Below are positions 1 to 64,000 of a stretch of 64,000 nt of DNA, in pieces. The DNA comes from Aerococcus sp. Group 1 (lineage in GTDB: Bacteria; Bacillota; Bacilli; Lactobacillales; Aerococcaceae), in the NCBI RefSeq assembly GCF_000193205.1, contig NC_015278.1, positions 1,116,001 to 1,180,000 on the forward strand, written 5' to 3'. The notes under the pieces are model-generated. The model worked only from the letters and a program-made list of their open reading frames with translations, was not told the DNA's origin and did not search any database. Both the position numbers and the translations under genes were made by a program. How positions within the stretch are numbered: the first letter of the stretch is position 1; every line of letters begins with the position of its first letter.

Positions 1-156
1 ACCTTCTTGAATAAACTGATCTACCCTTTGCATTAAACTTTCTTCTGAAACACGAGATTCTTTGTAAAATGAATTTTTAGTAATATTAATAATCCCCATA
101 ATTTCAGTTTGTTGAAAATCGATTTTTCTATCATTTCTTAAAACAAAACTATGCAT
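1..156 (-). CDS. folP: Dihydropteroate synthase-like protein, N-terminal part (runs off left edge)
   Basis: Partial gene: 52 codons from an ATG at 156 to the window edge, preceded by an AGAGAGGGA ribosome binding site. The segment MGIINIT..SF followed by SRVSEES matches the first beta-strand and loop of the pterin-binding (DHPS) fold. That enzyme joins p-aminobenzoate to dihydropterin pyrophosphate in folate synthesis. Family members usually read NVTPDSF here; this one reads NITKNSF, so the Pro-Asp pair is replaced by Lys-Asn. It could be a functional divergent FolP or a paralogue with another role. The rest of the gene lies outside the window, so the remaining active-site residues cannot be checked. 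Confidence 0.7.
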   Translation of the reverse strand, partial: MHSFVLRNDRKIDFQQTEIMGIINITKNSFYKESRVSEESLMQRVDQFIQEG

Positions 157-220
157 AATTTCCCTCTCTTAACTAGCATATTCACCATTAACTCAGCATT
201 TTTTGAATAACTACTGACTT

Positions 221-334
221 CTAGGTATTATAAAATAATAGCATATAAAGCATATCGTTTGGAATACTTTTATAGAGTGATCGAAAAGCTAAAATTTTAC
301 CACCGAGATGTTCCTCCCATACCAGGCGCACCAT
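221..334 (-). other. Unassigned 37-codon open reading frame between the GntP terminator and folP
   Basis: A short open frame (ATG at 334, TAG at 221-223) lies between the terminator of the permease gene and the folP-like start. It begins MVRLVWEEHLGG. No clear ribosome binding site precedes it and it partly overlaps the likely folP promoter region (TATAAT at 227-232 on the minus strand). I do not recognise it. It may be a remnant of a lost gene or simply promoter sequence. Confidence 0.15.
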
Positions 335-338
335 AGAA

Positions 339-368
339 AAAGAACAGGACTTTCTAATCCTGTTCTTT
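339..368 (-). terminator. Intrinsic terminator of the GntP-type permease gene
   Basis: An 11-bp perfect stem (339-349 pairing with 358-368) with an 8-nt loop. On the minus strand it is followed by a T-run. It lies 30 bp beyond the permease stop codon. Confidence 0.8.
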
Positions 369-398
369 AATTGGGGGCTATTTAAAGCTGGTTAAATC

Positions 399-1733
399 TT
401 ACAAGTAGAAGATTTGTGCCACAATGACAGTAACGATTAAGGATAATAAGAAGCCACCGTTACTTACAATAAACGCTTCTTTAAAACCATGTTTGAAGTC
501 TAAGCCACTAATATTGTTAAAGGTTAAGACAACTCCTGATTGAGGAACAACTGTAATTACTCCACCACCAATAACAACGATACGGTGGATAATTTCAGCT
601 GGAATCCCCATTGATAAGTAAGTTGGTGCTAATTGGGTAATAACAGTCCCAATGGCACCTGAAGCAGCCATAACCCCTGAAAGAATAGCAGTTGCAACCG
701 CTAAACTAACTAATGGTGGTCCAGGAATATTAAGGATGGCTTGTTTAATTGCGTCAAAGGTTGGTGCACTGGTTAATACCGCCCCAAAGGCTACAGCACT
801 TGCTGCCCCAAAGGAAGAACCCACTGAGCCTGTAGCACCAGCATTTAAGACTTCTGTTTGTTTCGGTAAATAAGATTTAAATAAGAATGCAGATAATACA
901 ATGCTAATGGTTAAGGCAATTAAGATGATATTATCAACATTTGAAAAAATCATAATAGTCGCAATTAAAATAACCAAAGGAATAATACTGGTTACAAAGG
1001 ATGGTAAGTCATTATCAGAATGTTCAACGACATCTTCTTCGATCTGACTCGTATCCCCTTCAAGATATGAATAGAAACCTTCCCCTTTTGCTTGACTCTT
1101 GTTGAGTTCATATTTCATATACCATAGGCCAAAGCCCAGCATGACTACAGTAGAAATAATCCCAAGCACTGGAGCAGCCGTTAAGCTCGTGCCTAGTGTC
1201 GTTGTAGGGATAGCATTTTGTACGGACGGAGTCCCCGGAATCATGGACATGGTAAAGGTTCCTGCTCCTAAATATAATGGAATAGATAATAATTTCCAGT
1301 TAATGTCTAATTTCTTAAAAATCGGTCTGGCAAGAGGAATTAAAGTAAAGAAAACCACAAAAATACTAATACCACCAAAGGTTAATAAGGCCCCAATAAA
1401 AGTTAAGGCTACCAGCACTTTATAGGCACTTTCAGTTCCAACCTTGTCTAAAATAAAGTTAGCGATAGAAACAGTTGCTCCACTTTTATCCATGTATTGG
1501 CCTAAAATAGCACCCAGGATGAAAATCCCAAAGTTCTTAATTAAAAAACCAGCCAATCCTGCCATATAAGAATTTTCTGGACCAATTAATGATCCAAAGA
1601 TATCCATTTGGTTACATAAGATAATAATTAAAGCAGATAGTGGCGCTGCCACTACCATGCTTAATCCTTTAAATGAAAGATAAATGACGCTAATTATAGC
1701 TACAATTAGCCCAATGATACCAATAACTTCCAT
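399..1733 (-). CDS. GntP/CitMHS-type membrane transporter (organic acid permease)
   Basis: A 444-residue integral membrane protein made almost entirely of hydrophobic segments, with one hydrophilic acidic loop near residues 210-245. The glycine-rich stretch MSMIPGTPSVQNAIPT and the two-fold arrangement of helices fit the GntP/ion-transporter superfamily, which imports gluconate, citrate or other organic acids with protons. It starts at an ATG with an AAAGGTG binding site. The gene follows the fumarate-reductase-like flavoenzyme by 30 bp on the same strand. It probably supplies that enzyme's substrate, perhaps a dicarboxylate or unsaturated acid. The exact substrate cannot be read from the sequence. 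Confidence 0.8.
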   Translation of the reverse strand: MEVIGIIGLIVAIISVIYLSFKGLSMVVAAPLSALIIILCNQMDIFGSLIGPENSYMAGLAGFLIKNFGIFILGAILGQYMDKSGATVSIANFILDKVGTESAYKVLVALTFIGALLTFGGISIFVVFFTLIPLARPIFKKLDINWKLLSIPLYLGAGTFTMSMIPGTPSVQNAIPTTTLGTSLTAAPVLGIISTVVMLGFGLWYMKYELNKSQAKGEGFYSYLEGDTSQIEEDVVEHSDNDLPSFVTSIIPLVILIATIMIFSNVDNIILIALTISIVLSAFLFKSYLPKQTEVLNAGATGSVGSSFGAASAVAFGAVLTSAPTFDAIKQAILNIPGPPLVSLAVATAILSGVMAASGAIGTVITQLAPTYLSMGIPAEIIHRIVVIGGGVITVVPQSGVVLTFNNISGLDFKHGFKEAFIVSNGGFLLSLIVTVIVAQIFYL

Positions 1734-1763
1734 AAGTTAATACACCTTTCCCCGTTCTAAAGA

Positions 1764-3635
1764 TTATCGATTGCTTGCAGCGTTTTCGCCAGCAATTCTT
1801 CCGTAAGTAAAGATGTCAATTAAGGCGTTTCCACCAAGACGGTTTCCTGCGTGAATCCCACCTGCAACTTCACCAGCTGCAAATAAGCCATCAATAGCTT
1901 CACCAGCTTCATTGATTACTTGGGCATTCACATTGATTTTCAAACCACCCATGGTATGATGGGTTGCAGGACTTCTTGGAGTCGCGTAGAATGGAGGGAC
2001 CTCTACCTTATAGTTGAATGAACCCTTATTAAATTCAGGATCGTGTCCATCCTCAACATATTGGTTATATTTCTCAATGGTATCAACCAGAACTTCAGGA
2101 TCAATATTAATTTGTTCAGCAAGTTCTTCCAAGGTATCTGCTCTAAAGCAAGCATCGTTTTTAATATCATTTTCGAGTTGTTCATCAGTAGAATTGAAAC
2201 GGGTTGCCGCAATATTCTTGTCAGAAATATTGTAAATCAAGCCGCCTTGGTCAAAGATTGCTTGGCAAAGTTGGTCACGAGTCCCATATTCATTAACAAA
2301 ACGTTTACCTTCTAAGTTAACAAAGACGAAATCAGAAGGTGGACAGTCAATCCCACTAAAGATATTACCTGTAATAGGGTCGGCACTAGGCATTAATTGA
2401 GCAAAGCCCATATCTACTAGAGCTGCATTAACTGATAGCCCCATTGCAATACCATCCCCGGTTAAGGCTGGTGAATTGGTTGTTGGGATCGTTTCAGGAA
2501 GATTACCCCAGTAATTATCATATTTTTTGACCATTTCAAAGTTAGCTGAGTAGCCACCAGTAGCCATAACTACCCCACTCTTAGCGTGAACGGTTAAGTC
2601 GTTGCCGTTGCTGTATTGAGCTTTCACACCAACAATTTTACCGTCTTCTACCAGTAATTCTTTAGCTTGGCAGTCAGTAATAATTTCTCCACCTTGTTGG
2701 GTAAAGTATTTTTGCAAGGGGTCAATAAAGCCGTAACCACCAGTAGGAATTGGTTCACGGGCACGACGCCAGGAAGCTCCCACAGGTTCAGTAACATGCT
2801 CTTCATCAAATTCAACACCCTTGGTTTTCATCCATTCAATGGTTTGACGACCTTTGTGGGTTAAATTAGATACTAAGTCGTAATTACCATAGGTAACATT
2901 ACCATCTAAGTCTTTCCGCGTTCCTCCTAATAAGGTTTGGATACAGAAGAGGTTTTCTGAATCAAAGAGGTAATTTTCTCCGTTTTCCATATCAGCGAAG
3001 TATTTTTCTAGCTCGCCTTTTAACTCACGGAATTGTGAGCGATAGGCTTCTGGAATGTCCGCTTCGTCCATTTGATAAATTCCCTTTAAGTTATTAACTT
3101 CCCCTGGGAAAGCATCAAAGCCTTTTTGCCATTCAGGGTCAGCAGAGTTAATTTGTCCCCCTGTCCGTGTGGTATTTCCGCCGAGTGAAGGGAATTTTTC
3201 AAGAAGAATGACCTTAGCTCCCTTATCAATGGCACCGATAGCTGCTGATAAACCAGCTCCACCTGAACCTAATACAACCACATCAGCACTTTTTTCATCA
3301 GGACTGTCAGCTTGGTCAGCTTGGTATTTAGGACGATTACGGAATTCTTCAGGGTCCCCACCGGCTGCTTCAATAGCATCGGCAACACCTGCCAAAATCC
3401 CCTTACTGGTTACTGTCGCTCCACTGACGGTATCGACATTGAGGGTTTGGCCTTCAATAATTGCTTTAGGAATTCTTTCAAAGACTGGTGAAGTGATTCC
3501 CTTACTTTCACCACTAGTATCAATCTCAATACTCTTAATGCGATCGTCAGTCAAAGTGACTTCCATAGGTAAAGACCCATTGTGTCCTGCTGCTCTAACA
3601 GAATAACTACCTGGTTCAAAAAGACCTTTTGTCAT
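1764..3635 (-). CDS. Flavocytochrome c-type fumarate/urocanate reductase-like protein (FMN-binding plus FAD domains)
   Basis: A 623-residue flavoenzyme. Residues 1-95 form an FMN_bind domain with the SGATVTS motif (71-77), where FMN is normally attached to threonine. From about 117 a FAD_binding_2 fold begins with the dinucleotide motif GSGGAGLS (123-130). The C-terminal part has the HHTMGG and GNRLGGNAL segments, which carry the catalytic His and Arg in fumarate reductases. No signal peptide or haem motif is seen, so it is probably cytoplasmic. The family reduces fumarate, urocanate or related enoates. The start at 3635 is chosen over a start 18 codons upstream because TAGGAGGT sits just before it. 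It is in a likely operon with the permease downstream and is divergent from the RpiR regulator. Confidence 0.88.
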   Translation of the reverse strand: MTKGLFEPGSYSVRAAGHNGSLPMEVTLTDDRIKSIEIDTSGESKGITSPVFERIPKAIIEGQTLNVDTVSGATVTSKGILAGVADAIEAAGGDPEEFRNRPKYQADQADSPDEKSADVVVLGSGGAGLSAAIGAIDKGAKVILLEKFPSLGGNTTRTGGQINSADPEWQKGFDAFPGEVNNLKGIYQMDEADIPEAYRSQFRELKGELEKYFADMENGENYLFDSENLFCIQTLLGGTRKDLDGNVTYGNYDLVSNLTHKGRQTIEWMKTKGVEFDEEHVTEPVGASWRRAREPIPTGGYGFIDPLQKYFTQQGGEIITDCQAKELLVEDGKIVGVKAQYSNGNDLTVHAKSGVVMATGGYSANFEMVKKYDNYWGNLPETIPTTNSPALTGDGIAMGLSVNAALVDMGFAQLMPSADPITGNIFSGIDCPPSDFVFVNLEGKRFVNEYGTRDQLCQAIFDQGGLIYNISDKNIAATRFNSTDEQLENDIKNDACFRADTLEELAEQINIDPEVLVDTIEKYNQYVEDGHDPEFNKGSFNYKVEVPPFYATPRSPATHHTMGGLKINVNAQVINEAGEAIDGLFAAGEVAGGIHAGNRLGGNALIDIFTYGRIAGENAASNR

Positions 3636-3814
3636 CTTTATACCTCCTAAAAATAAATAGATAACCTGTTTTCGTGATAAGGATAACATATTAAGAATAG
3701 TTGTTACTATACTTTAGGAGTTAATATAAACATGTTCAATTTCAAACTAAACAAAATAGAAAATAACCCATTAGTGATTAAAGTAATCGCTATCAAGGAT
3801 TCTTGTAAAAATGT

Positions 3815-3820
3815 TATAAT
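3815..3820 (+). promoter_or_regulatory. Extended -10 promoter of the RpiR-family gene
   Basis: TATAAT preceded by TG one base upstream (TGTTATAAT) forms an extended -10, 34 bp upstream of the regulator start. No good -35 is present, which is normal for extended -10 promoters. Confidence 0.6.
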
Positions 3821-3853
3821 GTAATTTATTAATAAATATAATGAGGTAATTAA

Positions 3854-4543
3854 ATGAAATTAGAACGTATTATCAGTAAATATCATTTAACTGACACTGA
3901 AGTTGATATTTTAAAGCATTTAATCCAATCTGATGCTAAGCTAACGATCCGCGAGCTAGCAGAAAAAGCCTATGTTTCCCCGGCAACCATTATCCATTTA
4001 GCCAAAAAAATGAACTTCTCTGGTTATAGTGAATTATTATTTCAATTTAACCAAGAACGTGAAAAAGAAATGCACGTCAGCCAACAATCAATCATCGATT
4101 GCTATGGGGAAGCTTTTTATCAAATGATGGAAAAATACCAAGATAAGCTATTTATTTTTATGGGTCTAGGCTTTTCCTTACACTTAGCTAATTATATGTC
4201 TGACCTCTTAAATACTTTTGGCTTTCGCTCCATCAGTAATACTTATGAAGAATTCATCAATAAAACCTTTGCTGGTGAAGCGGTTATTATTTTCATTAGT
4301 CATTCAGGAGAAACGGAATATCTTCTGCGTTTAGCTCAACTTGCTCATAAAAATGGTGTTGAATATATTGTTTTTACCGGAAATGCCAGTGGCCAGCTCA
4401 AAAATCATGCCGCATTGGCTATAGATACCAAATCATATTCCATTTTCCGTTATAAGGAATACAAGGCCCAAGTCTTTTTTGGTCTAAGTCTCATTTATTT
4501 TGAAGAATTAATCGCCTATTCCCTAAAAAGATTAGATAAATAA
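3854..4543 (+). CDS. MurR/RpiR-family transcriptional regulator
   Basis: A 229-residue regulator. An N-terminal HTH_6 domain (about 1-75, with RELAEKAYVSPATIIHLAKK as the recognition region) is followed by a SIS sugar-phosphate-binding domain (about 100-215, with the ISHSGETEYLL loop). RpiR proteins sense phosphosugars and control nearby metabolic genes. The gene is divergent from the flavoenzyme-permease pair and shares a 218-bp intergenic region with it. That suggests it controls that pair, although the pair does not look like a sugar pathway. It is one of only two convincing plus-strand genes in the window. Confidence 0.9.
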   Translation: MKLERIISKYHLTDTEVDILKHLIQSDAKLTIRELAEKAYVSPATIIHLAKKMNFSGYSELLFQFNQEREKEMHVSQQSIIDCYGEAFYQMMEKYQDKLFIFMGLGFSLHLANYMSDLLNTFGFRSISNTYEEFINKTFAGEAVIIFISHSGETEYLLRLAQLAHKNGVEYIVFTGNASGQLKNHAALAIDTKSYSIFRYKEYKAQVFFGLSLIYFEELIAYSLKRLDK

Positions 4544-4556
4544 CTCTCATTAAAAA

Positions 4557-4591
4557 CAGCACAGCTAGTTGTTCATGCAACTGACCGTGCT
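4557..4591 (-). terminator. Terminator between ABC operon 1 and the RpiR gene
   Basis: An imperfect stem (4558-4571 with 4578-4591) whose minus-strand side is followed by TTTTT. It ends the ABC operon and may also serve the convergent regulator gene. Confidence 0.65.
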
Positions 4592-4612
4592 CTTTAAAAA
4601 TGGATTATTTTA

Positions 4613-5419
4613 CTAAGTTTGCAATAATAGTTCATCACTCACTAATTGACTGCCTACACTTTGCTTAAAGAGTTCCATCAAGTCCTCGACATTTAATTTT
4701 CTCTTGTCCTCCCCACTCACATCAACCACAATTCGACCTGCATGCAGCATGATTAAACGGTTTCCATAGCTTAAGGCATCGTTCATATCATGGGTTATCA
4801 TCAAACTGGTTAATGAATTTTCTGTGATGAGTTGATCGGTCAGCTCCATAACCATGGCACTAGTCCGGGGATCAAGAGCTGCAATATGTTCATCAAGGAG
4901 TAGAAGTTCTGGCTTCTCGAGTATAGCCATCAAGAGCGTTAGAACTTGCCGTTGTCCTCCTGAAAGATTGCTGGCAGGAGTAGTTAAACGCTGGTCTAAT
5001 CCTAAATTTAACCTTCCCAACTTCTTATGAAAAATTTTCCGCATATCATCTGTAACAGCTCGATTAAAGCTGCGTCTGTTTCCTCTCTTATAGGCAATAG
5101 CCAGATTTTCTTCAATGGTTAAGTTACGAGCAGTTCCCATTTGAGGATCTTGAAATACACGACTTATGTGTTTAGCGCGCTCAGGTGCTGGTTTTTGAGT
5201 AATATTTTTCCCTTTTAGATAAATCTTCCCAGAAGTTACTGGAATGGTTCCTGCAATTAAATTTAACAGTGTAGACTTTCCTGCGCCATTGGAACCAATA
5301 ACACAAATAAAGTCTCCTTCATGAATCCTTAAATTAAAATTCTTGAGCACATGATTTTCATTAGCACTATTCATATTAAAAACTTTGTTTACCTGCTTTA
5401 ATTTCAATAATTCTGACAT
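4613..5419 (-). CDS. ABC transporter ATPase, TrpXYZ-type importer 1
   Basis: A 268-residue ATPase. Walker A GSNGAGKST is at 42-50, the signature is LSGGQRQVL, and Walker B ends LLLLDEHIAALDP, with DEH in place of the more usual DEP. The start at 5419 is used because AAAGGTGG precedes it; an in-frame extension of 22 codons upstream lacks this and overlaps the permease gene. It is the last gene of a three-gene operon (substrate-binding lipoprotein, permease, ATPase), an arrangement found in tryptophan/tyrosine-type importers. It has the same length as its paralogue at 49578-50384 and is highly similar to it. Confidence 0.9.
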   Translation of the reverse strand: MSELLKLKQVNKVFNMNSANENHVLKNFNLRIHEGDFICVIGSNGAGKSTLLNLIAGTIPVTSGKIYLKGKNITQKPAPERAKHISRVFQDPQMGTARNLTIEENLAIAYKRGNRRSFNRAVTDDMRKIFHKKLGRLNLGLDQRLTTPASNLSGGQRQVLTLLMAILEKPELLLLDEHIAALDPRTSAMVMELTDQLITENSLTSLMITHDMNDALSYGNRLIMLHAGRIVVDVSGEDKRKLNVEDLMELFKQSVGSQLVSDELLLQT

Positions 5420-5435
5420 AGTAACCACCTTTCTA

Positions 5436-6323
5436 CTATTTTTGCTTTCTCTTGTGGTCGATTTGACTCTTGGCATAAGGAGCAAAGAGGATAATAGCTA
5501 GGGCTAACGATGATAAGATTTTTATATCACTTGGTAAGACAGGAATGACTTGCTGTTGCATGATAAAGTCAATAATTAGGCGATAAATCACTGCCCCAAT
5601 AGCAATCGTTACTAGGCGTTTACCGAAGCTAGTATTCTTGTAAATGACTTCCCCAATAATAACAGCGGCTAAACCAATAACAATTGTCCCTGTACCCATA
5701 GCAATATCCGCATAACCGTTATTTTGACAGATAATCGCACCAGATAAAGCGATCAAACCGTTTGAAATCATCAAGCCAACTAATTTCATTTGTTCAGTTC
5801 GAATACCATTGGCTTCCGCCATGAGGGGGTTATCCCCGGTCGTTCTCAAACTCAAACCATACTCCGTATTCATAAATAGGACCAAAACAAAGATCACTAA
5901 AATGACGAAAATCAAGCTGATAGTCAAGGAAGCCACTGTTGAATTGAAACCCAGATTATAGAGGCTATCCATTAGGTTGGCTTCACCTAATAAGGGAGTA
6001 TTGGCTTGACCCATGATGCGGATATTTACTGAGTAAAGTCCGGTCATAGTTAGAATCCCTGATAATAAGGCTGGAATATGCATCTTATTAATCATAAAAC
6101 CGTTAACTGCTCCTGCCAGCATACCGGCAAGAAAAGCGATCAATGTAGCTAATAAAGGATGCCAACCTAAAACAATCAGCTTGGCACATACAGCTGCACC
6201 GAGAGGAAAGCTTCCTTCGGCAGACATATCAGCGATATCTAAAATGCGAAAGCTTAAATAAACCCCAAAGGCTAGGATAGCCCACATTAAACCTTGTGAA
6301 ATACTAGAAATAATGATGGCCAT
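5436..6323 (-). CDS. ABC transporter permease, TrpXYZ-type importer 1
   Basis: A 295-residue membrane protein with about eight to nine hydrophobic helices, matching the BPD_transp_2 permease type. The segment ADMSAEGSFPLGAAVCAKL near the N-terminus is typical of this family. It forms the membrane channel for the substrate delivered by the lipoprotein encoded just upstream (4-bp gap). The binding site is GGGAGAA. It is paralogous to the permease at 50401-51285 over its whole length. Confidence 0.9.
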   Translation of the reverse strand: MAIIISSISQGLMWAILAFGVYLSFRILDIADMSAEGSFPLGAAVCAKLIVLGWHPLLATLIAFLAGMLAGAVNGFMINKMHIPALLSGILTMTGLYSVNIRIMGQANTPLLGEANLMDSLYNLGFNSTVASLTISLIFVILVIFVLVLFMNTEYGLSLRTTGDNPLMAEANGIRTEQMKLVGLMISNGLIALSGAIICQNNGYADIAMGTGTIVIGLAAVIIGEVIYKNTSFGKRLVTIAIGAVIYRLIIDFIMQQQVIPVLPSDIKILSSLALAIILFAPYAKSQIDHKRKQK

Positions 6324-6327
6324 TGCT

Positions 6328-7281
6328 CTATTCTCCCTTCTTCAACTGATCGGTATCAATTCCAAGTGCGCTTGCCATTTCTTCATTCACTTGTAATTCA
6401 TACTCATTTGATTTTTCAACTGGCATTTTACTGATGTCAGCATCCTCTTCTAAGATTTTTACTGCCATTTCAGCGGTTTGACGGCCTAAGTGCTTAAAAT
6501 TGACCCCGTAAGTTGCCAAGCAACCTTCTATATGAGCGCTTTCCGCACCAATGGTAGGAATTTTTGCTTCTTTTATCACTTTTCCAATGGTAGGAATTGT
6601 TTGAGCGATGGTATTATCAGTGGGTAAGCAAATACCGTCTACTTTTTTTGCTAATGTAGTTATCGCAGATTGAACTTCATTAGTGCTGGTTACAGTTTGA
6701 GCTTCAACTCTTAATCCCTTACTTTCAGCGTATGCTTTAAAGGCAGCAAATTGAACTTCAGAATTGACTTCACTAGAATTGTAAGGCATTCCTACCGCCT
6801 TTATTTCAGGATTAATCTTTAAGAGCAAGTCGACAGCCTTTTCAACAGGCGTCATATCTGTCGTTCCACTAGCATTAGTTCCAGGCTGATCATTTGATTT
6901 CACTAAATTAGCTGATTCTGGATCAGTGACTGCAGTAAATAAAGTAGGAGTCTCCTTATCAGCGTTGAGTGCTGCTTGGGTAGCTGGGGTAGCGATAGTA
7001 AAGACGAGGTCTTTTCGTCCTTTCATCCCTTGAGCAATACTATTAAGATTGGATTGGTCTGCTTGGGCATTTTGGTAGTCGACTTTGATCTTTTCACCAT
7101 CTTTTAAGCCCGCTTCAGCTAATCCTTCTAGGAAACCTTCACAAGAATCATTCAGTGCTTGGTGTTCTGCGTATTGAATGATACCAATCTCTTTTTGATC
7201 GTTTTCTTTTACTTGGCCACATCCCATTAGTCCAAGGGCTAAGGCTCCTAAGCTCATTATTTTAATAACTTGTTTTTTCAT
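6328..7281 (-). CDS. ABC transporter substrate-binding lipoprotein, TrpX-like, importer 1
   Basis: A 317-residue lipoprotein with a lysine-rich start, a hydrophobic core and a lipobox ending LMGC, so it is anchored outside the membrane. The mature part fits the PF04392 binding-protein family (GIIQYAEHQALND near the N-terminus; TPTLFTAVTDPESANLV mid-way), known for tryptophan and related amino-acid uptake; the real ligand is unproven. The start at 7281 is preferred over the adjacent ATG at 7284 because it is better spaced from GAGGAG. This is the first gene of the operon and lies 73 bp downstream of a terminator-bearing leader. Confidence 0.88.
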   Translation of the reverse strand: MKKQVIKIMSLGALALGLMGCGQVKENDQKEIGIIQYAEHQALNDSCEGFLEGLAEAGLKDGEKIKVDYQNAQADQSNLNSIAQGMKGRKDLVFTIATPATQAALNADKETPTLFTAVTDPESANLVKSNDQPGTNASGTTDMTPVEKAVDLLLKINPEIKAVGMPYNSSEVNSEVQFAAFKAYAESKGLRVEAQTVTSTNEVQSAITTLAKKVDGICLPTDNTIAQTIPTIGKVIKEAKIPTIGAESAHIEGCLATYGVNFKHLGRQTAEMAVKILEEDADISKMPVEKSNEYELQVNEEMASALGIDTDQLKKGE

Positions 7282-7339
7282 CATAATCTCCTCTTTCTCA
7301 GTTTTAAAGACAGTGTTTCCCATATTTATAACAACAAAC

Positions 7340-7556
7340 TCTTAATAAAAAATAAAAAGGTTCAATTAGTTTCGATAAAAACTAATTGAACCTTTTACGA
7401 GTGTATTCCAAAAGAATTCGCCTCAAGCCATTAGAATTTATCATTCTAGATGGCCTGAACACATAAATACTGTAGCCATCATAGATACAAAAACTTGCGT
7501 TTGTTTGTACCTATGATAGTGTCACAGCTACAAACATTATCTAAAATAGCTATAGT
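7340..7556 (-). ncRNA. Structured cis-regulatory leader RNA of ABC operon 1 (riboswitch or attenuator candidate)
   Basis: On the minus strand, an outer helix (7549-7556 with 7469-7476, one mismatch) encloses three complementary segments. The middle segment can pair with either its upstream or its downstream neighbour (14-bp helices). A second hairpin (7427-7454) and then the terminator follow. The same order and sequence motifs occur in front of the paralogous operon at 52424-52624, with changes that keep the pairing. No T-box consensus (TGGNACCGCG) is present. The ligand is unknown; an amino acid imported by the transporter is a reasonable guess. Confidence 0.7.
7355..7396 (-). terminator. 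Leader terminator of ABC operon 1
   Basis: An 18-bp perfect stem (7355-7372 with 7379-7396) and a 6-nt loop. On the minus strand it is followed by TTTTTATTTTTTATT. It lies between the operon's promoter side and its first gene, which is the position of an attenuator, not an end-of-operon terminator. Confidence 0.85.
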
Positions 7557-7856
7557 AATATGTATTAGTGGTGATATCTAAAGATAAAACCATTAGCGAA
7601 TCGAATTGGATTTTTAACATTTTTCTTACGCCCTTTTTATTAAGATATATCCATCATAATCAGGAAGTTTATAAATGTCAACGCTTTTCTTGTTTTAATA
7701 TTCAAACAATTTGTGATTTATTGGAACAAAGACTGCTTCAAATTAGAAAAAATATTCTCATGACTAAGTCAAGAATGCACTAAAACATAGGCTTAAAGGC
7801 CATTGATTGTTTGGCCTTGTTAATAGAATAAATCCTGGGTGAAACCCCTTATTAAA

Positions 7857-7881
7857 AAAGCTGAACTTTTAGCCCAGCTTT
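7857..7881 (-). terminator. Terminator downstream of the AAA/membrane-protein gene pair
   Basis: A 7-bp stem (7857-7863 with 7875-7881) followed on the minus strand by TTTTTT. It lies 186 bp beyond the membrane-protein stop, with the decayed ppaC fragment between them. Confidence 0.55.
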
Positions 7882-7924
7882 CATTTACCTATATTAAGTT
7901 ATCTCACTTCATTTAAAGGAAAAC

Positions 7925-7953
7925 AATTAACCTTCAAATGAATCTGTTAATGG
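7925..7953. repeat. Direct repeat, left copy (ppaC 3' end)
   Basis: 29-bp exact direct repeat with 11838-11866. The two copies bound a 3.9-kb segment containing the AAA/membrane-protein pair. It may be an attachment-site-like scar of integration at the 3' end of ppaC, or the remains of a tandem ppaC duplication. Confidence 0.75.
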
Positions 7954-8050
7954 AAAAAATATGTTCTTTAGTTGAAATTATGGCCTTTAAGTAATTTGAT
8001 AGTCACTGGCAACAGGACCAAAGGCCTTTTCTATATTTTTTAATTTTCTT
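7925..8050 (-). pseudogene. Decayed 3' fragment of a second ppaC copy
   Basis: The minus strand reads EKAFG, then a degraded stretch with stops, then PLTDSFEG and a stop codon. This parallels the C-terminus of the intact ppaC product encoded at 11840-12775. The last 29 bases (7925-7953) are identical to 11838-11866, including the stop codon. Upstream of that the two copies are clearly homologous but diverged and out of frame. The rest of the gene is missing. The fragment sits on the far side of the AAA/membrane-protein pair from the intact gene. Confidence 0.8.
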
Positions 8051-8066
8051 AAAAGGAACTGCTAAA

Positions 8067-8690
8067 TTAATCTCTCCAGACCCTTGTTCTCTCATTATCT
8101 ATATATAAAACCTTTCCATACTTAACTGCTTTTCGCCAGGTAAGAAATCCAGAGATAGGAGCAACAAAAGTGATCCATAAAAGAATCAAAAAATCCTGAA
8201 TAAGTACCTTCCAAAGCAATGAAAAAACAGAACCAAAATAAACTATATTTTTAGTAAAGTTATCTATAAGTCCTCCTTGGAAACTAAATAAAGAATAATG
8301 CCAAAATTCCCAAGCTAAAGATGTCCAGATTAAGGCAAACAGACCTCCTAGACTAAATAAAGTGCCGCTTCCACAGAACAAAATGAAAAATACAATAAGG
8401 CAGCCAAAAAAGCGGCGAACATTATATTCATCTCTATATTCAGGTGTAAGGTGGTTTCGGATGGATTCCAAGAAGGATTCCCCTTTATCCAAAGCTTCTG
8501 ATGACTGCTCATTCCTATTTGGACTTTCATAGATATTTTCATTATTAACTGAATCTGTAATTAACTCATCTTGTTGGGGTGGTTGAACGTATTCTTTATC
8601 TACGAGCCCGTCTTTTTTCGGTGGCTGAATATATTCTTTGTTTACTGTAACATCCTTTTTTGGTGGTTGAACATAGTCTTTATCTGTCAT
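8067..8690 (-). CDS. Membrane protein of unknown function with three N-terminal YVQPP repeats
   Basis: A 207-residue protein I do not recognise. It opens with three near-identical units of about 14 residues, each centred on KDYVQPPKKD or a close variant. An acidic, Asn/Glu-rich linker follows to about residue 80. From about 93 to 190 there are three hydrophobic segments, so the repeat region would face one side of the membrane, probably the cytoplasm. The start is 3 bp after the AAA gene's stop, with GAGGAC as its binding site, so the two proteins are almost surely co-translated. The repeats look like a docking tail, perhaps for the ATPase. No function can be assigned. Confidence 0.75.
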   Translation of the reverse strand: MTDKDYVQPPKKDVTVNKEYIQPPKKDGLVDKEYVQPPQQDELITDSVNNENIYESPNRNEQSSEALDKGESFLESIRNHLTPEYRDEYNVRRFFGCLIVFFILFCGSGTLFSLGGLFALIWTSLAWEFWHYSLFSFQGGLIDNFTKNIVYFGSVFSLLWKVLIQDFLILLWITFVAPISGFLTWRKAVKYGKVLYIDNERTRVWRD

Positions 8691-8693
8691 TTT

Positions 8694-11477
8694 CTAGTCC
8701 TCCAATAATTTTAAAATATCCTCATCCGTGATTTGGTTGATATCCGCTTCAAGGTCATTAGCAACTCGACTGGATAGATTCTTAATCAAACGTTCATTAA
8801 TATTTCTAATCCAGCGACCATTACTATGGTCATTCGATTTTGCATAAGCTTTTTTAATGACCTCTTCATACAAGGATTCATTGAAATTATAACTTTGCTT
8901 ACTTAGTCCTAAACGACCAATTTTTACAATTTCATCTTCAAAATAATCTTCAAAATCAAAAATATTTGGAATACGACTGGTTAATCCAGAATTAGTCCTT
9001 AAGAACTCATTCATTTCTTTGGTATAACCAGCTAAAACAATAATGATATCTTGGCGGTGATCTTCCATAAATTTAAGAATCTCATTGATTGCTTCTTGAC
9101 CAAAGTTATCATTAGTAGTGGCCAGTGAATAAGCTTCATCAATAAAGAGAACCCCGCCTAAAGCGGACTCCAATACTTCTCTTGTTTTTAATGCAGTTTG
9201 CCCCACATAGCCAGCAACAAGATCACTTCTAGATACCTCAATAAATTTCTTTTGAGCAATTATTCCTTTTTGATAGAAAATTTCTCCTAAAATACGAGCA
9301 ACGGTAGTCTTCCCAGTTCCTGGATTTCCTAAGAAAAGTGAATGCAGAGTAAATTTAGCTTCACCACCGTTCTCTTCTTCACGTCGCCGATTTAATTCAG
9401 CTAAATGTACAAATTCAGAAATTTGCTTTTTAACTTTTGCAAGACCGATCAATTCATTTAATGCATCAAAGGCATCTTTTCCTTCTTTTACTTCATAACC
9501 GGCGTGTTTACCGAGGACCTCATCAATATCTTGATTAGTGATGGTATTAAGGTCTTCAAATTGTTCATTTTTATAGCAACGATCAGCCAAGGCCTTATAG
9601 AGTTTTTCATTAAAATTACGGATCCAACGGCCATTACTTCTATCCAAAGAAGCATTGTATACCCTAGAAACATTACGCTTATAATAATCGCTATCTTCTA
9701 ATCGATAATCATTTTCTTTTAACTGTCTCTCGCCCATGGCAACAATTTCGTCAGCCGTATAATCTTCGAAAAGAAAGGTGTTAGGGACTCTTGATTTAAG
9801 CCCCGGATTGGTCTTTAAAAATTGCTCCATCTCCTTAGTATAACCTGCAAAAATAATCATAGTATCCTCACGATTATCTTCCATAAAGGTTAAAAGCGTG
9901 TTAATCGCTTCTTGGCCAAAATTGACACTAGCGTCTTTTTTATTCAAAGTATAAGCTTCATCAATAAAAAGAATCCCGCCTCTAGCTTGCTCTAGAAGGT
10001 TTTGTGTTTGAATAGCAGTTTGCCCCACATAGCCAGAAATAAGGTCTGCCTCTTTTACTTCGATAAATTTCAATTTATCGCCCTTAAAAATGCCATAGTC
10101 AAATAAGACTTCACCTAAAATTCGAGCCAATGTTGTTTTCCCAGTTCCTGGATTTCCCATAAAAACAGAATGAAGGACGACCTTTTGCGGTTTGAGTCCC
10201 TGAGCTATACGGTGCTTGTTAAACTCCACCATTCGAATCATCTTATGAATTTCTTCTTTGACCTTAGTGAGCCCAACTAAATTATTTAATTTTTCCATCG
10301 AAACTTGGGGGGTTCTCTCTGCTTCATCTTGATTTTGAGAAACTTGCTTATTTTCACGGATCTCTTGCTTTTCAGCTAAAAGATTGAAATAGCTCGTTTC
10401 ATCCGTGTCAAAAATTAGATCTGACACTGATCCTTGATCATACTTTAACTGATTAATATATAGGTGCGAACCTTGTTTAACTCGGATATTAGGATTAAAT
10501 AGTCGATTGACCTTTATTTCATCGGCAATCAAAGCTGAATTGTTTCTAACTAATAAGTCAATTTTTTCATCATTATTGCCTTGAAAATTAACAGATTTCT
10601 GAATCCTTGCTAGTGTTGAGTCTTCAAGCGATAAAAGATAAGCAATTTCCGACGAACTTAAAAATAATTTAGAATTTAGTGCACGTATGGAACTCACAAA
10701 GCTATCAGTAAATTTTAGATTGGATCCATCATCCGAACCAACTGACTCACAATATTTTTTATCGCTTTTAACTTCCTGAATAATTGAAGAACTAGCTACA
10801 GTTACAGAGGAGTTTATCAAAAGCAAAGCAGGGTAATTATTTTCATTATTCCCCCCTTCAATATGCGTCTGTTCAATCTTCAAGTTCGAGGAATTAGAAT
10901 TAATCACATTCCTTTCATAGTTTATCATTGTACAATTTGATATTTGTACTTTACATTTATTAATATTCATCTTTGAATAAAAAGTTGAATTTTGAAAAGT
11001 ACCTTGAGAGCCATCTAGCATTATCGTTTTACTCAATTCCGAATCTTGTGGATAAGTAAAGCAACTTGACATAGTTAGGCTAGCTTCTCCATAAGTGTAT
11101 ATTAAAACTCTTGTTTTAACTTTATCAATGTCATTAACTAAACAATTGTTAAATACTGCTTTGGACTTATTCTTGACGATGATTGCAACCTTATCATCAT
11201 AAGCACGTTCAATCCAAAAATCTTCAAATGTCACATCAGCTCCATCTGTAACAACGATTGGTACTCTAATGGAATTAGTGAATAATTGCCCTCCATCACT
11301 TTTGGGTTCAACATTTCCTACAAAATTAAGCGATTTATCTATATTTAAGCTTGTTATATACGATTGATCTATAGTGTAATTAGGTTCAAATTCGATTGTA
11401 TCGCCATTGCTTGCTGCTTGATAGGCATCTATTAAATCCCACGCATTATCGCTTATTCCTACTTTATAAAATGCCAT
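8694..11477 (-). CDS. Beta-helix/tandem AAA+ ATPase of the CbxX/SpoVK type
   Basis: A 927-residue protein. Residues 1 to about 350 form a Ser/Asn-rich series of short strands with recurring NSS, SNLKI and SxVTV units, which fits a right-handed parallel beta-helix. Two CbxX/CfqX-type AAA+ domains follow. The first has Walker A GNPGTGKTT (about 441-449), Walker B ILFIDEAYTL and an arginine-finger segment GLKSRVP. The second repeats these as GNPGTGKTT, VLFIDEAYSL and GLTSRIP. Related ATPases include SpoVK and the EccA protein of type VII secretion. The start at 11477 is supported by GGAG seven bases upstream. It is in an operon with the YVQPP-repeat membrane protein. The substrate and role are unknown. 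Confidence 0.85.
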   Translation of the reverse strand: MAFYKVGISDNAWDLIDAYQAASNGDTIEFEPNYTIDQSYITSLNIDKSLNFVGNVEPKSDGGQLFTNSIRVPIVVTDGADVTFEDFWIERAYDDKVAIIVKNKSKAVFNNCLVNDIDKVKTRVLIYTYGEASLTMSSCFTYPQDSELSKTIMLDGSQGTFQNSTFYSKMNINKCKVQISNCTMINYERNVINSNSSNLKIEQTHIEGGNNENNYPALLLINSSVTVASSSIIQEVKSDKKYCESVGSDDGSNLKFTDSFVSSIRALNSKLFLSSSEIAYLLSLEDSTLARIQKSVNFQGNNDEKIDLLVRNNSALIADEIKVNRLFNPNIRVKQGSHLYINQLKYDQGSVSDLIFDTDETSYFNLLAEKQEIRENKQVSQNQDEAERTPQVSMEKLNNLVGLTKVKEEIHKMIRMVEFNKHRIAQGLKPQKVVLHSVFMGNPGTGKTTLARILGEVLFDYGIFKGDKLKFIEVKEADLISGYVGQTAIQTQNLLEQARGGILFIDEAYTLNKKDASVNFGQEAINTLLTFMEDNREDTMIIFAGYTKEMEQFLKTNPGLKSRVPNTFLFEDYTADEIVAMGERQLKENDYRLEDSDYYKRNVSRVYNASLDRSNGRWIRNFNEKLYKALADRCYKNEQFEDLNTITNQDIDEVLGKHAGYEVKEGKDAFDALNELIGLAKVKKQISEFVHLAELNRRREEENGGEAKFTLHSLFLGNPGTGKTTVARILGEIFYQKGIIAQKKFIEVSRSDLVAGYVGQTALKTREVLESALGGVLFIDEAYSLATTNDNFGQEAINEILKFMEDHRQDIIIVLAGYTKEMNEFLRTNSGLTSRIPNIFDFEDYFEDEIVKIGRLGLSKQSYNFNESLYEEVIKKAYAKSNDHSNGRWIRNINERLIKNLSSRVANDLEADINQITDEDILKLLED

Positions 11478-11769
11478 ACTTTCACTCCATAACATATTAT
11501 CTATGCTTGAATTTTAAGATTTTTTATTCTGCATTAAATTTTTTGCCGTCAGGTAATAAAAGCGTATTAAGCTATTCCTCATAATTAATAAGTAATTTAA
11601 CACGAGAATATAGATAATATTATACCTTAATTTTATAAAGCAGTTTAAATTTTATTAATTTTTTATATACTTTGTTTATATTTAGTAAAGGTAATGTTTA
11701 GACTTACAAATTAAGCCTAAAACATAGACTTATCTTGTACACAATTATTCATTCAACTTAGCCAGTCAC
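11478..11769. other. AT-rich intergenic region upstream of the AAA gene
   Basis: This is very AT-rich. A TATAAT at 11619-11624 (minus strand) could be the -10 of the AAA-gene promoter, giving a leader of about 140 nt; its -35 is poor. I see no gene here. The sequence at 11717-11732 resembles 7780-7795 (16 bases, one mismatch) in the same orientation, which may extend the duplicated block around ppaC. Confidence 0.4.
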
Positions 11770-11805
11770 AAAAAATGCCACAATATAAGTATTGTGGCAT
11801 TTTTT
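11770..11805 (-). terminator. Terminator of ppaC
   Basis: A 15-bp perfect stem (11770-11784 with 11791-11805), with A/T-runs on both sides. It lies 35 bp after the ppaC stop codon and could work in both directions. Confidence 0.85.
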
Positions 11806-11837
11806 ATATATTCACTTAAGACTTAGACTAATAGCTA

Positions 11838-11866
11838 AATTAACCTTCAAATGAATCTGTTAATGG
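11838..11866. repeat. Direct repeat, right copy (3' end of intact ppaC)
   Basis: 29-bp exact match to 7925-7953; it includes the stop codon and last eight codons of ppaC. Confidence 0.75.
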
Positions 11867-12775
11867 GGGCACAATTTGTTTTTTACGTGAAACGATGCCC
11901 TTTAAAGCAAATTGATGGTCAATGACATCAATACCAAAGGCTTTTTCAAAGTTCTTAGTTAAGGAATCATCCCCAACTAAGAGACCTTCAGAATCATTGG
12001 TTAAGATATTTGTAATCACTAATAAGAAAGCGTCATAGTTGTTGTTAATGAGTAAATCTTTCATGGCTTTAAGCACTTCATCTTTACGCTTAATCACATC
12101 GTTGGCATCAACAACATTGACTTGACCAATACGGACTTCTTTTCCACCCATATTGAAGGATTTAGCATCGCCATCAGCAATTTCCTCAGCTGATTTGTCA
12201 TCAACATTAGCACCAGCTTTAAGCATTTCGGTTCCGTAACTTTCATCGTCTACGCCAGCAATTTCAGCTAACTTTTTAGCGATTTCCTTGTCCTTTTCGG
12301 TACAGGTTGGCGAAGAATAAAGTAAGGTATCAGAAATAATTCCTGATAGCATTAATCCGGCAATTTGTTGAGGGATTTCCACGCCCTTTTCTTGGTAAAG
12401 GTCATAAATCACACTTTGGGTACATCCTAAAGGTTTAGTAATGTAATAAAGTGGTGCAGAAGTTTCAAAGTTTCCTACCCGGTGGTGGTCAACGACAGCA
12501 AAGACATTAAGGTCTCTAATATCTGCAACAGATTGTTGGAACTCGTTATGGTCCACTAAAGCCACGGTATCCGTTTCATCACCAGCTTTTTCAATCACAC
12601 GAAGACCTTCATGGTTAAAATGGTCTAGGGCATATTTAGTTTCGTCATTAGCCTCTCCTAAAGCAACCGGTTCGGTCTCATAACCTAGGGTATTTAATAA
12701 ATAGCTTAAGGAGATAGCACTGGTAATCGCATCCATATCAGGATTTTGGTGGCCAAAAATTAAAATTTTACTCAT
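11840..12775 (-). CDS. ppaC: Manganese-dependent inorganic pyrophosphatase
   Basis: A 311-residue family II pyrophosphatase that splits pyrophosphate to drive biosynthetic reactions in the cytosol. The metal-binding DHH-family motifs are visible: FGHQNPDMDAITSA at 7-20, LVDHNE at about 93 and VVDHHR at about 116. The C-terminal substrate-binding segment SRKKQIVPPLTD is complete. Length is normal for the family (about 310). It is a single gene ending at its own terminator, downstream of parC on the same strand. A decayed duplicate of its 3' end lies at 7925-8050, so this locus has been rearranged. Confidence 0.96.
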   Translation of the reverse strand: MSKILIFGHQNPDMDAITSAISLSYLLNTLGYETEPVALGEANDETKYALDHFNHEGLRVIEKAGDETDTVALVDHNEFQQSVADIRDLNVFAVVDHHRVGNFETSAPLYYITKPLGCTQSVIYDLYQEKGVEIPQQIAGLMLSGIISDTLLYSSPTCTEKDKEIAKKLAEIAGVDDESYGTEMLKAGANVDDKSAEEIADGDAKSFNMGGKEVRIGQVNVVDANDVIKRKDEVLKAMKDLLINNNYDAFLLVITNILTNDSEGLLVGDDSLTKNFEKAFGIDVIDHQFALKGIVSRKKQIVPPLTDSFEG

Positions 12776-12905
12776 AATAACTCCTATCTTTCTCTGAATA
12801 GTATAAATAAAATATTCAAAAGAATTATTTCAAATTTATATTTAGTGTAACAAAAGCAGGCCCAATTGTTAATAGAATAAATCGTAAATCCAGTGTTTAG
12901 GTCAC

Positions 12906-15362
12906 TTATTTTTCTGGATCTTTTCTGTATAGGGGAATGACATCAAGCAATTCACCTAAACGGCCTTCGTCGATGATTTGTGATCCATTACTATAACGCT
13001 CATGAAGGGGAACATCGACCGCTTTAATCTGACTTAATTCTCCGTTACTGGTATATAATTCATAGACTTCTTGGGTTGATTCAACCTCTAGGGCTTGAAC
13101 TAAGCGATGGGGTTTTGATTTAACCTCACGTAGTACCATCAGGCCCCGCTTAGCCCGGGTCATGGTTTGAATATCCCGCCAGCGCATCCGTTTCATATAA
13201 CCCCGCTGGGTGGCAAGGAGGATTTGCTGGTCCTCATCCACCTGGTCTTGGTAGACAAAATTAACCACCTGGTCTTGGTCTTTAAGGTTGATGGAAATAA
13301 CCCCCTTAGCACGTAAACCTACTGTATTAATTTCACTGATTTGGTAACGCAGGCTAAAACCTAAGGCGGTAAATAAGATCACTTCGCCATTTTGCTTATC
13401 GCTTTGGTTATTGACTAAATAGCAGTTAACCACTTCATCAAGAGGACTGGATAAAGGCATAATTTGAGAAGCTTTATTCTTATGGCCCCGGATTTTCTTC
13501 AATTCACTGAGCTTACTTTGTTTAATCATCCCTTCTCGAGTAGCAAGGACAATCGTATCTTGACTATCCTTAGCGTAGGGATAGACTTGGATAATCTTCT
13601 CATCGGAAGCAATAGGGATGCGTTGAGAAAGGTGCTCACCAAGGTCTTTCCAGCGGAGCTCTTGCATTTCATAAACTGGTTGGAAAATATAATTTCCTTT
13701 ATTAGTAATAAGGACTAAATTATCTAAAGTTGAATGTGCGGCTAAGTATAAGACATGGTCCCCATCTCTTAAGCCTAAGTCAGCAAAATTAGAGGATTGG
13801 TAGCTTCTTAAGCTAGAGCGCTTAATATAACCGCCCCGGGTCACTACAGTAACGACCTCTTCATCAGGGATTAAAAATTCCTTCTTAATTTTTATTTCTT
13901 CGACCTCAGCTTCAATCTTTGTTAAACGGTCAGTGGCATAAGCCTTTTTAATGGCCTTTAGTTCTGATTGAATTAGTTTCATCAAGATCGTCTCATCACT
14001 TAAAATCGCTTGGTATTGATTAATGGCTTCATTTAAGGATAACTTTTCTTCTTGTAAAGCCGTAATATCAGTATTAGTTAAGCGATAGAGCTGTAAGGTG
14101 ACGATGGCTTCTGCTTGGGCCTGAGAAAATTGATATTCACTAATCAGGTTATTTTTGGCATCCTTTTTATCAGAACTATTGCGAATAATAGTAATCACTT
14201 GGTCAAGAATGGAAATAGCCTTAATCAAACCATCAACAATATGTCGGCGGCTTTGGGCCTTGTTTAAGTCATATTGGGTTCTACGACTCACCACGTCTTT
14301 GCGGTGGTCGATATAGGCTTGAATAATAGCAATTAAACCAACCTGTTCCGGACGTTGCTTGTTAATGGCCACCATATTGAAATTATAGTTAATTTGTAAA
14401 TTAGTATGCTTAAAGTAATACTGTAAAATTTGATCGGCATCAGCATCTTTCTTCAGTTCAACAATAATACGTAAACCAGATCGGTCAGATTCATCACGGA
14501 CTTCCATGACCCCATCAATACTTCGATTGAGTCGTAATTCGTCCATTTTACGGACCAAATCAGCCTTATTGACCTCAAAGGGCAGCTCTGTAATTACGAT
14601 CTGTTTACGGCCTGCCTTAAGCGACTCCACTTCCGTTTGGGCCCGAACCACTACCTTGCCTCGACCCGTTTTATAGGCTTTAATCAGCTGGTCTTTTCCT
14701 TGGATAATGCCCCCAGTGGGAAAATCAGGGCCAGGAAGATACTTCATCAGGGTCTCTACCTTAGCTTTAGGGTGATCAATATAGTAATTGACTGCATCAA
14801 TGACTTCCCCCAGATTGTGGGTAGGAATTTCAGTAGCGTAACCTGCTGAAATTCCCTGTGAGCCATTGACTAGTAAATTCGGAAAGCCAGCAGGTAAAAC
14901 AACAGGTTCTTCCTCAGTATCATCAAAGTTCAAGATGGTATCGACAGTATCTTTGTTTAAGTCCTTAAGTAGTTCATCGGCCAGCTTAGATAGGCGTGCT
15001 TCAGTATAACGCATGGCTGCCGCAGGATCGCCGTCCATGGACCCATTATTCCCATGCATATCAATCAGGGGCATGCGGTTTTTCCAAGCTTGACTCATTC
15101 TCACCATAGCTTCATAAACTGAGCTATCCCCATGTGGATGGTAATTACCTATGACATTACCGACCGTTTTAGCGGACTTTCTAAAAGCATGGTCTGAAGT
15201 ATTGCCATCATGATACATGGCATATAAAATACGTCGTTGGACCGGTTTGAGTCCATCCCTGATATCCGGCAAAGCGCGATCTTGAATAATATATTTGGAA
15301 TAACGACCAAAACGATCGCCCATCACTTCATCAAGGCTTAGTTCTTGAATATCAATCGCCAT
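12906..15362 (-). CDS. parC: DNA topoisomerase IV subunit A
   Basis: An 818-residue type IIA topoisomerase subunit that cuts and rejoins DNA to unlink daughter chromosomes, working with ParE. The catalytic tyrosine is in [10 protein letters not shown] (Tyr119). The quinolone-determining region reads [11 protein letters not shown] with Ser80 and Glu84 intact, so the common resistance substitutions are absent. A C-terminal beta-pinwheel follows (for example [12 protein letters not shown] and RAKGVI repeats). ParC rather than GyrA is indicated by its partner, which is encoded immediately upstream with an 11-bp overlap and carries ParE features. Confidence 0.96.
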
Positions 15363-17427
15363 TCACTTCAGCTCCTTCATCAAATAAATCCATTTGCCCT
15401 TCCTGATCACTCATACTTGTGACTTGGTCCGATTGAGCGATTAACTCACTAGCTTCGATCGCATCGTTCTCTTCATGGTTGGCGTGCTCCAATAATTTAT
15501 CTTCTTCATCCATGGTAAATTGGACATTATCTTCAATCCAATCCCGCCGTGGTTCAACCTTATTTCCCATCAACACAGATACCCGTTTTTCAGCTTGCGA
15601 TAAGTCATCGAGGGTGACACGAATTAAGGTGCGGGTTTCAGGATTCATAGTGGTATCCCATAATTGATCAGCATTCATTTCCCCCAAACCTTTATACCGT
15701 TGGAGGGTATAGCCCTTACCAAACTTTTTAGTTTCTTGGGCCAGTTCTTCATCGGTCCAAGCGTAAGCAATTTTTTCATTCTTGCCCTTGCCTCGGGAGA
15801 GCTTGTATAGAGGCGGCATGGCAATATAAACCTTGCCCGCTTCAATTAAGGGGCGCATGTAACGGTAAAAGAAAGTCAAGAGTAAGACTTGAATATGGGC
15901 ACCGTCAGTATCCGCATCGGTCATGATGATCACTTTATCATAGTTAGAATCATGGATATCAAACTCTGGCCCCACGCCTGCACCTACGGTATGGATAATG
16001 GTGTTTAGTTCTTCATTTTTAAGAATATCGGTTAGACTTGCCTTTTCCGTATTCAAAACCTTTCCTCTTAATGGAAGAATAGCTTGGAATTTACGGTCCC
16101 GCCCTAGCTTAGCTGAACCCCCCGCTGAATCTCCTTCGACTAAGAAGAGTTCATTTTTCTTGGTATTTTTACTTTGTGCGGGAGTGAGCTTACCGGAAAG
16201 TAAGGTTTCTTTACTCTTGCCCTTTTTACTATGGCGACTTTCTTCCCTAGCCTTACGGGCTGCTTCTCGGGTCTGGCGTGCTTTTATGGCCTTACGAACT
16301 AGCATTTGGGCAATTTCGCCGTTCTCTAATAAATAGATCGATAAATGAGTGTTCACCATATTTTCTACGGCTAGGCGCGCTTGCGGAGTCCCTAATTTTC
16401 CCTTGGTTTGCCCTTCAAACTGTAAGATTTCTTCAGGAATCCTTACAGAGATGACGGCAGTGAATCCCTCACGAACATCTGAACCTTCCAGATTTTTCTC
16501 CTTGGGCTTTATCAGATTAACCTTTCTGGCATACTCATTAAAGGCCTTGGTCATTCCGGTTTTTAAGGCCGTTTCATGAGTCCCGCCATCTGGCGTACGA
16601 ACATTGTTAACAAAGGACAAGATGGTCTCAGAATAGCCATCATTGTATTGGAAGGCTAATTCCATTTCGATATTAGAGCTTTTATCCTTGTCTTCAATAT
16701 ATGTGACCCCTTGGAGGACTTCTTTATTTTCATTTAAATAATGAATAAACTCGACCAAACCGTCTTCATAGTGGAAGCTTTCTTGGCTATCCGTTTTTTC
16801 ATCAGTAAAATGAATCGCTAAGCCTTTAGTTAAAAAGGCCTTTTCCCTTAACTGTTCTTTAATGGTGTCACTATTAAATTCCGTTGCACCAAAGATCTTA
16901 GGATCGGGGTGAAAGTGAATACTGGTTCCAGTCTGCTTACTTTTATGGCTGGTTAACTTAGGCTTATGGGGCTTACCGCCCTGACTAAAGCTTTGGTAAT
17001 ACTTTTTATTATCCCGATAAACGGTGACCTCTAAGGAGTCAGATAAGGCATTAACCACACTAGATCCAACTCCGTGGAGCCCACCAGAGGTCTTATAAGC
17101 ACTTTCGCTAAATTTCCCTCCAGCGTGAAGGACGGTCAGGATCACTTCAACAGTTGGTTTGCCACTACTATGTTTACCGATGGGCATTCCCCGTCCATTA
17201 TCAGTTACCGTAACGCTATTATCTTCATGAATGGTCACAGAAATTTCATCACAGTAGCCTGCTAAAGCTTCATCAATAGAATTGTCTACGATCTCATAGA
17301 CCAAGTGATGTAAGCCGCGATTATCGGTTGACCCGATATACATTCCTGGTCGCTTACGAACCGCTTCTAAGCCTTCTAATATTTGAATGGATGACTCATC
17401 ATAAGTTGCCTTAGAATTTTTTGCCAT
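15352..17427 (-). CDS. parE: DNA topoisomerase IV subunit B
   Basis: A 691-residue ATPase subunit of topoisomerase IV. The GHKL ATP-binding motifs [13 protein letters not shown] and DNGRGMP are near residues 45 and 75. The TOPRIM domain contains [11 protein letters not shown] and the metal-binding DADTDGAHI. The start at 17427 is chosen from several in-frame ATGs because AGAGGAG lies nine bases before it and the protein then begins MAKNSK, as expected for the family. It overlaps parC by 11 bp and is divergent from plsY. Its C-terminal 40 residues are an acidic tail. Confidence 0.95.
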
Positions 17428-17533
17428 GCAGTGCATCTCCTCTAACCTATTTATATGCATATTTACCATAATACTTTAATTTCATTAAATTGCAAAATTT
17501 TTTTCTAGCTCAAACGCTCCCTTTGACTTATGC

Positions 17534-17539
17534 TATAAT
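17534..17539 (+). promoter_or_regulatory. Extended -10 promoter of plsY
   Basis: TATAAT preceded by TGC (extended -10), 30 bp upstream of the plsY start. A GAAAGGA binding site lies in between at 17554-17560. Confidence 0.6.
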
Positions 17540-17569
17540 ACCAATAACTGAATAGAAAGGAATCAGCTA

Positions 17570-18310
17570 ATGATAATTAATCTTATCTTCCTATTTATTT
17601 CATATCTACTGGGCTCAATTCCATTCGGTGTGGTTATCGGTAAGTATCTTTACCACAAAGACATTCGCGGGGTGGGCTCAGGAAATATTGGTACGACCAA
17701 CGCCTTCCGTGCCTTTGGCCCCAAGGGTGGCTTATTGGTATTCCTGTGCGATATGGTAAAGGGAATGCTACCGGTTCTTATCGCTAATTACAGTTCTCAC
17801 TTTACTGATTTTGATAGCATGCTTTTTGGTTTAGCGGCTATCTTAGGACATACCTTTTCACTTTTTCTCCACTTCAAAGGTGGAAAAGCCGTAGCGACCA
17901 GTTTTGGTGTTGGCTTAGCTCTAGCGCCCCTGGCTTCCTTAGGAGGGATTGCGGTCTTTTTCATTGTTCTCTATCTTTTTAGAATGGTTAGTCTAGCGAG
18001 CATTATAGCCATGATCGCAGCTTCTATCATTTCTTTTCATTATGCTGTTTTGATTAGGATTTTGATCTTATCCATTACCCTTCTAATCATTTACCGCCAC
18101 AAAGATAATATTAAACGCATCCTAGCTGGTAAAGAAGCTAAAGTGCCCTTTGGCCTGGGCTACAAAAAAATAAACAATAAAAAATCGCGTCATCTGGCGC
18201 GATTTTTTTGCTTTAAACTTCTTCTGCTAAACGTTTTTTCAAATACTCCAGGTTTTCTTTACTCTGAGTATCAATATGGGTCCCTTTCATACCTAAAGAG
18301 CGGGAAGTAA
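17570..18310 (+). CDS. plsY: Glycerol-3-phosphate acyltransferase PlsY, with a spurious C-terminal extension
   Basis: An integral membrane acyltransferase that moves the acyl group from acyl-phosphate to glycerol-3-phosphate, the first step of phospholipid synthesis. The family motifs SGNIGTTNAFR (about 36) and HFKGGKAVATSFG (about 103) are present, as are several membrane helices. The usual family length is about 205. Here the frame continues past the normal end (VPFGLGYKK) through the terminator at 18179-18208 into the codY region, giving 246 residues. One extra A in the A7 run at 18164-18170 would instead give a stop at 18178-18180 and a 207-residue protein. I regard the extension as an artefact. 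Confidence 0.92.
   Translation: MIINLIFLFISYLLGSIPFGVVIGKYLYHKDIRGVGSGNIGTTNAFRAFGPKGGLLVFLCDMVKGMLPVLIANYSSHFTDFDSMLFGLAAILGHTFSLFLHFKGGKAVATSFGVGLALAPLASLGGIAVFFIVLYLFRMVSLASIIAMIAASIISFHYAVLIRILILSITLLIIYRHKDNIKRILAGKEAKVPFGLGYKKINNKKSRHLARFFCFKLLLLNVFSNTPGFLYSEYQYGSLSYLKSGK
18179..18208. terminator. Bidirectional terminator between plsY and codY
   Basis: An 11-bp stem (18179-18189 with 18198-18208) with an A-run on one side and a T-run on the other. It serves the convergent plsY and codY genes. Confidence 0.85.
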
Positions 18311-19034
18311 ATACCCCAGCAGATTCCATTTTTCGTAGGGCATTTACAATCACAGAACGGGTAATATTCTCTTCTTTAGCAATTTTAGAGGCCGTTATGC
18401 GGGTACGTGGCTCTTCTAGGTCTTTAAAAATAACATATAAGGCATTTAATTCCGAATAAGAAAGTGAGCGAATAGCTGAATCCACCACTTGTTTTTTCTG
18501 TTCTTTTTCCTCTTGACGACGGCGTTTAATAAACACCATCTCCATGGCTAGAACCGTCCCCACATATTCACCAAGAATCAGATCATAGCAATTAAAGTCT
18601 TCATAGGGACGAGCTAGGATTAAATAGCCTAATTTGGTGGTATTACCATAGATAGGAATAATGGTGGTCATGCCTTTGTTAAATTTATCACGAAATTCCA
18701 AGGCCAAGATAGTCCGGTCATCTGAAGTTGGAATGTTTGACTTGGTTTCTTGGATCGGTGAGATAATATCTAAATAATTAGGGTCAAGTTGGTGGGCTTG
18801 CATCATCGCTTCGGTCCGCTCACTATTGATTTCCTCATAAATAGCAAAATACCCCAATAGTTCTCCTTCAACAGATACTAAATAAGCGTTGGCCTCTAAA
18901 TTTTCCGCTAAGTAACGGACTAACTTTTGAAAGGGAAAATCTGCCATCTCATCATCATAAATATTACCTTCACGGATAACTTTATTAATGTCTCTAATTT
19001 TTTCTAAAACGCCCTCTACCGATTCAGCTATCAT
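18213..19034 (-). CDS. codY: GTP- and branched-chain amino acid-sensing global repressor CodY
   Basis: A 273-residue regulator, slightly longer than the usual 260. The N-terminal GAF domain binds isoleucine and valine. The C-terminal winged helix reads ASKIAKEENITRSVIVNALR followed by ESAGVFTSRSLGMKGTHI, which is very close to the family consensus. CodY represses amino-acid uptake and synthesis genes when nutrients are plentiful, so it may also act on the two amino-acid-type ABC operons in this window. Its start overlaps the xerC stop by four bases. The hslV-hslU pair that often lies between these two genes is absent. Confidence 0.95.
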   Translation of the reverse strand: MIAESVEGVLEKIRDINKVIREGNIYDDEMADFPFQKLVRYLAENLEANAYLVSVEGELLGYFAIYEEINSERTEAMMQAHQLDPNYLDIISPIQETKSNIPTSDDRTILALEFRDKFNKGMTTIIPIYGNTTKLGYLILARPYEDFNCYDLILGEYVGTVLAMEMVFIKRRRQEEKEQKKQVVDSAIRSLSYSELNALYVIFKDLEEPRTRITASKIAKEENITRSVIVNALRKMESAGVFTSRSLGMKGTHIDTQSKENLEYLKKRLAEEV

Positions 19035-19960
19035 TCTTTGTCCTCCTTATGTACATCACTATGCTTTGCTCTTGGAAAGTATTTCAAATAATTATTTCTT
19101 AAAGATTCTTTTGACATATGTGTATAAATTTGCGTACTAGATAAACTTGAGTGCCCTAATAATTCTTGTACTGTCCTTATATCAGCTCCATGGTTAAGGA
19201 GATGGGTAGCAAAAGAATGGCGTAATTTATGGGGATGAATATCCAGGTTACTGGCGCTTTTTTTGACTAAATCATTCAAAATATAAGTCACGCCTGATGG
19301 AGTCAAGGCTTCTCCCCGACTATTAACGAAAATGTACTCATGATCATGGCCCTTTAAGAGAACAGGTCGGCCAGAATCCAAGTATTCCTCCAATGCTTTT
19401 TTACAATAGGATCCAAAAGGAACATAGCGATCTTTGCTCCCCTTACCATGCAGTAAGGCAATAGAATTTTTAAGATCCACTTGCGTTATGGTCAAGTTAG
19501 TACATTCACTCACCCGAGCACCAGTCGCATATAAGAATTCTAACAGCGCTATATTTCGCTTATCCAGGGCTCGAGGCCCCTTAGCCGCCTCAAACAAGGG
19601 ATCTAACTCAGCTTCATAAAAAAAATCGGGTAATCTTAGTCCCGTTTTAGCTGCTTGAACATAGGTAAAAGGATTATCTTTCACCAGACCTTGGTCAAGA
19701 AAACGATTGAAGGCGGTTCTCAAACTGCTTAAATGACGAGCTAAACTTTTACGACTCAATCCCTTTCTTTGCAGATGACTTAAATAAAGGCGAATATCTC
19801 GATAGCTTAACTGCTCGAAATCGCTTATTAATAGTTCGTCCCTAAGAAAAGAAATAAAGTCGTCAAAATCGCTTAAATACGCCTTTAAGGTCTGATCACT
19901 ATAATGTTTCTCATCTTTTATATATTCTTTTAACCTTTTTCGATAACTTTCAAAAGTCAT
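19031..19960 (-). CDS. xerC: Tyrosine recombinase XerC
   Basis: A 309-residue site-specific recombinase that resolves chromosome dimers at dif. The N-terminal SAM-like domain spans about 1-90. The catalytic set is visible: Arg in GARVSECTNL, Lys in GKGSKDRYVPF, His-x-x-Arg in HKLRHSFATH, His in LLGHSSL and the nucleophile Tyr in TQIYTHMS. It is translationally coupled to codY. The chromosomal context with topA and dprA fits the housekeeping recombinase rather than a phage integrase. Confidence 0.92.
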   Translation of the reverse strand: MTFESYRKRLKEYIKDEKHYSDQTLKAYLSDFDDFISFLRDELLISDFEQLSYRDIRLYLSHLQRKGLSRKSLARHLSSLRTAFNRFLDQGLVKDNPFTYVQAAKTGLRLPDFFYEAELDPLFEAAKGPRALDKRNIALLEFLYATGARVSECTNLTITQVDLKNSIALLHGKGSKDRYVPFGSYCKKALEEYLDSGRPVLLKGHDHEYIFVNSRGEALTPSGVTYILNDLVKKSASNLDIHPHKLRHSFATHLLNHGADIRTVQELLGHSSLSSTQIYTHMSKESLRNNYLKYFPRAKHSDVHKEDKE

Positions 19961-20073
19961 AAAATCCCTCTTAGCTCATATAATCTACCATATTAAGGGC
20001 CTTTTTTCAAGTAATTGTCGGAATTTTCAAAACATTTATGAAGTTAATTTACCTTTTGCTGAGTGAAAATAAA

Positions 20074-20103
20074 AAACCTGTAATCTTATTTGATTATCAG
20101 GTT
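20074..20103 (-). terminator. Terminator of topA
   Basis: An interrupted stem (20075-20080 with 20098-20103, plus AATC/GATT inside) followed by TTTTTTATTTT on the minus strand, 22 bp after the topA stop. Confidence 0.75.
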
Positions 20104-20125
20104 TCGTATTCTGTCAGCAAAAGCT

Positions 20126-22216
20126 TCAATCATCGCCTTTTTGGACATCTTCTTTATAGTCACAATTGCTACAAATCACTTGTTTAGAGCCGCGTTTTTT
20201 CTTTTCAACCAAGTAATGGTCACATTTAGGACAGGACCGCCCCACCGGTTTATCCCAGGAAACAAAATCACAATCAGGATAACGGGAACAACCGTAAAAG
20301 ATCCGTTTTTTCTTCGATTTCCGTTCGACCACTTGTCCCTCCTTACAGGTTGGACAATTCACGCCAATTTCTTTAACAATGGCCTTAGTATTACGGCAAT
20401 CAGGGAAATTACTACATGCATAAAACTTCCCATAACGTCCTAATTTAATAACCATTGGATGACCACAGACGTCACAATCAAAGCCTGCTGGTTCGTCTTT
20501 AATTTCGATTTTTTCCATTTCTTGGTCAGCTTTTTCAATATCCTTACTAAAAGGTTGATAGAAAGCATCAACGACGTCTATCCAATTCTTATTGCCGTCT
20601 TCCACATGGTCTAATTCATCTTCCAAGTTAGCGGTAAATTGTGGATCAACGATATCAGGGAAAAATTCAGAAATTAAACTATTAACAATCTCACCTAATT
20701 CAGTAGGTTCAAAGCGTCTAGCTTCTAATTTAACATAGTAGCGCTTAATCAGGGTTTCTAAAGTTGGTGAGTAAGTAGAAGGACGACCAACCCCTAATTC
20801 TTCTAGAGTCTTAATTAAGCTCGCTTCAGTATAACGAGCTGGTGGTTGGGTAAAATGTTGGTTAGGAGTTAATTCTTTACTCTTTACCTTTTCACCGTTT
20901 TCTAGTTCTGGCAAGAGATTATCCTTTTCATTATTATCCGGATAAACTCTAAGGTAACCAGTAAATTTAATTTTTGATCCATTTGCCCTAAAGCTCACAT
21001 CATTTTGAACCAGATCACAGGCCACCGTATCATAGACAGCTGGTGCCATTTCGCTAGCCATAAAGCGAGACCAGATAAGACTATATAGCTTGAACTGGTC
21101 TTTACTGAGATAAGCTTCAACGCTATCGGGATGACGAAAGGCAGAAGTCGGTCGAATAGCCTCATGGGCATCTTGGGCACCTTGTCCGCTGGCCCCGCTA
21201 GTCCCCTTACCGATATATTCTTTACCGTATTTTTCTTGGATAAATTGGCCAGCTTCTTGTTTAGCACCCTCAGAGATCCGGGTGGAATCAGTACGCATGT
21301 AGGTAATTAAACCCACTGTCCCTTCACTGCCTAATTTAATCCCTTCATATAACTGTTGTGCAACCATCATCGTCTTTCGCGTTCTAAAGCGTAAGCGTTT
21401 GGAAGCTTCTTGTTGGAGGGAAGAAGTTGTAAATGGCTTTTGCGGATTCCGTTTTCTTTGCTTTTTGGTCAAATTTTGAACTTCGAATTGATCACTGCTG
21501 AGGTTAGCCATTAAGGCTTTAACATCATCTTCATTTTTTAGATCAATTTTTTTACCCTTATATTTGGAAGCATTGGCCTTGAAAGTTTCTTTTCCTTTTT
21601 GGAATACGCCTTCAATGCTCCAATATTCTTCAGGCACAAAGTTACGGATTTCATCTTCGCGGTCAACGACCATTTTTAAGGCAACAGATTGTACCCGCCC
21701 AGCGGATAAGCCCTTCTTAACCTTAGCCCATAAAATTGGGGACAAGTTATAGCCCACCAAGCGGTCTAAGATCCGTCTAGCCTGCTGAGCGTCCACCAAG
21801 TCCTTATCGATGGCGCGTGGATTGTTGATCGCTTCTTTAACCGTATCCTTGGTAATTTCATTATAAGTGACCCGGATATCTTCTTTGGGATCTAATTTTA
21901 AAATATGGGCTAAGTGCCAAGCAATCGCTTCTCCTTCCCGGTCCGGGTCAGAAGCTAAGTAGATATTATTTGCTTTTTTAGCCTCTTTTTTAAGATCTTT
22001 GATCGTATCTCCCTTACCACGAATTGTAATATAATGGGGATCATAATTATTTTCGATATCTATTCCCATTTTACTTTTAGGAAGATCACGTAAGTGGCCC
22101 TTACTTGCCACCACTTTATATTTACGTCCTAAGTATTTCTCAATCGTTTTTGCTTTCGTTGGTGATTCGACAATCACTAAATCTTTTTTAGGTGTTTTCT
22201 TTCTTTTTGTAGCCAA
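20126..22216 (-). CDS. topA: DNA topoisomerase I
   Basis: A 696-residue type IA topoisomerase that relaxes negative supercoils. The TOPRIM domain starts with [17 protein letters not shown] and contains [14 protein letters not shown]. The nucleophile tyrosine is in [14 protein letters not shown] (about residue 305). The C-terminal region has three four-cysteine zinc-binding units (for example CDVCGHPM...CSNFPDC), as usual for Firmicutes enzymes. It lies between dprA and xerC on the same strand. Confidence 0.97.
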
Positions 22217-22303
22217 TAATATGCTCCTCTCTTCTTGGGAGATTTAAACGCTTCATATCATAGGCGAATTTTTTAACCTTGTCAAATATAAGATTTTTAG
22301 CTA

Positions 22304-23188
22304 TTAAATAAAAGAAGGATAACGATAAGTCTCTAAGATATCATCCGCTTCGCTAATCAGTTTGGCTCCTGCCTGAATTAAAGCATTAGTGCCTTGGGAA
22401 CGGACACTAAAAATATTACCTGGAGTAGCCAAAACCTCACGATTGGCTTGTAAGGCATAGTTAGCAGTAATTAAACTGCCCGATTTTTTCTTAGCTTCAA
22501 CAACCCAGGTGGCTCTGGACAGTCCCGCAATCACTTCATTTCGATAAGGGAAATGCCACTTTTTTACCCCGGTAAAACTAGGCAGTGGAGAAACCAGCAG
22601 GTGATTTTTAGCAATAAAATCTTGCAAAGCGCGGTGTTCTTTAGGGTAACACTTAGCTAGACCGGTCCCTATCACAGCGATGGTTCTTCCTGAATTTTGA
22701 ATACTGGAGCGGTGGGCTAGGCTGTCAACGCCACGAGCCAAACCGCTAACGATAACTAAAGAGTTAACAAGATTTGGCATCAGCTTATCAATAACTTTTT
22801 GGGCATAGTTACTGCAATCTCTCGCCCCAACTATAGATAAACAGTCAGCTTTTAACCAGTCAATATTGCCTTGACAAAATAAAACCAAAGGCGGCTTATG
22901 ACTTTCTTTTAAAAGGTCTGGGTATTGAGGATCAAAGTAAGTGATGGGGAAAATTTTCTCTTTTTCATAATAGTTTTGATAAAAAGACCAAGGTCTATGA
23001 CTCAAAAAGCGAAGAAGTTTTGGATAATATTTTCTTCCGTTTAAATAATGTCTCAGCACCCCTTGATAATCAGGATTCTCTAATAGGCCTTTAAACACCT
23101 GGACTCGGTCCTCATAGCCCACTATGGCAGACTCCGTTAAATGAATGAGTACTTGCCTAGCACCTTGATAATTCCTTTCATCATACAT
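22304..23188 (-). CDS. dprA: DNA processing protein DprA
   Basis: A 294-residue Rossmann-fold protein that loads RecA on incoming single-stranded DNA during natural transformation. The core motifs are LSIVGARDCSNYAQ, VSGLARGVDSLAH and TIAVIGTGLAKCYP. The length is normal for the family without the C-terminal winged-helix extension seen in some DprA proteins. The binding site AAAGGGTGG precedes the start. Its presence means at least one competence-related function is retained; other competence genes are not in this window. Confidence 0.94.
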   Translation of the reverse strand: MYDERNYQGARQVLIHLTESAIVGYEDRVQVFKGLLENPDYQGVLRHYLNGRKYYPKLLRFLSHRPWSFYQNYYEKEKIFPITYFDPQYPDLLKESHKPPLVLFCQGNIDWLKADCLSIVGARDCSNYAQKVIDKLMPNLVNSLVIVSGLARGVDSLAHRSSIQNSGRTIAVIGTGLAKCYPKEHRALQDFIAKNHLLVSPLPSFTGVKKWHFPYRNEVIAGLSRATWVVEAKKKSGSLITANYALQANREVLATPGNIFSVRSQGTNALIQAGAKLISEADDILETYRYPSFI

Positions 23189-23237
23189 ATAACCACCCTT
23201 TCATAGCCTATTCAGCCGTAAAAGGATGACAATTTCA

Positions 23238-24014
23238 TTAGAAATAATTCTTAATTGGTGCAAAGCTTTTCCGATGGATGGGACAGGGGCCATAAGTCTC
23301 TATTGCTTTAAGATGTTCCTTGGTCCCATAACCGACATTGCGGTCGAAGCCATAAGCTGGATATCGTTTAGCATAGTCACGCATGATTTGGTCACGATAT
23401 TCTTTAGCGATAATGCTAGCAGCAGCGATTGCGCTTACCCGGTCATCCCCCTTAATTAGACTACTATGAGGGATATTTAAAGAAAGATCGACAGCATCAA
23501 TTAAAACATATTCTGCTTGCGGACTTAATTTCTTTATACTATTCATCATTGAGCGTTTGGTGGCATTTAAAATATTGTAGCGATCAATGGCCTCATTGTC
23601 TTGGACATCAATAGCTATAGCGACACTATTCTCTTTAATCAAAGGAATTAAGTTTTGCCGTTGGACTTGACTAAGTTGTTTAGAATCACGCAAATCAAAC
23701 AGGGGCCGCTTAGGCTTTAAAATGACTGCCGCTGTGACCACTGGCCCAGCTAAGGGACCACGCCCGACCTCATCTACACCGGCAATATATTGAAAGCCCT
23801 TAGCATGTAAGTCAGCTTCAATTTGGTTCATATAGCGTATATGTTCTTGTCGCTCTGACTCCTTGGCTAAGCGCCGGTCGTACTGGTTAATAGCCTTAAT
23901 AACTCCCTGTCGCTGGTCTAAGCGCCAGCTAGCCACTAAGTCGGTTTCAATGGCTGATAGGTCCTGTTTCAGGTAGTCTTTTATCGCTTGTACGGTTAGC
24001 TTATCTTTAGTCAT
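23238..24014 (-). CDS. rnhB: Ribonuclease HII
   Basis: A 258-residue enzyme that removes ribonucleotides from DNA and RNA in RNA-DNA hybrids. The motif AGVDEVGRGPLAG supplies the catalytic Asp-Glu pair; DSKQLS and the second Asp in VLIDAVD follow. It carries the N-terminal extension of about 70 residues typical of Firmicutes RNase HII. The start at 24014 is chosen over upstream in-frame starts because GGAAGGA lies nine bases before it. It overlaps the rbgA stop by eight bases, which supports coupled translation. Confidence 0.94.
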   Translation of the reverse strand: MTKDKLTVQAIKDYLKQDLSAIETDLVASWRLDQRQGVIKAINQYDRRLAKESERQEHIRYMNQIEADLHAKGFQYIAGVDEVGRGPLAGPVVTAAVILKPKRPLFDLRDSKQLSQVQRQNLIPLIKENSVAIAIDVQDNEAIDRYNILNATKRSMMNSIKKLSPQAEYVLIDAVDLSLNIPHSSLIKGDDRVSAIAAASIIAKEYRDQIMRDYAKRYPAYGFDRNVGYGTKEHLKAIETYGPCPIHRKSFAPIKNYF

Positions 24015-24888
24015 CAGCTGATCCTTCCTCAGTTTGATCCAGTCGATAATCTTCATAACGATCAAGAGTCATTGGGGCAATTTTTCCACTACGAAATTCA
24101 CGAATTAGCCAATCACTAAAGCGTTCATAATCATCCTTCATTCCCATTTTATTTGTTAATGACATCATCAATTCAGGGTATGGCGGTTGGGCTTCCTCTT
24201 CTGATAAATTGAAGAACTGACAAAAGTCTTCCATATAATAATCCATCATAAATTGCATGGCATAAAGGGCAATGTCATCACTATAGTAATGGGTGTCTTT
24301 AATAGCCCCTGTCAGAGCGAGATTCATCCCCACCAGTGGGTCTTCAAATTTAGGCCAGAGGATGCCAGGGGTATCCAATAAGGAAAAGTCTTTATCAATT
24401 TGTACCCATTGCTGTCCTTTAGTAACACCTGGGCGATTTCCTACTTTTGCTGATTTCTTATGGGTCAGTTGATTAATCAGAGTTGACTTACCCACGTTAG
24501 GAATCCCTAGTACCATTAAACGTATCGTTTTTTGTTTCATGCCCTTGTCTAGCCATTTTTGCCGCTCACCACCAGTCACTTCCAAGAGGTAGTGGCGGAG
24601 CTTCTTTATTTCTTTATTATTTTTACTATCGATAGCAATGGCATCGGTATCTTTATTTCTTAAGTGATTTAGCCACAGTTTATTTTGATTCGGATCAGCT
24701 AAATCAGCTTTATTTAAGACTATTAAACGCTTTTTCTGTTGAATAATTTGATCAATCAAAGGATTTTTACTGGCTATGGGAATACGGGCATCACGAATTT
24801 CTACTACCCAATCCACACTCTTTAATTGTTCTTGAACTTGTCTTTTAGCCTTGGCCATGTGGCCAGGAAACCATTGTATTGTGCTCAT
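24007..24888 (-). CDS. rbgA: Ribosome biogenesis GTPase RbgA (YlqF)
   Basis: A 293-residue circularly permuted GTPase needed for late 50S subunit assembly. The permuted order is visible: the NKAD motif (LNKADLAD) comes first, then the P-loop GIPNVGKST, then the DTPG motif. The start begins MSTIQWFPGHMAKAKR, which is characteristic of the family, with AAGGTG upstream; this start is preferred to one six codons earlier. It sits in an operon lepB-rbgA-rnhB. Confidence 0.94.
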   Translation of the reverse strand: MSTIQWFPGHMAKAKRQVQEQLKSVDWVVEIRDARIPIASKNPLIDQIIQQKKRLIVLNKADLADPNQNKLWLNHLRNKDTDAIAIDSKNNKEIKKLRHYLLEVTGGERQKWLDKGMKQKTIRLMVLGIPNVGKSTLINQLTHKKSAKVGNRPGVTKGQQWVQIDKDFSLLDTPGILWPKFEDPLVGMNLALTGAIKDTHYYSDDIALYAMQFMMDYYMEDFCQFFNLSEEEAQPPYPELMMSLTNKMGMKDDYERFSDWLIREFRSGKIAPMTLDRYEDYRLDQTEEGSADD

Positions 24889-24960
24889 TTTCTTCACCTT
24901 CCTCATAAGAAAAGGCAGCTACATCTTTGAAACTGCCTTCTCATCCATTCGATTATTCTA

Positions 24961-25488
24961 TTACTCAATTCGGCCGGCTTCATCAAAAGGCCAAATCCTC
25001 CAATTGACTTCTCCGTAAATGAGATCACCAGCTACTGGCCCAAAAGCACGGCTGTCCTTTGAAACTGGTCGATTATCTCCCATTACAAAATAGGAATCTT
25101 CGGGAACTTTTTCAATAGTAAAATTTTCAGTCACTAATTTTCCGGGATTTTCGGCTTTTAATTCATTGAGATAAGGCTCATCGTACGCTTGGTCATTAAT
25201 ATATAATTGATTATCACGATATTCCACCTTGTCTCCTGGCATACCTATAACTCTTTTGATATATTTATCCCCGCTATTATCCGGAGCATCTAATACAACG
25301 ATATCAAAACGATCCACATCCCCCAGGCGGCTAACGATGAGATGCTGGCCATCCTCCGTTGTGGGATTCATAGAGGCCCCTCTAACAGTAAATTGAAAAC
25401 CGATGAAATGGCGAATCCCTAGATAGAGTAAGAGGGCAACCGCTACAATAATAATGATTTCTCCAATACCACTAAGAAATTTCTTCAT
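24961..25488 (-). CDS. lepB: Signal peptidase I
   Basis: A 175-residue membrane protease that removes signal peptides on the outer face of the membrane. A single N-terminal membrane helix (about 10-28) is followed by the catalytic serine in RGASMNPT and the catalytic lysine in DKYIKRVIGMPGD. The box D segment GDNRPVSKDSRAFG is also present. An alternative TTG start three bases upstream (25491) is closer to AGAAGG; ATG is preferred here. It lies 17 bp after the ctp stop, so it may be co-transcribed with it. Confidence 0.93.
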   Translation of the reverse strand: MKKFLSGIGEIIIIVAVALLLYLGIRHFIGFQFTVRGASMNPTTEDGQHLIVSRLGDVDRFDIVVLDAPDNSGDKYIKRVIGMPGDKVEYRDNQLYINDQAYDEPYLNELKAENPGKLVTENFTIEKVPEDSYFVMGDNRPVSKDSRAFGPVAGDLIYGEVNWRIWPFDEAGRIE

Positions 25489-25505
25489 CAATCTAAAACC
25501 TTCTT

Positions 25506-27121
25506 CTATTGTGCATGCTCAAGTAAATAGTCAACAGCTTTATCTTTTTGGGTATCGTGGGCTAAAATATAATCTCTTAACGCACGAGTTAAGGCTTGCG
25601 CAGTTTCATCATTCACTTGACCAGTTTTTTCAAGCTCATGATCTGCTTGGAAAGCCCCCAGGGCTGTCTGAGTCTGTTCATCAAATTTCCCTTGTACTTG
25701 ATCAGATTCCAGATAGCCTAATAAGGCAAGTTGCGCTTGGATATTTTTTATTTTATCAGATTCTTCCCCTAATTGGTAATTTTGACTGCCATCAACTAAG
25801 GAAAGTTCTGAATAATCAGGGAGTTTGGCTTCGATATCTGGGCTAATACCTTGCTTATGGATCCAAGACCCATCAGGAGTTAACCAATGAGCATAAGTTA
25901 TTTTTAATTGGTCCTTATCATCCAATTTGACCACTGTTTGTACGGTACCCTTACCAAAACTTTGACTGCCAATGACTGGAATATGGGCAGATTGCTGTAA
26001 GGCACCTGCTAGAATCTCAGAGGCACTTGCACTCCCCCTATCAATCAAGATGACACTGGGTTCATCAATTTTAAAGTCTCCCATCTTGCTTTTATCGGCT
26101 TGAATTTTCTTCCGATTGCCCTGGCTATCTTCAATTTGAACAATAGTATCTCCGTCGGCTAAGAAGTAATTTGAAATTTGAATTGCTGAACTGAGTAAGC
26201 CCCCAGGATTGCCACGAACATCGAAGATAAAGGATTTAACACCTTCTTCACGCATGCTTTTGACCGTTTCCTGAACATCTTTAGCGGTAGGTTCAGAGAA
26301 AGAAGAAATTTGAATGAGACCAATTTCGGGATGGCCTTCAATTTGATGACTATAGACCGTCTGCAAGGGAATTTCTGCTCGAGTTAAGGACAGCTCTTGT
26401 TGGTCGCCACCGCGTTCAATCACTAGTTGGACTTGGCTTCCCGCTTCTCCTCGGATCATATTAGCCGCTTCTTGGGCATTTTTCCCTTCCAAAGATTCAC
26501 CATTAACACTTTTAATGATGTCGTCGGTTTGTATGCCTGCCTTTTCAGCTGGGCTACCCTTAATGGGGCTAATGACTACAATTTGATTATCCCTTACTGT
26601 AATTTGGGCGCCAATACCTTCAAAATTAGCCTCAATGGTTTGGTCTAATTGAGAAGATTCATCGCCATGCAAGTAAGTCGTATAGGGGTCATCAACGGCT
26701 TCTGTCATTCCTTTTAAGGCACCTTCAATTAATTTTTCACGGTTCACATCACCAATGTAGCCATCAGTAATTAATGAAAATGTTTTTTGTAGTTTACTAA
26801 TTTCCTGAGTAGACATGGTATTTTGAGCGTGAATTTGCCAAGGTAATCGTCCTGTGGTCAGATAATTAGTGACAAAGAAAGTCATTAAAGCTGTTAGAGC
26901 GATAGCTAATAAGGTTGATAAAAATCGCGTCCAAGATGATTTAGGGTTAAATTGACCTTCAGCGTTTGCCTTTTCAGAATTTTCTTCCTGCCCTTGCAAA
27001 ATTTTCTCTTTTATTTCAGAGTCTGCTTGAGATTTTGAAGCATGGGAAGCTTGGCCATCTTCAGTTTTTTTTACTTCATTATTTTCTTGATTATCTGCTT
27101 GTTTTTATTTTCATCCGTCAT
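25506..27121 (-). CDS. C-terminal processing protease (S41 family) with PDZ and peptidoglycan-binding domains, apparent frameshift near the start
   Basis: A CtpA-type serine protease. In order: a disordered Gln/Glu/Lys-rich N-terminus, one membrane helix, a PDZ domain, the S41 domain with the catalytic serine in RGSASASEIL and lysine in SFGKGTVQT, and a C-terminal PG_binding_1 domain. The well-placed ATG at 27121 (with AGGAAGTG) reads MTDENK and then hits a stop. One extra A in the A5 run at 27102-27106 joins it to the long frame, giving MTDENKKQADNQ. Without that the frame is open only from about 26999 with a TTG. I read this as an under-called homopolymer. Confidence 0.9.
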
Positions 27122-27139
27122 ATTTTCACTTCCTAGTCA

Positions 27140-27361
27140 TTAGTCATTGTTGAGATAAGCTTGCCACAATTCATCAAATTGAGAAACCCACTGAGAGTAG
27201 CGACTATTTAACTCAATATAATCACTAATACTAGTAAAATCAGTAGCAGTTTTAGGAAAATCCCCATCAAGATAGATTAATTCAGCCAATTGGCTCTTGG
27301 AATCTTGACTTGTCCCACTACTATTGCGGTGTTTTTGAATATATTGATAAAATGGCTTCAC
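27140..27361 (-). CDS. YozE-family small protein (UPF0346)
   Basis: A 73-residue protein with FYQYI near the start, the central LAELIYLDGDFPKTATDF and C-terminal FDELWQAYL, all matching the YozE/UPF0346 family. The fold is SAM-like and the function unknown. It starts with GTG at 27361, one base after the stop of the upstream YpmS-like gene, with GGGAGAG as binding site. It lies between the YpmS-like gene and ctp in one operon. Confidence 0.85.
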   Translation of the reverse strand: MKPFYQYIQKHRNSSGTSQDSKSQLAELIYLDGDFPKTATDFTSISDYIELNSRYSQWVSQFDELWQAYLNND

Positions 27362-27362
27362 T

Positions 27363-27995
27363 TTAATTTCTCTCTCCCAACTGGTCTAAGATTTGGCTAA
27401 TTTTCTGTTCAGGAACACCTAATTGTAAAACAATTTGATCATTAGTCAAATCGATTGCTTCAACCTCAAAAGCAATGCCTTCCTTTGCTAGTAGTTCTTT
27501 TATAGAAATAATGATCGATTCTGATTCAGTATCAACAGCTAAAGGCAAGTCACTAGGCATTATCTTGGAAAGAATGGGTAAAAAGAGATTTAAAGGAAGA
27601 TCTAAGGATAGTATTGAGAAATTAACTACTTTCAAACTAAGATTGCCACTGGAATGGACCTCAGGGCGAGTAGTTAAGGTGTAAGCAAGGGATTGGTTTA
27701 AAAGCTGAATTTTCCCTTTTATAACGATCGCGTCCTGATTATTTTCCAAAAGAAAAGACAGGTCTTCTTGGTTGAGAAGACGGACCAGGTGGTCAAGGGT
27801 CATCGTTAATTTAACTGGAACCATTGCCTGGTCAGAACTCTTGGGCCGATTTACTTGGATTTTATCCTGGTATGTGTTTACTTGACTATTTTGATAGATA
27901 TAAAAATAAGCAGAAGCAAATAAGAGCGCCAAAAAGGTAAGCAAGCTTAAAAATGCAATTTTCCATGGATTTCTTTGCTTCTTTTTATTCTCCAC
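27363..27995 (-). CDS. YpmS-family protein (DUF2140)
   Basis: A 210-residue protein with a basic N-terminus and one membrane helix (about 12-34), then an extracellular domain whose strands match the YpmS/DUF2140 family. Examples are VPVKLTMTLDHLVRLLN and the C-terminal DQIVLQLGVPEQKI. Its function is unknown. It follows folA by 18 bp and precedes the YozE-family gene, an order also seen in other Firmicutes. Confidence 0.8.
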   Translation of the reverse strand: MENKKKQRNPWKIAFLSLLTFLALLFASAYFYIYQNSQVNTYQDKIQVNRPKSSDQAMVPVKLTMTLDHLVRLLNQEDLSFLLENNQDAIVIKGKIQLLNQSLAYTLTTRPEVHSSGNLSLKVVNFSILSLDLPLNLFLPILSKIMPSDLPLAVDTESESIIISIKELLAKEGIAFEVEAIDLTNDQIVLQLGVPEQKISQILDQLGERN

Positions 27996-28013
27996 CGTAG
28001 AACCTCCCTAGTC

Positions 28014-28514
28014 TCATTTCTTTCTTTCCCAAAATTCAAACTGGTAATGATATTTCGATTTGCTATTAAGATCTTGGTCAACAGTCGCATAGCGTCTAAA
28101 TTGGCTCAGATCAGGATTAAAGCTAGTATCCCCTTCAACATTTTCAGCGATATTAGTAATGCGAAGCTCATCTAAATACGGCCAGAATAAGCGGTAAATT
28201 TCTGCTCCTCCGATAACCATAACATCCTCTGCTTTAGCTAGCTCGATAATCTCATCCATCTGGTTAATGATTTGAACCTGATCCTTATTATCAGCATTAA
28301 CCCCCGGTAAGCTTTTCTTTCGGGTCAAAATGTAATTTTTCCGCTCCTTTAGGGGGCGGTTTCCCATCGACTCGAAGGTTTTTCGGCCCATAACTACTGT
28401 CTTATGCAGGGTTTCTTGCTTAAAAAATTTCATATCTTCGCTAATATGCCAAGGAAGTTGGTTATTTTTTCCTATAATGCCATTAGCCGCATGGGCCCAT
28501 ATAGCTATTAACAT
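28014..28514 (-). CDS. folA: Dihydrofolate reductase
   Basis: A 166-residue enzyme that reduces dihydrofolate to tetrahydrofolate with NADPH, regenerating folate after ThyA. Visible motifs are ANGIIGKNNQLPWHISED with the catalytic Asp27, the NADPH-binding VMGRKTFESMG and VIGGAEIYRLF. The start has a GGAGG binding site. It follows thyA by 41 bp, the standard thyA-folA pairing. The sequence is of the chromosomal DHFR type and I see no sign of an acquired trimethoprim-resistant variant. Confidence 0.95.
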   Translation of the reverse strand: MLIAIWAHAANGIIGKNNQLPWHISEDMKFFKQETLHKTVVMGRKTFESMGNRPLKERKNYILTRKKSLPGVNADNKDQVQIINQMDEIIELAKAEDVMVIGGAEIYRLFWPYLDELRITNIAENVEGDTSFNPDLSQFRRYATVDQDLNSKSKYHYQFEFWERKK

Positions 28515-28555
28515 GATAGCCTCCTTTTATCCATACATTTTCAATCAGCCTAAAT

Positions 28556-29497
28556 CTATACAGCCACTGGAGCTTTTATTGGAGTCTGAGGATGATAATT
28601 ATTCAATACGATATCATCCTTTTCAAGGTCAAACATGGATTTATCACTTTTTATTTCAAGCTGAGGTAATTGACCAGGTTGACGACTTAATTGTTCTTTT
28701 ACCTGGTCGAAATGATTATTATAGATATGAACATCACCAAAAGTATGAACAAAGTCCCCGACTTCCAAGCCAACTTCACGGGCAATTAAATGGGTTAATA
28801 AAGCATAGGATGCAATATTAAAAGGAACCCCTAAAAAGACATCGCCACTTCTTTGATAGAGTTGGCAAGAAAGCTTGCCGTCATTAACGTAAAATTGACT
28901 TAAGGTATGACAGGGAGGCAAGGCCATATTAGGGACATCTTCTGGATTCCAGGCGGATAAGATGATCCGGCGGGAATCAGGGTTATTTCTAAGCTGCTCT
29001 AGAATATTCGCAATTTGATCGATAGAGCCCCCATCACGAGTTTCCCAATCCCGCCACTGTTTGCCATAGACATTGCCTAATTCACCATATTTTTTAGCAA
29101 AGTCTTCATCATTAAGGATCTTTTGACAAAAGTCTGCTTTAACTTTCAAATATTCTGCTTTAAATTCTGGGTCCTTTTCTGCCCGTAAACCAAAATTAGT
29201 CATATCTGGGCCCTGATAGTCCTCACTGTTTACCCAGTTTTCGAAGGCCCACTCATCCCATATATGGTTATTATTTTCTAATAAATAACGAATATTAGTG
29301 TCTCCTCTTAAAAACCAGAGAAGTTCACTCTTTATCAGTCCAAAGGCTACCTTTTTAGTTGTCAAAATCGGAAAACCTTCTCTTAGATCAAAACGCATCT
29401 GATAACCAAAAATTGAACGCGTGCCAACACCAGTACGGTCGGACTTGTCATGGCCTTTTTCTAAAATGGTCTGTAACAAGTCTAAATATTGCTTCAC
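28556..29497 (-). CDS. thyA: Thymidylate synthase
   Basis: A 313-residue enzyme that methylates dUMP to dTMP using methylene-tetrahydrofolate. The catalytic cysteine is in [13 protein letters not shown], and the folate/dUMP loop [13 protein letters not shown] is near the start. Length fits the longer lactobacillus-type enzymes. The start is the GTG at 29497, because the only good binding site (GGAGGG) lies seven bases before it; a TTG five codons upstream would overlap that site. Confidence 0.95.
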
Positions 29498-29570
29498 TAC
29501 TTTTCCCTCCAATGATCATATTAAGGCTTCATAGTACCACAGAGTCTCCCTTAAAACTTCGTATCTTAAG

Positions 29571-31487
29571 TTAAGGTTTCAATTCACTCAGATAATCCCA
29601 ATATTCCATTTTTTCTAGCAAATTATTTTCTTTGCTTTCTTTTTCTTTTTGCAATTCAGCTAACTTTCCGTAGTCAGATCCATTTGCTAACATATCGTTA
29701 TCTATCCTTTGGATATCACTCTCTAACTGGTCAATTTGACTCTCAATAACTTGCCAATCTTGCTTTTCTTTATAGGTCATTCTTTTCTTACTACTTTGAC
29801 TAGCTTCAGAGGCATTACTTTTATGTGAATCATCACTTTTTTGAACTTGACTTTGTTTTGAAGAATGGCCAATTTTGGTTTTTCCTTTATGCTCCCTTTC
29901 ATAGTCAGTAAAATTTCCAAAAAATAGTTGGCAAGATTTATCCTTATGAACAATTAATAATTTATCAACCGTTTTATCTAAAAAGTAGCGATCATGGCTA
30001 ACCGTCAACATCGCTCCTGGAAATTGAGCCAGATAATCCTCTAAGACTGTTAAAGTATCAATATCTAAGTCATTGGTGGGTTCATCTAGGAATAAGACAT
30101 TAGGCCGTTCCATTAATAAGCGCAAAAGATACAAACGTTTTTTTTCACCACCGGACAATTTAGCAATTAATTGACCATGACTTTCCCGGTTAAATAAAAA
30201 AGTTTCTAACATTTGCGATGCTGACAGTTTACGTCCATCATCATAAACAATTTCATCAGCGACTTCACTGATATAGTTAATTAGGCGCTTATCTTCTGGT
30301 AAATCAGTGGGCACTTGCTGAAAATAAGCAATCTTAACAGTAGGACCAATCTCAATCTGCCCACTTAAAGGAGGAAGTATTCCCGCAATGGTATTTAATA
30401 AGCTGGTCTTACCGACTCCATTCTCTCCAATAATACCGATCCGGTCGCGATTTTGGATTAGTAAATTAATATCTTCAAGTAAAGGCTGGCGTCTATCATA
30501 ACCCACACTAACGTCTTCTAGAGAAATAACTTTTTTCCCTAAGCGTTCTTGATCAAAGTCTAGTTGAACGGAACCTTGAAGAGACCGGTGCTGATTTAAG
30601 TCCTCTTTAAGATCATTAAACCGATTAATACGGGCCTGCTGTTTGGTAGATCTGGCCTTAGCCCCTTGGCGCATCCAGGCCAACTCCTGCTTATACAATT
30701 TTTTTTGCTTCGCTTGATTAGCGGCTTCAACATCTAACTCAACGGCACGTTTATTCAAGTAATCTTGATAATTTCCCTGGTATTCAGTCAATTTCCCTCT
30801 ATCTAAGGCAAATACCCGTTGGGCTACCGTGTCCAGGAAGTAACGGTCATGGGTAACAATAACCACTGATTTTTTATAATTATTAATATAATTTTCCAGC
30901 CACTTGACCATTTCAAAATCCATGTGGTTAGTCGGTTCATCCAACAATAAAAGATCAGGTTCATCGATTAATACTTTAGCCAATCCCAACCTGCGTTTTT
31001 GGCCCCCGCTTAAATGCCCTACCTTTTGATAGAGATCCTTGAGTTCCAACTTAGTAAGGATAGTTTGAATATTTGTATCTAACTGCCAAGCATCTAAGCG
31101 ATTCATTTCGCTTTCCCAATGTGAAAATTTCCTTTGTTTCTTTTCATCATTAGGATCTTGAGACAGAGCCTGTGTGGCTTGTTCATAGGCTTTAACTGTT
31201 TTGACTAAGGGACTATCTCCAGAATATACCGCTTCAAAGAGGCTTTGCTGATCATCCAAATCCGGGTTTTGACTAACTAAACCGATGGAATAATCGTTAC
31301 TATGCTCGATCGTTCCGCTATCCAAATGATCCTTACCGGCTAAAATTTTTAATAAGGTGGACTTCCCTGATCCATTGGGGCCGATCAAGGCAATATGGTC
31401 GCCTTCACGAATTAAAAAAGATACATCATCAAGTAACTGCTTGATGCCATATGTTTTACTCCAATTTTTAGCTAAGTAATCTTGCAA
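29571..31487 (-). CDS. ABC-F family ATPase (Uup/YfmR type)
   Basis: A 638-residue soluble ATPase with two ABC domains (Walker A GPNGSGKST near residue 37 and GENGVGKTS near 355) and no membrane segment. The linker has the ABC-F pattern (about 240-300, charged and helical). The last 75 residues form a predicted coiled coil (QVIESQIDQLESDIQRID), which is typical of Uup. ABC-F proteins act on the ribosome. It starts with TTG at 31487 behind AGAGGAG. Nothing indicates an antibiotic-resistance member. Confidence 0.88.
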   Translation of the reverse strand: MQDYLAKNWSKTYGIKQLLDDVSFLIREGDHIALIGPNGSGKSTLLKILAGKDHLDSGTIEHSNDYSIGLVSQNPDLDDQQSLFEAVYSGDSPLVKTVKAYEQATQALSQDPNDEKKQRKFSHWESEMNRLDAWQLDTNIQTILTKLELKDLYQKVGHLSGGQKRRLGLAKVLIDEPDLLLLDEPTNHMDFEMVKWLENYINNYKKSVVIVTHDRYFLDTVAQRVFALDRGKLTEYQGNYQDYLNKRAVELDVEAANQAKQKKLYKQELAWMRQGAKARSTKQQARINRFNDLKEDLNQHRSLQGSVQLDFDQERLGKKVISLEDVSVGYDRRQPLLEDINLLIQNRDRIGIIGENGVGKTSLLNTIAGILPPLSGQIEIGPTVKIAYFQQVPTDLPEDKRLINYISEVADEIVYDDGRKLSASQMLETFLFNRESHGQLIAKLSGGEKKRLYLLRLLMERPNVLFLDEPTNDLDIDTLTVLEDYLAQFPGAMLTVSHDRYFLDKTVDKLLIVHKDKSCQLFFGNFTDYEREHKGKTKIGHSSKQSQVQKSDDSHKSNASEASQSSKKRMTYKEKQDWQVIESQIDQLESDIQRIDNDMLANGSDYGKLAELQKEKESKENNLLEKMEYWDYLSELKP

Positions 31488-31559
31488 AATAATCGCTCCT
31501 CTTTTAACTTCTGTTTCATTCTAGCACAACTCATTGACTTGGGCATAGTCAGCGAATAA

Positions 31560-33242
31560 CTAGAAAAGTCCATTAATCTTCCCTTGATTATCAATGGACA
31601 TCTTGAGAGCAGCTGGTTGCTTAGGTAAACCTGGCATGGTTAAAACATTACCCGTCAAAGCAACAATGAAGCCTGCCCCTAGCTTAGGAACTAACTCGCG
31701 AATATGTAGGGTGAAATTCTCTGGAGCGCCTAGCAATTTAGGATCATCACTCAGGGAATATTGGGTTTTTGCCATACATATCGGTAAGTGATCCCAGCCG
31801 TTTTTCTTAATAGCCGCTAATTGTTTCTTAGCCTCGGCTGAATATTCAACACCCACCCCGCCGTATATTTTTTGATTAATTACTTGAATTTTTTCTTCAA
31901 CGCTCAATTGATTAGCTTGATAAAGGGGTTGAAAGTGAGTATTTTGCTCTCCATCAATGGAGTCGATCACGGCTTGACCAAGGTCAAGCGCCCCTTGGCC
32001 TCCTTTTTCCCAGACATCTGCCAAGTAAGAAGGCGCCTGCTCTTTTTGACAGAGCTCTTTTATCAGTTCAATCTCTTCATCAGCATCGTCCTTAAAGTGA
32101 TTAATAGCTACTAAAACAGGGACTTGGTAGGATTTCATAATTTGAATATGTCGAGCTAGGTTAGCGAAGCCTTTTCTAACTGCCTCGACTCTATCTTCTA
32201 AAGCTGCATTTTTATCCAAATCAGGATTGCCGTGATGTTTTAAGGCTCTTGCAGTAGCCACGATAACTACGGCATCGGGAGATTTTTCTAAGATAGGAAC
32301 CTTGATATCCATAAATTTCTCGGCCCCTAAGTCAGCTCCAAAGCCAGCTTCAGTTATCACATAATCTGCTAAACGAAGAGCTGTATCGGTTGCAATCACT
32401 GAATTACAGCCGTGGGCAATATTGGCAAAAGGCCCCCCATGAATCAACGCTGGCATATGTTCAAGAGTTTGCACTAAATTAGGTAAAATAGCATCCTTCA
32501 TTAATAAGGACATGGCACCAGAACAGCCTAAATCTTTTACTGTAATCGCTTCTTGGTCTCGAGTATAGCCAATCACAATTTTATCGAAGCGTTGACGTAA
32601 TTCATCAAGATTTCTAGAAAGGCAAAGGATTGCCATAATCTCTGAGGCAACGGTAATATCAAAACCATCTTCGCGTACATAGCCATTACCAGGACTCCCC
32701 AGGCCAACCACAATATGGCGTAGCACCCGGTCATTCATATCCATGACCCGCTTCCAAGTAATGCGTCGGCTATCGATGCCTAATTGGTTACCTTGTTGGA
32801 TATGATTATCAATGATTGCTGATAAAAGATTATTGGCTTGGGTAATCGCGTGGAGGTCACCTGTGAAATGCAAATTAATATCTTCCATAGGTACAACCTG
32901 GGCATAGCCTCCACCAGCTGCCCCGCCTTTTAATCCCATTGTCGGTCCCAGTGAGGGTTCTCTTAGGGCGATCATAGCTTTTTTATCTAAGCGTCTTAGG
33001 GCATCACCTAAGCCAATAGTCAAGGTAGATTTTCCTTCGCCTGCAGGGGTAGGATTAATCGATGTTACTAAAATTAGCCTACCTTTTTTATTATCTTTTA
33101 ATTTTTCAAGGGCTTGATGGTTAATTTTAGCCTTATCATGGCCATAAGGAATCAGATCCTCTTCGCTTAAATTGACTTCTTTGGCAATCTCTTTAATAGG
33201 TAAAGACTTATTAGCTTGTGCAATTTCGATATCCGTTAACAT
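31560..33242 (-). CDS. fhs: Formate-tetrahydrofolate ligase
   Basis: A 560-residue enzyme that makes 10-formyl-tetrahydrofolate from formate and ATP. The P-loop [19 protein letters not shown] is near residue 63, and the family segments [20 protein letters not shown] and [14 protein letters not shown] follow. Length matches the usual 555-560. It is a single gene with about 70 bp to the ABC-F gene downstream. Together with folA, thyA and the folP-like gene it adds to the one-carbon metabolism encoded in the window. Confidence 0.96.
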
Positions 33243-33402
33243 GTTATAACCTCATTTCACTGCTTAGTAGTTAAATTATACTATAGGAATTTAACTTGAG
33301 CCTTAAGAAAATAATTTTCTATTTTAAAATTAAAAACTTAAGCTTTGACTATGTCGATCAGGGAACGAGGTCCCTATTTTAGCTACGGTATTAACCAAGA
33401 AA

Positions 33403-33440
33403 AATGGTGTCGACGAGGAATTTAAGTCCTCAGTCAACAC
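33403..33440 (-). terminator. Terminator downstream of the BaeRF gene
   Basis: A strong hairpin of 14-15 bp with one mismatch and one bulge around 33404-33440. On the minus strand it is followed by ATTTTTC. It lies about 50 bp beyond the eRF1-like gene stop. Confidence 0.75.
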
Positions 33441-33490
33441 CAGAATTTCATATCCGTTTATACTTAGTCCGTATTAATAAGCTCATTCTC

Positions 33491-34560
33491 CTAATAACGT
33501 AACAAGGCATAAGTAGACGTCTCTGAAACAGAGCTAGCAGGAACAACTGAAATCTCCCCTCCATTTATAATGGTTTGATGGATTAATTCATCAATCAAAC
33601 TCGCATAAGTCGACGACTCTCCATAGAATATTATTAGCTCAGCAATCCGCCCTTCTTTAGCGGCAAGCTGAATATCCTCAACTTCTTCCATAAGGAGAGA
33701 AGCTCCCCTAGCCTCTTCAATATTATCTTCTATGGTTTTAACATTGTCTTTAGCTAGTGGTGAAAGAGTCTCAGCTAAAAGCTCTTTAATTCTTTGGTGG
33801 CTTTCGCCGCTAATGGGCTGCTCAATCGCTGTATCCAAGTAAACCTTCGAGGAAGATTCCTTTTTAAAGGCAGCTATATTCTCCTTGGTTCCAGCTAATA
33901 ATATTTTTCTTTCCACTTCCTTAGCCAGTTTGTCAAATTCTTGATCTAGGTAGCTGAAATATTTATCACGATCTCTTTCAACTTGGGCGGACTTGCTTTG
34001 ATTAGAATGAATAGACCCTTGACCCCTAGATATCGTTTGCTTGTTTTCGGAATCATTATCATCATAAATATCGTAAAATGAACTTTTGATTTCATCAATT
34101 TCAGTCGGTTCATAAGAATACTGGTCAGCTAAGTATAATTGAACTTGGTCTTTAGCAATATCGGCCAAAATTACATCAAAAGCTTCCTCATAGTAAGCTA
34201 ATAAGGGAACCAAATGGAAATAATCTCCTACATAGGCGATTTCCTCTTGCTCTTGCCGTAATCTAAAGATCTCAATCAACTGATCACTAGCTAATATCAC
34301 CAAGCCCTCTTTATTTTTTGCCAAAAATCGACTTTTTCATCAATTAATTTAGACAAATGATCAAAAGTCCTTTGCCAATCACTATCGTGATAATTAGTCT
34401 CTAATTGAGTCTTGACTTCATTGAGTAAATTTTCATAACGGATAGGATCTTGCTGATTTTCCGGAGCAGCTCGATGGGTTGGCATATATATTGAAATTTT
34501 CGGGATCCCCTTTTCAGCGTTGGCTTTAACTACACGATATAAACGTTTGTCGACAGTCAT
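33491..34560 (-). CDS. Bacterial archaeo-eukaryotic release factor (BaeRF) family protein, split by an apparent frameshift
   Basis: Two adjacent reading frames make up one protein. The first (34560 down to about 34300) begins MTVDKRLYRVVKAN and ends VDFWQ. The second continues KNKEGLVILASDQLIE and ends GGEISVVPASSVSE..YALLRY. The junction is an A6 run at 34314-34319; one extra A gives VDFWQKNKEGLVIL and a single protein of about 356 residues. The C-terminal GG...LLRY pattern matches domain 3 of eRF1/Pelota-like bacterial proteins (BaeRF). Such proteins may act on stalled ribosomes or as peptidyl-tRNA hydrolases; this one's role is unknown. Confidence 0.75.
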
Positions 34561-34661
34561 AGTAGTCTCCTTTCCTTAAGCGCTTCAACTTCTATATCTA
34601 CTATAAAATAAATATTGGCTTTTTACTAACGGAAAGGGCTTACTTTAAAATAATCAAATGG

Positions 34662-35003
34662 TTAAAAGTCAAAATTATATTGAATCAGTTGTTTAATAAG
34701 ATGGAAATCTTTCTTAGACATTCTTTCGATGTATTGAATTTCTCTTCCACCAGCTTCAGTCACATCTAAAGAATACATTTGCTGGGTCATCACTTGACCT
34801 GTCGTTTGGTAGCCCTTAAGTCTTAAATGAGTTTTAAGTTTCCTTTTTGTATTGGTTATCGGGCAGACAATAACAAAATGGGTGGCATGGTTGTAGTCAT
34901 CGGAGGAAACAATTAAAGCTGGCCGGCGTTTTTGAATTTCGTGACCCTTGGAAGGGTTAAAATTAATCCAGACAATGTCTTTTTGCCGTGGTTGGTAGGC
35001 CAT
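34662..35003 (-). CDS. mazF: MazF/PemK-family mRNA endonuclease toxin
   Basis: A 113-residue toxin of the MazF/PemK fold. The start YQPRQKDIVWINFNPSKGHE and RRPALIVSSDDYN match the family, with the conserved Arg in KRRPAL and the segment VCPITNT. Members cut mRNA at short motifs. It overlaps the antitoxin gene by one base, with a strong AAGGAGGTGG binding site. The pair forms a toxin-antitoxin unit between lepA and the BaeRF gene. Confidence 0.9.
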   Translation of the reverse strand: MAYQPRQKDIVWINFNPSKGHEIQKRRPALIVSSDDYNHATHFVIVCPITNTKRKLKTHLRLKGYQTTGQVMTQQMYSLDVTEAGGREIQYIERMSKKDFHLIKQLIQYNFDF

Positions 35004-35224
35004 CAGTCCACCTCCTTATGATCGTAATCATCCCAGGCCTCTCCCAGGTAAAATTCCCCATCACAAGCATGACGATAAGGGTTATCTACCCGAGGAAGTA
35101 AAATAAAGCTATCTTCTTGATCGCTATTTTCCTTTAAAGTCCATTGACTATATTCTTTAAATATTTCTTCATTTGGCAGCAGTAAAGCAGGCCCCTCTTC
35201 AGTGTGAATAATTTTTAAATCCAA
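35003..35224 (-). CDS. mazE: MazE-like antitoxin
   Basis: A 73-residue protein. The N-terminal half (LKIIHTEEGPALLLPNEEI) fits the AbrB/MazE DNA-binding fold. The acidic C-terminus with EFYLGEAWDDYD is the likely MazF-binding tail. It starts with TTG at 35224, seven bases after AGGAGG. Its gene lies upstream of, and overlaps, the toxin gene, the usual order for autoregulated pairs. Confidence 0.85.
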   Translation of the reverse strand: MDLKIIHTEEGPALLLPNEEIFKEYSQWTLKENSDQEDSFILLPRVDNPYRHACDGEFYLGEAWDDYDHKEVD

Positions 35225-35257
35225 AATTTAGCCTCCTCAAGTTTAAGTCTTCATGTG

Positions 35258-35285
35258 AAAAAAGACCGCCTAAGCAGTCTTTTTT
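35258..35285 (-). terminator. Terminator of lepA
   Basis: A 12-bp stem with one GU pair (35258-35269 with 35274-35285), with A- and T-runs on the two sides, just after the lepA stop and before mazE. Confidence 0.8.
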
Positions 35286-35293
35286 CTTTAACT

Positions 35294-37132
35294 CTATTTC
35301 TCATCATCCATATCCAAGATGGCCAGGAAGGCTTCCTGAGGCACTTCAACAGATCCTACTGCCTTCATGCGCTTCTTACCTTCTTTTTGTTTCTTCAACA
35401 GCTTCTGTCTTCTGGTGACGTCACCACCGTATAACTTGGCAGTAACATCTTTTCGGTAAGCCTTGATCGTGGTGCGGGCAATAATTTTATTGCCAATAGC
35501 TGCTTGAACAGGCACTTCGAACATTTGCCGGGGAATCACTTCTTTTAATTTTTCGGCTAGTTTACGACCGCGATCATAGGCAAAATCACGGTGAACGATA
35601 GTACTCAAGGCGTCGACAGGTTCTCCGCTCAGTAAGATATCGAGTTTGACTAAATTGCTCTTTTGATAACCAATCAGTTGATAGTCAAGCGAAGCATAGC
35701 CCTTGGTGCCGGATTTTAGACGGTCAAAGAAGTCAAAAATCACTTCATTCAGGGGCATTTCATAAATAATATTTACTCGAATATCATCCAGATATTCCAT
35801 GTTGATAAAATTTCCTCGCTTTTGTTGGGCGAGTTCCATGACATTTCCAACAAAATCCTTAGGCACCATAATTTCAGCACGGACGTAAGGCTCTTCAATC
35901 CAATCAATTTGGGTATTATCTGGCATTTCAGAAGGGTTGGAGACTTCTACCATTTCCCCATCGGTTTTATAAACATGGTAAATAACCGATGGTGCAGTCA
36001 TGATTAAATCAAGGTTGAAATCACGTTCGAGTCGTTCTTGAGTAACATCCATATGGAGCATACCTAAGAAACCACACCGATAGCCAAAACCTAAAGCTTG
36101 AGAAGATTCTGGCTCAAAGGTTAGAGAGGCGTCATTTAATTGCAGCTTTTCTAAGGCTTCTCTAAGCGCAACATAGTCAGCAGAATCTACCGGGTATAGA
36201 CCACTATATACCATAGGCATCATGGGACGATAACCAGGTAAGGCTTCCGCTGCAGGACGATCCGCTAAAGTCACAGTATCACCCACCTTAGTATCTTGGA
36301 TAGTCTTGATACTTGCAGTAATATAGCCAACATCCCCTGCCATTAAATAATCCCGACTAATGGGGTGAGGCGACATAATTCCTAAGTCAGTGACATCAAA
36401 CTGCTTACCATTACTCATCAGTTCAATGGTATCACCAGGTTTTACTATGCCGTTTTCAATCCGCACACTAAGAACGACTCCCCGATAAGAATCATAGACG
36501 GAGTCGAAAATCAGTGCCTGGAGAGGCGCTTCGATATCCCCTTGGGGAGCAGGTATTTTAGTCACAATTTGTTCCAGGATTTCCTCAATACCAATCCCAG
36601 TCTTAGCACTACACAAGACTGCCTCGCTGGCATCAATACCAATAATATCCTCAATTTCAGTTCTAACATATTCAGGATTAGCTGCAGGTAGATCGATCTT
36701 ATTGATGACTGGCACTAACTCTAAATCATTATCCACTGCTAAATAAGCATTTGCCAAAGTTTGAGCTTCAATCCCTTGAGCCGCATCAACCACCAAAAGC
36801 GCCCCTTCACAGGCTTGCAGACTCCGTGATACTTCATAGGCAAAATCGACGTGTCCAGGTGTATCAATCAAATGGAAGATATATTCTTGGCCATCTTTTG
36901 CTTGGTACTCTAATTCAACGGCATTTAGTTTAATAGTGATGCCACGTTCTTGCTCTAAATCCATTGAATCTAGTAGTTGATCATGCATTTCGCGGTCAGA
37001 AACCGTCCCAGTCATTTGCAAAATACGGTCAGCCAAAGTCGATTTACCGTGGTCAATATGGGCCACAATCGAAAAATTTCTAATGCGTTTCTGTCTTTCT
37101 TTTAATTCATTCATATCAATTGCTTTTGTCAC
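35294..37132 (-). CDS. lepA: Elongation factor 4 (back-translocating GTPase LepA)
   Basis: A 612-residue GTPase that acts on ribosomes under stress. G motifs are visible: [17 protein letters not shown] and NKIDLP. The C-terminal LepA-specific domain includes [11 protein letters not shown]. The start is uncertain among GTG at 37144, GTG at 37132 and ATG at 37114. I choose 37132 because AAGGAAG lies about nine bases before it; the family core ([15 protein letters not shown]) begins at 37114. Confidence 0.94.
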
Positions 37133-37452
37133 TCGTTTGCTCACTTCCTTATCTAATCTATAAAGATTCTAACCTTCATTATAACATATAGCAGCTTTGT
37201 GATCAGATGATATATTACACAAAACATGAAAAACTGTTGTTGTTAGTAAAAATAAAAACCGTAACCTCCATAAATAAATATGGTGACCCCAATAAGTTGG
37301 ACTTTATATATAGTGAGTTGGCCTTTGGCCAGCTCTTTTTTGTTGCTTACAGTTCTTGCTTATTTCTTGCCGACACATTTACTCAGAAATTTAAACTTGT
37401 CAAGAGGAAGAGCGTAGCGGCTCTTGATAAGTTTAAAGTTTATGTGTAATCA

Positions 37453-38343
37453 TTAAGCGGCGAAAGAAGCGTGATGAAGACGAAATTCTATAGGACTCCT
37501 AAAATCTAATTTTTCTTTGATTCTTTCACCATTGTAATAGATTATAAAATCTTCAATCGCTTGTGCTAATTCTTCAAAGGAATGATAAGTCCGACCATAG
37601 TAGACTTCTTGTTTTAGTAGACTAAAGAAATTCTCCATTGGCGAATTATCTAAGCAATTTCCTTTACGAGACATACTTTGAAAAATTCGGTGATCCTTCA
37701 AGAGCCGGGTGTAACTTTTCATTTGATAGGCCCAGCCCTGATCAGAATGAAAGGTTCTTCTGTATGGACATAATTTACTTGCTTCAATGGCAGCTTGTAG
37801 CCCCTCCAACATGCTTTGTCCATTAGGCTGATGTGTTATCTTAAAAGAAATAATTTCTCGATTAAATAGATCCATGTAAGGATCTAAATAGAGTTTTCCA
37901 GTTTGATAATTCCCAGAATCATCGGCATAGTAGTATTTAAATTCTGTTGTGTCTGTTGTTATTTTTTGATAAGGAATGGTCGAATCAAACCGCCGGTTGA
38001 TACGATTTGGCGCTATCTCTCCAATCGTTCCTTTGTAGGAATTATATTTTCTTGTCTTTCTAGTATAGCTAGTGACCTGTATCCCCATAATTTTCATTAG
38101 GCGTTGAACTTTGTTTTTACTGACCTTATAACCACGGGAAAGCAGTTCAGCTCGCATTCTTCGATAACCATAATCCTTATGGGTTTCTCTGATGTCTTTC
38201 ATTTCCTCTTTTAAATCGGCATCCTTATCAATTTCCTCATCTTTATTTTTCCAATAAAAGTAGGTCGATTTAGGAAACTTTAAAACGCTAAGAATATCTT
38301 TTAAAGCATATTTTTCATCATGGAGACGTGTGATTTCGGTCAC
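37453..38343 (-). CDS. IS3-family transposase OrfB (DDE integrase domain)
   Basis: A 296-residue transposase subunit. An HTH_21 region near residues 45-100 (KDYGYRRMRAELLSRGYKVS) is followed by the rve integrase core. Catalytic residues are visible: Asp in ITTDTTEFKYY, Asp in FHSDQGWAYQ and Glu in NSPMENFFSLLKQE. It begins with GTG at 38343, which shares one base with the orfA stop (TAGTG). The same frame is open further upstream, so an OrfAB fusion by -1 frameshifting is also possible. It looks intact. Confidence 0.92.
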   Translation of the reverse strand: MTEITRLHDEKYALKDILSVLKFPKSTYFYWKNKDEEIDKDADLKEEMKDIRETHKDYGYRRMRAELLSRGYKVSKNKVQRLMKIMGIQVTSYTRKTRKYNSYKGTIGEIAPNRINRRFDSTIPYQKITTDTTEFKYYYADDSGNYQTGKLYLDPYMDLFNREIISFKITHQPNGQSMLEGLQAAIEASKLCPYRRTFHSDQGWAYQMKSYTRLLKDHRIFQSMSRKGNCLDNSPMENFFSLLKQEVYYGRTYHSFEELAQAIEDFIIYYNGERIKEKLDFRSPIEFRLHHASFAA

Positions 38344-38879
38344 TATTTCTTCTTTTCTCGCTTGACTCTTTGAGCCACACGTCTCCTCAATCCTTTTAAA
38401 AATTTGTTCTCAATTTCTAAATCCGTAATCCGTTGTTCAAGTTCCTTTATTTTTGCTTCACTTAACTGATTGGTTTCGCTGCTATCCTTTATTTGATTGA
38501 TTTGTGATTTCTTTTTAGACACTTTAGGTGGCCTTCCTTTCCTCGCGGAAAGGCCATCAAGTCCTCTTTCATGATAAGCTCTTCGCCAATTAGCGATTAG
38601 ACTTGGATTATTCATGTTTAATGAATTGGCCAATTCGCGATAACTCATTTCCGTACTTTCATACAATTCTATCGCATTTAATTTGAATTCAACAGTATAA
38701 ACCTGTTGAGTCCGCCTTTTCTTTAAACCATCTACACCAAATTCATAATAGTTATTAACCCACCTTCGTAAAATAGAAGGATCTATTCCTGCTTTATTAG
38801 CTAAGGTTCGATAACTTCCTTTTTTCGCAATATAGTCTCCTACTAAATTCAGTTTAAATTCTAATGAATATTTAGACAT
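38343..38879 (-). CDS. IS3-family transposase OrfA (double helix-turn-helix)
   Basis: A 178-residue DNA-binding subunit. Two successive homeodomain-like HTH units are visible (about 5-55 and 60-110), each with a W-containing recognition helix (ILRRWVNNYYEFG; LIANWRRAYHERG). A basic linker and a leucine-zipper-like coil (KIKELEQRITDLEIENKFLK) follow. The start at 38879 is preferred because GGGGGTT precedes it. That binding site is part of a hairpin formed by the element's right end. The protein recognises the terminal repeats. Confidence 0.9.
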   Translation of the reverse strand: MSKYSLEFKLNLVGDYIAKKGSYRTLANKAGIDPSILRRWVNNYYEFGVDGLKKRRTQQVYTVEFKLNAIELYESTEMSYRELANSLNMNNPSLIANWRRAYHERGLDGLSARKGRPPKVSKKKSQINQIKDSSETNQLSEAKIKELEQRITDLEIENKFLKGLRRRVAQRVKREKKK

Positions 38880-38887
38880 AAAAATAA

Positions 38888-38925
38888 CCCCCAAAAGTTG
38901 AATTCTTAGTCCAACTTTTGGGGGT
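38888..38925 (-). promoter_or_regulatory. Right-end hairpin covering the OrfA ribosome binding site
   Basis: Thirteen bases at 38888-38900 are complementary to 38913-38925, inside the terminal repeat. In any transcript entering from outside the IS, these fold and bury the G-rich binding site of orfA. This is a known type of brake on transposase made from neighbouring promoters. Confidence 0.65.
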
Positions 38926-38989
38926 CACTACAAAAGGGTCACGGTTTTTTTAATTAAGATTAAATACGTTTTAATTAGCAAGACTGCCT

Positions 38990-40150
38990 TTATGAAAAGG
39001 CATCCTTAATTTTATCAAAGAAATTCTTCTCTTCTTCAGTAATATTATTACCTGATGCTTTAGCAAAATCACGAAGAGCAGCTTTTTGTTTATCATTTAG
39101 ATGTTTAGGTGTGATGATCTTAATATTTACTAATTGATCTCCATTGCGGTCACGGTTTAAGACTGGGGCGCCTTTGCCACGTAAACGGATGGTATCGCCA
39201 CTTTGTGTACCAGCAGGAATTTTAAGGTTAACTTTGCCGTGAACGGTTGGAACCTCAACTTCATCACCCAGAGCGGCTTGGGCAAAGTTTAGAGGCAAGT
39301 CAATACTAATTTGCGACCCTTTTCTTTGGAAGATATTGCTTTTAGCTACCCGGAAGACCACATAGAGGTCACCGGCTGGCCCCTTATTGTAGCCAGCTGA
39401 ACCTTGTCCGGAAAGACGAATCGATTGCCCATCTTCTACACCGGCTGGAACCTTCACTTTAACCGTATGGGTCTTCTCTTCTCGACCGCTTCCTTGGCAA
39501 TTAGTACATGGGTCTTCGATAATCTTACCCTCACCTTGACACTGGCTACAGGTGGTTTGACTAGCCATTTGTCCAAATGGGGTATTTCTTACTTGTTGAA
39601 CTACCCCTTGGCCATTACAGGTTGGACAAGTTTTCTTGGACGTTCCCGGCTTAGCACCAGAGCCTTCACATACCTGGCAAGCTTCTTCACGTTTATATGA
39701 GATCGTTTCTTCCTTACCAAAGATAGCTTCTTCAAAGCTTAAATCCATGGTGTATTGTAAGTCGTCCCCACGGCGAGGTGCAGTCCTAGACCGTTGACTA
39801 GCAGATGAGCCAAAGCCACCAAAGCCACCTTGACCACCAAAGAACTGATCGAAGATATCTTCAAAGCCAGAGAAACCTTGTCCTGAGTAGGATTGATAAC
39901 TTCCATTGCCAAAGCCACCGAAGCCACCATTTGCACCAGCATGACCAAACTGATCGTATTGTTTCCGTTTATTTTCGTCACTTAAAACTTCATATGCTTC
40001 CGTTACTTCTTTATATTTTTCTTCAGCACCGGGATCATGGTTTAAGTCAGGATGGTATTTTTTTGCTAGTTTACGGTAAGCACGCTTGATATCTTTCTGG
40101 CTGGCGTCTTTACTGACACCTAAAATGTCATAGTAATCTCCTTTAGCCAT
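38990..40150 (-). CDS. dnaJ: Chaperone DnaJ
   Basis: A 386-residue DnaK co-chaperone. The J domain has the HPD motif in [11 protein letters not shown] Gly/Phe-rich region with long GGFGGFG runs follows (about 75-125). Four CxxCxGxG zinc-binding units come next ([32 protein letters not shown]), then the substrate-binding domains. It is the last gene of the hrcA-grpE-dnaK-dnaJ operon, 71 bp after dnaK. An IS element now lies directly downstream. Confidence 0.97.
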
Positions 40151-40180
40151 ATTTTACCCCCTTATCCTCGATACAATAGT

Positions 40181-40206
40181 TTGTCCCTGCCTTAAGACAG
40201 GGACAA
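40181..40206 (-). other. Hairpin between dnaK and dnaJ
   Basis: A 9-bp perfect stem (40181-40189 with 40198-40206) and 8-nt loop with no T-run, so not a terminator. It may protect or process the dnaK part of the heat-shock mRNA. Confidence 0.5.
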
Positions 40207-40221
40207 GCCTACTATAGTCGA

Positions 40222-42042
<1,821 letters not shown>

Positions 42043-42060
42043 TTATTATCTCCTTTTTTA

Positions 42061-42723
42061 TTATTGTGCAACGACTACCATAGCTGGTCTTAAGACACGG
42101 TCTTTGATGACATAGCCTTTTTGATAGACTTCAACTATAGTATCTGATACTTGACCGTCATCGGCAGGAACAGATGAAACAGATTGGTGGAAGTTAGGAT
42201 CAAACTTTTCGCCTTTAGGATCAATCGTTTTTATTTCTTCATCATTAAAGGCACTTTGAATACTTTCCAATACCATTTCAATGCCGCGTTTCATCCTGCG
42301 ACTCGCTTCATCATCTGCTTCAATAGTCAAGGCCCGTTCTAAGTTATCAACTGCACCTAAGAGTTTTTCAGCTAAATGTTGGGAACGGTACTTAGCAGCA
42401 TCTTGTCTTTCCTTATTATTTCTTCTTTGAATATTCTTAATTTCTGCAGATAAGCGAAGAATTTGATCATTTTTTTCTTCAAGTTCTTTCTTTATACTTT
42501 GAAGTTCACTCTCTTTATCATTCTCATGGACTTCTTTATCTTCATCTGCGGTTTTATTTTTCTCATCATCAGCCAGGTTTTCTGGCTCATTATCCTTATC
42601 GGCTTTATTATTTTGATTTTGTTCCAAATCTTGAGCCTTGTTTTTATCCTGGACTAACTTTTCATCTTCATGTATATTTTCTGGGTCAACATCCTGATTG
42701 TTCTTATCATGAACTTTGCTCAT
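42061..42723 (-). CDS. grpE: Nucleotide exchange factor GrpE
   Basis: A 220-residue GrpE that speeds ADP release from DnaK. The C-terminal half has the family signature (REMVLESIQSAF-like helix and NFHQSVSSVPADD, then VLRPAMVVVAQ). The N-terminal 85 residues are unusually long, disordered and rich in Asp, Glu, Asn and Lys. The start at 42723 has GGAGGGG seven bases upstream and removes an overlap with hrcA. Confidence 0.95.
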   Translation of the reverse strand: MSKVHDKNNQDVDPENIHEDEKLVQDKNKAQDLEQNQNNKADKDNEPENLADDEKNKTADEDKEVHENDKESELQSIKKELEEKNDQILRLSAEIKNIQRRNNKERQDAAKYRSQHLAEKLLGAVDNLERALTIEADDEASRRMKRGIEMVLESIQSAFNDEEIKTIDPKGEKFDPNFHQSVSSVPADDGQVSDTIVEVYQKGYVIKDRVLRPAMVVVAQ

Positions 42724-42727
42724 CTGT

Positions 42728-43798
42728 TTACCCCTCCTCTTTATCATTTTTATAATATGAATCGATATAGTGATTGAGCTGTAGTCTCACACCTTGAAAT
42801 AGTTGAGCCATACGCAGGTAAGACATATTTTCTGGGCCGAGAATAGCCACAGAAATCGTTTGTTGATCATTATTACCACCAACAAAATTGGTAGCCATAA
42901 TAGATAAACGATTGAGGCCATCAGCCTGCATATCCTTACCTACCTTCACTTGAATCCCTTGATCACCCGGATCAATGAGTGTATCTAATAAGTTAGGATT
43001 AGCAAATAGACGATTTAAATTCTCTACCTGTTGATAAGCATCACTTTGATAGAGATGATTATAAAGATTTGCCTTACCTTTAACAAAGACGCGTGAGGCA
43101 TCAATTTTTTTAAGTAAATCTTCGATTATACTTCCTTCATAAAGTAAACGTCGAATTGATTCATCAAAATAGGACATATAGTTACTTTTAAGGCGTACAA
43201 GAACGCTAGGAAGACTTAAACCAATTAAATCACGGTTAATAATATTTGCCATATCCTCTAAAGCTTCCATAGATACACTGTCTGGCAAACGATAGATTTG
43301 CGTTTCCACTGTCCCTTCTTCTGTCACTAAGACAAGCATCACTTGCCGGCTAGTTACCGGTACAAAGCGAAAGCCCGCTAAATGATAATGGTAAGCGTCG
43401 GGTCCTAAAGAAATCGCCACATAGTTAGTTAGCTCAGCTAATAGTTCAGTTGAGCGATTGACAATTTCATCTAAAGCCAAGTAAGGTGATTGAAATATTT
43501 CACTCACCTTTTCATTTTCCGCTTCACTTAATCCACTATCGATAATTCCACCGTTCTTGGGAAGAATATAATTAATGTAGAAGCGGTAGCCGGCTTCAGT
43601 TGGCACTCTTCCGGAAGACGAGTGCATCTTTTTAATCAAATCAAGTTTTTCAAGTTTTGCCATATCATTTCTAATAGTTGCAGAACTTGCCTCAAGGCCA
43701 GTCAGTTTTAGAATCGATTTAGAGCCAATCGGTTCTTCACTTTGACTATAGGCGTCAACAATCGCTTTTAAAATAATAATTTGTCTTTTACTTAACAT
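42728..43798 (-). CDS. hrcA: Heat-inducible transcription repressor HrcA
   Basis: A 356-residue repressor that binds CIRCE and shuts down the heat-shock operon. The N-terminal winged helix is clear (SKRQIIILKAIVDAYSQSEE, SSATIRNDMAKLEKLDLI, SSSGRVPTEAGYRFYI). Near the C-terminus VAILGPENMSY is typical. It is the first gene of the operon, with the CIRCE operator and a good promoter just upstream, so it represses itself and grpE-dnaK-dnaJ. Confidence 0.97.
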   Translation of the reverse strand: MLSKRQIIILKAIVDAYSQSEEPIGSKSILKLTGLEASSATIRNDMAKLEKLDLIKKMHSSSGRVPTEAGYRFYINYILPKNGGIIDSGLSEAENEKVSEIFQSPYLALDEIVNRSTELLAELTNYVAISLGPDAYHYHLAGFRFVPVTSRQVMLVLVTEEGTVETQIYRLPDSVSMEALEDMANIINRDLIGLSLPSVLVRLKSNYMSYFDESIRRLLYEGSIIEDLLKKIDASRVFVKGKANLYNHLYQSDAYQQVENLNRLFANPNLLDTLIDPGDQGIQVKVGKDMQADGLNRLSIMATNFVGGNNDQQTISVAILGPENMSYLRMAQLFQGVRLQLNHYIDSYYKNDKEEG

Positions 43799-43811
43799 CT
43801 TATCACCTCTT

Positions 43812-43838
43812 TTAGCACTTGACAGCTCCTTCTGCTAA
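43812..43838 (-). promoter_or_regulatory. CIRCE operator of the hrcA operon
   Basis: Minus strand TTAGCAGAA, a 9-nt spacer, then AAGTGCTAA. The right arm is near-consensus. The left arm departs from TTAGCACTC at its last three bases, so only six base pairs match perfectly. It lies directly downstream of the promoter, the expected operator position. Confidence 0.8.
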
Positions 43839-43847
43839 CATATTTAT

Positions 43848-43876
43848 ATACTAACATGGTTAAGTGCATATGTCAA
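43848..43876 (-). promoter_or_regulatory. Promoter of the hrcA-grpE-dnaK-dnaJ operon
   Basis: Minus strand: TTGACA (43876-43871), a 17-bp spacer, and TAGTAT (43853-43848). This is a strong vegetative-type promoter just upstream of CIRCE. Confidence 0.75.
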
Positions 43877-44069
43877 TAAAAGTCAAACTGTTTTTCAAAG
43901 GATTTCCTAGTCAATTCAATTCCTATTTTGACCTTTAACAAAACGATTTCATAGATAAAGTTAAAAGATAGCCCTTACTTAGTAATAACAGCTGGCAGTG
44001 ATGACTTACTAGCGACTCAACGTTTACCTTGAATCGGTCCCTAGCCTCATACAAAAATGACAAAATAAA
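43877..44069. other. Intergenic region between the hrcA promoter and the ribF terminator
   Basis: About 190 bp of AT-rich sequence in which I find no gene, repeat or recognisable RNA. Confidence 0.4.
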
Positions 44070-44098
44070 AAAAGTTGGCAAAATTGATACCAACTTTT
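44070..44098 (-). terminator. Terminator of ribF
   Basis: A 9-bp stem (44070-44078 with 44090-44098) followed by TTTTTTTATTTTG on the minus strand, 8 bp beyond the ribF stop. Confidence 0.8.
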
Positions 44099-44105
44099 AG
44101 AGAAT

Positions 44106-45062
44106 TTAATTTTGATAATTTTCATATTTTTGTAGACGACTTAGACAGTCACTTTTATCTTGATTCAACTGTTCCACCATAGCCTCTACACTAGAGAATT
44201 TCTTTTCACCCCGTAAATATTCGTACCAAAATACCAGCATTTCTTCACCATAAATTTCTGATTCAAAATCAAACAAGTTAATTTCAATGGTCTTGTCATT
44301 ATCATCACCAAAAGTGACATTATATCCAATGGAAGCCATCCCCCAGAATAGCTGATGGTTGATCTGACATTGAACCAAATAAACACCCACTTTGGGAATT
44401 AAAGTACTGGCCTGGGTATAGATATTAGCCGTTGGAAAGCCTAGGGTACGACCTCGTTTAAAGCCGTTTATGACTAAACCACGGAAGAAATAAGGATAGC
44501 CCAGAGCCTGGTTCGCTTCTTCCAGTGATCCCTCAGTCAGCTCCTTGCGAATCTGTTTGGAAGCAATTTTATTATTATTTTCATTCAATACGGGGACTTC
44601 AATAATTTTGAAGCGATCTTCAGCGTAGTCTGGCAAGTTTTTCATATTGGCTATGGCTTTAGCACCATAGGTATAATCAAAGCCCGCAACAACTACCTTA
44701 GCATTTAAGCCAACCAGATAATTATCAACGAAAGCTTTGGGACTTTGATTAGAAAAGGCACTGGTATAATCAACTAAGTAAACCCGATCTACCCCAAAAG
44801 TCTCAAGCAAAAGCATCTTTTCTTGATTTTGCGTCAGGTATTTCATTTGATTAGGGTGAAGGTCTTGATTAACAATTAAAGGTGAAATATTAAATGTCAT
44901 CACTGCTAATGGAAGCTTGCGTTTGAAGGCTTCCTTCCTTGCAGCTTTAATCACTGCTTGATGGCCACGATGGACGCCATCAAAAAAACCCAAAGCTAAA
45001 ACGATACCCTCATTATTTTTAAGATTCTGATCTATGGGATGATGAATGGTTATTACTTGCAT
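44106..45062 (-). CDS. ribF: Bifunctional riboflavin kinase/FAD synthetase
   Basis: A 318-residue enzyme making FMN and then FAD. The N-terminal nucleotidyltransferase domain has LALGFFDGVHRGHQAVI and VVAGFDYTYGAKA. The C-terminal flavokinase domain has NGFKRGRTLGFPTANI. These flavins are cofactors for the FMN/FAD flavoenzyme at 1764-3635 and others. The start at 45062 has GAGGTG upstream; earlier in-frame starts lack one. It follows truB as in many Firmicutes. Confidence 0.95.
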   Translation of the reverse strand: MQVITIHHPIDQNLKNNEGIVLALGFFDGVHRGHQAVIKAARKEAFKRKLPLAVMTFNISPLIVNQDLHPNQMKYLTQNQEKMLLLETFGVDRVYLVDYTSAFSNQSPKAFVDNYLVGLNAKVVVAGFDYTYGAKAIANMKNLPDYAEDRFKIIEVPVLNENNNKIASKQIRKELTEGSLEEANQALGYPYFFRGLVINGFKRGRTLGFPTANIYTQASTLIPKVGVYLVQCQINHQLFWGMASIGYNVTFGDDNDKTIEINLFDFESEIYGEEMLVFWYEYLRGEKKFSSVEAMVEQLNQDKSDCLSRLQKYENYQN

Positions 45063-45089
45063 AAGACACCTCATTGTTAAAGTCATCAG

Positions 45090-46000
45090 TTATATCAGCA
45101 TTTTTAACGGTTTCATTTGTTCTTCATCACTAGGATGTTGTCCATAAATAGCCATGAGACCTTGCTGGCCATAAAAAGCCACCGGCAATTGGTCTCGATA
45201 TTCTTCGACCAAATTATTTTTGTTTAGAACCGCTCCATTGCTGACGAGTTTTTCTAATTTGCCACTAATCTCTATATGAGCTAAGTCTTGGATTAAAAAA
45301 TCGATGGGAAAAATAAAATCATTTTTCCTTGACTAATTTGATCTTCAATTTCAGATAAAGTAAAGCATTGTGATTGGGTAAAGGGGCTTGAGGCTATCCG
45401 AATAAGGTCAGTCATGGTCGCAGCATAGCCTAGTGACTCTCCTAGGTCTGAAGCAAGGGTCCTCACATAGGTCCCCTTGCCACAACGGACGCGGAAATTA
45501 AAACTTTGCACTTGCTGGTCTTGATCGTATCGGCAGGGCTTTAGAAGGTCAAATTCATAGATATTAACCAGTCTTTTCGGGCGGTCAACCTTTTCACCAT
45601 GACGGGCATAGTCATATAACTTTCGGCCGTTAACTTTAACAGCCGAATACATGGGAGGGACTTGAGTAATTGTACCTAACATACTATCCATAGCTTTTTG
45701 AATAAGCTGTCCATCGACAGCTTCTTTCACAGGCGTTTGGCGAACAATTTTTCCGTCCAAATCTTCTGTTTCTGTTTGAAAGCCTAAGGTAATTTCTCCT
45801 TGATAGACCTTTTCCTTATCAGTGATCCAATTAGCCATTTTTGTCGCCTTATTCACACAAATAGGCAAAAGGCCGCTCACATTGGGATCCAAGGTGCCGG
45901 TATGGCCCACCCGTCTGGTCTTTAACAATTTACGTAAGGCATTGACACAATCGTGACTAGTCATCCCTCTTTCCTTCCATAAAGGAATTATGCCATCCAT
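45090..46000 (-). CDS. truB: tRNA pseudouridine(55) synthase TruB, apparent frameshift near the C-terminus
   Basis: TruB makes pseudouridine 55 in the T-loop of tRNAs. The start MDGIIPLWKERGMTSHDCVN, the catalytic Asp in GHTGTLDPNVSGLLP and the motif GTYVRTLASDLGE are clear. As written the frame stops after 235 residues, while the family has about 300. The missing end continues in another frame to a stop at 45090-45092 (DFLIQDLAHIEISGKLEKLV and onward). One extra A in the A5 run at 45321-45325 joins the two, reading GKNDFIFPIDFLIQ. I think the gene is intact and the base was missed. Confidence 0.93.
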
Positions 46001-46014
46001 AGCTTCACCTCCTA

Positions 46015-47805
46015 TTATTTAATACTTACAAAATCTTCAATTAACTGACAGAAGTCATCTGCATATTTATCTGCCTTTACTGGGCCTACTCCGCTAATAT
46101 CAAGAAATTCCTGATAGTTCTTAGGCTTTATTTCCACCATATCAAGGAGACTCTGGTTATTAAAGATAATATAGGCAGGAACATTTTCTTCACTAGCTAA
46201 ACTATAGCGTAATTCACGAAGTGCTTCAAATAATTCTTCATCTTCTGGCGATAAATGATCAGTCAGTGATTGAGCTTTCTGACTAGTCTTCGTTTTATTT
46301 TCTGATCGAATATAGGCAGATTCTTTAATATAAAGGCACTTATTTCCTTTTAGAATTGGGAGCGCCTTTTCCGTAAGGCTAAGTCCCTTATATTCATTAA
46401 CCGCCAAGGCCCCTTCAGAAATTAATTGAGAAATAATATTCTTAATGGTTTGCTCATTCATATCTTTTAACAAAGCGTAGGTTGATAATTGGTCAAAATG
46501 TTTGTCTTTAATTTTTTGAAGTTTTTTCCCTTTTAAGACATCTGTGACTAGGGTCATGCCATAAGGATAAGCCATTCTAACAATACAAGAGAGGATCATT
46601 TGTCCTTCTCGGCTGACATCAACCTTTTTCACTTGCTGCAAACAATTGGAGCAATTTTGGCAATGGTCAGGAGCTTCCTGACCGAAGTAGGCTAAAATGT
46701 GTTGTCTCAAGCAGGAAGAGGTCGTTGCATAATTAATCATATCATTTAAACGACCTTCACTAGTGGGATCATTGCTTTGACTAATTAAAAATTTTGCGGT
46801 CAAGATATCCTTGGGGCTGTAGAGAAGAATGGCTCTAGCCGGCAAGCCGTCTCTGCCTGCCCGGCCTGCTTCTTGGTAGTAACTCTCTAAATTAGTGGGC
46901 AAGTTGTAATGGATCACCTGCCGAACATCAGGTTTATCAATTCCCATCCCAAAGGCATTGGTTGCCACAATAATATTAGTACGCTCATAGATGAAGTCAT
47001 TTTGCGAAGCCATACGATCCGCTGGGCTCATTCCCGCATGATAAGCGCTCACCGGAAGTCCTTGGTCTCTTAACCATTCACTCAAACGGTCAACAGTTTT
47101 TCGAGAAGAAGCATAAATGATAGCTGCTTCTTCTTTATCTATTAAATCAATTACAGTCTTCTTCTTTGATTCTGGTTCCATAACCTCAAAAGTCAGATTG
47201 GGACGATCAAAGGAATTAATGAGGACATAGGGATTCTCAAGAGCCAATTGATGAATAATATCCTGTTGAACCCGATTGGTAGCTGTGGCTGTAAAGGCAC
47301 TCACAACCGGTCGATGACTTAACTGGTCAATAAAGTTAGCAATCTCTCGGTAAGAGGCTCTAAAGTCGTGTCCCCATTGGGAAACACAGTGGGCTTCATC
47401 AATAGCTATTTGATCTAAGGGTAAGTCATTAGCTAATTGTAGAAAAGACTCGCTCTTTAACCTTTCTGGTGATACATAAATCAGCTTGACTTGTCCAGAA
47501 TGGATCCTATCCAGGACAGCAAAATAATCCTCACTGGATTGACTGGAGTTGAGATAGACACTATGAATTCCGTGTTCATTAAGACTATCTACTTGGTCCT
47601 TCATTAATGAGATTAAAGGAGAGATTACTAAAGTAATACCAGGTAAGATTAAAGCAGGTAATTGATAGCAAATTGATTTGCCTCCGCCAGTGGGTAAAAT
47701 CCCCAAACTATCGCGACCAGCTAGAATACTCTCAATGAGTTCCTTTTGTCCGGGGCGAAACGTTTTATAGCCAAAATATTTTTCCAAAGCATGCTCAATT
47801 AGCAT
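46015..47805 (-). CDS. recQ: ATP-dependent DNA helicase RecQ
   Basis: A 596-residue 3'-5' helicase used in recombination and fork repair. The Walker A motif is TGGGKSICYQ, the DEAH box is AIDEAHCVSQWGHDFR and motif VI is YQEAGRAGRDGLPA. A zinc-binding cysteine cluster (CLRQHILAYFG, then CQNCSNC) and a winged helix follow, and the last 80 residues are an HRDC domain. The start at 47805 has GAGGGAGGT directly upstream. It ends 15 bp before truB begins. Confidence 0.95.
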   Translation of the reverse strand: MLIEHALEKYFGYKTFRPGQKELIESILAGRDSLGILPTGGGKSICYQLPALILPGITLVISPLISLMKDQVDSLNEHGIHSVYLNSSQSSEDYFAVLDRIHSGQVKLIYVSPERLKSESFLQLANDLPLDQIAIDEAHCVSQWGHDFRASYREIANFIDQLSHRPVVSAFTATATNRVQQDIIHQLALENPYVLINSFDRPNLTFEVMEPESKKKTVIDLIDKEEAAIIYASSRKTVDRLSEWLRDQGLPVSAYHAGMSPADRMASQNDFIYERTNIIVATNAFGMGIDKPDVRQVIHYNLPTNLESYYQEAGRAGRDGLPARAILLYSPKDILTAKFLISQSNDPTSEGRLNDMINYATTSSCLRQHILAYFGQEAPDHCQNCSNCLQQVKKVDVSREGQMILSCIVRMAYPYGMTLVTDVLKGKKLQKIKDKHFDQLSTYALLKDMNEQTIKNIISQLISEGALAVNEYKGLSLTEKALPILKGNKCLYIKESAYIRSENKTKTSQKAQSLTDHLSPEDEELFEALRELRYSLASEENVPAYIIFNNQSLLDMVEIKPKNYQEFLDISGVGPVKADKYADDFCQLIEDFVSIK

Positions 47806-47893
47806 AAAAACCTCCCTCTCCATCACGTTTTTTATTATAACAAATTTTCTAGAGACTTAGGGATATTTCACCTTTAAGATGCAAAGAAAAAAA

Positions 47894-47947
47894 GACTAGA
47901 AGTGCTACAACTTGTCTCTTTAACCAAGTGAAGTCGCACTTCTAGTC
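47894..47947 (-). terminator. Terminator of the aldehyde dehydrogenase gene
   Basis: A 12-bp perfect outer stem (47894-47905 with 47936-47947), with an inner helix, followed by TTTTTTTC on the minus strand. Confidence 0.8.
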
Positions 47948-48007
47948 CTTGTTGTTTTACTATTTAATTAGCTTTTCTAGCTCTTCAGAGATCAACTGAT
48001 CCAATAA

Positions 48008-49489
48008 TTAATACATTCCTGATCTGCCATCAGCTAAATTAATATAGATATTTTTCGCTTGGGTATAGGCATTAAGAATCATTTTGTGGGTTTCTCGACC
48101 AATCCCTGAATCTTTGTAGCCTCCAAATGGTGCCCCAGCTTCAAAGCTATTATAGGTATTAATCCAAATTCGTCCTGTTCTTACTCCACGAGCTACCTTA
48201 AAGGCTGTGTCTAAGTTTTTAGTGAAAACACCGCCTGCTAAACCATAATCACTATCATTAGCAATACGGATGGCATCTTCAACATCTTTGAATTTAATCA
48301 CAGTAGCAACGGGACCAAAAATTTCTTCTTGAGCCACCCGCATACTATTGTCTGCTAATAATAAAGTAGGTTCAAAATAATAGCCCTTTTCAAGGTCTCC
48401 TTCTGATGCTGAATGGCCACCGCTTATAATTTCAGCTCCTTCATCTAAAGCCACTTGAATATATTCGCTCACCTTTTGATGTTGAGCCTGACTAGCTTGG
48501 GCACCAAGTTGAGTGTCTTTTTCCCAAGGCAAACCAACTTTCACCTTTTTAAATTCTTCTTTTAAGCGACCGATAAATTCATCATAGATCGATTCTTGCA
48601 CTAAAATTCGTGAACCTGCTGAGCACACTTCCCCTTGATTGAATAAGATACCCAATTGAGCTCCTTCTAGGGCTTGTTCCATATCCATATCTTCAAAGAA
48701 AATATTGGCCGATTTTCCACCTAATTCCAAGGTTGCTGGGATGAGGTTTTCAGCAGCTGAAATTCCTACTTGGCGGCCAACCGAAGTTGATCCAGTAAAG
48801 GCAATTTTATCAATATCTGGGTGGTGTTGGAGGTATTCCCCACTCTTTGATCCACTTCCAGTGATGATATTTAAAACCCCCTTAGGTAAGAGATCATTAA
48901 TTAACTTAGCTAACTCTAGGATGCTTAGAGAAGTGGAAGAGGAGGGTTTTAATACAATAGTATCCCCTGCTGCTAAGGCTGGCGCTATTTTCCAAGCTGC
49001 CATTAAAAAGGGAAAGTTCCAAGGAATAATCTGGCCGACAACGCCAATTGGTTCCCGGAGAACCATGGATAAGGTATTGTCGTCAAGCATTTTAAAGTGA
49101 TCTTCTTCGCTACGGATAACACTAGCAAAGTAACGAAAATGGTCAGCTGCTAAAGGAATATCAGCCCCTGCTGTTTCTCGAATCGGCTTACCGTTGTCCA
49201 TGGTTTCAATTAGAGCCAGACGCTCTTGGTTATCTTCGATAACATCAGCAATTTGATTAAGAATTTTAGCTCTTTCTTTGACATCCGTTCTGCCCCACTT
49301 AGGAAAGGCTTGGCGGGCAGCTGCAACAGCTTGATTGACATCTTCCTCAGTAGCATCGGTAATTTCAGCTAATTTTTCGCCATTTGCCGGGCTATAATCT
49401 TCAATCGTCTCTTGACCGCTGCCATTAGTCCATTCACCATTAATTAACAATTGATAACGCTTTTCAAGTTTAAGGTTTTTAATATCCAT
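48008..49489 (-). CDS. NAD-dependent aldehyde dehydrogenase
   Basis: A 493-residue oxidoreductase that oxidises an aldehyde to its acid. The NAD-binding region includes VVGQIIPWNFPFLMAAWKI and FTGSTSVGR, the general-base glutamate is in TLELGGKSANIFF, and the nucleophile cysteine is in NQGEVCSAGSRILV. The substrate is not predictable; it resembles the broad AldA/acetaldehyde-type enzymes. The gene stands alone between recQ and ABC operon 2, with its own terminator. After the stop the same frame stays open for 15 more codons, which I take to be chance. Confidence 0.92.
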   Translation of the reverse strand: MDIKNLKLEKRYQLLINGEWTNGSGQETIEDYSPANGEKLAEITDATEEDVNQAVAAARQAFPKWGRTDVKERAKILNQIADVIEDNQERLALIETMDNGKPIRETAGADIPLAADHFRYFASVIRSEEDHFKMLDDNTLSMVLREPIGVVGQIIPWNFPFLMAAWKIAPALAAGDTIVLKPSSSTSLSILELAKLINDLLPKGVLNIITGSGSKSGEYLQHHPDIDKIAFTGSTSVGRQVGISAAENLIPATLELGGKSANIFFEDMDMEQALEGAQLGILFNQGEVCSAGSRILVQESIYDEFIGRLKEEFKKVKVGLPWEKDTQLGAQASQAQHQKVSEYIQVALDEGAEIISGGHSASEGDLEKGYYFEPTLLLADNSMRVAQEEIFGPVATVIKFKDVEDAIRIANDSDYGLAGGVFTKNLDTAFKVARGVRTGRIWINTYNSFEAGAPFGGYKDSGIGRETHKMILNAYTQAKNIYINLADGRSGMY

Positions 49490-49577
49490 TGTTATCTCCC
49501 TTTCATCTCAAAATACAGTTAAAAATTTAATTTCAGTATACCTAAAAAGCGCTTTCATTAAAAGAATTTGGCTTTGC

Positions 49578-50384
49578 TTAGTTAGCTAGTAATAACTCAT
49601 CATTATTAAGACTTTCACCTACATTATGATGGAAAAGTTGTAGTAAGTCGTCAATGCTACAATTTTCTTTCTCTTCTCCAGAGATATCAACCACTACTTG
49701 ACCGTCATGAAGCATGATTAAACGATTGCCATAAGCTAGCGCATCATTCATATCATGGGTGATCATTAAGGTAGTCAATTGATACTCGCTGACCAAGTCT
49801 TGGGTTAAAGACATTACCATTGCACTTGTGCGCGGATCTAAGGCAGCCGTATGCTCGTCAAGAAGTAATAGTTTTGGCGTTTGTAAGACAGCCATCAGTA
49901 AGGTTAACACTTGGCGCTGTCCCCCCGATAAGTAGCTTACCCGTTCTTGCATGCGGTTTTCTAAGCCCATAGCTAAGGTGCTTAGACGAGCACGGAATTC
50001 TTCACGCATATCTTTTGTAATAGATATTTGAAAGCTGCGCTTGTGTCCTCGCTTATAAGCAATGGCTAAGTTTTCTTCCACGCTTAAGGATTTGGCTGTA
50101 CCCATTTGTGGGTCTTGGAAGACCCGACTAATCATTTTTGCACGTTTATAAGCTGGTAAAGCAGAAATTTCACGGTCTTCTAAATAAATCTGCCCCGAGC
50201 TTAAGGGAATCGTTCCGGCAATAAGATTCATCATGGTTGATTTTCCGGCGCCGTTACTGCCAATGACACTGATAAAATCGTTATCCTTAATGGAGAGATT
50301 TAAATTTTTAATGACTTGATGGGGTTTACTCGATTGCGTTTGAAATACCTTATTTAAATTCTTTAATTGAACTAATTCATTCAT
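49578..50384 (-). CDS. ABC transporter ATPase, TrpXYZ-type importer 2
   Basis: A 268-residue ATPase, the paralogue of the protein encoded at 4613-5419 with the same length and motifs: Walker A GSNGAGKST, signature YLSGGQRQVL and Walker B LLLLDEHTAALDP. The start at 50384 has AAGGAAGG nine bases upstream. It is the last gene of the second importer operon. Confidence 0.9.
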   Translation of the reverse strand: MNELVQLKNLNKVFQTQSSKPHQVIKNLNLSIKDNDFISVIGSNGAGKSTMMNLIAGTIPLSSGQIYLEDREISALPAYKRAKMISRVFQDPQMGTAKSLSVEENLAIAYKRGHKRSFQISITKDMREEFRARLSTLAMGLENRMQERVSYLSGGQRQVLTLLMAVLQTPKLLLLDEHTAALDPRTSAMVMSLTQDLVSEYQLTTLMITHDMNDALAYGNRLIMLHDGQVVVDISGEEKENCSIDDLLQLFHHNVGESLNNDELLLAN

Positions 50385-50400
50385 GATTATTTTCCTTCCT

Positions 50401-51285
50401 TTAATCATTTAAGCGAGCGCTTTTCTTAGTCTTCCATTCTACTTGTGGGCCCCATAGGATAATTGCCAATACTATGGCGGATAGTATCTTGATATCACTT
50501 GGTAAAATCGGAATATATTTCATGATTAAGTCGATAATTACTCGATAGATAATCGCACCCAAAATTATTGAAAATAAACGACTTGGTAATTTTACTTGGC
50601 TTAATAAAACTTCGCCAATCACAATGGCAGCTAGACCAATGACGATGGTTCCGGTTCCCATTGATAAGTCAGCATAGCCGTTATACTGAGCGATTAAAGC
50701 CCCTGATAGAGCAATCAAGGCATTAGAAATCATGTAACCCACTAATTGCACGTGGTCCGTCCGAATCCCGTTAGCTTCTGCCATTAAAGCATTATCACCA
50801 GTTGCAATTAAAGCTAATCCGTACTCAGTTCCCATAAAAATCACAAGTCCTAAAATGATAACCATGACGGTTAATAAGCCTAGTAAAAATGGTGACCATG
50901 TTGTCGATATACCTAAGTTCTCTATTGAAGTTAACAAGGTTTTTTCTCCTAGTAAGGGAGTATTGGCTTGCCCCATGACTCTTAAGTTAATGGAGTAAAG
51001 TCCGGTCATAGTTAAGATCCCTGCCAAGAGGGCCGGTATTTTCATCTTAGTGGTCATGAAACCGGTTAGAAAGCCAGCCAAAGCGCCTGCTAGAAGTGCT
51101 GCTAGAAACGCTAATAAAGGGGATACCTGATTGACTAATAATTTAGCACAGACAGCCGCGCCTAAGGGGAAACTCCCCTCAGCTGATAAGTCGGCTAAGC
51201 CTAAGATTCTAAAAGTAATATATACCCCTATGGCCAGGATAGACCACATCATTCCTTGCGAAACACTAGATATCAATAAATCCAT
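50401..51285 (-). CDS. ABC transporter permease, TrpXYZ-type importer 2
   Basis: A 294-residue membrane protein with about eight to nine helices, paralogous to the permease at 5436-6323 from end to end (for example LADLSAEGSFPLGAAVCAKL and MGTGTIVIGLAA). It forms the channel of the second importer. The gene starts about 80 bp after the reconstructed stop of the substrate-binding gene and 16 bp separate it from the ATPase gene. Confidence 0.9.
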   Translation of the reverse strand: MDLLISSVSQGMMWSILAIGVYITFRILGLADLSAEGSFPLGAAVCAKLLVNQVSPLLAFLAALLAGALAGFLTGFMTTKMKIPALLAGILTMTGLYSINLRVMGQANTPLLGEKTLLTSIENLGISTTWSPFLLGLLTVMVIILGLVIFMGTEYGLALIATGDNALMAEANGIRTDHVQLVGYMISNALIALSGALIAQYNGYADLSMGTGTIVIGLAAIVIGEVLLSQVKLPSRLFSIILGAIIYRVIIDLIMKYIPILPSDIKILSAIVLAIILWGPQVEWKTKKSARLND

Positions 51286-51364
51286 TCTTCTTGCACCTCT
51301 TCTAATATGCCTGGTCTGGCTATTTATCTTTCATTTTTATTTAACTTAATGAATAACATTTAAA

Positions 51365-52329
51365 TTATTCTTTTAAACGCGCCTTTAATTCTTCACTATC
51401 CATTCCCAAAGCAGCAGCCATTTCATCATTCACCTTAACAACTAGGTCCTTAGAACTTTCTACTGGAATGTCTTTAGGTTTTTATTTTCCTTCAGAATAT
51501 CTACTGCCATTTTCCCAGTTTGTTGTCCTAATTTGTAGAAGTCCACCCCATAGGCACATAAGGAACCCTCGATAGCAGCATCGAAAGCGGCTACGGATGG
51601 TGTCTTAGTTTCCATTAAAACTTTGCCAATTGTTTGAATGGTGTTAGCAATGGTATTATCGGTTGGGAGGTAGATACCATCTACTTTTTCTGCTAAGATT
51701 TTTGTCGCTTGTTGGACTTCATTAGTTGAGGTCACTGTCATACTTTCGACCTTTAAGCCCTTGGATTCGATATATTCCTTGGCTTGTTCATATTGCACTT
51801 CTGAATTTACTTCACTTGAGTTATATAAGATCCCAATTGTTTTAATACTTGGATCAGCCTTTAATAATAAGTCGACGACATCACCAACTGGAGCCATATC
51901 ACTGGTACCGGTCATATTTTTACCGGGTTTTTCCATACTCTCAACTAATTTAGCACTGACCGGATCAGTTACTGCTGTAAATAATTGTGGGGTCTCCTTA
52001 TCAGTATTGAGCATAGCTTGTGCAGCTGGTGTAGCAATACTTAAAATCAAGTCCTTTTTCCCTTTTAATTGTTGGGTAATACTTTGCAAGTTTGACTGGT
52101 CCCCTTGGGAGTTATGGAATTCAATCGCTAAATTCTTTCCTTCTTCATAACCAGCCTCTTTCAGGCTATCTTGGAAACCTTCTTTAGCTCTTTGTAGGGA
52201 ATCGTGTTCCATATATTGGATAATACCCACATCGACCTTTTCAGTACTGCTTTCATTACCTTGATTGGAACAAGCTGCTAATGTACATGTTAATAAACCT
52301 GCTGTGAGATAACGTAAATATTTTTTCAT
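51365..52329 (-). CDS. ABC transporter substrate-binding lipoprotein, TrpX-like, importer 2, apparent frameshift near the C-terminus
   Basis: A paralogue of the lipoprotein encoded at 6328-7281, with a lipobox ending LAAC and the TPQLFTAVTDPVSAKLV segment. As written the frame ends at 51460 after ENKNLKTFQ, about 30 residues short of its paralogue. The missing tail is present in another frame (DIPVESSKDLVVKVNDEM and onward, stop at 51365-51367). One extra A in the A5 run at 51479-51483 restores it as ENKKPKDIPVE. The start at 52329 rather than 52332 fits the GGAGG spacing. It follows a structured leader RNA. Confidence 0.88.
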
Positions 52330-52423
52330 CATTTTTCCTCCATCATTCTATATATAAGGGTTAACTTTCTATTTTTCTGACTGTTAAACGGACCTTCCAT
52401 ACTATCACTCCCCTAAAAGGTAT

Positions 52424-52624
52424 AAAAAAAGCCCACCTAGTTTGGAAAAAACTAAATGGGCTGAATAATAGCATATATTAATAGTGGTATAGCCCATTTA
52501 GAATTTATCCATTCTATGAGGGCTAGACACGCTTAAGATCCTTAGCCATCATAGATACAAACTTGAGTTTGACGTTTGTATCTATGATGTTTCATAGTAC
52601 AAACGCTATCTAAAATAGCTAAAG
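52424..52624 (-). ncRNA. Structured cis-regulatory leader RNA of ABC operon 2 (riboswitch or attenuator candidate)
   Basis: This is the paralogue of the leader at 7340-7556. The outer helix pairs 52618-52624 with 52540-52546. Three complementary segments lie inside it, with the middle one able to pair either way. A second hairpin (52491-52524) and the terminator follow. Here an antiterminator is plain: 52491-52500 pairs perfectly with 52453-52462, an arm of the terminator. The outer-helix sequence differs from that in operon 1 while pairing is kept. The ligand or factor is unknown. Confidence 0.72.
52430..52462 (-). terminator. Leader terminator of ABC operon 2
   Basis: A 14-bp stem with GU/mismatch interior (52430-52444 with 52449-52462) followed by TTTTTTT on the minus strand, about 95 bp before the first gene. 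Confidence 0.85.
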
Positions 52625-52647
52625 TAAAATCGTACATTTTGATAAGT

Positions 52648-52661
52648 AGAGCATGCGCTCT
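52648..52661. promoter_or_regulatory. Palindrome just upstream of the operon 2 leader (possible operator)
   Basis: AGAGC and GCTCT arms separated by four bases, flanked by two TTGATAAG copies about 26 bp apart. It lies where the promoter should be. Operon 1 has no equivalent, so a repressor site specific to operon 2 is possible. Confidence 0.35.
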
Positions 52662-52968
52662 GGTTGATAAGATATTTAACTGACATGATCACATGCTCCT
52701 TTCTTAAGCTGTTGAAGTAATATTAAACAATTTTTAAGGTAAAGTCAACTCTTAATTTAAAACATAAGTTTATATTTCTAAATTTAAAATTTTATTTTAT
52801 AAATAATAGAACGAAAAGACTTATATAAGGGTAATCTTAGAGATTATTTTTTTAATCGATCTATTATTTTGATCGATCTTGATCATTATTTCAAAATAAG
52901 CTCTGATTTCTTAATCCACTCGGCTAGTCTTTTATTAAAATTTCATTTCTAAGTTTCAGTTTAAAAGA

Positions 52969-52999
52969 AAAAGAGGCCTACAGATACACAGCCTCTTTT
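52969..52999 (-). terminator. Terminator of the rimP-rbfA operon
   Basis: An 8-9 bp stem (about 52969-52977 with 52991-52999) followed by TTTTTCTTTT on the minus strand, about 120 bp after the rbfA stop. Confidence 0.75.
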
Positions 53000-53000
53000 C

Positions 53001-53116
53001 AAAATGTGTTTCAAGCTCTGGACAAGCGGCTACTTCAGAAAATGGTGGTAAAATTTTGACACATTTTTCTTCCAGCGATCTTGCTCTTTGACGCGCTTGT
53101 CACACTCGCTTCTGAA
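53001..53116 (-). other. Region after rbfA with three complementary segments in crossing order
   Basis: Segments 53001-53009, 53021-53028 and 53034-53040 are complementary to 53059-53067, 53094-53101 and 53110-53116 respectively. Because the order is the same on both sides, the three helices would cross rather than nest. No coding frame is evident. The function, if any, is unknown. Confidence 0.35.
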
Positions 53117-53119
53117 ATA

Positions 53120-53473
53120 TTAATCTTCTTTATTTAACTGAGCCAATAACTGGTCAATACGTTGACCATATTCGATCGATTCATCCCGCTTAAAGACAAC
53201 TTCTGGTGTCTTATAGATACGTAAGCGTTGACCTAACAACGAACGTACTAAGCCACTGACCTTATCAAGTCCCTTTTGCACTTTTTCATGTTCACTTTGT
53301 GAATCGGATAAGGTGGAATAATAGATGGTAGCGTTTTGTAAATCACCAGTTAAATCAACATCAGTAATGGTAATATTTTTGACACGAGGATCTTTAACTT
53401 CTTTGCGCAGAATCGAGTTAACTTCACGTAAGATTTCTTGGCTAACTCGCTCTACACGTCGATTCGTAGACAT
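53120..53473 (-). CDS. rbfA: Ribosome-binding factor A
   Basis: A 117-residue KH-like protein that binds 16S rRNA during late 30S maturation. The motif RVERVSQEILREVNSIL, the segment DPRV (KDPRVKNITITDVDLTGD) and the C-terminal R(L)RIYKTPEVVFKRDESIEYG are standard. It is the last gene of the rimP-nusA-ylxR-ylxQ-infB-rbfA operon. truB and ribF, which often follow directly, are about 7 kb away here. Confidence 0.95.
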   Translation of the reverse strand: MSTNRRVERVSQEILREVNSILRKEVKDPRVKNITITDVDLTGDLQNATIYYSTLSDSQSEHEKVQKGLDKVSGLVRSLLGQRLRIYKTPEVVFKRDESIEYGQRIDQLLAQLNKED

Positions 53474-53494
53474 AAAATCCCTCCTTGTTAAATA

Positions 53495-55758
53495 TTAACG
53501 CTTCACTTCTACCATATGGTAGGCTTCGATTTGATCGTCCACTTTAATATCATTATAGTCTTCAATCATCAACCCACATTCATAGCCTTTATTAACTTGT
53601 TTAACATCATCTTGAAAACGGCGTAGGGAAGATAATTGCCCTTCGTAAATAACAATATTATCGCGAATTAAGCGAATTTTACTGTTTCTTTCGATATATC
53701 CATCCGTGACATAACCTCCACCGATGGTTCCTAACTTAGAAACATGGTAGGTTTCCCGAATGGTTACATAACCCGTAATTTCTTCTTTATATTCTGGGTC
53801 TAACTGACCTTTCATTGCATCCTCAACTTCTTGAAGCGCGTTGTAGATCACGTTATGAAGACGAATTTCAACTTCTTCTTCTTGGGCTTGGGTTTTAGCT
53901 GTTGGCGTTGGTCTGACATTGAAACCAATAATAACTGCATTGGAAGCTGCCGCTAAGGATACATCACTCTCGTTAATGGCACCGACAGCACCATGAATAA
54001 TATCAACTTTAACGCCTTCAACATCAATTTTCTTCATACTGGAGGCAATCGCTTCAACAGAACCTTGAACATCGGCCTTAATAATAATGTTAACGGTCTT
54101 CATTTCGCCTTCTTTAATGGTATCAAACAAGTTATCAAGAGTCACCTTATGGGTTTGATGGCGACGTAATTCTTGAGCTTGTTGGGCACGACGTTCACCA
54201 ATATTTCTGGCAGTCTTTTCATCATCAAAAACCACAAAACGGTCGCCTGCCTGAGGAGCTTCTTGTAGGCCGGTAATTTCAATAGGCGTTGAAGGACCTG
54301 CTGACTTAATCCGACGACCTTGGTCGTTAGTCATGGTACGAACCCGTCCATAAGTGTCTCCTACAACAATAGCGTCTCCTTGGTGTAAAGTCCCTTCTTG
54401 AACCAAAATAGTCGCTACGGCACCACGATGGGCATCTAATTCCGCTTCAATCACAGAACCAAGGGCGTTGCGATTAGGATTGGCTTTTAGTTCTTCAACT
54501 TCAGCCACTAAGAGAATCATTTCAAGTAATTCATCGATATTTTCACCAAACTTGGCTGAAATATTAACAAAAATGGTATCGCCACCCCATTCTTCTGGAA
54601 TCAACTCATATTCGGTTAATTCTTGTTTAACGCGGTCAGGGTTGGCCTGTGGTTTATCAATTTTATTAACTGCTACGATAATAGGGACTTCGGCTGCCTT
54701 AGCATGGTTAATTGCTTCAACAGTTTGTGGCATAACGCCGTCATCAGCTGCTACAACAATGACGACAATATCGGTAACGTCAGCTCCACGTGAACGCATG
54801 GTAGTGAAGGCCGCGTGCCCCGGAGTATCTAAGAAGGTAATTTCTTTGTCATTAGCATGGACTTGGTAGGCTCCAATATGTTGGGTAATGCCACCAGCTT
54901 CCCCTTCAACCACGTTAGCGTGTCTTAAGTAATCTAGTAAGGTAGTTTTCCCGTGGTCAACGTGACCCATAATGGTTACAACGGCTGGGCGTTCTTTTAA
55001 ATTATCCGCTTTTTCTTCTTTAGCCTCTTCAAAATAATGATCGAAGTCAGTAGGATCAATGATAACCTTTTCTTCAGCTTCAATGCCATATTCAGCTAAA
55101 ATTAATTGAATAGTATCTGAATCTAAAGCTTGGTTTTGGTTGGCCATGACACCAAGCATCATCAAACTCTTAATAATATCAGCTGGAGACCGTTTGATTT
55201 TTTTAGCTAACTCAGCAACGGTCATGCCATCAGTAAATTCAATTTTTTCTGGACTTTCTTTTTTCTTGCGGCTAGGAGCCGAAGAATTATTATGTTGGAC
55301 TTTTTTACGTTGATTATGTTTTAAATGCTTGTCCTCATATTTTGATTGTTTGTTATTTTTACGGCGATTCTTTTTATTGTTCTTCTTATTGGCCTTTTTA
55401 TTGGTATTTGATTGGCTATTTTTGCCGGATTGACCGTCATTCTTTTTATGGTCTTGACCTTTTTCTTCTTGCTTATTCGCTGGTTTTTTCTCGCCTTTGT
55501 TTTTATTATGCTTTTCTTGTTTTTTACCAGCTTTTTCAGACTGAGATTGCTTATTGCCTTGTTTCTCTTGGCTAGACTCTTTTTGCTTAGGCTGACTTTT
55601 TTCCTTTGCAAAATACTTTTCCATGGTTTGGATATCTTCATCAGTCATCGAAGACATATGGCTAGTGTAGGATAATCCAGCCTTTTTAGCACTAGCTAAT
55701 AACTCCTTACTAGAAATATTTTTTCTTTTGCATATTCATAGACACGTTTTTTTGACAT
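53495..55758 (-). CDS. infB: Translation initiation factor IF-2, apparent frameshift near the start
   Basis: IF-2 brings fMet-tRNA to the 30S subunit. The G domain has [20 protein letters not shown] and NKIDKP; the C-terminal domains run to [13 protein letters not shown]. The N-terminal region is Lys/Gln/Asn-rich and disordered. The natural start at 55758 (with AAGGTGATG) reads [13 protein letters not shown] and then loses frame. One extra A in the A6 run at 55719-55724 joins it to [15 protein letters not shown] and the main frame. Without it the first usable start would be about 35 residues in. An under-called homopolymer is likely. Confidence 0.95.
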
Positions 55759-55829
55759 GTCATCACCTTCCTTAATCTTATCGCTTCATGATTTGTTCTC
55801 TCCTATAAGAAATATCACTTGAAACACAA

Positions 55830-56117
55830 TCAATTAAATTTTTTAGCAAAGCCTTGGTTAGTAAAAGCGCAAACTGACCGCTTCTTACCGAGGGCTTGGC
55901 TTATCTCTGCTTGGGTAAATTCTAAACTCAAGGGAACTTGGTAAAAATCACATTTGTTCTTAATAGTTTTTAATGAACGCTCACTTAAATCTGTCGCTGC
56001 GATGACGTGAAGTGCCTTACCGTTTTGAACAGCTTCAATAACACTGCTTTCTCCACTGATCAAACCGCCGGCAACCTGGGCAAGGCCTAAAAGATTTAAG
56101 CGCTTATTCATTGCCAT
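55830..56117 (-). CDS. ylxQ: L7Ae-family ribosomal protein-like YlxQ
   Basis: A 95-residue protein of the L7Ae/L30e/Gadd45 fold, which binds kink-turn RNA. The segment NLLGLAQVAGGLISGE near the start and LHVIAATDLSE are typical. It is encoded between ylxR and infB and overlaps ylxR by 14 bp. The precise RNA target in bacteria is not settled. Confidence 0.9.
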   Translation of the reverse strand: MAMNKRLNLLGLAQVAGGLISGESSVIEAVQNGKALHVIAATDLSERSLKTIKNKCDFYQVPLSLEFTQAEISQALGKKRSVCAFTNQGFAKKFN

Positions 56118-56400
56118 ATAGCTCTTTTCTAGCTTTCATATGATCAGCGTAATCCTTTAATTCACTATAAAAATCGTCATCAATACTAACTTCCAAGTGC
56201 TTATCGAGTATGTGCTTATCCCATGCCTTTTGAACTAAGTCAGGGTCGGTCGCTACATAGGCACCTCGTCCATTCATTTTCCCACTCGGGTCAATAGCAA
56301 CTTCGCCCTCTGGTGTACGGACAACCCGAATTAACTCTTTTTTGGGAAATTGCTCATTAGACACCACACACCGACGCATCGGTATTTTGCGCTTTTTCAT
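56104..56400 (-). CDS. ylxR: YlxR-family RNA-binding protein (RnpM)
   Basis: A 98-residue protein with MRRCVVSNEQFPKKELIRVV and GRGAYVATD, the signature of the YlxR (DUF448) family. Family members have been reported to bind RNase P RNA. It is encoded between nusA and ylxQ in the conserved operon, 11 bp after nusA, and overlaps ylxQ. Confidence 0.92.
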   Translation of the reverse strand: MKKRKIPMRRCVVSNEQFPKKELIRVVRTPEGEVAIDPSGKMNGRGAYVATDPDLVQKAWDKHILDKHLEVSIDDDFYSELKDYADHMKARKELYGNE

Positions 56401-56411
56401 AAATATCCCCT

Positions 56412-57779
56412 CTATTCTTTTTCAAGATCTTGACCTTCATCCAACAATTCATCATAAGTCACTTCATCGGATTCTTCAACATCTGAAACAATTTCTTCCA
56501 TATCATCAGGATGGATATTTTCTTCATCGTAATTTTCGAAACCAGCTTGGTCATCTGCGGAGACTTCTGATAATAAAGGATCAGTTTCCTCACTAACAAG
56601 AGAATCAGAGGCTAAGGCAGCCGGATCACTCATGAGTTCTTCCTCTACGTTAACATCGTTTAAGAGGCTTTCGACTTCTTCACTCTCAGCTTCAAGATTT
56701 TGATCTTGTAAAAATGTTTCTTTGTATTCTTCAGAATCTTGATAGTCTTCATACTCGGTTTCAGACTTAATATCAATCTTATAACCCGTTAACTTAGCTG
56801 CTAGACGAGCGTTTTGCCCTCGCTTACCGATGGCTAAAGACAAATGATTATCTGGAACAACGACTACACAAGCCTGTTCATTAGGGACAAAGTGAACAGC
56901 GAGAACATCAGCAGGATTTAAAGCATTGGCAATGAGAACCGCAGGATCCTCATCCCATTCGATAATATCCATATTTTCGCCCTTCAGTTCATTAACCACT
57001 GTTTGCACTCGGCTACCTCTAGGCCCCACACAGGTTCCCACCGGATCCACATTAGGGTCATTAGAATAAACAGCTAGCTTAGACCGATCGCCTGCTTCTC
57101 TAGCAATTGAGCGAATTTCAACGGTCCCATCGTAAATTTCGGGAACTTCTTGCTCAAATAAGCGTTTTAGCATATTTGGATGAGTACGACTCACGTAAAT
57201 TTGAGGTCCCTTTGTGGTATTTTCAACCCTTTCCACATAAACTTGGATACGATCATGGGGTTGGAAATATTCTCCAGGAATTTGTCCCTCAGGGGTTAAA
57301 ACTGCCTCAATTTTGCCTAAATTCACATAGATATAACGCCGGTCTTGTCTTTCCACTGTTCCCGTTAACAAGTCATCTTCATAATCGATAAATTCTTCAT
57401 AAATGATTTCACGTTCTGCTTCACGTAAACGTTGGGTGATGACCTGCTTGGCTGTTTGTGCTGCAATACGCCCAAAATCTTCTGGTGTGACTTCACAGCG
57501 AATTTTATCGCCAATTTCGTAACCCCGATTGATTTCCAAGGCATCCTCTAGGGAAACTTCTAAATTAGAGTCCATCACGGTTTCCACCACTTCTTTTACA
57601 GAATAAACGTGGAAACTTCCTTTTTTATCATCGAAAACAACTTCGACATTTTGTGCCTGGTCAAAATTTCGCTTGTAAGCAAAGACCAATGCTGATTGCA
57701 CAGCATCTATAATGGTATCCTTTGATATACCTTTTTCTTGTTCTAACATTTCAAAGGCTTGAATTAATTGTTTGCTCAT
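56412..57779 (-). CDS. nusA: Transcription termination/antitermination factor NusA
   Basis: A 455-residue RNA polymerase-binding factor. The N-terminal domain is followed by an S1 domain (about 130-200) and two KH domains (VDPVGTCVGPRGSRVQ and NHLSLAIGKRGQNARLAAKL). Firmicutes NusA is usually near 370 residues; here the last 100 form an acidic tail rich in Glu, Asp and Ser. It is second in the operon, 12 bp after rimP. Confidence 0.96.
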   Translation of the reverse strand: MSKQLIQAFEMLEQEKGISKDTIIDAVQSALVFAYKRNFDQAQNVEVVFDDKKGSFHVYSVKEVVETVMDSNLEVSLEDALEINRGYEIGDKIRCEVTPEDFGRIAAQTAKQVITQRLREAEREIIYEEFIDYEDDLLTGTVERQDRRYIYVNLGKIEAVLTPEGQIPGEYFQPHDRIQVYVERVENTTKGPQIYVSRTHPNMLKRLFEQEVPEIYDGTVEIRSIAREAGDRSKLAVYSNDPNVDPVGTCVGPRGSRVQTVVNELKGENMDIIEWDEDPAVLIANALNPADVLAVHFVPNEQACVVVVPDNHLSLAIGKRGQNARLAAKLTGYKIDIKSETEYEDYQDSEEYKETFLQDQNLEAESEEVESLLNDVNVEEELMSDPAALASDSLVSEETDPLLSEVSADDQAGFENYDEENIHPDDMEEIVSDVEESDEVTYDELLDEGQDLEKE

Positions 57780-57791
57780 TTCTATCCCTCT

Positions 57792-58265
57792 TTAAAATTC
57801 TATTGCCAAACGAATTAAAGACACGCTTTTACGCGGAAAGTCTTGAACTAAACGTCGGGTCTTATCTTTTACTTCTAAAGTAAAGTATTGTTCACTAGCT
57901 TCTAAAAGGCGTCCTTCAACAAATTTGCTACCATCAATTTCATGATAAAAATTTAAATGAACCCATTTACCGATCGCTTGTTGGATGGCATTATCATTAT
58001 TCAAAGGACGTTCCGCTCCAGGAGAAGACACTTCTAGGTAGTAAGCTTGGGGAATAGGGTCGTCTTCGACATTGTCTAAGATTTCAGAAATCTTTTCGCT
58101 CGCTTTGACACAATCAGCGATCGTTATGCCGTCATTATTATCGATGTAGATGCGTAAATACCAATCCTTACCCTCTTTGGAAAAAGTAATATCAAATAAT
58201 TGATATCCCATTTCATTAATATCAGCTTCAATTAATGCTTTCACTTGGTCAGTAACTTTAGCCAT
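57792..58265 (-). CDS. rimP: Ribosome maturation factor RimP
   Basis: A 157-residue protein that helps assemble the 30S subunit. The segment WYLRIYIDNNDGITIADCVK and YYLEVSSPGAERPL are the family hallmarks. It is the first gene of the rimP-to-rbfA operon. Confidence 0.95.
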   Translation of the reverse strand: MAKVTDQVKALIEADINEMGYQLFDITFSKEGKDWYLRIYIDNNDGITIADCVKASEKISEILDNVEDDPIPQAYYLEVSSPGAERPLNNDNAIQQAIGKWVHLNFYHEIDGSKFVEGRLLEASEQYFTLEVKDKTRRLVQDFPRKSVSLIRLAIEF

Positions 58266-58293
58266 ACTTCCCTCACTTTCTACTCATGAAAAA

Positions 58294-58315
58294 GAGTGAG
58301 CGCTAGCGCTCACTC
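58294..58315 (-). terminator. Terminator of the P-II/DUF1538 operon
   Basis: A 22-bp perfect palindrome (58294-58315) followed by TTTTTC on the minus strand, between the tandem P-II gene and rimP. Confidence 0.85.
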
Positions 58316-58371
58316 CTTCCTTTCCTATACAACACTTTTATATTAGCATATTTTTCATTAACTAGCAATAG

Positions 58372-59031
58372 CTAGGCTTTTTTGCCCTGACCTATTAAGC
58401 CACTGACACTTGAGATCGGCAAGGAAAAAATTAGACCATGGCCTGGCTCCGTAATTTTCATTGTCTCTGAAATATTATCTGTAACTTGTTTAATTTTATT
58501 AGCGGGAAGAACCATCCAAACAATTTCTTTTTCGGGTTCAATTTGAATGGAAAAAATGGTGGATTTTTCATGGGCACCACTTCCACGACCATGTAAAATT
58601 GTCGCTCCCTTAGCTCCTTCATCACGGGCAGCATCAACCACTTGATCAGCTAAATCCCTTTGTACTATGGTTACCAGGAGCTGGTCTTTGTTTTCCTGAT
58701 CTGCCTCATTAAAGAGATAGCTATGGTTTTGATTTCCTAAATAAGAAGACACATCAAAAGAGAATAGGACACCTGTCCCCTTTTTCTTTAATTTCAGGGC
58801 ATCTTCTAAATGGGCATGAATATCCGCTTCTTTTTCTTTTGGAACAATGGTTAAAAAGATTTCACGTTCAGCTCCTTGTAAACCCAAGGACCGCAATAAG
58901 TTGCTTTGAACAGTCCCATAGGCTCTAATAATCGTTCCACCTGATGCACCAGCTTGTTTGGCACGCTTCAATAAACGGCTAGCCATCCCTTCTTTAACAA
59001 TGGCTAAAAATAAAACCGGTTCTTTATTCAC
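58372..59031 (-). CDS. Protein with two P-II-like domains
   Basis: A 219-residue protein made of two P-II (GlnB-type) domains. The first (1 to about 105) has ASRLLKRAKQAGASGGTIIRAYG. The second (about 120-215) has DQVVDAARDEGAKGATILHGRG and ends GHGLIFSLPISSVSGL. The GATxxxGRG pattern is where P-II proteins bind ATP or related nucleotides; the first domain has lost the GRG (RAYG). It is the third gene of an operon after a one-domain P-II protein and a DUF1538 membrane protein, so it probably gates or senses that transporter. Confidence 0.8.
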   Translation of the reverse strand: MNKEPVLFLAIVKEGMASRLLKRAKQAGASGGTIIRAYGTVQSNLLRSLGLQGAEREIFLTIVPKEKEADIHAHLEDALKLKKKGTGVLFSFDVSSYLGNQNHSYLFNEADQENKDQLLVTIVQRDLADQVVDAARDEGAKGATILHGRGSGAHEKSTIFSIQIEPEKEIVWMVLPANKIKQVTDNISETMKITEPGHGLIFSLPISSVSGLIGQGKKA

Positions 59032-59063
59032 TTTTATTCCCCTTTCTCCATTAGCGCTTATAC

Positions 59064-60524
59064 TTAATCACTTGTCTTTGTTTGAATCTTAAATATTAAT
59101 CCGAGTAATTCTACCATGATCACTGGAATCATAGCAACAAAAGCAATCACACCAAAGGCATCTAATGCATTTGCATTGGGAAGATAGTCAGCTGCTCCTT
59201 GGGCAAAGGCTAAAATAAAAGTAGCTGTCATCGGACCAGAGGCTACCCCACCAGCATCAAAGGCGATCCCAGTAAATAGATTAGGGACTTGGTAAGACAA
59301 GAGTATTGCCAAGGCAAAACCAGGTAAGAGGAAGTGCCAGACCATTAACTGGTCACTGGAAATCCGTAACATGGATAAACCGACTGCTAAAGCCACCCCT
59401 ATGGATAGCGCAATCATAAGGATTTTATTAGGAATATATCCACCCGTGACATCCTCGACTTGATCTCCCAAGACATGGACAGCAGGCTCAGCGAGGACAA
59501 CAACTAAGCCAAGAATAAATCCAGTAATAATTAACCATAGATTTCCTCTTTCAGCCATGGCCTGGCCAAGGAATTTCCCCATATCCATGAAACCTTCATG
59601 GACACCAACTAGGAAAATAGTTAAACCAATCACCGTATAAATAATTCCTTTAAAAATATCCATCAATTCTTCTTTATCAAGTTGGAAATGTTTCCAGTTC
59701 ATATAGATAAACAAGAGAACAATCGGGATAAGGGCAATGATCGATTCAACTAGAGTCGGTAGAAAACTGGATACAATGGCATAAAACACATTTTGCGTCG
59801 GTTCAACCACCGATTCAGCCGGTTGAATATTACTTTGCGATAATAGAATCAATAAAAGGGTCGCTAAGATTGGCCCAGTACTCATGGCGCCAACAAGACC
59901 AAAGGCGTTGTCTTCAGCATCTTTTCCCCCCATCCTTTGGGCAAGGGAACCTGACAAGGCTAAAATAAAGGGAGTGGTTAATGCTCCTGTTGTCGCCCCA
60001 GAAGCATCAAATCCCATGGCAATGTTAGAGTCTTCAGAAAAAATAGCTAATATTAATATAACCCCGTAAACAAGTGCAAAGAAATGCTTTAAAGCAATTC
60101 GTTTCAAGAGTCGAAATACTCCAAATGCAATCATGATCCCCACACCAATAGAGACTGATAAGACGACTAATTGCTGGCTTAAGGCGCCTGAAGTCGCTTC
60201 TTGAATTTGTAGTCCCAGTATTAATAAGTCTGGTTCAGCGATAGTCACTGCAAAACCAATAATAAAACTGATCACTGCAATAACCTTAACCGAACTATTT
60301 CCGGCAACATAGTGCCCTAAGTGGTTCCCAATTGGGGTCATCCCCACATCAATACCAGTTAAAAAAATCGTCAATCCTAACATGAGTAAAATGGCCCCGA
60401 TAATAAAAGCGAGCAACATATTAGCTGGCACATCAACCACAAAAAATGATAGCACTAATACAATAGCCACCACAGGTAATACCGAGTAAGCTGTTTCTTT
60501 AAAACTATCAATTAAAACATCCAT
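59064..60524 (-). CDS. DUF1538 membrane protein (putative transporter)
   Basis: A 486-residue membrane protein with about twelve helices arranged as two related halves. Each half has a segment of the type GLTIFLTGIDVGMTPIGNHLG (first) or GLTIFLVGVHEGFMDMGKFLG (second), and a conserved AEPDLLILG or AEPAVHVLG segment. That is the DUF1538 pattern. Its substrate is unknown. The genes on both sides encode P-II-like proteins, recalling the AmtB-GlnK pairing. Confidence 0.82.
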   Translation of the reverse strand: MDVLIDSFKETAYSVLPVVAIVLVLSFFVVDVPANMLLAFIIGAILLMLGLTIFLTGIDVGMTPIGNHLGHYVAGNSSVKVIAVISFIIGFAVTIAEPDLLILGLQIQEATSGALSQQLVVLSVSIGVGIMIAFGVFRLLKRIALKHFFALVYGVILILAIFSEDSNIAMGFDASGATTGALTTPFILALSGSLAQRMGGKDAEDNAFGLVGAMSTGPILATLLLILLSQSNIQPAESVVEPTQNVFYAIVSSFLPTLVESIIALIPIVLLFIYMNWKHFQLDKEELMDIFKGIIYTVIGLTIFLVGVHEGFMDMGKFLGQAMAERGNLWLIITGFILGLVVVLAEPAVHVLGDQVEDVTGGYIPNKILMIALSIGVALAVGLSMLRISSDQLMVWHFLLPGFALAILLSYQVPNLFTGIAFDAGGVASGPMTATFILAFAQGAADYLPNANALDAFGVIAFVAMIPVIMVELLGLIFKIQTKTSD

Positions 60525-60548
60525 AGACGCTCTCCTTTCTTTCAGATT

Positions 60549-60863
60549 TTATTCAATTTCACGTAATAATCCAGTCGTATTATTGACAGGTAAAGAAAAG
60601 GTAATTCCTGAATTTGGTGATCTCAGGTTCATTTTCTCAACAATAGCCTGGGAAATGGCACTTACCTTTTCACTATCTACCACCATTAAGACAATATCTT
60701 TTTCTTCTTCGATGGTGACATCAAAAGCGGCTTCATAATCTTTATAACCCGCTCCACGTCCCTTAACGACAGTAGCTCCGACAGCTCCCGCTTCCCGGGC
60801 AGTTTTGATTACATCGCGACCATATTTATGGTCAACAATGGTAATAATCATTTCTTGCATCAT
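60549..60863 (-). CDS. Single-domain P-II-like regulator
   Basis: A 104-residue P-II-family protein with KTAREAGAVGATVVKGRG as the nucleotide-binding loop and GITFSLPVNNTTGL at the end. It lacks the T-loop tyrosine region of classical GlnB. The start at 60863 (or the ATG three bases later) follows AGGAG. It is the first gene of the P-II/DUF1538 operon. Confidence 0.85.
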   Translation of the reverse strand: MMQEMIITIVDHKYGRDVIKTAREAGAVGATVVKGRGAGYKDYEAAFDVTIEEEKDIVLMVVDSEKVSAISQAIVEKMNLRSPNSGITFSLPVNNTTGLLREIE

Positions 60864-61010
60864 AACAGCTCCTCTCTTCAAAAGATTCAGTCACTTTAAA
60901 AGTGAATATGAACAAATAAAAATAAGTTTACTTTGATCGTAACATAGCAATCTAGCGATTAGCTAGTAAAAGGCTCCCTACTAGAAAAGATAGAAGATAC
61001 AATATAATAA

Positions 61011-61040
61011 AACAAGGCTGTCGAAAATAACAGCCTTGTT
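61011..61040 (-). terminator. Terminator of polC
   Basis: An 11-bp perfect stem (61011-61021 with 61030-61040) followed by a T-rich run on the minus strand, 32 bp after the polC stop. Confidence 0.85.
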
Positions 61041-61071
61041 AAGTATTACGCCTTTCAATTGTTTATCTCTT

Positions 61072-64000
61072 TTAAAAATCAAATAGGGACAATTGATTTT
61101 CTTCCGGTAAGCCGTTCAGTGCATTGCACTCATCTAAATGATCGATAACTGATTGGCTGACCTTACCACGGATCTTCAGATCTTCTTTTGATAAGAAGGG
61201 AGACTCTTCTCTGGCTTTAACGACCTGTTGAGCCACACTGACACCTAGTCCTGAAACGGCACGAAATGGTGCAATTAAGGTATCCTCTCCTTCGATAACA
61301 AAGTCTTTGGCATCTGATTTTTCTAAATCAACCATCTTAAATTTCAAACCACGTTCCCACATTTCATTGACTAATTCTAGCACAATTTGTAGGGCCTTTT
61401 CTTTGGCACTAGCATCATTCCCCTTAGCCTTTATCTCTTTAAGGCGGTCCTTGTTCGATTCTAAACCTCCTGCCATGGCTTTCAAATCAAAATCTTCAGC
61501 CCTGACACTGAGATAGGCACAATAGTACCAAATAGGATGGTGCACTTTGAACCAAGCTACTCGTAAGGCATTAATCACATAAGCAGCCGCATGGGCTTTA
61601 GGAAACATATACTTAATTTTTTGGCAGGAATCCATGTACCATTCTGGTACCTCATGCTCTTTCATGATCGCTTGGTGTTCAGGTGACAGCCCCTTTCCCT
61701 TTCTTACCTTTTCCATAATTTGGAAGGAATCGCTCTTAGGAACTCCCATATGAATCAAGTCCATCATAATGTCGTCCCGACAACCAATAACATCCTTTAA
61801 TTCCATGCCCTTTTCACTAACCAAAGTTTCCGCATTCCCCAGCCAAACATCCGTACCATGAGATAGACCGGAAATTTGTAGTAATTCGGCAAAAGTGCTG
61901 GGGTGAGTCGCTTCTAGCATCTGTCTAACGAATGGCGTACCAAATTCAGGAATCCCCAGGGTTCCGGTTTTGGAAAAAATTTGCTCTGGAGACACCCCAA
62001 GGGATTCGGTTCCATTAAATAGTTTATAAACTTCGGGATCGTCCATTGGAATATCTGTCGGCTCAATTCCCGACAGATCCTGTAATTTACGAATAACCGT
62101 AGGATCATCGTGACCCAAACAGTCTAATTTCAAGACATTGTCATGAATGGAATGGAAATCAAAGTGGGTGGTCCGCCAATCAGCAGTTTGCTCATCGGCA
62201 GGATATTGGATCGGGGTAAAATCATAAACATCCATGTTTTCTGGAATAACGATAATCCCACCCGGGTGTTGTCCAGTTGTCCGTTTTACCCCGGTAGCCC
62301 CTTTGGCGAGAAAATCTTTTTCGGTTTGCCTTAAGTTTAAATTATGATCTCGATCATAACCTAAAACATAGCCAAAAGCGGTCTTATCAGCAACAGTAGA
62401 GATGGTTCCGGCTTTATAAACGTGGTCCTCCCCAAAAAGGACCTTAGTATAGTTGTGGGCTTGAGCTTGATATTCTCCGGAGAAGTTAAGATCGATATCA
62501 GGAACCTTGTCTCCATTAAAACCTAAGAAGGTTTCAAAAGGAATATCATGACCATCCTTAGACAATGGCTGACCACATTCGGGACAATCCTTATCTTCTA
62601 AGTCAAAACCAGATCCAATTTCGCCATGGGTATAGAAATGACTGTAATGGCAGTTCAGACAGACATAGTGTGGAGGAAGGGGATTAACTTCAGTGATACC
62701 TAGCATGGTGGCAGCAAAGGAAGAGCCCACCGAACCCCGAGAACCAACAATATAGCCATCCTCATTCGATTTCCACACTAACTTTTGCGCAATGTAATAG
62801 ATCACCGCAAAACCGTTACCAATAATACTGTCCAATTCCCGTTCTAATCTTTCTTCAATCAGTTCAGGTAAATTCTCCCCGTAAATTTCATGAGCCTTAG
62901 TAAAAGCATCATTACGAATGGACTCTTCAGCACCATCGATATGGGGTGTATACAACTTATCGTGAATAGGTTCCACAAATTCAATAGAATCAGCTATGGC
63001 ATTAGAATTAGTGACGACTAATTCAAAGGCTTTCTCTTCTCCCAAAAAGGCAAAATCATCGAGCATTTCTTTGGTCGTCCTGAAATGGGCTCTAGGAAAA
63101 TATTTAGAGCGGTTAGATTTTATCGAATTGATCAAGATTTCTCGGTAAATTTTATCTTCGGGATTAAGATAATGCGCATCTCCTGTGGCTACCACTGTAA
63201 TACCAAGTTCATCTCCAATGTCCACTAAATCGTTAATGATATTTTCTAAAGCCTCATTATTGATAATATCTTGATTACGTAAAAGAGGCTCATAAGATGC
63301 TTTGGGTTGAATTTCAAGGTAATCGTAAAACTCAGCAAATTTCTTAGCGGTTTCCTTTCCTTTCTGCATGGCAGCAGTAAAGACTTCTCCTTCTGAACAA
63401 GCGGAACCAATCAATAGATGCTCACGGTGTTCCTTTAGGAGCGAGCGAGGAATACGCGGAACCCGGTGAAAATAGTCAACATTAGAGGCACTCACTAATT
63501 TAAATAAGTCCTTAAGCCCCTTTTGATTTTTGGCTAAGATGGTCGCATGGAAGGGGCGTCCCTTTTTATAGGCATCTCCTTGACCTATATCACGGTTCAA
63601 CTGATCATGGTAAACCATATCATGAGATTCTTTGGCTTCCTTAACAAAAATCCATGCTAAAGCACCCGTTGAAGTCGCATCGTAAATCGCCCGGTGGTGG
63701 TGTTCTAGAGAGACGTTAAAATGCTTGGACAAGGTGTTTAAACGGAAAGATTTCAAATGGGGGTAAAGGTAGCGAGCTAGTTCCAAGGTATCAATCACTG
63801 GATTTTCTATGGTAGGTAAGCCATTTCTTTGATAGGCAGCATCAATAAAGCCAACGTCAAAGCTGGCATTATGAGCGACTAAAATCGTTCCTTGACAGAA
63901 GTCCAAGAAATCCTGCATCACTTCGGGTTCAGGACGGGCATTAGCTACCATACTGTCGGTAATGCCTGTCAATTCGGTGGTAAAACTAGATAAGTGATGG
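61072..64000 (-). CDS. polC: DNA polymerase III alpha subunit, PolC type (5' end beyond window)
   Basis: The C-terminal 976 residues of the Gram-positive replicative polymerase. The visible part starts inside the proofreading exonuclease ([37 protein letters not shown]). The PHP remnant, the catalytic core with [16 protein letters not shown] and [16 protein letters not shown], and a zinc-binding segment CLNCHYSHF...CPECGQ follow. It ends [17 protein letters not shown], where the QLSLFDF tail is the clamp-binding motif. The upstream frame is open to the window edge. Confidence 0.97.

Follow-up and report, generated by a model that had tools for sequence, protein, structure and literature searches.

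Two leader RNAs in the window (the whole 64,000-nucleotide stretch of a Lactobacillales genome that was analyzed), each in front of an operon for a TrpX-type ABC importer, very probably function as ribosome-mediated transcription attenuators of the trpL/pheL kind, as judged from their sequences and from folding models. Attenuation is the best reading for the RNA family and for leader 2 and the likely one for leader 1, and amino acid supply is most probably sensed by a ribosome at work on a leader peptide rich in Tyr and Phe, and not by an aptamer or a T-box. An initial annotation of leader 1 had proposed a riboswitch or an attenuator; the second is supported and the first most likely does not apply. 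Taken jointly, our results suggest that two Rfam families, sRNA_2410 (RF02863) and the trpB motif (RF04312), are probably branches of a single codon-swappable Lactobacillales attenuator family for aromatic and branched-chain amino acids, with a three-state OFF/OFF/ON logic and with codons that label the substrates of the importers, perhaps distinguishing Tyr from Phe.

Leader 1 lies on the minus strand. A promoter-like TTGACA-17-TATGAT (7653..7681, a consensus match only) precedes a leader ORF of 27 codons (7537..7620), MLKIQFDSLMVLSLDITTNTYYYSYFR-stop, which has an SD-like AAGGGCG upstream and whose frame is conserved in 100 leaders. The initial annotation lacked this 5' part, since both the promoter-like sequence (7681-7653) and the ORF (7620-7537) lie upstream of what it described. 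The ORF ends in the control codons Tyr Tyr Tyr Ser Tyr Phe, then Arg and the stop codon (YYYSYFR-stop). This end of the ORF is also the C element (7538..7554), the 5' arm of an outer helix in which 7554-7538 pairs with the 3' part of segment 3 (7493-7473). Segment 1 (7522..7536) follows the leader stop codon immediately and is followed by segment 2 (7502..7518), which can pair with either neighbor, segment 1 or segment 3, with duplex energies of -18.4 and -20.7 kcal/mol. Segment 3 (7473..7493) can pair with C, with segment 2 or with P3a, one of the two arms (P3a and P3b) of the P3 hairpin (7424..7457). The stem of an intrinsic terminator (7355..7396), followed by a U run, lies 70-73 nt upstream of the first gene, which begins with a double ATG (7284/7281). 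The outer helix, the three mutually complementary segments, the second hairpin and the terminator had all been recognized in the initial annotation and are present on the minus strand where it placed them.

Operon 1, on the same strand, encodes a PF04392 binding protein (6328..7284), predicted to bind tyrosine on the basis of its Pfam and PDB matches (6hni, 3lft, 3lkv) and a Glu/Phe pocket, together with a PF02653 permease (5436..6323) and a PF00005 ATPase (4613..5485), both assigned by Pfam. Next to the operon lie genes for a flavoprotein with FMN_bind and FAD_binding_2 domains (1764-3689, minus strand), a GntP-family permease (399-1733, minus strand) and a divergent RpiR-family regulator (3854-4543, plus strand). 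Elsewhere in the window, 8694-11495 on the minus strand encodes a protein of 933 aa in which two AAA ATPase domains and an AAA lid follow a long N-terminal part that has no Pfam match.

Leader 2 (52430..52622, minus strand; RF02863 match 52443-52622) has the same layout as leader 1. A promoter-like TTGACT-17-TAATAT (52720..52748, a consensus match only) is followed by a leader ORF (52606..52686), MSVKYLINQSACSTYQNVRFYFSYFR-stop, with mixed Phe/Tyr codons, and by C (52622-52607), segments 1 (52604-52591), 2 (52588-52574) and 3 (52562-52542), P3 (52525-52490) and the terminator stem (52462-52430), all on the minus strand. Operon 2 (49578..52332, minus strand) was recognized by the Pfam domains of its three genes, which encode a binding protein (PF04392, 51460..52332), a permease (PF02653, 50401..51285) and an ATPase (PF00005, 49578..50408). 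The nearest genome (G001) carries two operon starts of the leader-2 type (L024 and L064) and one of the leader-1 type. The binding proteins at L024 and L064 are 92% and 96% identical to that of operon 2, and the near-identical relative at L064 is 322 aa long, compared with 290 aa for the operon 2 protein.

The description of leader 1 as an undescribed RNA proved wrong. RF02863 covers both leaders, with leader 2 scoring 61.6 bits, above the gathering cut-off of 61, and leader 1 scoring 46.8 bits (E 1.4e-6), below it. RF04312 matched leader 2 at 36.2 bits, below its cut-off of 59, and no match to leader 1 was listed up to E 10. As the initial annotation had stated, there is no T-box: T-box families in Rfam gave no match to either leader up to E 10. 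We rejected T-boxes and other Rfam riboswitches as identities for the leaders, there being no Rfam match to them. The Rfam scan that the initial annotation had called for did match a known family, but one labelled an sRNA and not a known riboswitch or T-box. Further matches of leader 1 to plant and animal miRNA families and to a plastid 3' UTR were taken as chance resemblances to the terminator hairpin.

Similar elements had also been published as riboswitch candidates in 2015 and 2024. The 2015 study (PMC4448216) described two Streptococcus agalactiae elements, gbs2033 and gbs1262, as conserved in Lactobacillales; elements of this type precede paralogous ABC operons, aroFBC-tyrA of Enterococcus faecium and trpB of Fusobacterium nucleatum, gave short and long transcripts from one start in S. 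agalactiae, and were proposed to be aromatic amino acid riboswitches. A word search of the text of that paper found no mention of a leader peptide. The 2024 study (PMC11109978) presented the trpB motif, with over 900 members mostly upstream of an uncharacterized ABC transporter, as a strong riboswitch candidate, and did not rule out a classic attenuator. For sRNA_2410 of E. faecium, Northern blots were reported to show two transcripts, along with a 2.3-fold change under daptomycin (PMC5593968). We equate sRNA_2410 and the trpB motif with the elements studied here because of the Rfam matches, and gbs2033/gbs1262 because of gene context only. In the open-licence literature surveyed, we found neither a leader peptide assigned to sRNA_2410 or the trpB motif nor a further report on gbs2033/gbs1262. 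A Leu/Phe leader of Lactococcus bears the name llnc147, for which no paper was found in the same literature.

Results from homology searches showed that the structure recognized in leader 1 is not a chance one, as RF02863 matched 98 places in 57 of 100 related genomes and none of 14 control genomes (E <= 0.001); matches above the family cut-off occurred in 25 of the related genomes. These 98 places and the two leaders of the window make up the set of 100 leaders used below. A core model (R1) searched over the class matched 27 of 299 genomes, five of them outside the order, and the leader ORF is present in four of these five; the remaining match (L151 in genome G220) was rejected, as it lies inside a coding stretch and has no leader. 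In three of the four out-of-order leaders, the peptide ends in RFYFSYF, the pairing of C with segment 3 is rewritten as TTGATAC with GTATCAA, and the next gene is DAHP synthase-like by eye. RF04312 searched over the wider phylum matched 5 of 398 genomes. Among these matches, L162 has a Trp leader, and L160 and L161, which have no convincing leader and look like chance, were set aside. A trpB-motif match in another class (L159, ~1500) has a Phe-type leader, IFFNNHFR-stop, followed by a gene that by eye is NSS-family symporter-like.

To define the reading frame without choosing an ORF, we anchored the test on a conserved TAGAT. The predicted frame ran without a stop over 12 or more codons in 98 of the 100 leaders, compared with 53 and 0 for the other two frames, and it contained a start codon with an SD sequence in 89 leaders, compared with 0 and 0. 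For shuffled upstream DNA, the count was 68 of 2000. Leader ORFs were chosen by SD strength, with three (L077, L114 and L124) set by hand. In eight of the 100 leaders, the stop lies three codons further on (SCL, NCL, CCL or VCL after Arg or LR), and their last three residues were omitted when the leaders were classed; a few leaders have no terminal Arg. An intrinsic terminator was found in 98 of the 100.

The codons of the leader ORF follow the genes downstream. Phe/Tyr codons characterize 88 of the 100 RF02863-type leaders, which precede 65 TrpX-type ABC importers, 22 aromatic-pathway operons and one SBP_bac_3 protein. The pathway genes are aroE, DAHP synthase, aroB, aroC, aroA and prephenate dehydratase or dehydrogenase, and the count of 22 includes three operons in which a DASS transporter comes first and chorismate mutase follows. 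In the other 12 leaders, the codons are for Ile/Leu/Val (IISIIR, LLISVIR, LLLLSLIIR and similar), and the genes downstream are without exception ilvA, ilvBNC, ilvE or liv transport genes. For the biosynthetic loci (22/0/0/12), Fisher's test gave 1.8e-9, which is no true probability, because the loci are related and their counts are therefore not independent. The suggestion that an amino acid or its charged tRNA is the signal is supported. Among Aerococcaceae, a Phe/Asn variant of the leader occurs (FFSNFR, FFNNYFR and FFNSNFR; L102, L103, L110, L117 and L118), and a leader of Fundicoccus ignavus (L174, ~1179) ends in IINRIYIR-stop, has segments as in RF02863-type leaders and is followed by a gene that by eye is OppA-type peptide-binding protein-like, perhaps a further class of target.

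Furthermore, 59 of 65 places matched by RF04312 have a Trp-codon leader (WQNWRR, WQSWHR, RWQSH and similar). Five more coincide with RF02863-type Phe/Tyr leaders, and the last (L219, 37.8 bits) is without a leader and may be a chance match. For the best 30 of the 65 places, the next genes were a TrpX-type operon in 24 and trpB in 4, with none in the fetched stretch in 2. At L031 and L040, a Trp leader occurs with the trpB motif and the fetched downstream stretch (from 1613) contains no ORF of at least 70 codons.

Covariation in a wide alignment, which the initial annotation had set beforehand as a check on its proposal, was found. The alignment (A1) comprised 98 of the 100 leaders, two identical copies being omitted, and 93 distinct rows. 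The proposed design of two exclusive pairings and a terminator is supported. Segments 1 and 2 were paired in 98.6% of cells, with 6 of 7 pairs changed on both sides, and the P3 hairpin was paired in 84.1%, with 9 of 11 pairs so changed. For segments 2 and 3, the values were 92.6% and 5 of 13 pairs, and two of five measures were not clearly above shuffles (further pair types as high in 466 of 500 shuffles, double-sided changes in 35 of 500). RNAalifold applied to the core recovered the pairing of segments 2 and 3 alone, with 2 of 9 pairs changed on both sides, as is expected if the alternatives exclude each other. The pairing of C with segment 3 occurs in compensating sets (TTAGCTA:TGGCTAA, ACAGCTA:GAGCTGT, TTAGCAT:GTGCTAA, ACGGTTA:GAGCCGT and ACAACTA:GAGTTGT), and its mean was 90% in a fixed register, with poor pairing there at a few loci whose spacing differs.

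Pairing within and between loci was compared for 96 leaders, two more having been omitted since the script found no terminator in them. Averaged over the leaders, each of the seven proposed pairings was stronger between segments of one locus than between segments of different loci. A segment's own partner beat at least 80% of the foreign ones in 71 of the 96 leaders for C with segment 3, 78 for segments 1 and 2, 46 for segments 2 and 3, 38 for segment 3 with P3a, 67 for P3a with P3b, 70 for P3b with the terminator's 5' arm (P3b:T1) and 95 for the terminator stem (T1:T2). Four control pairings gave 19 to 32 of 96, so that the pairing of segment 3 with P3a, at 38, is the least supported.

In the proposed mechanism, with no ribosome on the leader, C would hold segment 3, and P3 and the terminator would form (OFF). 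When Tyr and Phe are ample, a ribosome at the stop codon would cover segment 1, so that segment 2 would take segment 3, and the outcome would again be OFF. A shortage of charged tRNA-Tyr or tRNA-Phe would stall the ribosome on the control codons, where it would mask C and leave segment 1 free; segment 1 would then take segment 2, segment 3 would open P3, and P3b, which in the family is able to take the terminator's 5' arm, would block the terminator (ON), allowing transcription of the importer genes. Specificity would be set by the control codons: those of leader 1 are rich in Tyr, leader 2 has a Phe/Tyr mixture, and relatives have codons for Trp or Ile/Leu/Val. The trpB-motif branch lacks P3, and there segment 3 would pair directly with the terminator arm.

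We modeled these states in 96 leaders by folding nascent transcripts that extend to the terminator's 5' arm, with a ribosome footprint that was moved codon by codon, its edge lying 12 nt past the start of the A-site codon. The antiterminator probability was low without a ribosome (median 0.006, mean 0.10) and with a ribosome at the stop (median 0.08, mean 0.21), and it rose at the control codons, 4-6 codons before the stop (medians 0.48-0.53, means 0.40-0.46). Further upstream, the median was 0.07-0.14, and with the footprint four codons beyond the stop it was back up to 0.53. A change of at least 0.3 with ribosome position was seen in only 41 of the 96 leaders. Among trpB-type leaders (30 of the 65 places), the medians were 0.13 without a ribosome, 0.34 at the stop and 0.48-0.55 at codons 4-7. 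Leader 2 reached 0.79 and 0.72 at codons 4 and 3 and fell to 0.05 at the stop, in an uneven profile with 0.27-0.32 at codons 5-7 and 0.58 at codon 8. Leader 1 did not respond: its value was 0.23-0.25 wherever the ribosome was placed and 0.00 in its absence, owing to a strong P3 and a weak P3b:T1 pairing (-4.4 kcal/mol); equilibrium folding showed no switching of leader 1 even when segment 3 was left free. Leader 1 may instead work through folding kinetics or another antiterminator, or may have decayed.

The binding proteins provide a comparison of leader codons with substrates. Both binding proteins of the window match the PDB entries 6hni, 3lft and 3lkv. Published work (PMC6816091) reports for the proteins of these entries that CD0873 binds tyrosine, SP1069 tryptophan and VC_1101 phenylalanine, and names two selectivity residues. 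Our tree and pocket counts cover importer loci whose first ORF is a binding protein of usable length, namely 63 of the 65 with Phe/Tyr leaders and 23 of the 24 with Trp leaders. The second selectivity position is Gln in all 23 Trp-leader proteins, as in the Trp-bound structure (PMC6816091), and Tyr (58) or Phe (5) in all 63 Phe/Tyr-leader proteins, and the two groups lie on opposite sides of one branch of the tree with a support of 100/100. The first position is Glu, the residue that contacts the tyrosine OH in CD0873 (PMC6816091), in four proteins including that of operon 1; all four have Tyr-rich leaders (Mann-Whitney p 0.006 compared with the other 59) and belong to one clade only. Phe occupies the first position in eight proteins, including that of operon 2, with leaders that are Phe-richer on average, that of operon 2 being mixed; Ser is commonest (47 proteins) and has mixed leaders. 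The predicted ligands of the window's two binding proteins are Tyr for operon 1 and Phe for operon 2. Leader class, tree and pocket residue were concordant in all 86 importers compared, and the leaders can therefore predict importer substrates.

Three other explanations were weighed against attenuation. The riboswitch proposed for gbs2033/gbs1262 and the trpB motif (PMC4448216, PMC11109978), with an aromatic amino acid or a precursor as its ligand, would account for a conserved leader with a terminator and alternative pairings, but not for an ORF conserved in one frame or for codons that vary with the regulated pathway inside one RNA frame. By eye, conservation in A1 lies in the coding end and the paired segments, the loops vary in length and sequence, and no conserved unpaired loop core was seen; we regard a riboswitch as improbable. 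Arrest of the nascent peptide at the leader stop, with the free amino acid as cofactor as in TnaC, is marginally less probable again. The strong conservation of the peptide end, (Y/F)SYFR-stop, would favor such arrest, but an RNA pairing, UAGAUA:UAUCUA, accounts for the terminal Arg and stop. The peptide ends also vary by class (YFSYFR, IISIIR, WQNWRR and others), the eight late-stop leaders and the few that lack Arg depart from them, and a ribosome at the stop corresponds to OFF in the footprint model.

The least probable alternative is that the terminated leader acts in trans as a small RNA, in line with the name sRNA_2410, and that its location before genes is incidental. The two Northern transcripts of E. 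faecium sRNA_2410 and their 2.3-fold change under daptomycin (PMC5593968) are compatible with this, yet short terminated products are also what an attenuator puts out, and short and long forms with one start were seen in S. agalactiae (PMC4448216). Moreover, 99 of the 100 RF02863-type leaders precede TrpX-type importers or codon-matching pathway genes, and the remaining one precedes another binding protein. The terminated leader may have an additional role in trans. Altogether, attenuation by a translating ribosome is the reading we prefer.

Ribosome-mediated attenuation is itself known, including in Firmicutes (PMC2965389) and Acholeplasma (PMC8632094). What seems new, with respect to the open-licence literature surveyed, is the reading of sRNA_2410 and the trpB motif as attenuators, a single RNA frame with swapped codons, and the inclusion of the ORF end in the switch. 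T-boxes are known for related genes in Lactobacillales (PMC9382623), and our reading, if true, would extend ribosome-mediated attenuation in this order to aromatic and branched-chain amino acids. It would also account for an RNA family now catalogued as an sRNA and for a strong riboswitch candidate, sparing the search for a ligand that possibly does not exist, and would provide predictors for importer substrates that are otherwise unassigned.

Among published systems, gbs2033/gbs1262 are alike in having a paralogous ABC operon context and both terminated and read-through RNAs, the likeness being one of gene context only, and differ in having been read as aromatic amino acid riboswitches (PMC4448216). 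Leader-ORF codon control likewise operates in Gram-positives or their kin in the His leaders of hisS/hisZ in bacilli, which are leader-peptide attenuators (PMC2965389), in the aroF uORF of Acholeplasma (PMC8632094) and in the ilv leader-peptide attenuator of Staphylococcus aureus (PMC5794164); these are reported as separate cases, and no link to RF02863 or RF04312 was seen in the material consulted. The Trp T-box of Streptococcus suis trpXYZ also controls a TrpX-type importer by termination in response to amino acid supply, but senses uncharged tRNA directly (PMC9382623), in contrast to the leaders described here, which have no T-box match. RF02863 (E. faecium) represents a homologous RNA but is filed as an sRNA gene, and its model begins within the end of the leader ORF, leaving the ORF start and most codons outside. 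The trpB motif, often found before TrpX-type importers, shares the plan of leader ORF, C, segments 1-3 and terminator, and differs in its Trp codons, in the absence of P3 and in the direct pairing of segment 3 with the terminator arm. The trpL, pheL and ilv attenuators of E. coli combine a short ORF containing control codons with alternative pairings, a terminator and matching genes; compared with these, the ORF end here doubles as a pairing arm, and two links, P3a and P3b, are added in the RF02863 branch.
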